31,849 nt of DNA from a virus, in the IMG/VR virus record IMGVR_UViG_3300032081_000306, positions 1 through 31,849 of that record. The stretch is one strand, 5' to 3'. The position numbers were made by a program, and so were the translations under genes. Below are positions 1-31,849 of this stretch, in pieces. Every line of letters begins with the position of its first letter. Position 1 is the first letter of the stretch. The notes below the pieces were generated by a model. That model was given only the letters and a program-made list of their open reading frames with translations. It had not been told where the DNA came from and ran no database searches.

Positions 1-23
1 GCGTGTGTGCTTTGTCGTATTAA

Positions 24-86
24 TTGACATTTATGTAAATTAGTTGTTGACTTTATACATTAAACATCCTATCAACATACTATAAC
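24..86 (+). promoter_or_regulatory. Possible sigma70-like promoter region before the left plus-strand operon
   Basis: This AT-rich leader carries two -35-like hexamers, TTGACA at 24-29 and TTGACT at 47-52. The second is followed after 17 nt by TATCAA (70-75), a weak -10, and TACTATAAC lies at 78-86. It precedes the first plus-strand gene, whose strong ribosome binding site (GAGGAGAGAG) is at about 94-103. The -35 boxes are good but no -10 is convincing, so the exact promoter is uncertain. Confidence 0.4.
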
Positions 87-106
87 AAGCAAATGAGGAG
101 AGAGCA

Positions 107-349
107 ATGTCTACTAGAATAACACAGAAACAACTTGAAGAGTCAGTCGCACTGGCAAACACTTTTGATACTAATACACCTTTAGGTATCAACTACGCAC
201 CTTGTTATGGTGGCTATCGGATCACCTATAACAATGGCTCATCAATTCTGATGCATCGTAGTTCAGCTAAAGAAACTAAAGCCTTTCTCGATGGAATACA
301 TGCAGGACGATACCTTCGTTCACGTCAGTTGGCGGAGGTGCAGTCATGA
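107..349 (+). CDS. Hypothetical protein, 80 aa, first gene of left plus-strand operon
   Basis: I do not recognise a family. The 80-residue product is soluble, with no membrane segment or signal peptide. It has a Gly/Tyr-rich centre (about residues 25-50, including CYGGYRITYNNG) followed by a basic, probably helical C-terminus. The start is supported by a strong purine-rich ribosome binding site ending a few bases upstream. Its stop overlaps the next start as ATGA, so the two are probably translationally coupled. As the promoter-proximal member of a set of small genes it may be an early accessory protein. Function unknown. Confidence 0.75.
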   Translation: MSTRITQKQLEESVALANTFDTNTPLGINYAPCYGGYRITYNNGSSILMHRSSAKETKAFLDGIHAGRYLRSRQLAEVQS

Positions 350-729
350 GCGGCAAGGTACATCACACAGTCTACAAGCCACGCTATGAGGCTTACATCC
401 TCGACACCGTAACATATGATCTTTCCTCCTGTCACGACGGCGACGAACTGCCCACGAGAAAGGCTAAGATCAAGCGCCTGCTCGAGCGGCTCAACTCAGA
501 GTACGGATGGAGAGTTGCTCAAGTTGGCAAACAGAAAGCCATTGCCGAATGGCTGTCCGGTCTGGCTCTCCCAATCGCTTGTTACAATGGCGACATCATC
601 GACATGGCTATTGAGTTCGGCTCAATCGATCCAGAAGCAAGCGACAAACTCCAAGACAAGGTCATTGATGGTTATTGGTCATTCATGGCGAACATCATCT
701 GCGGCATGGAAAAGGAGGTGACGTCATGA
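346..729 (+). CDS. Hypothetical protein, 127 aa
   Basis: Unknown protein of 127 residues with no membrane segment or signal peptide. A basic helix (about residues 38-55, with TRKAKIKRLLERL) is followed by an amphipathic, probably all-helical C-terminal half with acidic stretches. It overlaps the preceding stop by 4 nt (ATGA) and the next start likewise, so it sits in a translationally coupled chain. A different reading frame inside it (416-721) is open but lacks a ribosome binding site and is taken as a shadow. Similar small proteins occur in early regions of phages of Alphaproteobacteria, but I cannot name a family. Confidence 0.75.
   Translation: MSGKVHHTVYKPRYEAYILDTVTYDLSSCHDGDELPTRKAKIKRLLERLNSEYGWRVAQVGKQKAIAEWLSGLALPIACYNGDIIDMAIEFGSIDPEASDKLQDKVIDGYWSFMANIICGMEKEVTS
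712..725 (+). promoter_or_regulatory. Exceptionally strong Shine-Dalgarno for the 27-aa membrane peptide
   Basis: AAGGAGGTGA at 712-721 is a ten-base match to the anti-Shine-Dalgarno tail of bacterial 16S rRNA. It lies four bases before the ATG at 726. It is inside the end of the upstream gene and is the best ribosome binding site I saw in the window. It supports real and probably heavy translation of the very short peptide that follows. Confidence 0.8.
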
Positions 730-809
730 AATCAGTAGCAATAGGCGCCCTTATGGGCGCTGCAATCTCAGCCGCAATCTTTGGCCCAATCATGTTAGGA
801 ATAGTATAA
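726..809 (+). CDS. Small hydrophobic peptide, 27 aa, probable single-span membrane protein
   Basis: This 27-codon gene encodes a peptide that is almost entirely hydrophobic and small residues after a single N-terminal lysine (MKSVAIGALMG, then alanine/isoleucine-rich). It would form one membrane-spanning helix. Evidence that it is a gene is the near-ideal ribosome binding site, the ATGA overlap with the previous stop and the TAATG overlap with the next start. It could be a toxin-like membrane peptide, a superinfection-exclusion factor or a leader peptide. Nothing in the sequence decides between these. Confidence 0.65.
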   Translation: MKSVAIGALMGAAISAAIFGPIMLGIV

Positions 810-1099
810 TGAAACTTAAAGACAAAACGCAAATTACTAAAGAAGAGCTGGAAACAATCTTAGACTTTCACAATGCCGCGAAGCAAATATTAGACAGTCT
901 TTCAGACGGGTTTACTTGCTCGATGGAAGAGGCAGGAAAGCTTCAAAATTTAAAACATAAGGTTGAAGAAATTTTTGACTTTGCGCCTAAAAAGCACGAC
1001 GGGCAGCCTATGTATTGGGGGGATTATGTTCTTAAATCAGACAAAGATGCGTTTTTTACTGACTACAAATTAGAGTTGATGAAAGAGGAGGACGTATGA
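809..1099 (+). CDS. Hypothetical protein, 96 aa, charged and helical
   Basis: Unknown, highly charged soluble protein of 96 residues, lysine and glutamate rich. Predicted helices span about residues 9-32 and 40-55. The C-terminus contains YWGDYVLKSDKDAFF and may fold as a short beta/alpha unit. The start codon shares its A with the previous stop (TAATG), and the gene ends by overlapping the next start (ATGATG). Base composition is more A/T-rich than in the 127-aa gene upstream, which hints at a mixed origin for the operon. Confidence 0.7.
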   Translation: MKLKDKTQITKEELETILDFHNAAKQILDSLSDGFTCSMEEAGKLQNLKHKVEEIFDFAPKKHDGQPMYWGDYVLKSDKDAFFTDYKLELMKEEDV

Positions 1100-1257
1100 T
1101 GCTGAACTTGGATGAAATACAAAATCTCGAAAACAATTGCGATTTATCAAAGGAGGAGGCGCAGAGAATAGCGCAGGTGGCGAAAACAAAAAAAGATTTT
1201 GTCAGAATTTGGGAAGATGAAAGATGGTGGCTAGATGCCGAGGAGAAAAAGCAATGA
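1096..1257 (+). CDS. Hypothetical small acidic protein, 53 aa
   Basis: A 53-codon gene between two better-sized neighbours. It starts at ATG 1096 (a second in-frame ATG lies at 1099), preceded by GAGGAGGACGT, a strong ribosome binding site. The product is charged and helical, with KKDFVRIWEDERWW near the C-terminus, and has no membrane segment. It overlaps the previous stop by 4 nt and the next gene begins in its own stop (ATGA). The tight coupling and ribosome binding site are the main evidence. Function unknown. Confidence 0.6.
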   Translation: MMLNLDEIQNLENNCDLSKEEAQRIAQVAKTKKDFVRIWEDERWWLDAEEKKQ

Positions 1258-1448
1258 GCAAGAAAGAATTATTTACAATGTGGTTTGAAGACGGACAAGG
1301 ACGCCAAGACATTTGGGGTCGTAGAGAGTTGAGAAAATACGCAAAGCAATATGACTTTAACGCTAACGAAGTAATTAACACTGGAGAAACAGAAATGCTT
1401 TGTGACTTTGGAAGTGGGATTGTCGGTGGTGTATTTAGGATAGTATAA
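1254..1448 (+). CDS. Hypothetical protein, 64 aa
   Basis: I place the start at ATG 1254, overlapping the previous stop as ATGA and preceded by GAGGAGAAAA. A longer in-frame start at 1224 lies inside the upstream gene and has no ribosome binding site. The product begins MSKKELFTMWFEDGQGRQD, has a basic middle (RRELRKYAKQY) and a glycine/hydrophobic C-terminus. No known domain is recognised. The stop TAA overlaps the next ATG. It probably belongs with its neighbours in a set of early small proteins. Confidence 0.65.
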   Translation: MSKKELFTMWFEDGQGRQDIWGRRELRKYAKQYDFNANEVINTGETEMLCDFGSGIVGGVFRIV

Positions 1449-1954
1449 TGAAACTAGAACTAAAAGCTATTAAGCACACTGAGTGGGCATCGCAAGAAAC
1501 TCACTGCTACCAAGCTTCCTTATATGTAAACGGCAAGCCAGTTGCTATTGTGAGCAATGATGGACGCGGCGGCTGTGACAGTGAGTATCCCCACCCAAAA
1601 TTTAAAGGTGACTACCGCGCTACAATGAATGCGGTACACGACTACTTCAAATCATTACCTAAAACTGATGCCTGTGAGTGGATGCCCGACGGCATGGAAC
1701 AGACGCTAGAATTTTGGTGCTCGGATCAAATCAATGATTGGCTCAGTGCTCGTGATCTGAAGCGCAAGATGAAGTCACATGTATTAGTCCAGCTCAAGGG
1801 TGACTTCAGCTACAACGCTGGCATCTATCAAACCAAGTATCACCCGACTGTTACTCAGGGTGAGTGGATCACTAACAAGCAGTCTGGTGAAACGCGACGC
1901 ATTTTGAACGACATGCCCTTTGATGAGGCGCTAGCAATTTGGAGAGCAAGCTGA
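1448..1954 (+). CDS. Hypothetical protein, 168 aa
   Basis: Unknown soluble protein of 168 residues. The N-terminal part (about 1-60) looks like a beta-rich unit (LELKAIKHTEWASQETHCYQ, then SLYVNGKPVAIVSNDGRGG). The middle and C-terminus are helical with several Trp and Cys residues. Cysteines near residues 19, 43 and 76 are scattered rather than arranged as a zinc finger. It is coupled to both neighbours by one-base stop/start overlaps and lies directly upstream of the DNA methyltransferase-like gene, so a role in DNA modification or host interference is possible but only by position. Confidence 0.75.
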   Translation: MKLELKAIKHTEWASQETHCYQASLYVNGKPVAIVSNDGRGGCDSEYPHPKFKGDYRATMNAVHDYFKSLPKTDACEWMPDGMEQTLEFWCSDQINDWLSARDLKRKMKSHVLVQLKGDFSYNAGIYQTKYHPTVTQGEWITNKQSGETRRILNDMPFDEALAIWRAS

Positions 1955-2664
1955 TGAGCAATAAAGGTATAGTGATCAGCCTGTACGACTTTACAGGCGA
2001 GGCTTTGAGACCGTGGGCAGAGGCAGGATACACTTGCTACGCCTATGACATCCAGCATCCAGTGGAAGGCCGCACAGAGGGTAACATCAAGTATTGCCAC
2101 GCAGATTTACACGACTTTAATACACACAAAGATATTTTTATGAAGTTTAGCGGTCAAAAAATCGTGTTTGGTATGGCCTTTCCTGTATGCACAGATATGG
2201 CAGTTAGTGGAGCCGCACACTTCAAGAAAAAAGCTGCTGTTGATCCTGATTTTCAAACCAAGGCAGTCAATTACGCCAAATGGTGCGCCGATCTGTTTGA
2301 GGATCTAGGTGTACCATATTTCATTGAAAACCCTGTGTCAGTATTGGCTACCAAATGGCGTAAGCCTGACTACAACTTCCACCCTTACGAATTTGGTGGA
2401 TACATAAAGTACGATGAAGCAAAGCACCCCCGTTGGCCTGAGTACATCGCACCCTTTGATGCCTACCCAAAAAAGACTTGCTTGTGGACAGGTGGTGGCT
2501 TCAAGATGCCAACGAAGGTGGCTGTTGATGTACCAAAAGGATACTCCACACAGCACAAAAAACTTGGTGGTAAGTCACAGCGAACCAAAGATATTCGCAG
2601 CGCAACACCTCGTGGTTTTGCCAAGGCTGTATATGAAGCAAACAAACTGGAAGAGCGAAACTAA
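1954..2664 (+). CDS. Cytosine-5 DNA methyltransferase-like protein, 236 aa
   Basis: This resembles the short cytosine-C5 methyltransferase-like proteins common in phages. From the ATG at 1954 (TGATG overlap with the previous stop), a motif-I-like segment YDFTGEALRPW is at about residues 11-21. The motif-IV Cys is C79 in AFPVCTDMAVSG. ENP at 125-127 matches the conserved E-N-P element. The KKTCLWTGG block is at 173-181, with an R-S...GFAKA C-terminus at 215-224. Such enzymes transfer a methyl group from S-adenosylmethionine to cytosine and could protect phage DNA from restriction. The residue before the catalytic Cys is Val rather than the usual Pro of PPC. No separate target-recognition domain is visible, so specificity and activity are uncertain. 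An upstream in-frame start at 1939 is less likely. Confidence 0.75.
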   Translation: MSNKGIVISLYDFTGEALRPWAEAGYTCYAYDIQHPVEGRTEGNIKYCHADLHDFNTHKDIFMKFSGQKIVFGMAFPVCTDMAVSGAAHFKKKAAVDPDFQTKAVNYAKWCADLFEDLGVPYFIENPVSVLATKWRKPDYNFHPYEFGGYIKYDEAKHPRWPEYIAPFDAYPKKTCLWTGGGFKMPTKVAVDVPKGYSTQHKKLGGKSQRTKDIRSATPRGFAKAVYEANKLEERN

Positions 2665-2704
2665 TTTGTAAGCAAACCCCAAACTAAAACCTAAACCACC
2701 CTGA

Positions 2705-2738
2705 GAGGCGCTGTAACGACCCATACAGCGCCTTCTTT
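2705..2738 (+). terminator. Intergenic hairpin terminator between convergent genes
   Basis: AGGCGCTGTA (2706-2715) and TACAGCGCCT (2724-2733) form a perfect 10-bp stem with an 8-nt loop, followed by TTCTTT. It lies 40 bases after the methyltransferase stop and just before the convergent stop of the minus-strand gene at 2742. It fits a rho-independent terminator for the plus-strand operon and may also slow minus-strand transcription. Confidence 0.75.
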
Positions 2739-2741
2739 GCA

Positions 2742-2960
2742 TTAATGCAGCTTACCCCCACCGCCGAACATTATCCTCCCCAGAAGCTGCTTTGTTTGCT
2801 CCTCTGCCTCATTACGCTCTTGAGTGATATGGATTAATGCTGCCGTCATGGCCGAAATAAGCGCATCTGCATCTGCCCCCTCGCTTTCAACAAGCCAAGC
2901 GCAAAACTCGTAGACCTCTCCAGCCAGCCGACTTGCTTCTCTGTCGTGATCGTCATCCAT
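2742..2960 (-). CDS. Hypothetical acidic protein, 72 aa, last gene of the replication block
   Basis: Unknown acidic protein of 72 residues. It starts MDDDHDREASRLAGEVYEFC and continues as two probable helices, the second from about residue 37 (SAMTAALIHITQERNEAEEQTKQLLGR). It ends in a glycine run. GGTGA six bases before the ATG is a plausible ribosome binding site. It is separated from the upstream minus-strand genes by a hairpin that looks like a terminator, so it may be expressed at a lower level or by read-through. No family recognised. Confidence 0.6.
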   Translation of the reverse strand: MDDDHDREASRLAGEVYEFCAWLVESEGADADALISAMTAALIHITQERNEAEEQTKQLLGRIMFGGGGKLH

Positions 2961-2973
2961 TCCAAATCACCAT

Positions 2974-3003
2974 AAAAAAAGGCCCACGCATTTCGCGCAG
3001 GCC
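2974..3003 (-). terminator. Rho-independent terminator on the minus strand
   Basis: Read on the minus strand, GGCCTGCGC and GCGTGGGCC form a 9-bp stem (two G-T pairs) around a 5-nt loop, followed directly by seven Ts (the A run at 2974-2980). It follows the DUF6378-like gene ending at 3052 and precedes the start of the 72-aa gene at 2960, so it would end or attenuate the replication-block transcript. Confidence 0.7.
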
Positions 3004-3051
3004 AGTTGAGGAGGAGCATCTAACTGGGAGATTGTCACATGCAAAAACAGG

Positions 3052-3315
3052 TTAACAGTCTCCGACCTCGAAGCCAAGAGCTAAATAACCACAAGCGTCG
3101 ACGCAGCTATCCCTGTGCTGCCCATTCTTTAATCTAGCAATCTTTAGCAACGCCATCATGTTGCACACGTCTCGCGCGCTAACATAGCTTCCCAAGTAAG
3201 CCGACCACATTTCGGCTATAACTTGGAAGTTTTCGCCAGGCTCGCCGTAATGGGTTTGACGGTCGCCGTTTATTAAATCATCAGCGTCAACTAATACACT
3301 TGTTCTCTCGTTCAT
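3052..3315 (-). CDS. DUF6378-like phage protein, 87 aa
   Basis: The product matches the pattern of phage proteins I associate with DUF6378: a D-L-I-NGDRQTHYGEP segment near the N-terminus, an F...IAEMWSAYLG helix, a segment like V..DV...M.LLKIAR, and a final HRDSCVDACGYLALG. This family is small, mainly helical and of unknown biochemical function, often next to replication or nucleotide-metabolism genes. I take ATG at 3315 because GAGAGGG lies six bases upstream; the longer alternative would use a TTG at 3330 overlapping the upstream gene. It is 11 bases downstream of the 206-aa gene and should be co-transcribed with it. Confidence 0.7.
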   Translation of the reverse strand: MNERTSVLVDADDLINGDRQTHYGEPGENFQVIAEMWSAYLGSYVSARDVCNMMALLKIARLKNGQHRDSCVDACGYLALGFEVGDC

Positions 3316-3326
3316 ATCATTCCCTC

Positions 3327-3947
3327 TCAAAATGGTATCTCCCCATCCATGATTGCATTTTTAGATATTCCAATCACGTCTGCATCTGGAAAGTTTTTCT
3401 TTGTTTCAGAGATAAACTGATTAGCATTAAAAAACTGTAAAGCAACTGCGACCTCACGCAATGTGACCAAGTTTAAATCTGGACGCTGCTCTTTCACCGT
3501 CTGCCACGACCTTCCATCGCGCATGATGCCAATCGTCACGCCATCATCGACTTGCACCTCCCAGACATCAGTTGACGCCCTCTGCGCGCCTAACGCCTCC
3601 GCTTCCTTATCCATCGCGACAAGACCTCTCATAGCAATTTCTGCACGCTCGCGCACCATCGCTGGATCGCTATCGTTTATAGCCGCATTCAACTTCGACA
3701 TAGCCGAACCATATTTCATCGCCGTCTCTGCCGAAACCAACTCCGGTAGCATATCAATACCCCACCTCCGATCCATATCCAAAGCCAGCCGATCCAAAGG
3801 AGCCAATGCGTAATCTGCCATAATTGTATTTGGCTCCTGGTCCCCATGAAGCAACCTGTCCGATTTCTTCTGACGAACTGGCCGCCTCGGCTGCTGCGAC
3901 TTCCTCGCCTTCCTTGGCTTCTTCTTATTCACACCACCGATATCCAT
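3327..3947 (-). CDS. Hypothetical protein, 206 aa, basic N-terminus
   Basis: Unknown protein with a strongly basic, probably disordered N-terminus (residues 5-33, rich in Lys/Arg/Gln/Pro) and a mostly helical body. The Ala/Met-rich middle (about 65-120) is followed by a beta-like stretch with VWEVQVDDGVTIGIMRDG. GGAGGA five bases upstream of the ATG is a good ribosome binding site. It is the first gene downstream of the TGTAGAAA array, so its transcription may be affected by whatever binds there. The basic tail could contact nucleic acid; an origin-associated or regulatory role is an inference from position only. Confidence 0.7.
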   Translation of the reverse strand: MDIGGVNKKKPRKARKSQQPRRPVRQKKSDRLLHGDQEPNTIMADYALAPLDRLALDMDRRWGIDMLPELVSAETAMKYGSAMSKLNAAINDSDPAMVRERAEIAMRGLVAMDKEAEALGAQRASTDVWEVQVDDGVTIGIMRDGRSWQTVKEQRPDLNLVTLREVAVALQFFNANQFISETKKNFPDADVIGISKNAIMDGEIPF

Positions 3948-3984
3948 AATCTTCCTCCAATCTTACCTTTTAATATTTCGCGGC

Positions 3985-4190
3985 TGTAGAAATGTAGAAA
4001 CCCTAAAGGGATTTTCTACATTTTCTACACTTCTAGCCTTCTGTAGAAAAGTGTAGAAAAGTGTAGAAATTGTAGAAAACACAACACCTAAAGCATTGAA
4101 AACAAATAACTTCGTCTTTTCTACACATTTCTACAACCACCCTGGTTTTAGCACTCCAAAAACACCCTTGTAGAAAAAGTTTTTTCTACA
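3985..4190. repeat. Array of 12 TGTAGAAA elements; candidate replication origin or multi-operator
   Basis: The 8-mer TGTAGAAA occurs in the top strand at 3985, 3993, 4042, 4052, 4062, 4071 and 4169. Its complement TTTCTACA occurs at 4013, 4022, 4118, 4128 and 4183. Spacings are close to one DNA helical turn in two clusters (4042/4052/4062 and 4118/4128). The first four copies form a large inverted repeat centred on CCCTAAAGGG (4001-4010). The last pair forms a perfect 10-bp-arm palindrome, TGTAGAAAAA-GT-TTTTTCTACA (4169-4190). The array fills almost the whole 279-base gap between the primase-helicase and the 206-aa gene. Iteron arrays next to initiator or primase genes are typical of replication origins; a cooperative repressor-binding region is the alternative. 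Confidence 0.75.
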
Positions 4191-4226
4191 CACTTATCCT
4201 TTGTTTTCATACACATAGCATTTTCA

Positions 4227-6299
4227 TTAAATTCTGCCTTCCTTGGCTGAAATCCAGCAATATCCATCATTTTGCGACATATATCCGCTCGCTAATAGGC
4301 CGTCCAAAGCCTTTTGGAACGCCGCCCTTGGGTTCGTCCCTCCCAGTTTCCCCTTCGCAAAGCTTGTGAAGTCTTGGACGTCAATCGCCCAATATTTTCC
4401 CACTTCTGGCCATCCTGTACCGCCTGAGTTTGGACTTCCAATAGCGTCTTGGCGCATCTGATTGAACGCTTGTATTAGCGCAACCTGGTTCCTGCCCTTT
4501 GGTTTCTTTTTCTTTGCGTCTTGAACATCTAATGCGTCGGCTGCCTCGATTGTACAGGTCGTTACAGGGTCGCCGTCTGCGTCGCTGCCTAACTCATGCA
4601 CTTTCAGCTGAAATACAATCGGAGGTCGTGGCTCTACATCTCTCTGCTTCGTCGCTGTTGCAGTGCGTAGGCCTTCGCTGTTTTCCAGCTCAATCTCGGT
4701 ATCTGTCGCGGCTCTGAGGCTGCTGTGACCCCTCGCGCCTTGCGCTGTATCCTTGCCAGAATGATGGACGATTGAAGCATGAGACTTTGCAAAATCCCGC
4801 AACGCATCAACATTGTTAATAAAGGCCGTCATATCCTCTGGCCCGTTTTCGTTGCCACCCGCCATCGCTCTTGACAGCGTATCAATAAATATAGCCGCCA
4901 TTTTGCCATGCTCTTGCTCTATTTCTTGGCATAGCTCCGCGATTAGCTTTACATCTGCCTCTGGCCTTAATAAATCAACTGGCGCTGCGCGCACTGCCAG
5001 AGGAACTTTGTCTATCTTGTGCGCTTGCATCAGCGCATAAACTCGGTTTCTGAACGCGTTGCCGCCTTCTGTCGCGAGGTATAGCACTGGCCCTTGTTTG
5101 ACCCTGTAACCCTGCCACGGCATTCCCGCTGCAATGTGGAAAGCTATATCTAACGCGAAAAACGACTTACCAACGTTTGAAGGGCCATAAATTACGCTCA
5201 TTTGCTCCGCACCGAGCCACCCTTTAACTAAATAACTTGACGATAGCACTGGCTGCGCCTCTGCTGCCCAAAATATATTTTTCTTTTTATCGGGCGTTGG
5301 CTCTACCAGCGTGTCCGGCTCAAAGCTGATGCTTTGTATCGCCTGTTGCGGCGTTATTTGCGGCTCCGGCGTCCAGCCCTTTGCCCTCGCCCCATCTATG
5401 GCTTGCTGCACCTCTCTGCGCGTGTCGTCCACAGTGTAGGGAGGCTGCGTAAAATTATCTGTTATGGCGTGGATCTCTGTATCGCCCAAGCCTTTTGCAA
5501 CATACGAGCCCACCAATCTCACGACGTTATGATGCCAATCGTCGCCTGACATAATCGCCTGCTGCGCCATTTCCCTGTCCATAGCTTGCTTGCCAAGGTC
5601 GATGCTGAACGCCGCCTCTTCCACGACTTTCTCAGCTTTTGGGAATGCACGCATCATGCGCTCGAACGGCACTGGGTCACGATCCGTACTGAATTGCGTA
5701 CGCATGGTTACAATTTCGTCTGTGTAACCTTTGGCTTTCTTCTTTTCGCTGGGCCACGACACTGTTCCAGCCACACGCATAATCCGAGACGGATTTATAA
5801 CCACCTCATCTGTCTGAAGGCTCTGTGCAATCGACTGCTGCACCTCACGCCACGCCTGGAGGTTGCGAACTGGCTCTTCCAGCCGCCAATAGCAGTGACC
5901 GCGCACAAATGGCTGCGTGCCTGTCTTTACCGACATCGTGAACTTGGGTCCAGCAAACGACAGTATATTCTGCATTGCTCCATCTGTGTCTGCGTCTGCA
6001 AAATTGAAAAACGCGGCCATGATGTCGTCGTCTTTTGCGCCCTTTCCTACGTCTATATTCTCTCCATCAACAGGGTTTATGCACATATAAACGTTTCGAC
6101 CAGCGCTGTTCATTGCCTCTGCGTGATCTACTGCCTCGTCTATCCAATCAAGTGCAAATCTCGCCACGTTTGGCGCACCATTTTCCTGCAGCGCACGTAA
6201 TTCAATCATTGGGTTGCCGTCTAATTCGTCCCAGCCTTCCGTAATTGTCTCTATAAATTGTTTTATTTCTGTCGGTTGTGCTTCTAATGCTGCCATCAT
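4227..6299 (-). CDS. Primase-helicase (AEP-type primase + RecA-like helicase), 690 aa
   Basis: A two-domain replication protein. The N-terminal half (about 30-220) contains FADADTD at 100-106 and an H-CYWRL segment at 135-139, matching the catalytic acidic and RNA-recognition-fold patterns of RepB-like archaeo-eukaryotic primases. The C-terminal half is a RecA-like AAA_25/RepA helicase with Walker A GPSNVGKS at 372-379, Walker B AAIFIDT at 468-474 and a HHSGKD segment at 512-517. A lysine-rich linker (595-602) leads to a small C-terminal winged-helix-like tail. It would unwind and prime DNA at the phage origin; the nearby array is the likely site. It starts at ATG 6299, overlapping the HTH gene stop by 4 nt. 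No DNA polymerase is found in the window. Confidence 0.88.
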   Translation of the reverse strand: MMAALEAQPTEIKQFIETITEGWDELDGNPMIELRALQENGAPNVARFALDWIDEAVDHAEAMNSAGRNVYMCINPVDGENIDVGKGAKDDDIMAAFFNFADADTDGAMQNILSFAGPKFTMSVKTGTQPFVRGHCYWRLEEPVRNLQAWREVQQSIAQSLQTDEVVINPSRIMRVAGTVSWPSEKKKAKGYTDEIVTMRTQFSTDRDPVPFERMMRAFPKAEKVVEEAAFSIDLGKQAMDREMAQQAIMSGDDWHHNVVRLVGSYVAKGLGDTEIHAITDNFTQPPYTVDDTRREVQQAIDGARAKGWTPEPQITPQQAIQSISFEPDTLVEPTPDKKKNIFWAAEAQPVLSSSYLVKGWLGAEQMSVIYGPSNVGKSFFALDIAFHIAAGMPWQGYRVKQGPVLYLATEGGNAFRNRVYALMQAHKIDKVPLAVRAAPVDLLRPEADVKLIAELCQEIEQEHGKMAAIFIDTLSRAMAGGNENGPEDMTAFINNVDALRDFAKSHASIVHHSGKDTAQGARGHSSLRAATDTEIELENSEGLRTATATKQRDVEPRPPIVFQLKVHELGSDADGDPVTTCTIEAADALDVQDAKKKKPKGRNQVALIQAFNQMRQDAIGSPNSGGTGWPEVGKYWAIDVQDFTSFAKGKLGGTNPRAAFQKALDGLLASGYMSQNDGYCWISAKEGRI

Positions 6300-6511
6300 T
6301 CCGCCACCCGCTTGATGTAATCCTCTACATCATCTTGCCGATCAATCGTCGCAAGACTAGAAACAAACTTCGCCACGTCAGCCCGACGCCAGCGGGTTGC
6401 TCCGCCGATCTTTAGCGGTTCTGGAAAGCCCTCAATGTCCTTCAGCCATCTCCACACTGTCGTTCTTGATACCGACAACAGTTGCGCCACCTCAATGTCA
6501 GATAGTAGCAT
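6296..6511 (-). CDS. AlpA/excisionase-type helix-turn-helix protein, 71 aa
   Basis: A small DNA-binding protein of the AlpA/MerR-like winged-helix type. The segment LLSDIEVAQLLSVSRTTVWRWLKD (residues 2-25) is a clear helix-turn-helix, followed by a wing with PEPLKIGGATRWRRADV and a final helix. Family members act as small regulators or excisionases. Its ribosome binding site (AGGGGGAT) is five bases from the ATG. It overlaps the primase-helicase start by 4 nt and should be translated together with it. Upstream there is a putative promoter overlapped by two TATATGCG repeats, so autoregulation of its own and the primase gene is likely. No integrase is present in the window, so a role as excisionase is not supported. 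Confidence 0.85.
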   Translation of the reverse strand: MLLSDIEVAQLLSVSRTTVWRWLKDIEGFPEPLKIGGATRWRRADVAKFVSSLATIDRQDDVEDYIKRVAE

Positions 6512-6537
6512 GTGTAATCCCCCTTTATTATGTCGTT

Positions 6538-6569
6538 ACTATATGCGGCTATATGCGTCCGCATGTCAA
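6538..6569 (-). promoter_or_regulatory. Putative promoter with overlapping direct-repeat operator for the HTH/primase genes
   Basis: On the minus strand a perfect -35 TTGACA lies at 6569-6564. Possible -10 boxes are CATATA at 6545-6540 (18-nt spacer) or TATAGT at 6543-6538 (20-nt spacer). The same stretch holds a direct repeat TATATGCG at 6540-6547 and 6550-6557, spaced exactly 10 bp, plus CGCAT in inverse at 6560-6564. The overlap of repeats with the core promoter suggests repression by a small DNA-binding protein, most simply the AlpA-type protein encoded just downstream. Confidence 0.5.
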
Positions 6570-6611
6570 TGAGCGGCAGTCTCCCGCCGCCCACATTAGC
6601 AAGTAAATTTA

Positions 6612-7235
6612 TTAAAACTCCGGGTCTGTTACCTGCGCTGACGGAGGTGGCGCTGCTGGAGCTGGCGCGGCTGCTGGAGCTGCTGCTGGCTGCATTGCAA
6701 TGCCAGCCTCAACCCCATCCTTAAGGCAGTCAGGACGCTCAACCCATTTAACAATTTCGAGGATCGGCACGACTGTAGAGCCCTTTGTGAACTGCACGAA
6801 TTTGGCTTCTGCCAGCTTTACCAAAGGCAGGCTCTTTGCGTCTGGACGTTGACCGAGCAGAGGTGCAAGCGCCTCCAACGACTGCCACGCTGCTGCCCCT
6901 GCTTGCTCCCATGTAGCCGTGTTGCCGCCACCTGTTGCACAATTTATTGAGAAACCTTTCTTCCAATCGTCGCCTGGCTTTGGCATCATTTGATTGACTG
7001 ACGGGTTCCAGTTCCACGATGGTGCTACACCGACTGCGCCCTCGCTGTGTTGCCACCCTGTCTTGAGCGCATCTATATCCATAATGAAACCATTGCTACC
7101 GTCATACGGCACTTTCTCACCGCCATCCCTGATATAAAATGATCGAGCTGGAACGCTTCCGTCGCGTGTGCCGATTGCGCTCCAAGCCAAAAACGGGCCT
7201 GATCCACCACTTGAACCTAAATCTAATTGAAACAT
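6612..7235 (-). CDS. SSB-like single-strand-binding or recombination-mediator protein, 207 aa
   Basis: The product has a folded region of about 175 residues (beginning MFQLDLGSSGGSGPFLAW, with GDDWKKGFSINCATGGG and WEQAGAAAW inside), a long Ala/Pro-rich flexible linker, and an acidic aromatic end TDPEF. A folded core, disordered linker and acidic-hydrophobic tip is the layout of single-stranded-DNA-binding proteins, whose tip recruits partner enzymes. Direct neighbours are a PD-(D/E)XK nuclease and a RuvC-like resolvase, which fits. I chose ATG 7235 with AAAGG upstream rather than the in-frame GTG at 7286, which adds a poorly structured 17 residues. Proteins like this occur in phages of Alphaproteobacteria. 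The SSB assignment is inferred from architecture and context. Confidence 0.6.
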   Translation of the reverse strand: MFQLDLGSSGGSGPFLAWSAIGTRDGSVPARSFYIRDGGEKVPYDGSNGFIMDIDALKTGWQHSEGAVGVAPSWNWNPSVNQMMPKPGDDWKKGFSINCATGGGNTATWEQAGAAAWQSLEALAPLLGQRPDAKSLPLVKLAEAKFVQFTKGSTVVPILEIVKWVERPDCLKDGVEAGIAMQPAAAPAAAPAPAAPPPSAQVTDPEF

Positions 7236-7288
7236 TGTTGTCGCCTTTCTAATTGACGTGTTGTGCCCGGTATTGGGCGTTCGCACAG

Positions 7289-8041
7289 CTACATGCCATA
7301 CATTTGTTCGCGGAGAGCTTCGGAGCCTGACCAGTAGAACGTGTTTGGGTTTACTGGCACAATAGCCTTTGCTGTTTCCGCATCGCAGACCCAGAGAAAT
7401 TTTTCTAGCCGTGCAATCTTTGTTTTGGCTTTCGCCAGAGTTTCGTTTACGTCGCCGTCCTCAAGCAGCGCCGTTTTAGCCTTGCTAACGTACAAGAATT
7501 TGACGCTGTAGTTGCCCATCGCTTTCTGATAGATGGCGCGCTGCAACTGATGCTCTGCTGACATCACCTTCGTCATCCTGTTCGTCGTTTTAAGATCGAT
7601 CACCAATCCGCTGCTAGGGAATACGAGGTCGAGGTAGCCAATGACAGGGATCTCCCAGCCTTCGCCTTTCGCCGTAATTCTGATCTTGTTTTGACCGCCT
7701 TCGTCTGGAAACTCTGGCTTGCCATATTCCTTTAGAACTTCAACAGCATTCTCGACCATCGGAGCGATCACGTCTCGCTCCTTGGTGGTCTTCTCGTCTG
7801 CAATGATGAACCTCTTATCAAACTTCTCTAATGCACTCTTAGTAGCGTCTCTGAGGCTCTGTGCGCCTGTCAGGGCTGCGACTACTGCGTCCTCACAAGT
7901 GATACCGCGCCAAGCGGCTGCGCCCATTGGGGTCCGTTGTTTAAAAAGATAGCTCATTACCCAAACATCAGGCGCATTCGACCACAGGTTTATTGAGCTT
8001 GCAGACAGGTGCTTGATGCCGTGTTTTTCAAATCCGTTCAT
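7289..8041 (-). CDS. PD-(D/E)XK superfamily nuclease (RecB/Cas4-like exonuclease), 250 aa
   Basis: The N-terminus has the HLSASSINLW signature (residues 11-20) typical of RecB-like and Cas4-like nucleases. The active-site pattern is GYLDLVF (D138) then VIDLKTT (D149, K151), followed by the conserved QLQRAIYQ helix (165-172). Length is normal for phage single-domain members. Such enzymes degrade or process DNA ends and in phages often work with an annealing or SSB protein, here probably the adjacent 207-aa protein. The Cas4 cysteines for an iron-sulphur cluster are not evident. The gene overlaps the RuvC-like gene by 4 nt. Confidence 0.85.
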   Translation of the reverse strand: MNGFEKHGIKHLSASSINLWSNAPDVWVMSYLFKQRTPMGAAAWRGITCEDAVVAALTGAQSLRDATKSALEKFDKRFIIADEKTTKERDVIAPMVENAVEVLKEYGKPEFPDEGGQNKIRITAKGEGWEIPVIGYLDLVFPSSGLVIDLKTTNRMTKVMSAEHQLQRAIYQKAMGNYSVKFLYVSKAKTALLEDGDVNETLAKAKTKIARLEKFLWVCDAETAKAIVPVNPNTFYWSGSEALREQMYGM

Positions 8042-8508
8042 CCCATCGTTTCCTTTGCGTATAGCGCGATCAACGTCGCTTCTGCTCTGCCATCATCTTT
8101 TACCCTGCCGAACCTACTAGCCTCTGCTGGGAACCTGTTCATCGCAAGGCTGCGCGCAACACCCTTATCTCTGCTCAGACCGAAATGCCTTTTCCAAACT
8201 GACGGCGTAACCATGTGCATCGGCGTCTTTGTTGCAGCCAGAGCCATTTGCAACGCTCCAAACTGCTCGCCAAAGCGGAACATAGACGACACGCCTTGGC
8301 CTTTCATGGCGGCAACTTGCTCGATATATGCAACCCGTGGCCCGTCGCCCTCTGGCTCTAAGATATCTAAAATGCTGTGCATATTTAAGATCGTCTTGCC
8401 CTTGGCGTTTTTCATTGTGGGCATGTCATGCACTTCAATGTCACCCGTCTGAGGCCAATAGAGCGTAATAGCTCCACTAAAACCAGGGTCGATTCCAAAT
8501 ATCTGCAC
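8038..8508 (-). CDS. RuvC-like Holliday junction resolvase, 156 aa
   Basis: A RuvC/RNase H-fold resolvase. The first strand carries FGIDPGFSGA with the catalytic Asp at residue 7. AYIEQV gives the second acidic residue (E63). The C-terminal helix has VKDDGRAEATLIALY (D138/D139 and E143), the usual RuvC pattern of D-x-AEA. It would cut branched intermediates made during replication and recombination before packaging. The start is a GTG directly after the TAA of the upstream gene, with GAGGG nine bases before it. It forms an operon with the nuclease, SSB-like and primase genes. Confidence 0.88.
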   Translation of the reverse strand: MQIFGIDPGFSGAITLYWPQTGDIEVHDMPTMKNAKGKTILNMHSILDILEPEGDGPRVAYIEQVAAMKGQGVSSMFRFGEQFGALQMALAATKTPMHMVTPSVWKRHFGLSRDKGVARSLAMNRFPAEASRFGRVKDDGRAEATLIALYAKETMG

Positions 8509-8670
8509 TTAATCAACCCTCGGCGGTTGTGTATATACACCCAACGTTGCAGCGTTTTGCATCGCACAATATCGCAAGTAAGTAGCCAGGGGCATACCCG
8601 CCCGGCTTGCGGCAACTGTCAGAAAAGCGTGCTGCTCCTCACTCAAAACCACTCGACTTTCTTTTTTCAT
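8509..8670 (-). CDS. Ribbon-helix-helix-like DNA-binding protein, 53 aa
   Basis: The sequence pattern KKESRVVLSEEQHAFLTVAA (a beta strand then a helix), a turn around RAGMPLA, and a second helix with TYLRYCAMQNA fits a ribbon-helix-helix (CopG/MobC-like) repressor or accessory protein. I chose ATG 8670, preceded by GGAGAGAA. The longer possibility at 8724 would start within the putative -35 box of this gene's promoter. It is the promoter-proximal gene of the replication block, and its position beside a divergent intergenic region suggests it regulates one or both directions. Confidence 0.65.
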   Translation of the reverse strand: MKKESRVVLSEEQHAFLTVAASRAGMPLATYLRYCAMQNAATLGVYTQPPRVD

Positions 8671-8696
8671 CGGTTCTCTCCGTTTTACGTAAATCC

Positions 8697-8724
8697 AACA
8701 TATAGGACAAAAATTGTACGTCAA
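8697..8724 (-). promoter_or_regulatory. Putative promoter of the replication block
   Basis: On the minus strand TTGACG (8724-8719) is followed after a 16-nt spacer by TATGTT (8702-8697), a reasonable sigma70-like pair. Transcription would begin near 8690, just upstream of the ribosome binding site of the ribbon-helix-helix-like gene. It is the only good promoter-like pair upstream of the minus-strand block 8670-6612. Confidence 0.55.
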
Positions 8725-8767
8725 GGGGGTTGTATTAGGATTTTTGTTGGATTAGGCTGTGGTTGTT

Positions 8768-8802
8768 GTTTGCGATAAAGTCACAAATAGTTTTTCGCAA
8801 AC
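8768..8802. promoter_or_regulatory. Inverted repeat GTTTGCGA-19-TCGCAAAC; possible operator before the plus-strand operon
   Basis: GTTTGCGA at 8768-8775 and its exact complement TCGCAAAC at 8795-8802 flank a 19-nt AT-rich spacer in the divergent intergenic region, just before the ribosome binding site (GAGGAGGG, 8810-8817) of the first plus-strand gene. The half-site spacing suits a dimeric or tetrameric DNA-binding protein such as the ribbon-helix-helix protein encoded on the other side. No clear -35/-10 pair for the plus strand could be fixed here. Confidence 0.45.
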
Positions 8803-8820
8803 TTTGCAGAGGAGGGATAA

Positions 8821-9003
8821 ATGCATAACAAACAAAAAATAAAAGACCTTAAAGGTTACATTGAGTTTATGGCACAATCGCTAGAACGCTTGGAGAAACG
8901 GTATGAGGGCGTTAGGCCGAGCTGGGTATCGGCTGACCTTGCTATTGATGGTGCTAATTTAGCTCGCGCTCGCAAAGAGCTTGCAGAGCTAGTGGGCGAC
9001 TGA
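8821..9003 (+). CDS. Hypothetical protein, 60 aa, helical
   Basis: First gene of the small plus-strand operon, preceded by a strong ribosome binding site (GAGGAGGG). The product is charged and almost entirely helical, with a probable coiled coil in its first half (LKGYIEFMAQSLERLEKRYEG). A second helix spans about residues 38-58. No domain recognised. Its stop TGA shares a base with the next ATG. Small coiled-coil proteins at this position in phages are often host-takeover or regulatory factors, but nothing here proves that. Confidence 0.7.
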   Translation: MHNKQKIKDLKGYIEFMAQSLERLEKRYEGVRPSWVSADLAIDGANLARARKELAELVGD

Positions 9004-9227
9004 TGGAATATTTTACCGCAATGCTCATAGTCTACACTCTGCGAGACGTGCAGTTTGAGGCAGAAATATATTACGAAACAGAGCGCAAGTGTAGCGATGC
9101 AATGTTTGACGGGATTGAGTTTTACAAAACGATCTACAAGCACGAGCGCGACACGTTGATCCGCTGCATACCAACAGACATTCCGTCCAAATCACCAAGG
9201 CCAAAAATAAGGAAAACAAACCAATGA
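9003..9227 (+). CDS. Hypothetical protein, 74 aa
   Basis: Unknown protein of 74 residues, translationally coupled to its upstream neighbour (TGATG). The first part (MEYFTAMLIVYTLRDVQFEAEIYYETER) reads as alternating beta strands, the middle as a helix, and the C-terminus is basic and proline-rich (SKSPRPKIRKTNQ). There is no membrane segment. Two cysteines occur, in KCSDAM and IRCIP. No family is recognised. Confidence 0.65.
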   Translation: MEYFTAMLIVYTLRDVQFEAEIYYETERKCSDAMFDGIEFYKTIYKHERDTLIRCIPTDIPSKSPRPKIRKTNQ

Positions 9228-9586
9228 GAGACTACGACAGAAGCCCAGACACCTTGAAGATCTGGGAAATGAGCCTGGCTGGTGCGTCCAGCAGGGAGAT
9301 CGAAACGGAGCTAAACTTTAAGTTCGGCAAAATTAACTCAGCTGTGCGAAGAGGGCGAGATGCTGGAGTAATACCGCGTCCATCTGTAAGGCCAATCTCA
9401 AGTGGTAGCCACCACAAGAATTATATGCGTCTTGGTAATGTTTCTGCAATTTTGGATGCTCTTAGCGAAGAACAGGTTGAATGGCTCGCTACAGAGGCAC
9501 GCAAAATTAAGTGTGAAAGTTTAAGCGAGTATATCGTAGAAATTATTAGAGATGCACACGCAAATGAGGAATTAACAAATGAATAG
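9224..9586 (+). CDS. Putative DNA-binding protein with HTH and RHH-like parts, 120 aa
   Basis: The N-terminal 45 residues read as a helix-turn-helix of the Sigma-70-region-4/resolvase type (IWEMSLAGASSREIETELN, then KINSAVRRGRDAGVI). The C-terminal part (LSEEQVEWLATEARKIKCESLSEYIVEIIRDA) has the helix-turn-helix spacing of ribbon-helix-helix proteins. Two possible DNA-binding units in 120 residues suggest a transcriptional regulator, perhaps of the late genes or the divergent replication operon. The gene overlaps both neighbours (ATGA at 9224 and an 8-nt overlap at 9579). The assignment is from pattern only. Confidence 0.6.
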   Translation: MRDYDRSPDTLKIWEMSLAGASSREIETELNFKFGKINSAVRRGRDAGVIPRPSVRPISSGSHHKNYMRLGNVSAILDALSEEQVEWLATEARKIKCESLSEYIVEIIRDAHANEELTNE

Positions 9587-9707
9587 GCTACAACAACTGC
9601 GCGAGATGCTGCGTGAAATGGAAGACAGCGTTTTGGGTGATGTCTTAAGCGGCTTTGCTTTGATGCTTACGCTTTACGCGATATTGGTTTTTGCTTTGGT
9701 GTTGTGA
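9579..9707 (+). CDS. Small single-span membrane protein, 42 aa
   Basis: A 42-codon gene overlapping the previous gene end by 8 nt and sharing one base with the next start (TGATG). The N-terminal 20 residues are an amphipathic charged helix (MNRLQQLREMLREMEDSVL) and the rest, from about residue 22, is a strongly hydrophobic segment that would span the membrane once. No ribosome binding site stands out, so coupling to the upstream gene is likely. Small membrane proteins of phages include anti-holins and superinfection-exclusion factors. Function unknown. Confidence 0.55.
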   Translation: MNRLQQLREMLREMEDSVLGDVLSGFALMLTLYAILVFALVL

Positions 9708-9895
9708 TGTCGGACAAAAAAATATCTCCCGCTGACGAAGCAATTTTAAAATACCTCCGAGGTCAGGTGGACAGGTTGCAGGATGAGCGACATAGAATGA
9801 ACGCTCGTCCATCAATTAAAAACGAGCTGCACATTGCCATTCGAGATTTACGTGAGTTTACGAGCAAATTGCGCAAAGCTGGCAAGCGAATTTAA
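9707..9895 (+). CDS. Hypothetical coiled-coil protein, 62 aa
   Basis: Last gene of the plus-strand operon. The start is ATG 9707, which overlaps the previous TGA; a GTG three bases earlier is less likely. The product is basic and helical (ILKYLRGQVDRLQDERHRM, then a second helix of LHIAIRDLREFTSKL), giving a probable helical hairpin. No domain recognised. Its last four bases overlap the end of the convergent nuclease gene, with no room for a terminator between them. Confidence 0.65.
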   Translation: MSDKKISPADEAILKYLRGQVDRLQDERHRMNARPSIKNELHIAIRDLREFTSKLRKAGKRI

Positions 9896-10248
9896 TCTAA
9901 ATTTGTTATCCATTGCAAATCTGCGTCCTGCTTTTTCTGCGTAAACTCGTCTTTGTGCAGAGAATATGGAGGCATGTTTTTCTCTTCTAAAAAACGAACA
10001 AGCGGATGGTCGTTGATAGCGACCAACGCAAAAACATCCGCCTCAAAATTTGCGCAATAAAACTTATATTTATGGCCTGTAACTTTTGTTGCAGTTTTGA
10101 CCTCCACACGCAGAACCCGACCACTTCTGAGAGTGACGTGGAGGTCACAAGCTCCATCGACCCTTGAAGCCTCCAAGCCAGCTTGTTCGATCAGGTAAGC
10201 TACAAAATGCTCCCCGACACGACCAGTGCGGGTCCTGCTGCCTGTCAC
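9892..10248 (-). CDS. PD-(D/E)XK endonuclease, Hjc/Holliday-junction-resolvase-like, 118 aa
   Basis: A short nuclease of the PD-(D/E)XK fold. GEHFVAYL gives E13 in the first helix, CDLHV gives D35, and VEVKTAT gives E49 and K51, the order and spacing of archaeal Hjc-type resolvases and related endonucleases. It is the last gene of the late transcript, directly after the amidase (4-nt overlap), so it is made late. That suggests a role in trimming branched DNA before packaging or in host DNA degradation rather than in early replication. It is the second resolvase-like enzyme in the window besides the RuvC-like one. Confidence 0.75.
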   Translation of the reverse strand: MTGSRTRTGRVGEHFVAYLIEQAGLEASRVDGACDLHVTLRSGRVLRVEVKTATKVTGHKYKFYCANFEADVFALVAINDHPLVRFLEEKNMPPYSLHKDEFTQKKQDADLQWITNLD

Positions 10249-10682
10249 TTTTTCGCTAACCAGTATTTAACATCGAAACATGGGCAGGCTTTACTGGCAT
10301 ATGTATTGTGCCCGCTCACACGTTCGATCGTAGGATAGTCCGACATATATTTTTCAATTAACTGCCGCAAAGCCTTGTCCTGCTCTGGAGTAAAGTTTTG
10401 TGAAAATACATCATCCGCAGAGCCGCCTCTGCCGCCTACTAGGCTGATGCCTATGGTTGTCCTGTTTCGGCCTCTACAGTGCGCCCCAGAGCGCTCTACG
10501 GACCTACCATAACCTACTGAGCCATCGCGATGGATGATTGCATGATAGCCGATATCTGACCACCCGCGTTCAGTAACATGCCAACGCCTGATTTCTTTTA
10601 CTACATCATTAACTGGCCGATCAGCATACCAGCTAGGATTAGTTGCAGTGCAGTGCACTATAATTTCGTCAAGGTGTCTCAT
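10245..10682 (-). CDS. Endolysin, N-acetylmuramoyl-L-alanine amidase (T7 lysozyme type), 145 aa
   Basis: A single-domain Amidase_2 protein. It is aligned by eye to T7 lysozyme: HCTAT gives the first zinc ligand H10, GYH gives Y46, SGHN gives the second ligand H125, and KAC gives catalytic K131 and the third ligand C133. It cuts the bond between N-acetylmuramic acid and L-alanine in peptidoglycan to release progeny. It has no signal peptide, so export depends on the holin directly upstream (4-nt overlap). In T7 this protein also inhibits the phage RNA polymerase; no phage RNA polymerase is seen here. Assignment is secure. Confidence 0.93.
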   Translation of the reverse strand: MRHLDEIIVHCTATNPSWYADRPVNDVVKEIRRWHVTERGWSDIGYHAIIHRDGSVGYGRSVERSGAHCRGRNRTTIGISLVGGRGGSADDVFSQNFTPEQDKALRQLIEKYMSDYPTIERVSGHNTYASKACPCFDVKYWLAKK

Positions 10683-11023
10683 TTCTTAAATCCTTTCACT
10701 GTTCTTATTCCAAATGATGCAGCTATGCTGGCATACATTGCCCAAGAAAACCACTGTGGTGCAGCTTCAAGGTTTTTAAATCCTTGCTCCATAAACGGTT
10801 GCAAGCCTGGGATGAAACTTCCCAAAACAATTGCAATAAAGCACAGGGTCCACGCTTCGTCCTTCCAGCTATCAGAACTAGCTTGAATAGCAGCTTGTTC
10901 CCAACTAATTTCGCCAGTAGCAATTTTCATTTTAGTTTCTGCTTCAGCTTTTTTTACAGCAGTTTTGCCATCGATGTAACTAGCAGCAAAATTACCAACT
11001 GACCCTAGTATCTGAGCAATCAT
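10679..11023 (-). CDS. 3TM holin, gene-transfer-agent holin family, 114 aa
   Basis: A membrane protein with a hydrophobic N-terminus (about 1-18), a charged helical stretch (20-52), and strong membrane segments near residues 57-76 (AWTLCFIAIVLGSF) and 88-106 (QWFSWAMYASIAASFGI). The order and the C-terminal RTVKGFKK-type basic end match the GTA_holin_3TM family found in alphaproteobacterial phages and gene transfer agents. It would form the membrane lesion that lets the amidase reach the wall. It overlaps the amidase gene by 4 nt and is the centre of the lysis cassette. Confidence 0.8.
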   Translation of the reverse strand: MIAQILGSVGNFAASYIDGKTAVKKAEAETKMKIATGEISWEQAAIQASSDSWKDEAWTLCFIAIVLGSFIPGLQPFMEQGFKNLEAAPQWFSWAMYASIAASFGIRTVKGFKK

Positions 11024-11214
11024 TTACTTTCCTTTCCCATCCATATGCCAAATGATCCTGTCATAGCGCCAGTTACAACAGAGATAAGACCAGCTTGAGA
11101 CACAGATAAATCAGGCTGAGATAGTGCCCACTCTAAACATCGAATGTACATGATTGTCATAATCAGCATCATAAGACGCGGTAAAACTTTCCATTCATCT
11201 AGTTTTGTTGCCAT
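11020..11214 (-). CDS. Small two-span membrane protein, holin-like, 64 aa
   Basis: A 64-residue membrane protein with two predicted spans at about 12-30 (LPRLMMLIMTIMYIRCLEW) and 41-58 (GLISVVTGAMTGSFGIWMG). The pattern PRLMM-x10-EW...Q-x6-VTGAMTGSFGIWMG is one I recall from small conserved phage membrane proteins near lysis genes. It may be a second holin or an antiholin. It overlaps the 3TM holin by 4 nt and shares one base with the stop of the gene upstream. Confidence 0.7.
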   Translation of the reverse strand: MATKLDEWKVLPRLMMLIMTIMYIRCLEWALSQPDLSVSQAGLISVVTGAMTGSFGIWMGKESK

Positions 11215-11387
11215 TACTTAGACTCCTTTAGCTTAACCTCAAAACAATAAGTTACTGTATGTATATCAGTAATTAACACTTTAGCAGCATCCTTTGCTCT
11301 AATGCATTCGCTGCTAGAATTAAACTGACCCAACTCATAGCTAGTCACATTGTTGTTTATTACATGAAGCCACAATAATACCCACAT
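11214..11387 (-). CDS. Small exported two-cysteine protein, 57 aa
   Basis: A 57-codon gene joined to both neighbours by one-base overlaps (TGATG and TAATG), with GGAGAAG upstream of its ATG. The first 16 residues (MWVLLWLHVINNNVTS) resemble a short signal sequence or anchor. The rest is small, with two cysteines (in SSSECI and TYCFEV) that could form a disulphide outside the cytoplasm. It resembles the 61-aa protein at 31017-31202: both begin with MW, share an S-x-S-E-C-I motif and a C-terminal Y(K)C. Within the lysis cassette it could act like an outer-membrane spanin partner, but there is no lipobox. Function unknown. Confidence 0.6.
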   Translation of the reverse strand: MWVLLWLHVINNNVTSYELGQFNSSSECIRAKDAAKVLITDIHTVTYCFEVKLKESK

Positions 11388-11854
11388 CACCACTTCTCCA
11401 TAAATTTACCGAGCCAATAAAACCCAGCGCCTGTTGCACCAACAGCAATGAATCCGCACACAACCGCAGTTATTGCTTGAATCATTTCTTCGCGTTCTTT
11501 TTCTCTCTGCTTCTGTGCTGCACGTCGAGCTTTACGCGCTTCTGCTTGATACTGTTGCCATCGATCCCACGTTCCGGGCGGGCCGTACAATCTACACCAA
11601 GATTCAAGCTCCTTGCGTTTTCGCTGCAAATCTTCGAGCGCCTGAAACTCTTCCCAATCACCCTCTGACCCACCAGTGATAGCGCTAATTGGGTTGGACT
11701 TCTTACGCTTGACCGCTTCTTTTAATTCATCTTCCGCAGTGAGGAACGCACCGACTTGATTAACAAGCCCACTGACTTCGCGACCATTCTCTAGGCACTT
11801 TTTAATTACCGAGTATGCAGCATTAGCGGCAGCTATAGTTTCTAAAATCGCCAT
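11387..11854 (-). CDS. Coiled-coil protein with C-terminal membrane anchor, 155 aa
   Basis: Unknown protein with a helical N-terminal region (1-45). A basic, heptad-rich central segment (about 67-125, with LQRKRKELESW and an Arg/Lys/Glu run of REKEREEM) follows. A C-terminal transmembrane helix covers about 126-150 (ITAVVCGFIAVGATGAGFYWLG). Proteins of this shape are found near lysis or internal-virion genes of short-tailed phages. The single tail anchor and coiled coil recall spanins turned around, but it could also be a minor virion protein. Its stop overlaps the start of the 57-aa gene. Confidence 0.65.
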   Translation of the reverse strand: MAILETIAAANAAYSVIKKCLENGREVSGLVNQVGAFLTAEDELKEAVKRKKSNPISAITGGSEGDWEEFQALEDLQRKRKELESWCRLYGPPGTWDRWQQYQAEARKARRAAQKQREKEREEMIQAITAVVCGFIAVGATGAGFYWLGKFMEKW

Positions 11855-11857
11855 GAG

Positions 11858-12091
11858 CTACCGCTCCATCAAGCGATCTATTTTTTCTTCGATACGGTCA
11901 AAACGAGCAACGATCTGGCCCATAACAGCAGTGCTATCAGCCTTCGTCACATATTCCTTTGCCATCTCCTCGCGTGTCCTGTTCACAAGGATTTGTAGCC
12001 TTGCAACCTCGGAGTGTTGCGACTTGAGCCACCAACCTATCCCGCCGACTGCGGCTGTGAGGCAAATATTTATTAGCGAAGAGACTTCCAT
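11858..12091 (-). CDS. Membrane-anchored coiled-coil protein, inner-spanin-like, 77 aa
   Basis: From ATG 12091 the product has an N-terminal membrane segment (about 5-22, LINICLTAAVGGIGWWL) followed by helical, heptad-like sequence to the end (EVARLQILVNRTREEM and IVARFDRIEEKIDRLMER). That is the topology of an inner-membrane spanin: anchor plus periplasmic coiled coil. The in-frame start at 12124 lies within the preceding gene and is less likely. It lies between the head genes and the holin genes. A similar layout is also seen in unexplained small virion-associated proteins, so the spanin call is tentative. Confidence 0.55.
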   Translation of the reverse strand: MEVSSLINICLTAAVGGIGWWLKSQHSEVARLQILVNRTREEMAKEYVTKADSTAVMGQIVARFDRIEEKIDRLMER

Positions 12092-12092
12092 C

Positions 12093-12401
12093 TCAGTACG
12101 TGCCTTCCCAGACCCTAAGCGCACTGAACTCGTTACTCATTAGCTTTCTCTTTATTACGTCCTTAACGGCTGCTGTGTCTGTCCAGGAAACCCCAGCTTC
12201 TTTGAGCCACACACCTAGCTGGCCCATGTCCACATTGCCGACGTGCTTATAGTCTGAACCAAAGCTGTTCTGTGTAACGTCACGGGCGTGTTGCGCATCC
12301 TTGAGGACGTGGGACATATCAAAAGTTTTCTTGACGATGATCTTGTCATCTTCGAAACTAAACTTTTCGGCAATTTTAGTTGAATGAGCGGCTTTTTGCA
12401 T
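12093..12401 (-). CDS. Conserved phage protein downstream of capsid gene, 102 aa
   Basis: Soluble 102-residue protein with a short beta-rich start (KFSFEDDKIIVKKTFDMSHVLKDAQHARD) and a helical C-terminal half ending FSALRVWEGTY. The layout resembles small conserved proteins that lie a few genes after the capsid gene in podoviruses, perhaps head-completion or accessory proteins. I cannot name the family. Its start at ATG 12401 lies inside the upstream 70-aa gene (26-nt overlap in another frame) with only a weak GGAAA ahead of it, so coupling is likely. Confidence 0.7.
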   Translation of the reverse strand: MQKAAHSTKIAEKFSFEDDKIIVKKTFDMSHVLKDAQHARDVTQNSFGSDYKHVGNVDMGQLGVWLKEAGVSWTDTAAVKDVIKRKLMSNEFSALRVWEGTY

Positions 12402-12588
12402 TGCGTGATTTCCGTTTTGTTTTTTCTACTTTAGCAGGTTCTACGATCTCACGCAAAACTGTAACGCTGTCTGGTCGTAGGCATGTGATCTTTTGAATCT
12501 CTGCGTCCGACAAAATAACTTTTTCACCTTTTTCAATGCGGCCTTTGCTGCATTTAATCTTAATTCGATTTACAATGACTTCTTTCAT
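12376..12588 (-). CDS. Hypothetical small basic protein, 70 aa, next to capsid gene
   Basis: I choose ATG 12588 with GGAG eight bases upstream; an in-frame TTG at 12600 precedes that site. The N-terminal half looks like a small beta unit (VIVNRIKIKCSKGRIEKGEKVILSD), then a short helix (AEIQKI). The C-terminal 20 residues are a Lys/Arg/Ser tail. Small basic proteins with a K-G-x2-x-x-G-E-x-V-x-L-S motif are common just after capsid genes in phages, probably as minor head components. The gene starts 57 bases after the capsid stop, beyond a hairpin. Confidence 0.65.
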   Translation of the reverse strand: MKEVIVNRIKIKCSKGRIEKGEKVILSDAEIQKITCLRPDSVTVLREIVEPAKVEKTKRKSRNAKSRSFN

Positions 12589-12612
12589 TACATGCTCCAA
12601 AACTTATGGGTA

Positions 12613-12638
12613 GATGGGGTGATAAAAACCACCCCATC
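12613..12638 (-). terminator. Hairpin after the major capsid gene, possible partial terminator
   Basis: GATGGGGTG (12613-12621) and CACCCCATC (12630-12638) form a perfect 9-bp stem with an 8-nt loop only seven bases after the capsid stop on the minus strand. The minus-strand sequence that follows is poor in T, so it may be a leaky terminator or a 3'-end stabilising hairpin that lets capsid mRNA accumulate over the downstream genes. Confidence 0.6.
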
Positions 12639-12645
12639 ATTTCTT

Positions 12646-13602
12646 TTAGGAAGTTGTGTTGTCGAAGATGCCACCGTTGGCCGCTTCATTTTTGGCACAA
12701 AGCGTTAGCTCGGTTACAACCTGGCGAGTTGTGTTGTCGCCAGTTTTTGCCAAAGCAACGTTCTTGGTTGGACGCAAGCTTGCGACTTCCCACATATCGT
12801 CCTGCATAATCAGGACGTCACGCGAACGGTTTTCACGGCTTGGCATAAACTCTACAGTTCCCCATGGGGTCACGTATACTGCCAGGGACTTGATAACACG
12901 CTCATCGCCAGCTTGTACTGCTGAGCGCTGGTTGTTGTTACCAGTGAAGCCAAGTGCAACATTCATCTGGAATGCTGAGAGGTAAACCGTATCTGGCTTC
13001 CCGCCTTCTTCCCAAATTGACTGCATAACACCGTCAAAACGAGCCTGCGAAAACGCGATGAGAGTAGTTGTCTCATCTGTACGTGCGTCTGCGCCTGTAC
13101 CCGCTGGGTCAGCACCTTCGTTTGCGCCGTGGTTTGTGCTGGTTTTGATCCAAGCCAATGCGCCAGCCATTTCGCGTGCAGTTGTGGAGTTACCCGCAAC
13201 ACGCGCATTGTTGTCGAACATAGCTTTTTCTATGTCGAGCTTCTGCTCTTTTGCTATTTTCAAGGTGGCGAATGCCACTTCTTTTGAGCGACCAGCCTTA
13301 TCCAGACCTTCGTCTGTGTCTGGCACGACAACTGCGTTTTTGAAGATTTGGGTGTAGTTACCCAAGCGAGTTGTAGCAGTGCGAGCTTCGCCAGCAGTCG
13401 CGTCACCTTCAATGTGAGCATTCGCAGCAGAAGCGCGAAGGCTGTCTGTTTGCCACTCAACAAAAGTGTTGCTTGCCGACTTCTTAGCAGATTTGCTGTA
13501 GAACGGAGTTTCCTCCGGGGAGATGTTGTAGATTACTGAGGATAAATCCTCGCGTATGCCGACAGCATCGTAGCTGTCAAATGTATTTGCTGGCTGTGCC
13601 AT
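12646..13602 (-). CDS. Major capsid protein, DUF5309/SU10-type, 318 aa
   Basis: The sequence follows the DUF5309 family closely: an N-terminal REDLSSVIYNISPEETPF (about 17-34), EWQTDSL, a TRLGNYTQIF segment, VYLSAFQMN in the middle, and a C-terminal block with SRDVLIMQDDMWEVASLRP and CAKNEAANGGI. This family is the HK97-fold major head protein of phiEco32/SU10- and HMO-2011-like podoviruses. It assembles with the scaffold encoded directly upstream around the portal. AAGGA precedes the ATG. No protease or decoration domain is fused. The call is secure. Confidence 0.93.
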   Translation of the reverse strand: MAQPANTFDSYDAVGIREDLSSVIYNISPEETPFYSKSAKKSASNTFVEWQTDSLRASAANAHIEGDATAGEARTATTRLGNYTQIFKNAVVVPDTDEGLDKAGRSKEVAFATLKIAKEQKLDIEKAMFDNNARVAGNSTTAREMAGALAWIKTSTNHGANEGADPAGTGADARTDETTTLIAFSQARFDGVMQSIWEEGGKPDTVYLSAFQMNVALGFTGNNNQRSAVQAGDERVIKSLAVYVTPWGTVEFMPSRENRSRDVLIMQDDMWEVASLRPTKNVALAKTGDNTTRQVVTELTLCAKNEAANGGIFDNTTS

Positions 13603-13623
13603 TTGTTTAGTCCTTTCAAAGAC

Positions 13624-14601
13624 TTAGGAGTTGATTATCAAGCCCAATGCGTCATCAATCGAGCCTGTTTTCTGCAAGCGCGTTTGCGCTTTTTTGCGAG
13701 TTGCAGCATTTCCATCGGCAGTTTTCTTTGCACCAGCTTTAATCACAGGTCGGGCCTTTTCACCTTTGGCCGTAACTGATTTGCGCTTTTTCACCAACTC
13801 GCGATATTTCCGAGCGTCGTTCAACGCACGAACATATCTAGCATCAGTCACACGCTGCATCTCATCGGCTGTAAAGCCGTATTCGACGCCAGTTTCGACT
13901 AATGCGTTTTTAATCGCCTGACCCTTTTCTGGGTCTGCGATATCAGGGATATGCTGTGTCAACTCTCTTGCTTGCTCTTGAAGGTAGGCTTGTTGAGCCT
14001 CTTGCTGAGCGTGCATCTGCTGACGTTGCACATTCTGAAGTTGGTGCATTTGCTGATCGTATTGGCCCTTCGCCTCTTCGTAATTGAGCTTTTCTTCCAT
14101 GAACCCGATAGGGTCACTTTCGAATAGCTCTTTAGAAGGTGGGGTTGGGGCTTGTAGACCACCATTTTGCGCTGCCTGGTACAACTGCATGACTTGTTGC
14201 TGTTGCTGCTGTAAAACGGCTGCCTGCTGTTCGATTTGCTTACGCGCCTCGGCAGCTTCTTGGAACCGTTTATTGATTGCCGCTTGACCCGCCGCAGATT
14301 GCTTCAACTGATCCAGTGTCCATTGCTCTTCCTTTCCGTCCACTTTAACGGGGATGAGCGCGTTGGTGTCTTCAGCTTCAACTTCTACTAGGTCTTCGTC
14401 GTCAATTTGGTCATCAATATCTTCGTCGGAGACCTCGACGTCATCTTCGCTCTCGGCTACGGCTTCAATCTCTTCGCCCTGACCGTCGTCTGCAGGCTCT
14501 GTGATTTCTTCCACAGCTTCGCTTAGATTATCACCCTGAACCGCTGGCTCGGATGTTGATAGCAGGCTCTCGGCCGCTTGTTCTAGTGTAGTCGATTCCA
14601 T
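13624..14601 (-). CDS. Scaffolding protein, 325 aa
   Basis: Position (between portal and capsid genes) and composition identify this as the head assembly scaffold. Residues about 20-85 are very acidic (Asp/Glu runs). A glutamine-rich helical region (about 115-215, with a QQQQQQ run) follows. The C-terminal 60 residues are basic (YRELVKKRKSV, GAKKTADGNAATRKKAQTR). Scaffolds of this kind line the inside of the procapsid through a basic C-terminal helix and leave before DNA packaging. No known enzymatic motif is present. A 21-base gap separates it from the capsid gene. Confidence 0.85.
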   Translation of the reverse strand: MESTTLEQAAESLLSTSEPAVQGDNLSEAVEEITEPADDGQGEEIEAVAESEDDVEVSDEDIDDQIDDEDLVEVEAEDTNALIPVKVDGKEEQWTLDQLKQSAAGQAAINKRFQEAAEARKQIEQQAAVLQQQQQQVMQLYQAAQNGGLQAPTPPSKELFESDPIGFMEEKLNYEEAKGQYDQQMHQLQNVQRQQMHAQQEAQQAYLQEQARELTQHIPDIADPEKGQAIKNALVETGVEYGFTADEMQRVTDARYVRALNDARKYRELVKKRKSVTAKGEKARPVIKAGAKKTADGNAATRKKAQTRLQKTGSIDDALGLIINS

Positions 14602-14606
14602 CGGTG

Positions 14607-14849
14607 CTACTTTCTTTGTTTGCGATCTAAAAGTGTCTCTGCTGCTAACGCAGCGTCAAGGTTCACTTCGATCTGGTTTAACGCACGAATTATCGCGTGC
14701 GCCTCTTCACGGGCTTCAACGTCTGAAGCACCACTGTTTGCGAAAACTTGCATCTGGCTTTCGCGAACCTCTTGCACAAACGCCGTAAACGCGCTGTCGT
14801 GTTTCAAACGACGCGCGTCATCGGCTTTTATTCGTATATCAGCGCTCAC
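14607..14849 (-). CDS. Small helical protein between portal and scaffold, 80 aa
   Basis: Unknown helical protein of 80 residues (DDARRLKHDSAFTAFVQEVRESQMQ, then VEAREEAHAIIRALNQIEVNLDAALAAE). Small proteins of this shape occur between portal and scaffold genes in several podoviruses and are probably structural or assembly helpers. Its start overlaps the portal stop by 4 nt, and only five bases separate its stop from the scaffold start, so all three are coupled. Confidence 0.7.
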   Translation of the reverse strand: MSADIRIKADDARRLKHDSAFTAFVQEVRESQMQVFANSGASDVEAREEAHAIIRALNQIEVNLDAALAAETLLDRKQRK

Positions 14850-17005
14850 TGCTGTACGCTTCCTTGTGCCATACCGCCAATCATGCGGTTTTTATCCTGC
14901 TCAGCTTGGATGCGTGCAACATCAACTGCTGTCCCATATTCACCATACACTTTTGCGGCGTCAACTAGAAGGTCTTGAGCCATCTGGTCACGCTTCAAAT
15001 CGTCACTTGCGGCGGCTTTTTGTGCCTCAAGTTGCAGTTTTGCCATATCAGCCTGCATCTTGGTTTGTGCCTTCATTTGCTCTGCCTGCAAGAAGGTAGT
15101 GTTAGGGTCTTGCGCTTGACCTTGCTGTGCTTGAGCCTGCTGCTGCATTTGCAGCATTTGCATCTCAATCTCTGGGGTGATCGGCGCAAAGTAACGATCT
15201 GCGTTGCGGATGCCTGCCACGGCCAACTGGTCGGCCAATGTGTTGCGGATGTTGGTCATGCTGACCAGACCGTTCATTGGCCCGTAGGTCTGATAAACCA
15301 TTGTTTGCATCTGCAATGCTTGGCTGAGTGCCATTGCCTTCTCTTCTTCTCTGCCAGTGCCTAGGCCGACATTGATAGCCACGTCCATTGACTGATCCCA
15401 AACGCGCGGGTCAACAGGCACAAACGACCCATTCATCCGCATCATCTGCTCTTCGTCAATGTTCTTGCTCATCAGGCGCAGCATCAGGCCGAACAGGTCG
15501 CGCATACCGTCTGCAAGGTTGCGCACCATAACCTCAACCTGACCAGCCGCCGCTTGCACAGTTGCTTGCACGGCTGCTTTGGTGGTTGACTGCATGGCGT
15601 CTGGGTCGAGGCCCATTGACGCCCGTGAGACGCCTGTCTTGCTTTCCACTAAACCATCTAGGTAAGTCAGCGCACCAAGTGTCTGACCGGCTGTAAATGG
15701 CACTGACAGGTCTTGTACAGAACCAGCCTGGCGCATTCTCACAACTGCACCAATCTCGTTATTTAAGACATCGTCTATGTTTACTGATCCATCGACAATG
15801 CCGACGCGCGGGTTGTTTGTCATGGCTACGTTATCAAGAATGCCACGCAACACAGATGTTGCAGCGTCCTGATCGTCCATAACGATCTCAGCTAACGATC
15901 TGCCGTAAAAAGCGTGTGGCTCTGGATCTATCTCAAACTTGGCAAACGGGATCTCATCGCAAGGCTCAAAGTCCAGCAGCTCGTATGCTGTGCCGCCGCA
16001 AGTCAGCTTGTGCAAGACAGGAACGCCAGTCCCGTCTGCATCAATTCTCATGTAAGCCTCTGTAATAGTTACGTTTTTCATGGTTGGGTCTTGCTCATCA
16101 GAGTCAGACGTGTCCATGTCATAGCCGCGACGCTCGTATGTCTCGGCCTCTGTCATCTCTGAGCCGCTTTCCAAGCCGCTGAGATTTAGCACTACTTCTG
16201 GGTCAAACCCCATAGCAATCACGTCGCCTGCGCGCATATCTGTGCGGTGCGCTGTGATATATGCGTCGTCCAACGACCGAGCATCACGGTTAATGAAGAA
16301 CTCTTCTGGTGGAATGCTTTCAATGCACAGCTCTCCGCGCTCTTTCTGGCGGCTTAGTTTTACGCTGTGAATAGGCATTTCAACTTCCATGCCCATTTCG
16401 TCCATTGATATTGTCATCTCAATGCTATGTTCGATGACTGTAACTTCATCATCGTCGATCAGATATGCGTATTCATCATCAGACAGGTCTGTGAATGTGA
16501 ATATCTCTGCCTCTGGGTACATCATCCAGTATGCTTTAACGATGCCCTGCTTCTTGACTAAGGCGTCTTGGAAGGCGTCGTTAAGTACACGGTATCCGTT
16601 TAGGCGTGTGAACTCATGGTGCATGAACTCAGTGGCTTGTTCAGCCATTCCAACGTCCTCTGGGCCTCTTGGGACGAACTCAACTGGCTTGGCTGTACTT
16701 AGGAATATACGCATCAGGCTAGGCTTAACCGAGCGCACAGTATCCCGAACCTTAGTCGCCACGACCTTGCTGCGCCCGTCCTCATAACCCAGATCGGACT
16801 CGCCATCGTAGTAGCGCTGTGCCTTTATGCGGTCTTCACTGATTTCGCTTTCAATGAAGTCTACAGCGTCGGATATGGCGCTTTGGACGATGCCTTCGAT
16901 CTCTGTGCGAGACTTTGCCTTAAACGTGCTTTCTTCTTCCTCGACTTCTTCGATTTCGATTTCAGCGCCTTCAAGTATCTCTTCGATCATGTCTTCTGGT
17001 TCCAT
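14846..17005 (-). CDS. Portal protein (P22-like podovirus type), 719 aa
   Basis: Large protein with an acidic N-terminus (1-26). The typical podovirus portal region has FIESEISEDRIKAQRYYDGE (about 51-70), SKVVATKVRDTVRSVKPSLMRIFLST (78-104), DALVKKQGIVKAYW (147-160) and the G-R-S-LAE-I-V block. The C-terminus is a long Gln/Met-rich helix (about 610-700), like the barrel of P22 portals. Length is normal for the class. The dodecamer forms the DNA channel and docks terminase. Gene order portal, small protein, scaffold, capsid is canonical, and the neighbours agree. Confidence 0.92.
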   Translation of the reverse strand: MEPEDMIEEILEGAEIEIEEVEEEESTFKAKSRTEIEGIVQSAISDAVDFIESEISEDRIKAQRYYDGESDLGYEDGRSKVVATKVRDTVRSVKPSLMRIFLSTAKPVEFVPRGPEDVGMAEQATEFMHHEFTRLNGYRVLNDAFQDALVKKQGIVKAYWMMYPEAEIFTFTDLSDDEYAYLIDDDEVTVIEHSIEMTISMDEMGMEVEMPIHSVKLSRQKERGELCIESIPPEEFFINRDARSLDDAYITAHRTDMRAGDVIAMGFDPEVVLNLSGLESGSEMTEAETYERRGYDMDTSDSDEQDPTMKNVTITEAYMRIDADGTGVPVLHKLTCGGTAYELLDFEPCDEIPFAKFEIDPEPHAFYGRSLAEIVMDDQDAATSVLRGILDNVAMTNNPRVGIVDGSVNIDDVLNNEIGAVVRMRQAGSVQDLSVPFTAGQTLGALTYLDGLVESKTGVSRASMGLDPDAMQSTTKAAVQATVQAAAGQVEVMVRNLADGMRDLFGLMLRLMSKNIDEEQMMRMNGSFVPVDPRVWDQSMDVAINVGLGTGREEEKAMALSQALQMQTMVYQTYGPMNGLVSMTNIRNTLADQLAVAGIRNADRYFAPITPEIEMQMLQMQQQAQAQQGQAQDPNTTFLQAEQMKAQTKMQADMAKLQLEAQKAAASDDLKRDQMAQDLLVDAAKVYGEYGTAVDVARIQAEQDKNRMIGGMAQGSVQQ

Positions 17006-17017
17006 GCGTATAGTCCT

Positions 17018-19660
17018 TTATTGCGCAGACATTGAGGTTTCTTGATTCGTAAGCAGCTCGCTTCCAGATATTGAGCCAGCAACGTAAGGTGCTAAAGATT
17101 TTTCAAGCCTCAAAAGGTTCTCAGGTTTGTTTAGATTTAATAGCAAGTCCCGCATTAGATCACTATCTTGCGTGGCATTTATTAGCAATTTCATTGCTTT
17201 ATCATTTGTAAGACTTTCTAAAATCTTTTGCATACGCGTAGAAGCTATGTTTGCTGATTGCAGGCTACCGCCGAACCCTCCGCCAAATGTAGACCCATAC
17301 CGCGCCGCTAAAATTCGGCCTGCAATAGAAACAAGAGCATTGGGCTTGAACAGGCTCATTGTATCCCCTGTTGATTCTAACAATCTAGCCTTATCTAATT
17401 TTTCAAGCTCCTTTGAGATTATCCTCAACCTAGACATTTCCCCTTTTGATAATGCCTGCTTTGCAATACCTCCAAGGATTTCATCGTCTAATGCCTCAGA
17501 TAATCTAGTTCCACGCAGCTCTGATGTCGCTCCTGCCTCGCTCACAACATCTAAAACTTTTGTTGACCTTGTGAGTAAGGTTTCAGTAACAGCTCTTTTC
17601 AACCCACCCAAGGCCGCTCCAGTTTTATCTTTTTTTGCAGATGCAATTAAATTCGCCATTGCTTTCTTAGGGTCTTGCGCAGTTATGACAGCATCAAGGG
17701 CTTTCTTGGGGGCGGCTGAAGCAAAACGAGCTGAAGTGCTTTCTCTTACAGGTTTGGACAAGCCAGACACGCGTGAAGTTACGTCTGCAACTTTTTTCTG
17801 GCTCAATATAGATTGTTCAATTTCTTGACGAACATTCGGAAACTTCTCAAGAAGCGTCCTGTTAGACCTTAAAAAAACTTCTGCATCTATTGGTGAAAAT
17901 TTATCTCCAGTAAACACTTTTTCATTGAAAATGTTACGCAGATAATTTGCAGTGGCGTTTGTTGCTTCACCAATCTCAGGGATGCTGCTTGTTGCCCTTG
18001 AGATATCACGCTCGGCCAACATGCCAACATCGCCACCAGCCCCAATTGTTTTTTGCAATGTAAGCTCTGGGCGAATGGCTGGCTCTCCCCGAACAGTTCT
18101 TTTTAATAGCTTGCCAACTTCACCGCGAGAAAACTTGTCGTGCATTTGACGGCTAAAAGTACGCGCTTCAACAATTTTCTTGTTTACGCTGCTATCGGGA
18201 ATAATTTTATCAAAATCTGCGAGAATTGAATCAGCAATTGCATTTGCTATCCTAGCTTGATCTCTATTTACTTTATCACCGGAAAATGCGTTTCTGGCTG
18301 CATCTCGCATAGAAGTGTATAGAGAATTAATCTCATCAACTCTGTCTGCGTCTTTAAGCTCATTTGCCTTTAAGAAGTTAGAAGCATCTTGAGGAATATT
18401 ATTTTTACCAATCCTTGTCGCATTTTCCGAAAGTGATTTAATCGTTGATTTTATGCCAGAAATATCAATTTCAAAATCTTGAGGTATTTTCTCCCAAAGC
18501 ATTTTCTGATTTGCTTTTGCTACTTCTTCAGCCCGGCGCAATTCTTTAGCCACAACCGTACTTGCAGCGATAGGGTCCATTTGAAAATCTGGTATTTTAC
18601 TTTTTGCAGACAACCTTGCCGCGGTAATGTAATCGTCAAGTGTGCTTGCAAAGCTGGCTTGTCTTTGGGCAATAAAAGTTTGCGCGTCCTCAATATTTCC
18701 ACCGACATCAAATGCCTCTCGCGCAGAAGCTTCAGCTTCAAATTGCCTTTTAGCAATTGATTCTGCGACTTTTGGGTCTTTCTGCATGGCTGCGCGCTGC
18801 AACTGAAGTAGTTTAACCTCTCCAGTTTGTTCAGCGGGTGTTAAACCTAGCTCGGAACCTCTTGAAGAAATTCTTTCTGCTACTTGTCTTGCTCTTTCGG
18901 CCCCACCCGCTTGCTCACGCAATCTTTGTCCCGCTATTTCGCGAGAGCCAGCTTCAGTGAAGGGAGCGATTGCTCTTGTGGCTGCTTTGTAACCCGTACC
19001 CACTAGCGGAGTTTTTTCTATAGCAGCTTTGGTTAAATCGCGTGCGCCTCTAACTGCCGGAACGACTGCCGCTGGCGAAATACCTCCTACAATACCTGCA
19101 ATGTCTTGAACGGGCTTACTGTACCCCCTGCGTTCAGCTTCGCCCGACGCAACAGAGGCCGCGCCACCAGCGGCAAGCTCCGCGCCGAAGCCAGTAGTTG
19201 TAGCAAGTTGGGGCGCAAATCTCGTAGCTAATTCTCCAACAAGTCCAGGTGCCTTTTGCAACAACTGCGCACCTTTTGCTATAGGCATTGCGGCGGAAGC
19301 CGCCGACCCTGTTCCTGCGAACAAATCTTCTACAAAACCTTCTGGCTCTCTTTCTGACACTGGGATAACCCCAGAGCTTTGCATTAAGTTCTTTAATCCA
19401 GTAACGGCTGAACCTGTAACCCCTAAATTATCCAGTGGGTTTAGGAAGTCCACAATGCCCCCGATACTTTCGGCAATAGCCTTGTTCATTTGACCAGTGT
19501 AAGGGTCAAGAAACGCCCCTGTCTCTTCGGGTTGAGAGGATTGCAATCGCCTAATTTCTTGTGCAAAAGCCGTTGCATCTTTTTTAGCTTGCTCATCGCC
19601 TTTTTGTGCAAGTGCGTCTGCCTTCATAAAAGCATCTTGTAGTCGTTTAAAATTACTCAT
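17018..19660 (-). CDS. Probable internal virion/ejection protein, 880 aa
   Basis: Very long helical protein with no catalytic motif that I recognise. Alternating amphipathic helices are interrupted by Ala/Gly-rich hydrophobic stretches (near residues 110-125, and GFGAELAAGGAASVASGEAE at about 155-175). The Lys/Arg-rich middle (about 300-560) looks elongated. This make-up and the position between portal and a SleB-type hydrolase match ejection or internal virion proteins, which form the trans-envelope conduit of short-tailed phages. It overlaps the hydrolase stop by 8 nt. A short conserved identity is not visible, so the call rests on size, composition and order. Confidence 0.65.
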   Translation of the reverse strand: MSNFKRLQDAFMKADALAQKGDEQAKKDATAFAQEIRRLQSSQPEETGAFLDPYTGQMNKAIAESIGGIVDFLNPLDNLGVTGSAVTGLKNLMQSSGVIPVSEREPEGFVEDLFAGTGSAASAAMPIAKGAQLLQKAPGLVGELATRFAPQLATTTGFGAELAAGGAASVASGEAERRGYSKPVQDIAGIVGGISPAAVVPAVRGARDLTKAAIEKTPLVGTGYKAATRAIAPFTEAGSREIAGQRLREQAGGAERARQVAERISSRGSELGLTPAEQTGEVKLLQLQRAAMQKDPKVAESIAKRQFEAEASAREAFDVGGNIEDAQTFIAQRQASFASTLDDYITAARLSAKSKIPDFQMDPIAASTVVAKELRRAEEVAKANQKMLWEKIPQDFEIDISGIKSTIKSLSENATRIGKNNIPQDASNFLKANELKDADRVDEINSLYTSMRDAARNAFSGDKVNRDQARIANAIADSILADFDKIIPDSSVNKKIVEARTFSRQMHDKFSRGEVGKLLKRTVRGEPAIRPELTLQKTIGAGGDVGMLAERDISRATSSIPEIGEATNATANYLRNIFNEKVFTGDKFSPIDAEVFLRSNRTLLEKFPNVRQEIEQSILSQKKVADVTSRVSGLSKPVRESTSARFASAAPKKALDAVITAQDPKKAMANLIASAKKDKTGAALGGLKRAVTETLLTRSTKVLDVVSEAGATSELRGTRLSEALDDEILGGIAKQALSKGEMSRLRIISKELEKLDKARLLESTGDTMSLFKPNALVSIAGRILAARYGSTFGGGFGGSLQSANIASTRMQKILESLTNDKAMKLLINATQDSDLMRDLLLNLNKPENLLRLEKSLAPYVAGSISGSELLTNQETSMSAQ

Positions 19661-21266
19661 TTTCGTAAGCCTTCAAACGATCTAGAACATTTGGTGCAAT
19701 CACCAAACCGCCGACGCCTGCTTCGGCTACTTCTGGCTCAAGCCGCTTGATTAAAGATTTGTAATCGTCAAGCAAAGGCGAAACCTGTCTAATGCTCTGT
19801 TGAGCCGCTGCCTTATCAGTTGCCGAGAACTTACCGCCGACAACAGCATTTGCTGCTTTTAAAGAGGCCTCAATCATTCGCACTATTTCGTTTGCTTTAT
19901 CTAAAGCCTTACCTTTGCCCGTTGATATTTCTGATGGGGAAATGGTTAAATCTCTTTGTATCATTTCCCTAGTCAAGTTAGACGGGCGACCTGGAAACTC
20001 TGCCGCAAGACCTAGTGAGGTTCTTGTTGCTAAAGAACGAAGAATTGTTGAGGCTTTTGCAATATCATCGGCTGGTTGACCACCCCCGAACGCGTCCATG
20101 ACAGTGTTCATAATGTTAGCACCAAAGCCAGAAATACCAAAAGATCCCGGCACGTTTGCGCCTACGAAGGAGTCTACGGGTTCTTCCGTAACCTCTTCAG
20201 GAGCAACTTCTTCAGTAAGATTACCAGGAGCCATTTTAGCCAAATCAACAACAACAACCTCCCCCGTTATAGGGTCTTTCGATGGTACGAGGCGACGGTC
20301 TGCAATTCCAATTGCTGTGTCTCTAGGAACCCCTGTCGCCATAAGCCTTTGTATCTGCATCTCCTTTGCACTTGCTTCTCCAGGTTTAGCAAAGGCAATC
20401 TTCAAAGCAGATACAGGATCACCACCCGCGTTCAAAAAGGCAATCGCCTGCTCCGACTGAGGCGTACCCATTTTGCTAATAGCCTCCATAGTTTTATTCG
20501 TATCTCGCCTTGCAGCCCGTCTGTTAGCCACAGCCGCCGCTGGTTCATCCAAACCCATTATGCCCATCTTACCAAAAGCGACAGCCAAGTCTGCCAGACG
20601 ATCTTTGAAGGTGTCACGATTGTAGAAGCGCTGACCAGTTTCGCCTTCAGCTCCTTCTTGCATTTTCTGAATGCCAAAATCTGCGAGTAAGCCACGCGGT
20701 CTTTGTTGCTGCATCATTTGGCTATTCTCCTTAATATTTGCATCCGCAAGTCCTGTAATATTTGCATCCGCAAGTCCTATTGGCTGCTTACCAATGGCGC
20801 GCATTGCGTCGTCGGCTACGAGTTGATTGCTGCTGCGACCAGCGTCAGCTTTTCCGAACAAGTGCGAACCAATGCGGGTCCAATCACCGCCCTGCTTTTC
20901 CGCACCCCAAGATGGATTTGATATGTCTGGGTTGTAGAAGTGGGTTGCTCCGCTTGTCGGATCTTTATAATTTCCAGACAAGAGATTGTCGGCAACTTGA
21001 TACGCCTCACGACTTGGAGCCAGGTTTATCATATCCTGACCTTGCGCGCCGCCTGCATAGTTTGTTTCGCTATTCCAGGGAGAAAACTGACCTGGCTTTA
21101 AGATAACGTCTTGAACCCCGCCGCCATAACCTGACGATTTTGCCCTGTTCATTATGACCGATCCAGCAGCAAGCATCCCGCCAACGCCTTGGTTTCCAGC
21201 CTCGGCCTGTAGCGTCTTAGCTAGTATGTCTCGGTCTGATAAACCTAAACGCTCCTTGAGTGTCAT
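19653..21266 (-). CDS. Virion-associated SleB-type cell-wall hydrolase, 537 aa
   Basis: The first 140 residues form a Hydrolase_2 (SleB) domain: ILAKTLQAEAGNQGVGGMLAA with the catalytic Glu at 22, SVIMNRA, DVILKPGQFSPWN, and the C-terminal DPTSGATHFYNP...WG motif. It would cut glycan strands when the virion enters the cell. The rest (about 150-537) is a Gln/Ala-rich helical region with Pro-rich parts, probably the structural part. Within it an 8-residue unit is tandemly repeated (GLADANIT, then GLADANIK). It starts in the stop of the S74 protein gene (TGATG) and is followed by the ejection protein. Confidence 0.82.
   Translation of the reverse strand: MTLKERLGLSDRDILAKTLQAEAGNQGVGGMLAAGSVIMNRAKSSGYGGGVQDVILKPGQFSPWNSETNYAGGAQGQDMINLAPSREAYQVADNLLSGNYKDPTSGATHFYNPDISNPSWGAEKQGGDWTRIGSHLFGKADAGRSSNQLVADDAMRAIGKQPIGLADANITGLADANIKENSQMMQQQRPRGLLADFGIQKMQEGAEGETGQRFYNRDTFKDRLADLAVAFGKMGIMGLDEPAAAVANRRAARRDTNKTMEAISKMGTPQSEQAIAFLNAGGDPVSALKIAFAKPGEASAKEMQIQRLMATGVPRDTAIGIADRRLVPSKDPITGEVVVVDLAKMAPGNLTEEVAPEEVTEEPVDSFVGANVPGSFGISGFGANIMNTVMDAFGGGQPADDIAKASTILRSLATRTSLGLAAEFPGRPSNLTREMIQRDLTISPSEISTGKGKALDKANEIVRMIEASLKAANAVVGGKFSATDKAAAQQSIRQVSPLLDDYKSLIKRLEPEVAEAGVGGLVIAPNVLDRLKAYENE
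20732..20778 (-). repeat. Tandem 24-bp unit inside the SleB gene
   Basis: Two copies of a 23-bp sequence (20732-20754 and 20756-20778, offset 24 bp) are identical and encode the back-to-back octapeptides GLADANIT and GLADANIK in the linker after the SleB domain. The unit is in frame and looks like a recent slippage duplication. Confidence 0.9.
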
Positions 21267-22765
21267 CAGGCTGCTCCCAACTCCGAAACTAACCCAGCGT
21301 AATTAACGCGGAGGTATCCATCATCAGCCCGTGAAACCAAGTGCGGATGCGTCGCTTGAAGCTCTTGAGCCATGACGCCGATTGTTGGTTGTGCTGGATC
21401 TGCGACCCGCTTACCTTCGTCGTTCCAATCCCATGAGTAGACGTTGATGCCTGCCTCTTTGCCGAGCGGCTTGATGTTGGTCTTGAGGCGTTCGTCTGAC
21501 ATGCCGATAGCAGTTGCGCCGAGAGAGAGATAATCAAACAGGCCAGGTTGCCTAGACGATGTACGTGTCTCTGGAACTGGCGTAACTCCAAGAGCCGCGA
21601 GTGGCGCTTGAAGCGCGGCATTTGGTGCGCCTGCGTAGCCTGCGAACTGACCGCGAGCAGCGTCGATAAGAGCCTGCTGTAAACCTTGCTGCAACAAGCC
21701 TTGCTGCATTTGCTGCTGCTGGATTGATTGACCAGTGCTAAATGCCTGCTGCCCCAACGAACCCATTTGCTGCGCGGCAGACATGCGTGCTTGATTTGCG
21801 GCAAGTTGGTTCGCAAAGTTTTGCTGCTGCGCCTGCTGCGCTGCTGTTGCGCCATACTGAGCGGCGGCTGTACGTGCGCCGACGTTAGAGGCTTCCATCT
21901 GCTGCAACCTAGCAAGGTTAGCAGCTTGAGCTGCTTGAGCAGAACCAGCGCCATACTGAGCGGCTGCTGTGCGTGCAGCGGCGTTGGCTGCTTCGACGGC
22001 AGAGCGTTGGCCGACATCAAATTGTGCGGCCTGTTGTGCTTGTTGAAAGCCAGACTGTCGCAAGTTTGCAACAGTGTCAGCCGCTTGCTTGGAGAAGCCT
22101 TTTCGCGTCTCAGCGGCTTCTAACGCTTGGCGAGATCCGCCGAATGCGTTGGCTGCTTCTGCTTGCGCGCCCATGACGTTTAACTGTTTCTCTTGCGCGC
22201 CAGCTAAATCTGAAAGCGTGCGGTCAATCACCGCTTGCTGATATGGGCTTTCATATTGTGCAATGTTTGTTGATGCCAACTGCTGCGCCCGTTGCTGGGC
22301 TGGGCCGTATCCAAATCCTTGCTGCATACCGGCTGAACGCTGTTGCGCTGGGGTGTACCCAATCGCTGAAACTGGCGGGGCTTGGAAGCCCATACCCATT
22401 TGCGTGCCTTGCATAGCTTGCTGCAATGCGCCTGCGCTTGCTTGATTTACGTTGAACCCACCAGAGGGCGATAGAGGTGCGTAGCGACCTTGCATTGGGG
22501 CTGGCATTGCAGTCTGCGGTCTAGACATGCCACCTTTGCCGCCAAACATAGGCGGGGTAAAGCTACCTTGTGGACCGCCTAATGAGACGTCGTCAGGCGT
22601 CCTTTTAGGCAGAGGAGGTGGATTTCCAAACCCAAGTGCAGTTATGGGACGAGATACTGGAATGAGGCTACCTTGTGGACCGCCTAATGAGACGTCGTCA
22701 GGCGTCCTTTTAGGCAGAGGAGGTGGATTTCCAAACCCAAGTGCAGTTATGGGACGACTAGCCAT
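21266..22765 (-). CDS. Structural protein with C-terminal S74 chaperone domain, 499 aa
   Basis: N-terminal Pro/Gly-rich region with two identical copies of a 30-residue block (RPITALGFGNPPPLPKR and onward), then a long Gln/Ala-rich coiled-coil-like part (about 130-390). The C-terminal domain is a peptidase S74 intramolecular chaperone: SDERLKT (Ser423, Lys428) and GVMAQELQATHPHLV...Y-L...VNYAGL. S74 domains trimerise, help fibre folding and cleave themselves off before the Ser of the S-D-x-R-L-K motif. The whole protein is probably a virion fibre or an internal protein, since the Gln/Ala-rich part is not the usual beta-fibre. Its start is one base from the stop of the upstream 386-aa gene. 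Confidence 0.75.
   Translation of the reverse strand: MASRPITALGFGNPPPLPKRTPDDVSLGGPQGSLIPVSRPITALGFGNPPPLPKRTPDDVSLGGPQGSFTPPMFGGKGGMSRPQTAMPAPMQGRYAPLSPSGGFNVNQASAGALQQAMQGTQMGMGFQAPPVSAIGYTPAQQRSAGMQQGFGYGPAQQRAQQLASTNIAQYESPYQQAVIDRTLSDLAGAQEKQLNVMGAQAEAANAFGGSRQALEAAETRKGFSKQAADTVANLRQSGFQQAQQAAQFDVGQRSAVEAANAAARTAAAQYGAGSAQAAQAANLARLQQMEASNVGARTAAAQYGATAAQQAQQQNFANQLAANQARMSAAQQMGSLGQQAFSTGQSIQQQQMQQGLLQQGLQQALIDAARGQFAGYAGAPNAALQAPLAALGVTPVPETRTSSRQPGLFDYLSLGATAIGMSDERLKTNIKPLGKEAGINVYSWDWNDEGKRVADPAQPTIGVMAQELQATHPHLVSRADDGYLRVNYAGLVSELGAA
22562..22757 (-). repeat. Perfect 91-bp direct repeat (offset 105 bp) at the start of the S74 structural gene
   Basis: Positions 22562-22652 and 22667-22757 are identical over 91 bases and lie 105 bases apart (35 codons), giving two copies of the block RPITALGFGNPPPLPKR-TPDDVSLGGPQGS. 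The reading frame is kept. The absence of any mismatch points to a very recent duplication or active homogenisation. Confidence 0.95.
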
Positions 22766-22766
22766 A

Positions 22767-23927
22767 TTAAGCCTCCTTTGTTTTTGCTGTTAAAAACTTG
22801 CCAATTAATCGGCATATTGGATGACCTACTGCCATAATTAATCTACCACAAATATTAGATTTATATTCTTCTGGCCGCATTACATGCGCCATCTGCGCTG
22901 CCCAAGATTTCGCTATAGGCGCTACTACCGCACGAACTACTTTAGAGCCGAGGCTGTTGCCTTTTATGTACTCTGCTACTGGCGTCGCCCAAGCGCGATA
23001 ACCGTTTCCAAGTGCAGGGTCTTCGCCGTTTACACGTTGCCCAAACTCAACATCTAAGTTGTAGATGTCATCTGGAAGAATACCAAGATCGTGCAAGGCT
23101 GTGCATATAACAGTTCCGGCGTCTCCGTCTCCGTCGCCGTCTCCGCCGCCTGGGTCATTTTCAGTTTCATCTGAAACAGGGGCTGGAGTTGCGCCTAGTG
23201 AATTGCTTATTCCTCCAAGAGTCCCTTCAAACGTGTCGCCACTTCTTCCAGGCCCACCGCCGTCAAACATATCACTAAGACCTGTATAACCTCCCGTATT
23301 TTGACTTTCCATGCCAGTGCCGCCGGGGCCAAACCCAGAAGCATTTGCATCAGACAAATTTCCATCCCCAGGAGATGGTTGACCGCCAACGCCGCCGCCC
23401 ATTCCATCCATGTCAAAACTTGGGCTGTACTGGCTCACTCGGTATGCTTCGTCTGCGGCGTCTCTTTCTGCAAGAGCTTTTGCCACAGCATCATCCACAG
23501 AACTCATCTGCGTATAATCGAATGGCTGGTACGCATACTGCCCACTATTCGGATCTATAAAGAAGCTGTCCATGTAAGATTTTTGCGCTGGCCTAGCCGC
23601 CGCAAATTGATCCAGCGATTGTTGGTACATTGGCTGAGACGAATATCCCCTCACGCCGCCTGCGTATTCTGTCGGCTCGCCCATGCCGCCCATGATATCC
23701 CGCTGAGATGTTGGAGCCGCCATTCCAAATGCACTTGAAACGTCGGCAGTGTTTTGGAATCCGGCCTGCTGCATTGGGGTGAACGCAGCAACGTCTGGCC
23801 CGTAATACGGTACGTATCCAAGCTGTGAAATACCTTCAGCTTTAGTTAAATTTCGCTTTGCCGCTTCTTCAATGTACTCTGGTATCTCAACTGTTTGGGT
23901 CGATGACCCGCCCTTTCCGCCTGACAT
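22767..23927 (-). CDS. Gly-rich virion protein, 386 aa
   Basis: Unknown virion-type protein. The N-terminal part (GGSSTQTVEIPEYIEEAAKR) is typical of internal or tail proteins of such phages. The centre (about 165-275) is Gly/Asp/Ser-rich, with a short (GD)n run near residues 262-272 encoded by a hexanucleotide-type microsatellite. The C-terminal 110 residues (ALHDLGILPDDIYN..., then ATPVAEYIKGN) are folded and hydrophobic, ending GHPICRLIGKFL. I recall similar C-terminal blocks in virion proteins of alphaproteobacterial phages. It sits one base upstream of the S74 gene, so it is probably part of the same tail or ejection structure. Confidence 0.65.
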   Translation of the reverse strand: MSGGKGGSSTQTVEIPEYIEEAAKRNLTKAEGISQLGYVPYYGPDVAAFTPMQQAGFQNTADVSSAFGMAAPTSQRDIMGGMGEPTEYAGGVRGYSSQPMYQQSLDQFAAARPAQKSYMDSFFIDPNSGQYAYQPFDYTQMSSVDDAVAKALAERDAADEAYRVSQYSPSFDMDGMGGGVGGQPSPGDGNLSDANASGFGPGGTGMESQNTGGYTGLSDMFDGGGPGRSGDTFEGTLGGISNSLGATPAPVSDETENDPGGGDGDGDGDAGTVICTALHDLGILPDDIYNLDVEFGQRVNGEDPALGNGYRAWATPVAEYIKGNSLGSKVVRAVVAPIAKSWAAQMAHVMRPEEYKSNICGRLIMAVGHPICRLIGKFLTAKTKEA

Positions 23928-24289
23928 TATGCGAACTCCTTAACATACGAAACATGCTGAGTTTTCCAGCCATGTTCCTTCAGTGGTTTCTTCCAGCCAG
24001 ACCTACCTGACATTGATAGCGCGGTACAGCCCTGCACCTTCGCCCAATCTATTACATCTTTGTGCATGTCTAAAATCTGATCCAATTCGCCGCCACCCAA
24101 AAAGACATTTAAAACTTTCTTTTTTGGATATACCACAATTTCAGTAACTATGCACCCCCTCGGCGTCGGCCACAGTTGTAGCACGCCTTTATTAAGACCG
24201 CTCACAACATCGCTAAACGTGTGAGTACCGCCTGAGTATTCCAACGCGGCCTCTATCCATTTACGACATCTTTTAATCTCTTTATCCAT
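23927..24289 (-). CDS. GNAT-like small virion protein, 120 aa
   Basis: The alternation LQLWPTPRGCIVTEIVVYPKKKVLNVFLGGGELDQILDMHKDVIDWAKVQGCTALSMSGRSGWKKPLKEHGW resembles the core of an acetyltransferase (GNAT) fold, including the last strand before 'GRSGWKKPLKEHGW'. T7 gp13, an internal virion protein, also has a GNAT-like fold and sits in a similar place in its operon. I see no proof of acetyl-CoA binding; a Q/R-x-x-G-x-G/A loop is not clear. It is coupled to its neighbours (shared stop/start at 23927, 8-nt overlap at 24282). Confidence 0.5.
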   Translation of the reverse strand: MDKEIKRCRKWIEAALEYSGGTHTFSDVVSGLNKGVLQLWPTPRGCIVTEIVVYPKKKVLNVFLGGGELDQILDMHKDVIDWAKVQGCTALSMSGRSGWKKPLKEHGWKTQHVSYVKEFA

Positions 24290-24944
24290 GAAGTCTCGTA
24301 ATTGCTAAAGTTGAGGCGGGTATGGCTGGTACTGGCGAGGATGCGGCAGTGTAGTTTAGAAACCCGCTTGTGCTGTCGATCATGTAATTCACTTCTAAGT
24401 AATCACTTGCCGCAAGAGTAAATATTTGCGTGCGTGAAGTCACTAGGGTAGCGTTGTTTTGGTGCAGTGCAGTGGTCATTGCACTGTCTGCCACGTTCGT
24501 GCCATTGACGCTGGGCCAGAAGTAAAAATGTATTGTGCTGGCCGACGTGGATGATATCTGAGCAGAGAACGACACGACGTATTCCCCAGCTTCCTCAAAT
24601 ACAATGCGAGACGTTGGCGATCCTTGCGTAATACCGTCGTTACCAGAAGGCGCATCATAAGTTAATTTGTATGCGGTGTTCGCAGCGGCAGGGGTTACAT
24701 CTGAGGTTAAGATAAAGTCTGCGTGTCCATCTTCAAGGACGATCTGCCGCCACTCGCCATTCTTGCTAACAACTGGGTAAAGTTTTTGACGGTCCCACAT
24801 GATCGTGCCGTCGTCTGCCGCGTTCTCGCCGCCCGTCTGCTGAACCAACGTGGATCGGTTTTGCGACAGGTATGACATCAGCCGACGCCCCCATGTTTGC
24901 CAATCTTCTTCGCGTGGCTCTGGTGGACGGCCTTGCTGTGTCAT
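24282..24944 (-). CDS. Virion protein with C1q/TNF-like beta-sandwich, 220 aa
   Basis: The N-terminal 30 residues are a charged adaptor (PPEPREEDWQTWGRRLMSYLS), followed by a mostly beta region. The stretch with F-E-AGEYVVSFSAQI...IHFYFWPSVNGT-V..S and a final Y-LEVNYMID...LAITRLHG is the pattern of C1q/TNF-like jelly-roll domains. Such domains occur in fibre tips and virion decoration proteins and usually trimerise. It is probably a tail component because it follows the tail-hub gene. Its first bases overlap that gene by 4 nt. Confidence 0.6.
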   Translation of the reverse strand: MTQQGRPPEPREEDWQTWGRRLMSYLSQNRSTLVQQTGGENAADDGTIMWDRQKLYPVVSKNGEWRQIVLEDGHADFILTSDVTPAAANTAYKLTYDAPSGNDGITQGSPTSRIVFEEAGEYVVSFSAQISSTSASTIHFYFWPSVNGTNVADSAMTTALHQNNATLVTSRTQIFTLAASDYLEVNYMIDSTSGFLNYTAASSPVPAIPASTLAITRLHG

Positions 24945-26422
24945 CTGCGCCCGCCGTCTACAACGTCAACGCGGTTAATTCCTACACGCCAATCTGACAT
25001 TCTTGCGCCTTCAATACGCATTCGAACTTGACGACCTGTAAACCGTAAGGACGTTGGATTGCTCATTGAGTACGGGCCATACGAGCGTTCAGTGCCATTC
25101 GGGTAAAACCGTGTTTTGAACGTGGCGCTAACATCGCCTTGAGATTTTTCGTCAGGCAGCATCTTTGTAACGCTCATAACCTGATCCCCAGAACCAATCC
25201 TAAACGGCCCGCTCTCAGCAAATGGCGTAAGTGATCCATACTCAAATCCGATTTCATGTTCGTACAGCTTACGATCAGAAGCAGATATCATCATTGGCTG
25301 GCGGAATGCACCCCGATCATATCCGGCAGTCCTATCTAACTCTCCGATCTGCCATGTGCCTTCAACATAGTTAAAGCTGGCGTAGCGGTCGTTTTCAGTT
25401 GAAGAGCTGGACGGGTAGAACCAAATGACTTCGCCAAACATGCTGTTAGACATTGCAAACGCTTTGCTGATTTGAGCTTTGCTTAAGTCATTGAAAACAT
25501 AGTCAGAAACCTCGCAAGGCAACTCTTGTACTGTGCTACCCTGGTACGCATAAAACGAATTGACGCCCATCCAGAATGCACCTTGATCGACAACTGCTAT
25601 AGCTTGTTTCGCTGCAATGCCGCATGACGTGCCGACGCGTTCAATGCCATAAACGTAAGGAGGCCCAATGTAGTTTGCGACATGCGCGTCCCTTGTCGTA
25701 AGTAATAGTGTGCGACCCTTGACGTTAACGCCCTTCATCAGAGCGCCAGACGTATTTAGCTCAAGATCACCAGCCTCGTTAGTCACGGCTGGAGCCCATG
25801 TGTTATTGTCTTCCCGATCCGACCACTGCACCTTGCGCGGGTTGCCGCCTGCGCCTAATGCGAACAAGAAGCGCTCTTCTGTTACAACAATGCCGTTGTT
25901 TGACGTTGGCGCGTTACTTAACACAGCAGCAACCGTACTTGTGTTTAGCGTCCACTGATAAATCTTGCCGTCATCTTCGTTGCAGGCAAGAAGGTATTGG
26001 CCCCAAGGCTCCAAGTCCCAACTTGTGGCTGGCTGGATACGTGCCGTGTCTGGCCTTGCAATACCATAAGCATACGAGCCGAAAGTGCCGCCGCCGTAGC
26101 CAGTGAACGCTATGGCGTCCTCTCGGCCAGATGTTAGGCCAACTGGAGTAATGTCAGACTGAGTGCCTGCTGCATTCCATATGTACAGTTTATTGTATGA
26201 TCCTGTAGCAATCCATCGTTCGCTGCTGTTATCCGACCATGTTAGCATACCGCGCATTTTAGCAGCGCCAGCAGTGTCAGACCGAGTGCGCCAGCCACCT
26301 ATTGGCCGCATCACGCCATCATGCCAACGCACAAGGTTTGCGTCACGCCAGCGGCCAGTGCTTTGCAAGTCTGTGCCATTGCGATAAACGCCAGCGGGTA
26401 TGTTAAGGTCAATCAGGGCCAT
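24941..26422 (-). CDS. Tail-hub/packaged-DNA stabilisation-type protein, 493 aa
   Basis: A beta-rich protein whose opening ALIDLNIPAGVYRNGTDLQSTGRWRDANLVRW... (about 2-35) is typical of phage tail/stabilisation proteins with a propeller-like fold (P22 gp10 or tail-nozzle class). Repeats of Trp/Gly-rich strands (WIATGSYNKLYIWNAAG, WGQYLLACNEDDGKIYQW) look like propeller blades. It would plug or extend the tail below the portal and adaptor. I take ATG 26422 (GAGG five bases upstream) rather than the longer 26482 start, which runs into the terminator hairpin region. Function by similarity only; no enzymatic motif seen. Confidence 0.75.
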   Translation of the reverse strand: MALIDLNIPAGVYRNGTDLQSTGRWRDANLVRWHDGVMRPIGGWRTRSDTAGAAKMRGMLTWSDNSSERWIATGSYNKLYIWNAAGTQSDITPVGLTSGREDAIAFTGYGGGTFGSYAYGIARPDTARIQPATSWDLEPWGQYLLACNEDDGKIYQWTLNTSTVAAVLSNAPTSNNGIVVTEERFLFALGAGGNPRKVQWSDREDNNTWAPAVTNEAGDLELNTSGALMKGVNVKGRTLLLTTRDAHVANYIGPPYVYGIERVGTSCGIAAKQAIAVVDQGAFWMGVNSFYAYQGSTVQELPCEVSDYVFNDLSKAQISKAFAMSNSMFGEVIWFYPSSSSTENDRYASFNYVEGTWQIGELDRTAGYDRGAFRQPMMISASDRKLYEHEIGFEYGSLTPFAESGPFRIGSGDQVMSVTKMLPDEKSQGDVSATFKTRFYPNGTERSYGPYSMSNPTSLRFTGRQVRMRIEGARMSDWRVGINRVDVVDGGRR

Positions 26423-26481
26423 CGCTGCCTCGTTATAGGTTGTCGCGTTAGGCCAACATAACACATTATACCCAATAAGCA

Positions 26482-26505
26482 AAAGGGCAGCGTAAACTGC
26501 CCCTT
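26482..26505 (-). terminator. Hairpin with T-run between tail genes on the minus strand
   Basis: On the minus strand GGGCAG (26502-26497), loop TTTACG and CTGCCC (26490-26485) form a stem that can be extended with A-T and G-T pairs, followed by a TTTTGC tract. It lies after the 68-aa gene and before the tail-hub start at 26422, and would partially terminate transcription of the tail operon. A second short hairpin, GCGTA-4-TACGC (26512-26525), is directly before it. Confidence 0.55.
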
Positions 26506-26527
26506 GCCTTTGCGTAATGCTACGCGG

Positions 26528-26734
26528 CTATTCTTCGCCTGCCTCAAGAGCAGACTTTAACTCAGCCATAAAACCTTGCCTGCCCATTTGAAGCTGAACT
26601 AAATTAAACTGCGCGGAACCGATCTTTTGATCCAGTGAGTTAATGTGATTTATGCACATCTTTGCAGTGTCACTTAGCTGGTCTTCAGTGTATTCGATGT
26701 CGTCAATCGTAATGACCTTTTTTTCTTCAGTCAT
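26528..26734 (-). CDS. DUF6447-like small protein, 68 aa
   Basis: A small soluble protein that fits the DUF6447 pattern: ITIDDIEYTEDQLSDTAKMCINHINSLDQKI (an N-terminal strand then helix) and a second helix with NLVQLQMGRQGFMAELKSALE. Such proteins are helical hairpins found in phages of marine and soil bacteria; function is unknown, probably accessory to tail or fibre assembly. AAAGGAG lies six bases upstream of the ATG. It sits between fibre and tail-hub genes. Confidence 0.65.
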   Translation of the reverse strand: MTEEKKVITIDDIEYTEDQLSDTAKMCINHINSLDQKIGSAQFNLVQLQMGRQGFMAELKSALEAGEE

Positions 26735-26766
26735 ATTGATCTCCTTTCGGTTGGGGTTGAAATTAA

Positions 26767-27948
26767 TTATTCTTCTAACGCTGTTAGTCGTGTTTCAAGA
26801 CTGTCGATTTTCGTTAGTGCCTCTTGCAGCGCAGCCGTGAGTAATGGGACGAGTTTAGCCTGATCGATGCCTTGCATTACTGCATTGCCATCATCATCAA
26901 CCTCATCCTTTGTGCCTGTGACTGACTCTGGTACGACTGTCGCTGCTTCATGTGCGAGAAAACCATCGACACGATCACCTGATGCAATCCACTCAAAATT
27001 AACTGGGTTTAACGCTTGGACACGAGCAGATGCGCCTGTCATTGGCTGTACGTCTGTTTTTAGGCGATAGTCGGATGAGGTGTTGTAGGCTGTAGTAGAA
27101 CCAGAAACTGAAATGGTTCCTACCGCGACGGAGTCGTTGTAAAACTCCACTACAGTTCCATCAGTGCCGAGCCTGTTTAATAACAAGACAGTGGAGCTGT
27201 TACGCACAAAATAAACCCGTCCGTCTGGATTCATGTGGATCCCTGCAGCGTTGTTGGAGGCTGTTTTACCGATAAATACACTACCGCTTTCAGTTATCCT
27301 GACCGCCTCGGTTAAAGTGCCAGAGGATGAAGCATTTGTGTTAAAGGTAATTTCACCACCACCACCAGTACCTGCGTATAAAACCTCAATACTTGCAGCA
27401 ATTCCGGGCGTAACGTCATTAGTATAGAACTCTATGCCGCCTGCCTGATTGTCCGCAGTTGCAGTGGTGTCAGTGTCAGTAATGCGAATGTAATTCGCCT
27501 TTGCACCAGCGTTGTTATTCCCCGAAGTTTCTAATTTGCCTGCAATATCGACCCCTGTGCTAGTAGTCTCAAACTTCTTGGCGTTGTCATAATACAGTTC
27601 AACAGCACCGTTGCTTATAAAAGTGGCTTTCAACTCTGAAGTTGCTTGATCGGTGATGTTTACGTTCGCATCACTGGCAATAAACAGGTTTCCAGTTCCT
27701 GTCTCTTGAATGTAACTATTAGACGCATCATGATATAGCTGGAGATCTGAACCAGCCCCGAATATGGCTTTGTTGTTATCGCCGAATGTGACGTTGCCGC
27801 CTAACGTCAGTCCAGTAATAGAAGTTGTGCCGTCAAGAATATCGTCAATACTATCTAAGTTGGTATTGATCTTTGTACCCCAAGTGTCCTCAGATGCACC
27901 GACTTCTGGCTTAGTCAAGCCATACGTTGTTGTAGTTGTATCAGCCAT
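26767..27948 (-). CDS. Tail fibre with C-terminal S74 chaperone domain, 393 aa
   Basis: N-terminal region ([23 protein letters not shown]...) is the adaptor type of phage tail fibres. The middle (about 55-285) is Asn/Gly/Thr-rich with many short beta strands. The C-terminus is a peptidase S74 domain: SDYRLKTDV (Ser292, Lys297), [11 protein letters not shown] and a coiled coil ending [10 protein letters not shown]. The S74 domain trimerises the fibre and is then removed by autocleavage before Ser292. The fibre is the likely host-receptor protein. AGGAG precedes the ATG. The gene order fibre, DUF6447-like protein, tail-hub is consistent with tail assembly. Confidence 0.85.
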
Positions 27949-27973
27949 GTTTTTCTCCTATGCGGCGATAGCC

Positions 27974-28693
27974 TTATGCGGCGTCGGCCCAAGTTTCACT
28001 TGTCGCCGAGGCTGGTGTCCAGTCTGAATTGTCAGGGGAGGTTGCAGACCAGCTTTCGGCTGCTTCTGGCGCATCTTGCCATATTTCGTCTGTCGGCGCA
28101 ACCTCAGACCATGTTTCTGATGTCGGCGGAAGAAGCTCCCACTTCTCAATTCCATTACAGGTAATGCTACAAACAGGGCTAATTAAAGCGCTGCTAGGTC
28201 TAACTCGATTACATACAGCCGAAACGCTTGAAGCGCACGCAATGTTAGAACCGCTCTCATAAACTACTGATGCGCTGGCTGCTACAGAGCAAGTTGGGTT
28301 GGCAGTGGCAGCGCCTTCACGCACACGTTTTGCGGCTGCTGCACCAGTTGCGGCAGGGGAAGCAGCGGCGGCTCCCTCACGCACACGCAGACCAGCGGCA
28401 GATACAGATGCGCTTGCGGCTAAAGTAGCAGAGGCATCCTTGACGACATTCGCGCTGCACGTAACGCTAGACGACGCGGCGGAGGTGGCAGAACCTTCCC
28501 TGACACGCAGAGCCTCAGATGTTGTGCTAGAGGCAGTCACAACAATAGACGCCGACAGCCTTACCCTAACGTAAGCTGCCGCCGTTGTTGATACTGTAAC
28601 GACAGTGCCAGCGCCATCTGTGACAAAACCATCTAGCCCGTAGTTGTACGAGCCATATGTGCTTTTGCCATAGCCTGAGCGGTACTCAGCCAT
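27974..28693 (-). CDS. Fibre-like protein of exact 20-residue and 10-residue repeats, 239 aa
   Basis: An unusual, fully periodic protein. Residues 1-40 are Gly/Tyr/Thr-rich. Residues 41-180 are seven units of exactly 20 residues, each opening with a strand like [x]RVRE (RVRL at 43, RVRE at 63, VVKD at 83, RVRE at 103, RVRE at 123, VVYE at 143, RVRP at 163), then Ala/Ser/Thr-rich filler. Residues 181-239 are six units of exactly 10 residues with Trp at 185, 195, 205, 215, 225 and 235, mostly in a T-S-E-T-W context. No domain name is known to me. It lies between fibre genes, so it is probably a fibre shaft or attachment segment; the Trp part could bind a glycan or another virion protein. Confidence 0.7.
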   Translation of the reverse strand: MAEYRSGYGKSTYGSYNYGLDGFVTDGAGTVVTVSTTAAAYVRVRLSASIVVTASSTTSEALRVREGSATSAASSSVTCSANVVKDASATLAASASVSAAGLRVREGAAAASPAATGAAAAKRVREGAATANPTCSVAASASVVYESGSNIACASSVSAVCNRVRPSSALISPVCSITCNGIEKWELLPPTSETWSEVAPTDEIWQDAPEAAESWSATSPDNSDWTPASATSETWADAA

Positions 28694-29073
28694 TAGTCTA
28701 GCGTAATATCAAGATCACCAGCAGGAACGCGGAAGACGTCGCCTGTATCAATGGTTTTGCTTGTAGTCAGCGCAGCATATGAAATTAAGTTGCCGCCAGA
28801 TGATGCGTCGAAAACACCTACGTGGCTGACAGTGCCGTAACCAGCCGTGGCTGTCGGGTACTCAATTGCACCAGAGTTTGATGCAGTGTTGCCACTTACT
28901 GTAAATGTAACAGCCTGGCGCGCATATGCACCGCCGCTGACTTCAGTGCCAGAAGCATCTTCTGCTGGGTTGCTGGTAAACAACGCTAAGTGCCAAGCTG
29001 TTGGCCGTGTAGCGGAACCAGTTGTAAATGCCCAAGTGAGGACAGTTGTCTCAAAAGCATTTGAAAAACTCAT
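28693..29073 (-). CDS. Tail/decoration protein, 126 aa
   Basis: A beta-rich protein whose sequence (SNAFETTVLTWAFTT..., ...HLALFTSNPAEDASGTEVSGGAYARQAVTFTVSG..., ...FRVPAGDLDITLD) follows a common family of small phage proteins annotated as tail fibre or tail-associated. The ALFTSNP-x-E-x-x-x-G-x-EV-x-GG-x-YARQ-V-F motif is its hallmark. It probably forms a decoration or tip structure with the neighbouring fibre proteins. Its stop is at the start of the repeat protein (shared base at 28693). Confidence 0.75.
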   Translation of the reverse strand: MSFSNAFETTVLTWAFTTGSATRPTAWHLALFTSNPAEDASGTEVSGGAYARQAVTFTVSGNTASNSGAIEYPTATAGYGTVSHVGVFDASSGGNLISYAALTTSKTIDTGDVFRVPAGDLDITLD

Positions 29074-29693
29074 CAGTAACTCCTAATTTTCATGCGACGG
29101 CCTGATCCGCCATATTTAGCCTTATCACTGTCAGCGTTTATAGCATCAATCGCCACCTGATACAAAGACGCCCAAACTTGCAGCCTAGCGTCGTCTTTTA
29201 AGTAAGGCGCAGAATGCACTAACGAGCCGTACAAGTAAGCGTCTGGGAAATACTGCAACATCCAGTTTGAGGCGTTGCTGTCACTCAAAGCCTCAATACG
29301 ACTGTAATAATATAATTCAACATCATACACGCCATCAGGTACTGGCAAGACTTCAATCTCACCAGCGGTCAGGGCGTAGTATGCTGGCTTGCCGCTAGTG
29401 TTTAAGTTGACGCGCTTTCGGTCAAGTAATTGATATTGACTGATTTTTTCCATCGGGCTTGTGTCGCTCGACGTAATGTAGAACCGAATGTCCTCGACAA
29501 AGTCGGCGGGTATTGCGCTGTACTGTGTGTCAAGTTGCGCTGTACTGCGCTTCTCTTGACGCCAGTGGCGCACCTGTCTCTGCATGTCAGCCTCGGCTAA
29601 CGAAATGAACGTCGGCGCGACTGACGTAAGGTCGTCGCGGTTGAGAAAGTCAGCAACGCTAGACTTTAGCTCTGTGTAAGTTGTTATTGCCAT
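29073..29693 (-). CDS. Head-to-tail adaptor protein, 206 aa
   Basis: Typical phage adaptor: TTYTELKSSVADFLNRDDL (about 4-22), FISLAEADMQRQVRHWRQE (29-47), a beta-rich middle (VLPVPDGVYDVELYYYSRIEAL) and the C-terminal AYLYGSLVHSAPYLKDDARLQVW helix pair. Podovirus proteins with this layout attach to the portal and receive the tail hub (P22 gp4-like role). It shares one base with the tail-decoration gene and is one base from the preceding gene's stop. Confidence 0.8.
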   Translation of the reverse strand: MAITTYTELKSSVADFLNRDDLTSVAPTFISLAEADMQRQVRHWRQEKRSTAQLDTQYSAIPADFVEDIRFYITSSDTSPMEKISQYQLLDRKRVNLNTSGKPAYYALTAGEIEVLPVPDGVYDVELYYYSRIEALSDSNASNWMLQYFPDAYLYGSLVHSAPYLKDDARLQVWASLYQVAIDAINADSDKAKYGGSGRRMKIRSY

Positions 29694-29694
29694 G

Positions 29695-29970
29695 TCAGCA
29701 GTCCCACGCCCTGCGCGACCAATAGTTCGCGCTTAATTTGCTTGATTTCCCCTTTATACCACCAGAACGCGCACAATACGAACTCTTTCGCGCTGGCTGG
29801 TTTTTCTTAATGGACATATTAGGGTCGCCAAAGTTTATTTTCTTAACAGTGTCGCCTTCAACTGCCAGGACTTCAAACTTCTTTGGCCCACCTCTGCGTG
29901 GCTTGTTTACAGCGGTAAAGCCGTGGCGTTTCTTTGCTGCTTTGACTTTTTCTGCTTTTGTGCGTGCCAT
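29695..29970 (-). CDS. Small basic conserved phage protein with Cys-rich C-terminus, 91 aa
   Basis: The C-terminal half (KKINFGDPNMSIKKN..., then a segment like ...RKSSYCARSGGIKGKSSKLSANYWS-RRAWDC) follows a phage family whose members carry an [FY]-x-[AS]-R-x-x-C/G-x...-x-A-x-YW[SA]-x-x-W pattern. Its function is unknown. It is a basic protein (many Lys/Arg) and lies between the transglycosylase and adaptor genes, a position where small virion or assembly proteins are common. It shares a base with the transglycosylase stop (29970). Confidence 0.7.
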   Translation of the reverse strand: MARTKAEKVKAAKKRHGFTAVNKPRRGGPKKFEVLAVEGDTVKKINFGDPNMSIKKNQPARKSSYCARSGGIKGKSSKLSANYWSRRAWDC

Positions 29971-30857
29971 TAGTATAACAATCCTGTTGCGCGCGGCCTA
30001 GGCCGCATGGATGAAAGAACACCTAAATCTTTAGGTAAATCAAAGCCGAACAAATTTTTAAAGTCATCGCCGACCTTACTAGCGTATTCACGTTGTTCTT
30101 TTTTATCCATTGCAGCGGCAGAACCAACACGATCAAACTTGCCAGGACCAGCGTTATACGCTGTCAATGTAGCTTCCGTGTCTCCACCATACTTTGTCAT
30201 AAGCTCACGCATGTAAGCCTCGCCAATAATGCTGTTTATTACAGGGTCTTTTAAAAGCCCCACAGCAGACTCTAATGTACGATCATTAACATCAAATCCT
30301 AACTCTTCGGCAACATCAAAAACCTTTGGCACATTTTCTCTCATGCCCTTCATCGCATCTTTTGGCATAATGCCAAGCAAACCAACAGCCCCCCCATCTG
30401 ATACTTTGCTAGGGTCATTGCTGCTTTCACGCATAGCAACAGCCTGCATCAGCTTTTCAAATGTTAAAAGATCATCGGCCATTACGCCTTGGCTTTCTTC
30501 AATAAGTGGGTTCTTAGACGCACCACCGCTCTTGCTGCGATCTTCAGCAGCAGACACAGCGGCCTTAATTGTATCATACCGGGGGAATTTTAGGCCAGTA
30601 GACTTCTCGTAATCTTCAGCAGCATTCCAAGCCCTGTCACCCTTTAAGAAACGAGGGTTGCCGGTCTTTTCCTCAAACCATATCTGAGGAATGTTCCATG
30701 CTTTACCTTCTGGTGAACGCTCACTAGCAAGATACTCAGTTGCCCTAGAGCCTCCAACAGTCTCAACAGGCTTATGCTTATTTGGGTCAAAGGGGACCAG
30801 TCTAGGCATAGAAGCAGCCTGCATTAGCTTTTCAAATGTCAAAAGATCATCGGCCAT
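29970..30857 (-). CDS. Lytic transglycosylase (SLT domain) with internal duplication, 295 aa
   Basis: The SLT domain is in the second half: AMRESSNDPSKV with catalytic Glu144, GGAVGLLGIMP (155-165), and AYNAGPGK (233-240). It cuts the glycan strand with formation of 1,6-anhydro-muramic acid and is probably carried in the virion for infection. The N-terminal 125 residues repeat the segment MADDLLTFEKLMQA, which also occurs at residues 126-139, and this is seen in the DNA as a 61-bp direct repeat. The second start, ATG at 30482, would yield a 170-aa SLT protein, so two forms may be made. Residues 18-110 are an additional domain with no recognised family. Confidence 0.8.
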   Translation of the reverse strand: MADDLLTFEKLMQAASMPRLVPFDPNKHKPVETVGGSRATEYLASERSPEGKAWNIPQIWFEEKTGNPRFLKGDRAWNAAEDYEKSTGLKFPRYDTIKAAVSAAEDRSKSGGASKNPLIEESQGVMADDLLTFEKLMQAVAMRESSNDPSKVSDGGAVGLLGIMPKDAMKGMRENVPKVFDVAEELGFDVNDRTLESAVGLLKDPVINSIIGEAYMRELMTKYGGDTEATLTAYNAGPGKFDRVGSAAAMDKKEQREYASKVGDDFKNLFGFDLPKDLGVLSSMRPRPRATGLLY

Positions 30858-30875
30858 TATGCCCTGGCTTTCTTC
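30440..30875 (-). repeat. 61-bp direct repeat flanking a 314-bp insert in the transglycosylase gene
   Basis: Positions 30440-30500 and 30815-30875 match in 57 of 61 bases (all four differences are C/T), offset by 375 bases or exactly 125 codons. Each copy covers the end of an upstream coding stretch (GAAGAAAGCCA), the start codon and MADDLLTFEKLMQA. The outer copy overlaps the stop of the 52-aa gene; the inner copy provides an alternative start. It looks like a tandem-duplication or insertion scar. Confidence 0.9.
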
Positions 30876-31015
30876 TTCTTAGCAGTCTTGGCAGCTTTCT
30901 TGAACGCGGCATTGGTAGGCGCGCCCTTGCTTCCAGGCTTACGCATCTTCTCGCCAGATCCAGCGGCAATGCGTTTTTTCTTAGCGTGAATATTACTGTA
31001 TAATCCTTTAGGCAT
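30857..31015 (-). CDS. Small basic phage protein (MPKGLY...), 52 aa
   Basis: A 52-residue, strongly basic protein that fits a widespread small phage family: MPKGLYSNIHAKKKRIAAGSGEKMRKPGSKGAPTNAAFKKAAK with a Lys/Arg tail. Known members are found beside virion genes; role unknown, possibly DNA condensation or head maturation. Its TAA overlaps the ATG of the transglycosylase (TAATG). The next start is a few bases from the stop of the 61-aa gene. Confidence 0.75.
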   Translation of the reverse strand: MPKGLYSNIHAKKKRIAAGSGEKMRKPGSKGAPTNAAFKKAAKTAKKKKARA

Positions 31016-31016
31016 C

Positions 31017-31202
31017 TTATGCTCCTTCAATCCATTGGACGCACTTATAATTTACGACGCGGTACTGAGGAAGTGTTACCTTCGCGTATTGCACCCCGTC
31101 TGGTATAGACTGTATGCACTCGCTCTCGCTTTGCATAATAGGGCTACCAAACGCAAAACAATTGCCCTCAACGCTGCAAAGTAAAAGCAGCGCAGTCCAC
31201 AT
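31017..31202 (-). CDS. Small exported cysteine-containing protein, 61 aa
   Basis: The first 18 residues (MWTALLLLCSVEGNCFAF) look like a short signal sequence, followed by a 43-residue domain with two cysteines in SESECI and YKCVQW. Small secreted proteins of this kind are found in phages of Alphaproteobacteria. It resembles the 57-aa protein at 11214-11387 in the lysis cassette (start MW, S-x-S-E-C-I, Y-x-C). No lipobox is evident. The start is the ATG that shares a base with the stop of the 55-aa gene. Function unknown. Confidence 0.65.
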   Translation of the reverse strand: MWTALLLLCSVEGNCFAFGSPIMQSESECIQSIPDGVQYAKVTLPQYRVVNYKCVQWIEGA

Positions 31203-31369
31203 TACTTCTTAGCCTTTTTCTTCGCGGTAGGCGATAAATCTTTTAAGTGGTAAAGAAATTTGCTGTTGGACGTGTGGCGCGCGCCAGACATAAGACGGCC
31301 ATTTGTTTTGTGCGTGCCGCCCTTATGCTCAGTGCCATCCCGCATGTAATGCTTCTGACCCTTTGCCAT
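31202..31369 (-). CDS. Small basic phage protein (MAKGQKHY...), 55 aa
   Basis: A 55-residue basic protein of a common small phage family, MAKGQKHYMRDGTEHKGGTHKTNG... with a C-terminal lysine tail (LSPTAKKKAKK). Typical members have HKG-x-THK and H-T-x-S-K motifs, also seen here (EHKGGTHK, RHTSNSK). The role is unknown; probably virion-associated like its neighbours. Start ATG 31369 and stop 31202-31204 both overlap their neighbours by one base. Confidence 0.75.
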   Translation of the reverse strand: MAKGQKHYMRDGTEHKGGTHKTNGRLMSGARHTSNSKFLYHLKDLSPTAKKKAKK

Positions 31370-31431
31370 TACTTCTTCTTACCGCCCTTGCCGCCTTTTT
31401 TCATACCGCTAGATTTTTTTCCGTATCCCAT
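31369..31431 (-). CDS. Very small Lys/Gly-rich protein, 20 aa
   Basis: A 20-codon gene encoding MGYGKKSSGMKKGGKGGKKK. AAAGGA is suitably placed before the ATG, and the stop overlaps the next ATG by one base (TAATG). Comparable tiny Gly/Lys-rich proteins are known in phages next to virion genes. With so few residues it could also be only a coupled leader for the 55-aa gene. Confidence 0.55.
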   Translation of the reverse strand: MGYGKKSSGMKKGGKGGKKK

Positions 31432-31448
31432 ACCGATATCCTTTCAGA

Positions 31449-31544
31449 TTACTTTGAGTATTTCCTGCCAAGGCATACACCCTCACGCTTGCACGCGGCT
31501 GGTGTTGGGCAGCCTTTGTGGGGCATAAACTTTGGTGTCTTCAT
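31449..31544 (-). CDS. Very small cysteine-containing protein, 31 aa
   Basis: A 31-codon gene, starting at ATG 31544, with three cysteines in MPHKGCPTPAACKREGVCLG. The pattern C-x5-C-x5-C is reminiscent of tiny zinc-ribbon-like phage proteins, and small CPTPAAC-type proteins are known in phages. It is bounded by the stop of the partial gene upstream and the tiny gene downstream. The ribosome binding site (AAGGGA, 31554-31559) is reasonable. Function unknown. Confidence 0.55.
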   Translation of the reverse strand: MKTPKFMPHKGCPTPAACKREGVCLGRKYSK

Positions 31545-31556
31545 GGTTTAGTTCCC

Positions 31557-31849
31557 TTAGTTTGAATAACCCTGCATATGAAGTCTATGCGCTTCCAGAA
31601 TATCCCCAAGAGTATTATTTAGAGCCTCTGGGCCAAGTCCGGAAACAAACGTAGCAAAAGAATTGGCTTCTGTGAATGCTGGTTGCATACCGCCGAACTG
31701 ATCAATGGGGGCAAGCGCAGTTTGCGCGGCTGGGGCGTAGCTAGAAGCAGGAGCGCTGGAATACTGTCCTTCCATGTCTGCAAACGAAACAGGAGCGGCA
31801 GGAGAAGTTGAATACTGTCCCTCCATGTCAGCAAACGAAACAGGAGCGG
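31557..31849 (-). CDS. Ala/Ser/Gln-rich repeat protein, partial (5' end beyond the window)
   Basis: The reading frame is open to the right edge, so the start lies outside. The visible part begins with two copies of SFADMEGQYS (the block APVSFADMEGQYS repeats every 17 residues), followed by an Ala/Pro/Ser-rich linker (SAPASSYAPAAQTALAP). A folded C-terminus follows: FGGMQPAFTEANSFATFVSGLGPEALNNTLGDILEAHRLHMQGYSN. A second frame on the same strand is also open here but has no good start. Probably a virion or assembly protein. Stop at 31557-31559. Confidence 0.6.
   Translation of the reverse strand, partial: APVSFADMEGQYSTSPAAPVSFADMEGQYSSAPASSYAPAAQTALAPIDQFGGMQPAFTEANSFATFVSGLGPEALNNTLGDILEAHRLHMQGYSN
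31759..31849 (-). repeat. 51-bp tandem unit (40-bp core) at the right edge
   Basis: Positions 31759-31798 and 31810-31849 match in 38 of 40 bases and lie 51 bases (17 codons) apart, encoding the repeated segment APVSFADMEGQYS. The second copy reaches the window edge, so further copies may follow. Confidence 0.85.

Follow-up and report, generated by a model that had tools for sequence, protein, structure and literature searches.

In phage P4, with its ori and crr, the alpha protein unites primase, helicase and origin binding in a single polypeptide, and the iterons are short. In RSF1010, the iterons are long direct repeats that are bound by a separate protein, RepC. In the staphylococcal pathogenicity islands (SaPIs), the C-terminal domain of the Rep helicase is reported to recognise iterons situated directly downstream of its own gene (PMC7581432), and in the phage-inducible islands (PICIs) of Staphylococcus and Gram-negative bacteria generally the origin likewise lies downstream of the helicase gene (PMC6092414). 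In the PLE satellites of Vibrio cholerae the DNA-binding domain of the initiator RepA co-varies in a modular way with the iterons of ori, with repeated swaps, and the origin-cutting nuclease Odn of ICP1, which mimics the PLE initiator, has been proposed to select for these swaps (PMC8263062). Here we describe an array of short repeats behind a primase-helicase gene in a stretch of viral DNA of 31,849 bases (hereafter the window). We consider it probable, at roughly 0.83, that the intergenic gap holding this array serves as the origin of replication and that its repeats are iterons which the primase-helicase recognises through its C-terminal domain.

The repeat array and its gene context

The gap, which is the whole putative origin, measures 279 bp (3948-4226), lies between two minus-strand genes and has an AT content of 66%, versus 52% for the window. 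As the first-pass annotation of this DNA had reported, it contains twelve copies of TGTAGAAA in both orientations: the window holds 12 exact matches (7 on the plus and 5 on the minus strand), every one of them at 3985-4190, whereas 0.94 would be expected by chance over the whole window and the maximum among 100 shuffles was 3. No second cluster of TGTAGAAA was found elsewhere in the window. Since a second 8-mer, CGCTGCAA, is equally frequent in the window (12 copies), the copy number of TGTAGAAA is less striking than its clustering.

The iterons, each an exact match to TGTAGAAA, are numbered here in the reading order of the helicase gene. Iteron 1 (4183-4190, minus strand) is paired with an inverted partner, iteron 2 (4169-4176, plus strand), an extra pair that occurs in the window and L049 types. 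The stretch spanned by this pair (4169-4190) had been called a perfect 22-bp palindrome, which overstates the case: 20 of its 22 positions are self-complementary, in two 10-bp arms with a 2-bp centre. Iterons 3 (4128-4135) and 4 (4118-4125), both on the minus strand, are followed by an IHF-like site, TTTCAATGCTTTA (4089-4101, minus strand), with one mismatch to the consensus WATCAANNNNTTR, and then by four plus-strand iterons, 5 (4071-4078), 6 (4062-4069), 7 (4052-4059) and 8 (4042-4049). The remaining four form the inverted repeat noticed at the outset, with iterons 9 (4022-4029) and 10 (4013-4020) on the minus strand and iterons 11 (3993-4000) and 12 (3985-3992) on the plus strand, around a central palindrome-like element, CCCTAAAGGG (4001-4010), whose CCTWWAGG core is retained in relatives. 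The direct clusters described as spaced by about 10 bp are likewise present, at 8-10 bp. Two sets of iterons thus flank a spacer with the IHF-like site; a distinct AT-rich element was not found within the gap.

The primase-helicase (690 aa; 4227-6299, minus strand) consists of a PrimPol-like N-terminus, which matches the PrimPol AEP domain 6zp9 in the PDB (E 0.006), a RepA-type helicase core (residues 354-518 match Pfam AAA_25, E 1.3e-36; residues 355-526 match RSF1010 RepA, 1g8y, E 6e-4, phmmer against the PDB) and a C-terminal domain. On the other side of the gap a 206-aa protein is encoded (3327-3947, minus strand), which has a basic N-terminus and for which neither a Pfam family above the cut-off nor a PHROG match was found. 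As both genes are on the minus strand, the array follows the 3' end of the primase-helicase gene and precedes the 5' end of the gene for the 206-aa protein.

The neighbouring genes form a replication/recombination module: an AlpA-type HTH protein, a PD-(D/E)XK nuclease and a Holliday junction resolvase are encoded around the primase-helicase, and a 224-aa protein occupies the position of the annotated ssDNA-binding protein in the CRP phages (see below). A DNA polymerase gene was not recognised among the twenty proteins scanned, and the record is possibly a fragment. Elsewhere in the window, a DNA methyltransferase gene (1939-2664; phrog_757, E 1.3e-72) lies on the strand opposite to the replication genes, and virion genes, including those for the portal (phrog_1216) and the major head protein (phrog_1328), are found at 12646-17005. 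Two further proteins contain duplications: a 499-aa protein (21266-22765) has a near-perfect N-terminal tandem duplication with SRPITALGFGNPPPLPKRTPDDVSLGGPQGS occurring twice, and a 295-aa protein (29970-30857), which matches lytic tail or transglycosylase families, has an internal duplication of MADDLLTFEKLMQA.

Different words at the same locus in relatives

Five Roseobacter phage isolates (CRP-811, 821, 822, 823 and 831) share the local gene order of the window, and the corresponding gap measures 175-186 bp in them. The paper describing these phages (PMC12629253) mentions neither iterons nor repeats, and words beginning with "origin" occur in it once, in another sense. The first-pass annotation had proposed to search for TGTAGAAA at the corresponding locus of relatives; the literal word is absent from the CRP gaps, but the layout persists. 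CRP-821, 822 and 831 carry TGTATAAA and CRP-811 and 823 carry ACTACAAA, in each case in 10 or 11 copies (at most one mismatch) arranged around a common centre, CCCTTTAGGG. The window's own TGTAGAAA array recurs in 8 metagenome contigs. As a family marker, literal TGTAGAAA was discarded, no such array being found beyond the closest contigs.

Scans of viral contigs and bacterial genomes yielded 194 regions that follow a related helicase gene, 93 of them non-redundant. A significantly repeated word, defined as a 7-mer present at least five times at a level reached by at most 1 of 100 shuffles, occurs just past the helicase stop codon in 67 of these 93, whereas five copies are reached in just 19 (2%) of 872 windows of 300 bp drawn at random from these loci. 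The words of the 67 regions form 32 word groups; apart from those already mentioned, the words at such loci include TGTCCTAAA, ATGTGAAA, TGTATGAAA, GTCGGAAA, GCGGAGGAAA, GCGTACCA and CGGGACA. Two more cultured phages, Idiomarinaceae phage 1N2-2 and Rhizobium phage 16-3, have the same arrangement of helicase and array. In phage 16-3 (L102), the word CGTGACA occurs 14 times in the region after p101 (4129-4564), together with ACTCCTTTAGGAGT and a site that matches the IHF consensus exactly, and a cultured temperate phage may, therefore, share this type of origin. A clear array was not found in the other 26 of the 93 non-redundant regions. Nor was one detected behind the related helicases of four other phages (L103-L106), namely Caulobacter phage GB2A, Rhizobium phage RHph_X2_26, a Vibrio phage and one from an uncultured source. 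A second putative origin type was encountered behind a different AAA_25 helicase (L020, 3799-3967; L022, 4558-4686), with the words CCACAGTT or CCACACCTT, which stand in inverted orientation on either side of a (TA)n centre.

The array could alternatively be an operator, through which a repressor or activator would control the 206-aa gene and the genes beyond it. The array does lie directly 5' of the 206-aa gene and of the same-strand genes that follow. However, the array keeps its place behind the helicase gene although the gene that comes next varies by lineage (the 206-aa gene, a DUF6378-like gene or others), a search of 3700-4400 found neither a sigma-70-like promoter nor a terminator, and twelve phased sites together with an IHF-like site exceed what is usual for an operator. 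We consider an operator improbable as the explanation of the array, although the array may have a dual role, as origin and as regulator.

A shared chassis of spacing, IHF-like site and palindrome

Among the closer relatives the words differ, but their spacing is near-constant and follows, with > and < for the two orientations, the scheme > -10- > -24- IHF-like site -22- < -9- < -10- < -11- < -20- > -9- > -20- < -8- <, in which the CCTWWAGG palindrome sits between the last two iteron pairs. Compared with this chassis the window has one additional inverted pair, which precedes the rest. Of 21 spacers examined, 16 contain a site that departs from the IHF consensus at no more than one position (seven of them at none), whereas shuffling leads one to expect 1.7, and the offset of the IHF-like site within the spacer is the same across relatives; in the TGTATAAA and GTCGGAAA types the site has two mismatches. 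The match to the consensus suggests that IHF may bind there.

The iteron-origin reading put forward from the window alone is supported by this comparison, as in many phages an array with conserved spacing, an IHF-like site and a central palindrome lies behind the same kind of helicase. The GC-skew check suggested along with it did not turn out in its favour, since neither the window nor the genomes of CRP-811, 823 and 831 show an inflection at the array; the skew follows gene strand in such small genomes, so that this test has low power. A DnaA-dependent origin was also considered and rejected, as exact DnaA boxes are present in just 29 of the 194 gaps; in the window gap the DnaA-box matches all have one mismatch and are mostly the iterons themselves.

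Co-variation of the word with the C-terminal domain of the helicase

The first-pass annotation had named the primase-helicase, the 206-aa protein and the AlpA-type protein as the nearest candidates to bind the repeats, and comparison of the relatives separates these. Among four CRP genomes, 811 and 823 have one word in common, and 821 and 831 another. The helicases of CRP-821 and CRP-823, two phages with different words, show 92-100% identity over approximately their first 600 residues but 69-82% in the remainder. A stepwise scan of the whole CRP genomes places the split by word type at the array and roughly the final hundred residues of the helicase; the same split is seen at one accessory locus (near 10.8 kb in CRP-811) and, for the 821/831 pair, in differences in gene content. 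The small block of accessory genes that divides the CRP phages as the word does (L098, 10604-11278; L099, 9401-9933) was searched for DNA-binding families and none was found.

Two more loci behave in a similar way. L020 is 88-100% identical to the window in the primase N-terminus, compared with about 20% in the helicase and C-terminus, and its word, CCACAGTT, is unrelated. L039 has a helicase core that is nearest to that of L030, while its C-terminal domain and word are those of L031. The CRP, L020 and L039 cases are three separate exchanges. Over 33 loci with 17 words, which were assigned by hand after the sequences had been seen, the mean identity of the C-terminal domain is 0.83 for loci with the same word and 0.40 for loci with different words, and identity in this domain predicts a shared word with an AUC of 0.989, versus 0.941 for the core.

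The domain in question comprises approximately residues 600-690 (about 90 aa; 4230-4502, minus strand). Its apparent order of elements is helix, strand, helix, helix, wing; profile searches gave weak winged-helix matches, and no convincing match was obtained in the PDB or Pfam. Residues 655-664 (TNPRAAFQKA; 4308-4337, minus strand) are nearly invariant within one word and variable across words: between loci with the same word 5% of these positions differ, compared with 25% in the remainder of the domain, whereas between loci with different words the values are 36% and 28%. Among stretches of ten columns, 658-667 scores best (p = 0.0024 when columns are permuted), a value to be taken as a guide only because the pairs are non-independent. 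The apparent order of elements suggests that the domain, which putatively binds the iterons, is a winged helix with residues 655-664 as its recognition helix. Since array and domain are adjacent, their joint transfer is partly expected from linkage alone, but the pattern in the recognition helix, including the contrasts L059/L061 and L068/L072, points to more than linkage. L068 and L071, which share one word, differ at three of these ten residues.

Binding of the iterons by the 206-aa or the AlpA-type protein instead of the helicase would fit with their location, as both genes are within about 2.5 kb, with the HTH of the AlpA-type protein and with the basic N-terminus of the 206-aa protein. 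The latter, however, remains nearly constant while the word changes: over the first 150 residues its homologues are 88-98% identical between CRP-821 and CRP-823, and 80-88% identical between L020 and the window. In many lineages a homologue was not detected after the array at all, and the CRP phages have no annotated AlpA gene at the corresponding place before the helicase. The 206-aa protein is, therefore, not the determinant of the iteron word, and either protein as the binder seems to us a very remote prospect; the co-variation points to the primase-helicase and, within it, to the C-terminal domain only. It is very improbable that the repeats act at the RNA level, by giving structure to the 3' part of the helicase mRNA, where inverted copies could pair and joint changes of the words would keep the pairing, or that they are a packaging site. 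Same-orientation copies at a spacing of 9-10 bp, an IHF-like site and co-variation with a protein domain would serve no obvious purpose in RNA, and the terminase genes of the CRP genomes are several kilobases away in the circular map.

A model for origin recognition and its implications

If the gap is an iteron origin, the primase-helicase encoded directly before it would bind the copies of the 8-bp word through its C-terminal domain. The fixed spacing, together with a bend at the IHF-like site between the iteron blocks, would set the bound protomers in register, and these would then assemble the helicase around the AT-rich gap, so that the enzyme would load itself. The RepA-type helicase would open the strands and the fused PrimPol-like domain would prime synthesis. 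Array and C-terminal domain would together constitute a specificity module: word and domain would be exchanged between lineages, or change in concert, with no effect on array geometry or on the other parts of the helicase.

As relatives retain one layout at one place but each lineage has its own word, which changes in step with the C-terminal end of the helicase, this looks like a natural lock-and-key library for origin recognition by replication proteins. If the proposal is true, the C-terminal domain and array provide about 30 natural pairings of protein and DNA word, many of them on one scaffold, which would open the specificity code of origin recognition to direct tests, as well as the question of how an array of at least ten sites can switch its word as a whole. 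It would also supply candidate origin positions for the phage family of PMC12629253. A more far-reaching idea, which we put forward tentatively and hold to be rather doubtful, is that a fixed chassis with an interchangeable word matched to a recognition helix represents a widespread, undescribed class of origins, in which the word would be a self/non-self tag, selected to change, between coinfecting phages, satellites or origin-directed nucleases.

Comparison with known systems

The similarity to RSF1010, whose RepA is a hexameric helicase, lies here in the helicase core: its RepC and long direct iterons contrast with the present words, which measure 7-10 bp and occur in either orientation, and a Pfam scan of ten neighbours found no RepC-like protein. 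Initiators of the iteron-plasmid type (Rep_3 or RepA_N) gave no Pfam match among the neighbours scanned either. The P4 alpha system, as described, is set apart by its helicase family and its iteron word. PLE offers a parallel in its modular co-variation but differs in having a RepA_N initiator, which is not a helicase, an N-terminal binding domain and three iterons of about 30 bp (PMC8263062). An origin-cutting nuclease as the selective cause of word turnover in the present phages is plausible, although this is speculation.

The closest likeness is to the SaPI/PICI origins, which combine an initiator helicase, sometimes fused to a primase, with short iterons directly 3' of its gene whose sequences are specific to the element. 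An array immediately 3' of the initiator-helicase gene is what we found in the window and in 67 of the 93 non-redundant regions. The fixed chassis, with two words, the IHF-like site, four words in the opposite orientation, two in the first, the palindrome and two again inverted, does not appear in the consulted passages on SaPI/PICI origins. SaPI Reps are given as D5/Primase_Cterm or DUF927 helicases (PMC7581432), whereas the present helicase is of the AAA_25, RSF1010-RepA type and has no D5 or DUF927 match in Pfam; SaPIs and PICIs are, moreover, satellites or islands, whereas the present carriers are full phages or prophage-like loci. Should our reading be correct, the layout of a helicase followed by its iterons would extend from phage satellites to ordinary marine roseobacter phages and to prophage-like loci in alphaproteobacteria. 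We do not class the system as a member of the SaPI/PICI group because its helicase comes from another family, but it may well work as the SaPI/PICI origins do.

Follow-up and report, generated by a model that had tools for sequence, protein, structure and literature searches.

A 20-residue repeat protein encoded beside the GP4-type fibre I subunit gene in short-tailed phages is a candidate fibre rope

Background

In fibre I of the Ralstonia podophage GP4, an elongated rope protein reportedly joins five gp80 dimers. The PDB entry for this fibre, 8jou, contains 10 Gp80 chains, and the subunit family is named "Podophage GP4 fiber I protein gp80" in Pfam (PF23140). A search of the accessible literature returned no paper on the rope, and a sequence search of the PDB found no rope chain. 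In GP4-like genomes (L254 and L255), the gene after Gp80 encodes a 20-residue repeat protein; the L254 Gp80 is 140 amino acids long, like 8jou_a, and is identical to it over the 74 residues compared. Given these regular repeats and the reported rope, the gene after Gp80 is the natural candidate for the GP4 rope, and we infer that it encodes the rope in GP4-like genomes.

Three other described proteins are comparable. Proteins of PHROG 19041 (Bcep22 gp61 / BcepIL02 gp56 type) lie after Gp80 and have a main period of 20 residues. Sinorhizobium phage phiM5 gp18 occupies the same position and combines a Tyr/Gly N-terminus with Trp residues spaced by 10; the gene that follows encodes a fibre. Octadecabacter Antarctic DB virus 2 gp11 (L040:7065-8591) ends in a tail with Trp at every tenth residue, and its ribonuclease E annotation looks wrong.

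This study examined a 31,849-nucleotide stretch of DNA from a marine phage (the window; IMG/VR virus record IMGVR_UViG_3300032081_000306, positions 1 to 31,849), in which a repeat gene directly follows a gene of the GP4 fibre I subunit family. Repeat proteins of the Burkholderia (GP4-like) family show no significant sequence similarity to those of the window family. The GP4-like protein has approximately 11 units, an ALN..PINGW-type N-terminus and a different C-terminal domain; in the window protein, 7-8 units are flanked by a Tyr/Gly N-terminus and a Trp tail. An hhalign comparison of the two families was not significant (E 0.3, with one profile of six members and low Neff, so that distant homology is possible); the link between them therefore rests on position, period and architecture. 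The window protein likewise does not match the PHROG 19041 profile. With phiM5, the resemblance extends to the following fibre, which shares an N-terminal motif with the next fibre of the window, but gp18 is shorter (198 aa) with a weaker 20-residue period (z 3.2). In DB virus 2, by contrast, the Trp tail is joined to 22-residue repeats and is encoded three genes after Gp80.

The repeat gene and its product

The translation confirms the 239-residue open reading frame that the sequence-only reading of the window had proposed, and places it on the minus strand; the plus-strand frame over the same interval is interrupted by stops. As that reading had suggested, the gene sits among tail genes, with the fibre I subunit family upstream and an S74 tail fibre downstream, in the order adaptor, Gp80, repeat gene, tail fibre (Table 1). 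The TAA of Gp80 and the ATG of the repeat gene share one base (TAATG), such that the repeat gene starts inside the Gp80 stop codon. The window also encodes a portal, a scaffold, a major head protein and an ejection protein, which together form a short-tailed-phage structural module. Judged by the adaptor and Gp80, the cultured phage closest to it is Octadecabacter DB virus 2, at 57-61% identity.

Table 1. Coordinates of the repeat gene, the segments of its product and the neighbouring tail genes in the window
Feature	Position	Strand	Evidence
Repeat-protein CDS, 239 aa, candidate fibre I rope	27974..28693	minus	ORF and translation, IMG/VR homologues, dN/dS
Residues 1-22, Tyr/Gly-rich N-terminus, nearly invariant, candidate anchor	28628..28693	minus	Pairwise identity
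Residues 23-42, degenerate 20-residue unit	28568..28627	minus	Phase with other units; aligns with canonical L043-family unit
Residues 43-182, seven 20-residue units	28148..28567	minus	Autocorrelation; indel pattern
Residues 183-239, Trp tail with 10-residue spacing, six units here and four in some relatives	27977..28147	minus	
Gp80 family gene, GP4 fibre I subunit, 126 aa	28693..29073	minus	PF23140 E 3.4e-39; PDB 8jou_a E 1.1e-8
Tail adaptor, SU10 adaptor / tail tubular A family	29073..29693	minus	PF24175 E 4.5e-34; PDB 7z47_A
Tail fibre, C-terminal S74 chaperone; N-terminus conserved, rest variable	26767..27948	minus	PF13884 E 2.3e-8; PHROG tail-fibre families

Reading the translation reproduced the unit starts (residues 43, 63, 83, 103, 123, 143 and 163) and the Trp positions (185, 195, 205, 215, 225 and 235) that had been described, and the spacing is free of insertions throughout. 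The BLOSUM autocorrelation of residues 23-182 peaks at 20, and none of 2000 shuffles matched that peak at any lag; for residues 183-239 the peaks at 10, 20 and 30 were likewise reached in 0 of 2000 shuffles. The repeats had been called exact, which holds for their spacing but not for their sequence, as the seven 20-mers share a mean identity of 33% and the Trp units one of 31%. Additionally, two of the seven strands described as RVRE-like read VVKD (83) and VVYE (143), and the count of seven 20-residue repeats is correct for residues 43-182 but omits the degenerate eighth unit ahead of them. Tandem Repeats Finder detected no array in the DNA at the repeat gene, and a recent duplication was therefore rejected as the origin of the 20-residue period.

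Searches of Pfam, PHROG and NCBIfam with the repeat protein returned no family, in agreement with the earlier reading, which knew of no named domain for either repeat, and neither did Pfam and PHROG searches with 62 aligned members. For the window protein, AlphaFold gave an uninterpretable model (16-sequence alignment, pLDDT 31); that of the L076 protein (69-sequence alignment, pLDDT 45) was also poor, with two predicted beta strands per 20-mer. The strand-turn pattern suggested earlier for the 20-mers thus finds a counterpart in the L076 model, but, because both models are poor, the further reading of a beta-solenoid or fibre shaft remains a guess. Foldseek with the L076 model gave weak matches to uncharacterised phage proteins and meaningless matches in the PDB.

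A short direct repeat, CGCCGCATA(A)GG, was observed at window 27951-27985, around the end of the repeat gene and before the start codon of the fibre gene; it is also found in relatives such as L024, at times with a third, diverged copy.

Association with Gp80 across phages

Relatives of the window type in IMG/VR numbered 38 at first and then 164, and two further types were recovered, one related to a spring phage (119 relatives) and one related to phage C72C1 (60 relatives). The upstream gene was readable in 212 homologous loci and Gp80-like in every one (78/78, 77/77 and 57/57 for the three families). The repeat family is real, widely conserved and unnamed, and its genes are strongly linked to those of the fibre I subunit. 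This link is the most informative fact about the gene; it lies outside the coordinates covered by the sequence-only reading and was absent from it. Among cultured phages, tblastn with the window protein and with L076 found no match, the L111 query matched two records, and phiM5 gp18 used as an IMG/VR query found no relatives.

As an independent test, phage records were picked by Gp80 alone rather than by the repeat protein, and the gene after Gp80 was scored for a 20-residue period (called at z >= 4). The next gene was periodic in 10 of 26 loci, compared with 1 of 169 other nearby genes (Fisher 3e-9); when four Lessieviruses are counted once, the figure is 8 of 23. The sole periodic background gene (ctvy9321) is displaced by two genes and encodes a Gly/Tyr segment, repeats of roughly 21 residues and a Trp tail. 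A periodic next gene is missing from other Gp80 phages, including myophage-type loci with baseplate J genes and a Caulobacter phage.

Unit number differs between these proteins. In L254, the 325-aa protein encoded after Gp80 has approximately 11 units of 19-21 residues past its N-terminal segment (split by hand), which against the 10 Gp80 chains in 8jou is close to one unit per subunit. Fewer units are found in Bcep22-like phages, and the longest proteins seen (476 aa, in L266, L267 and L268) have approximately 21 units as estimated from length.

A different Trp spacing was observed in Roseobacter phages CRP-4 and CRP-5 and Methylophilales phage MEP402 (L042, L044 and L045), where the protein encoded after Gp80 has C-terminal Trp repeats (e.g., YVK..GAWK) spaced 13-15 residues apart instead of 10.

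Divergence along the locus

The 20-residue period is kept in those window-type homologues that were read, and no indel was found in the 20-residue block across 13 representative relatives. Aligned with the second type (the L043 family), the window type differs in its repeat block by exactly one whole 20-residue unit. The Trp spacing is 10 in both types, and most members have either 6 or 4 of these residues. In four relatives with 4 Trp units rather than 6 (L003, L004, L026 and L031), an apparently non-coding stretch precedes the fibre gene, as might follow from a shortening of the Trp tail.

Conservation varies sharply along the locus. Median pairwise identity in the window and L043 families, respectively, is 0.90 and 1.00 for the N-terminal segment, 0.83 and 0.84 for the conserved Gp80, and 0.48 and 0.46 for the 20-mers, with the Trp tail intermediate at 0.55; the following tail fibre beyond residue 40 is the least conserved part (0.35 and 0.26). 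The repeat gene is under purifying selection, the Trp tail included, with dN/dS of 0.13-0.23 in the 20-mers and 0-0.30 in the tail for estimable pairs (a single, highly diverged pair gave 0.40). The divergence seen in the 20-mers follows that of Gp80 (Spearman 0.80 and 0.64 in the two families) and not that of the exchanged tip of the adjacent fibre (0.18 and 0.13), as would be expected of partners, although linkage contributes and may partly explain the correlation.

These patterns bear on whether the protein forms a tail fibre or spike of its own, with a trimeric or solenoid beta shaft of 20-mers and a Trp-rich tip touching the host. The location among fibre genes, the strand-turn-strand pattern of the low-confidence model and the presence of several fibre types in GP4-like phages would all suit such a shaft. 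Nevertheless, the purifying selection extends into the Trp tail, and this tail is not swapped as the neighbouring fibre tip is; neither identity comparisons nor dN/dS revealed an exchangeable or fast-evolving receptor-binding tip in the repeat protein. No solved shaft was matched by PDB sequence search or by the fold search with its poor model, and the constant pairing with Gp80 would be left unexplained. We therefore consider an independent shaft unlikely, and the host-contact role put forward in the sequence-only reading is not borne out, since the 20-mers diverge with Gp80 rather than with the fibre tip and evolve under purifying selection.

Virion evidence

Two proteins in the same position after Gp80, BcepIL02 gp56 and BcepMigl gp57, are annotated as virion-associated, and PHROG 19041, which is matched by the Burkholderia and Itty13 proteins though not by the window protein, is named virion structural protein. 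These annotations argue against an assembly factor or chaperone that serves Gp80 or the next fibre and is not retained in the virion, a role that would also have no obvious need for whole-unit repeats. For such a factor speak the overlap of the repeat-gene start codon with the Gp80 stop codon and two non-detections: JC1 gp54 is missing from the JC1 virion protein list, though the adjacent Gp80 was detected, and in phiM5 the "detected" note is given for the neighbours of gp18, Gp80 included, but not for gp18 itself. The non-detections could reflect either a low copy number relative to Gp80 (10-to-1) or absence from the virion, which would also weigh against the rope role proposed below, and on balance a chaperone appears quite improbable.

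Least credible is a disordered low-complexity linker with a structurally meaningless period, which the AlphaFold pLDDT of 31-45 and the Ala-, Ser- and Thr-rich composition would fit, but which is at odds with an exact period that survives drift to approximately 48% identity and recurs in very distant phages, an indel of one whole unit and a dN/dS near 0.2.

Proposed role

The recurrence of the Gp80 pairing across distantly related short-tailed phages suggests that the repeat protein is a string holding the threaded fibre subunits. On the combined evidence, the balance tips towards the repeat protein being the elongated scaffold, or rope, of a GP4-type side fibre in a short-tailed phage; this role is unproven but more likely than any one of the alternatives. 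In the rope model, the near-invariant Tyr/Gly N-terminus would fix the rope to the virion, and each 20-residue unit, probably a beta strand-turn-strand, would present an equivalent docking site for one Gp80, such that Gp80 subunits would be evenly spaced along the rope. The number of units may then set fibre length, and the Trp tail may act as a separate end module, serving as a tether, cap or contact.

A broader and more tentative possibility is that these proteins belong to an unnamed, widespread class of phage ropes that measure fibre length. Each 20-residue unit would carry one Gp80, gain or loss of whole units (approximately 7-8 in the window, 11 in GP4-like phages and 21 in L266) would set the number of subunits, and the sequence would drift freely around the fixed period.

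If the rope reading is correct, it would provide a gene and a sequence signature for the rope of GP4-type fibres, together with a countable rule relating repeats to subunits. It would also imply that chain-like Gp80 side fibres are common among short-tailed phages of sea and soil. Many annotations that are wrong or read "hypothetical", such as ribonuclease E in DB virus 2, could then be replaced.

Additional features of the window

Two features elsewhere in the window were noted. The ejection-protein-like ORF at 21266-22765 contains a perfect tandem duplication (window 22562-22757; 105-bp unit, 1.9 copies, 100% match), which would repeat approximately 35 residues in frame. Additionally, copies of TGTAGAAA(AG) and of its reverse complement are clustered at window 3985-4079, between the ORFs at 3327-3947 and 4227-6299, where they possibly mark a regulatory or origin region.
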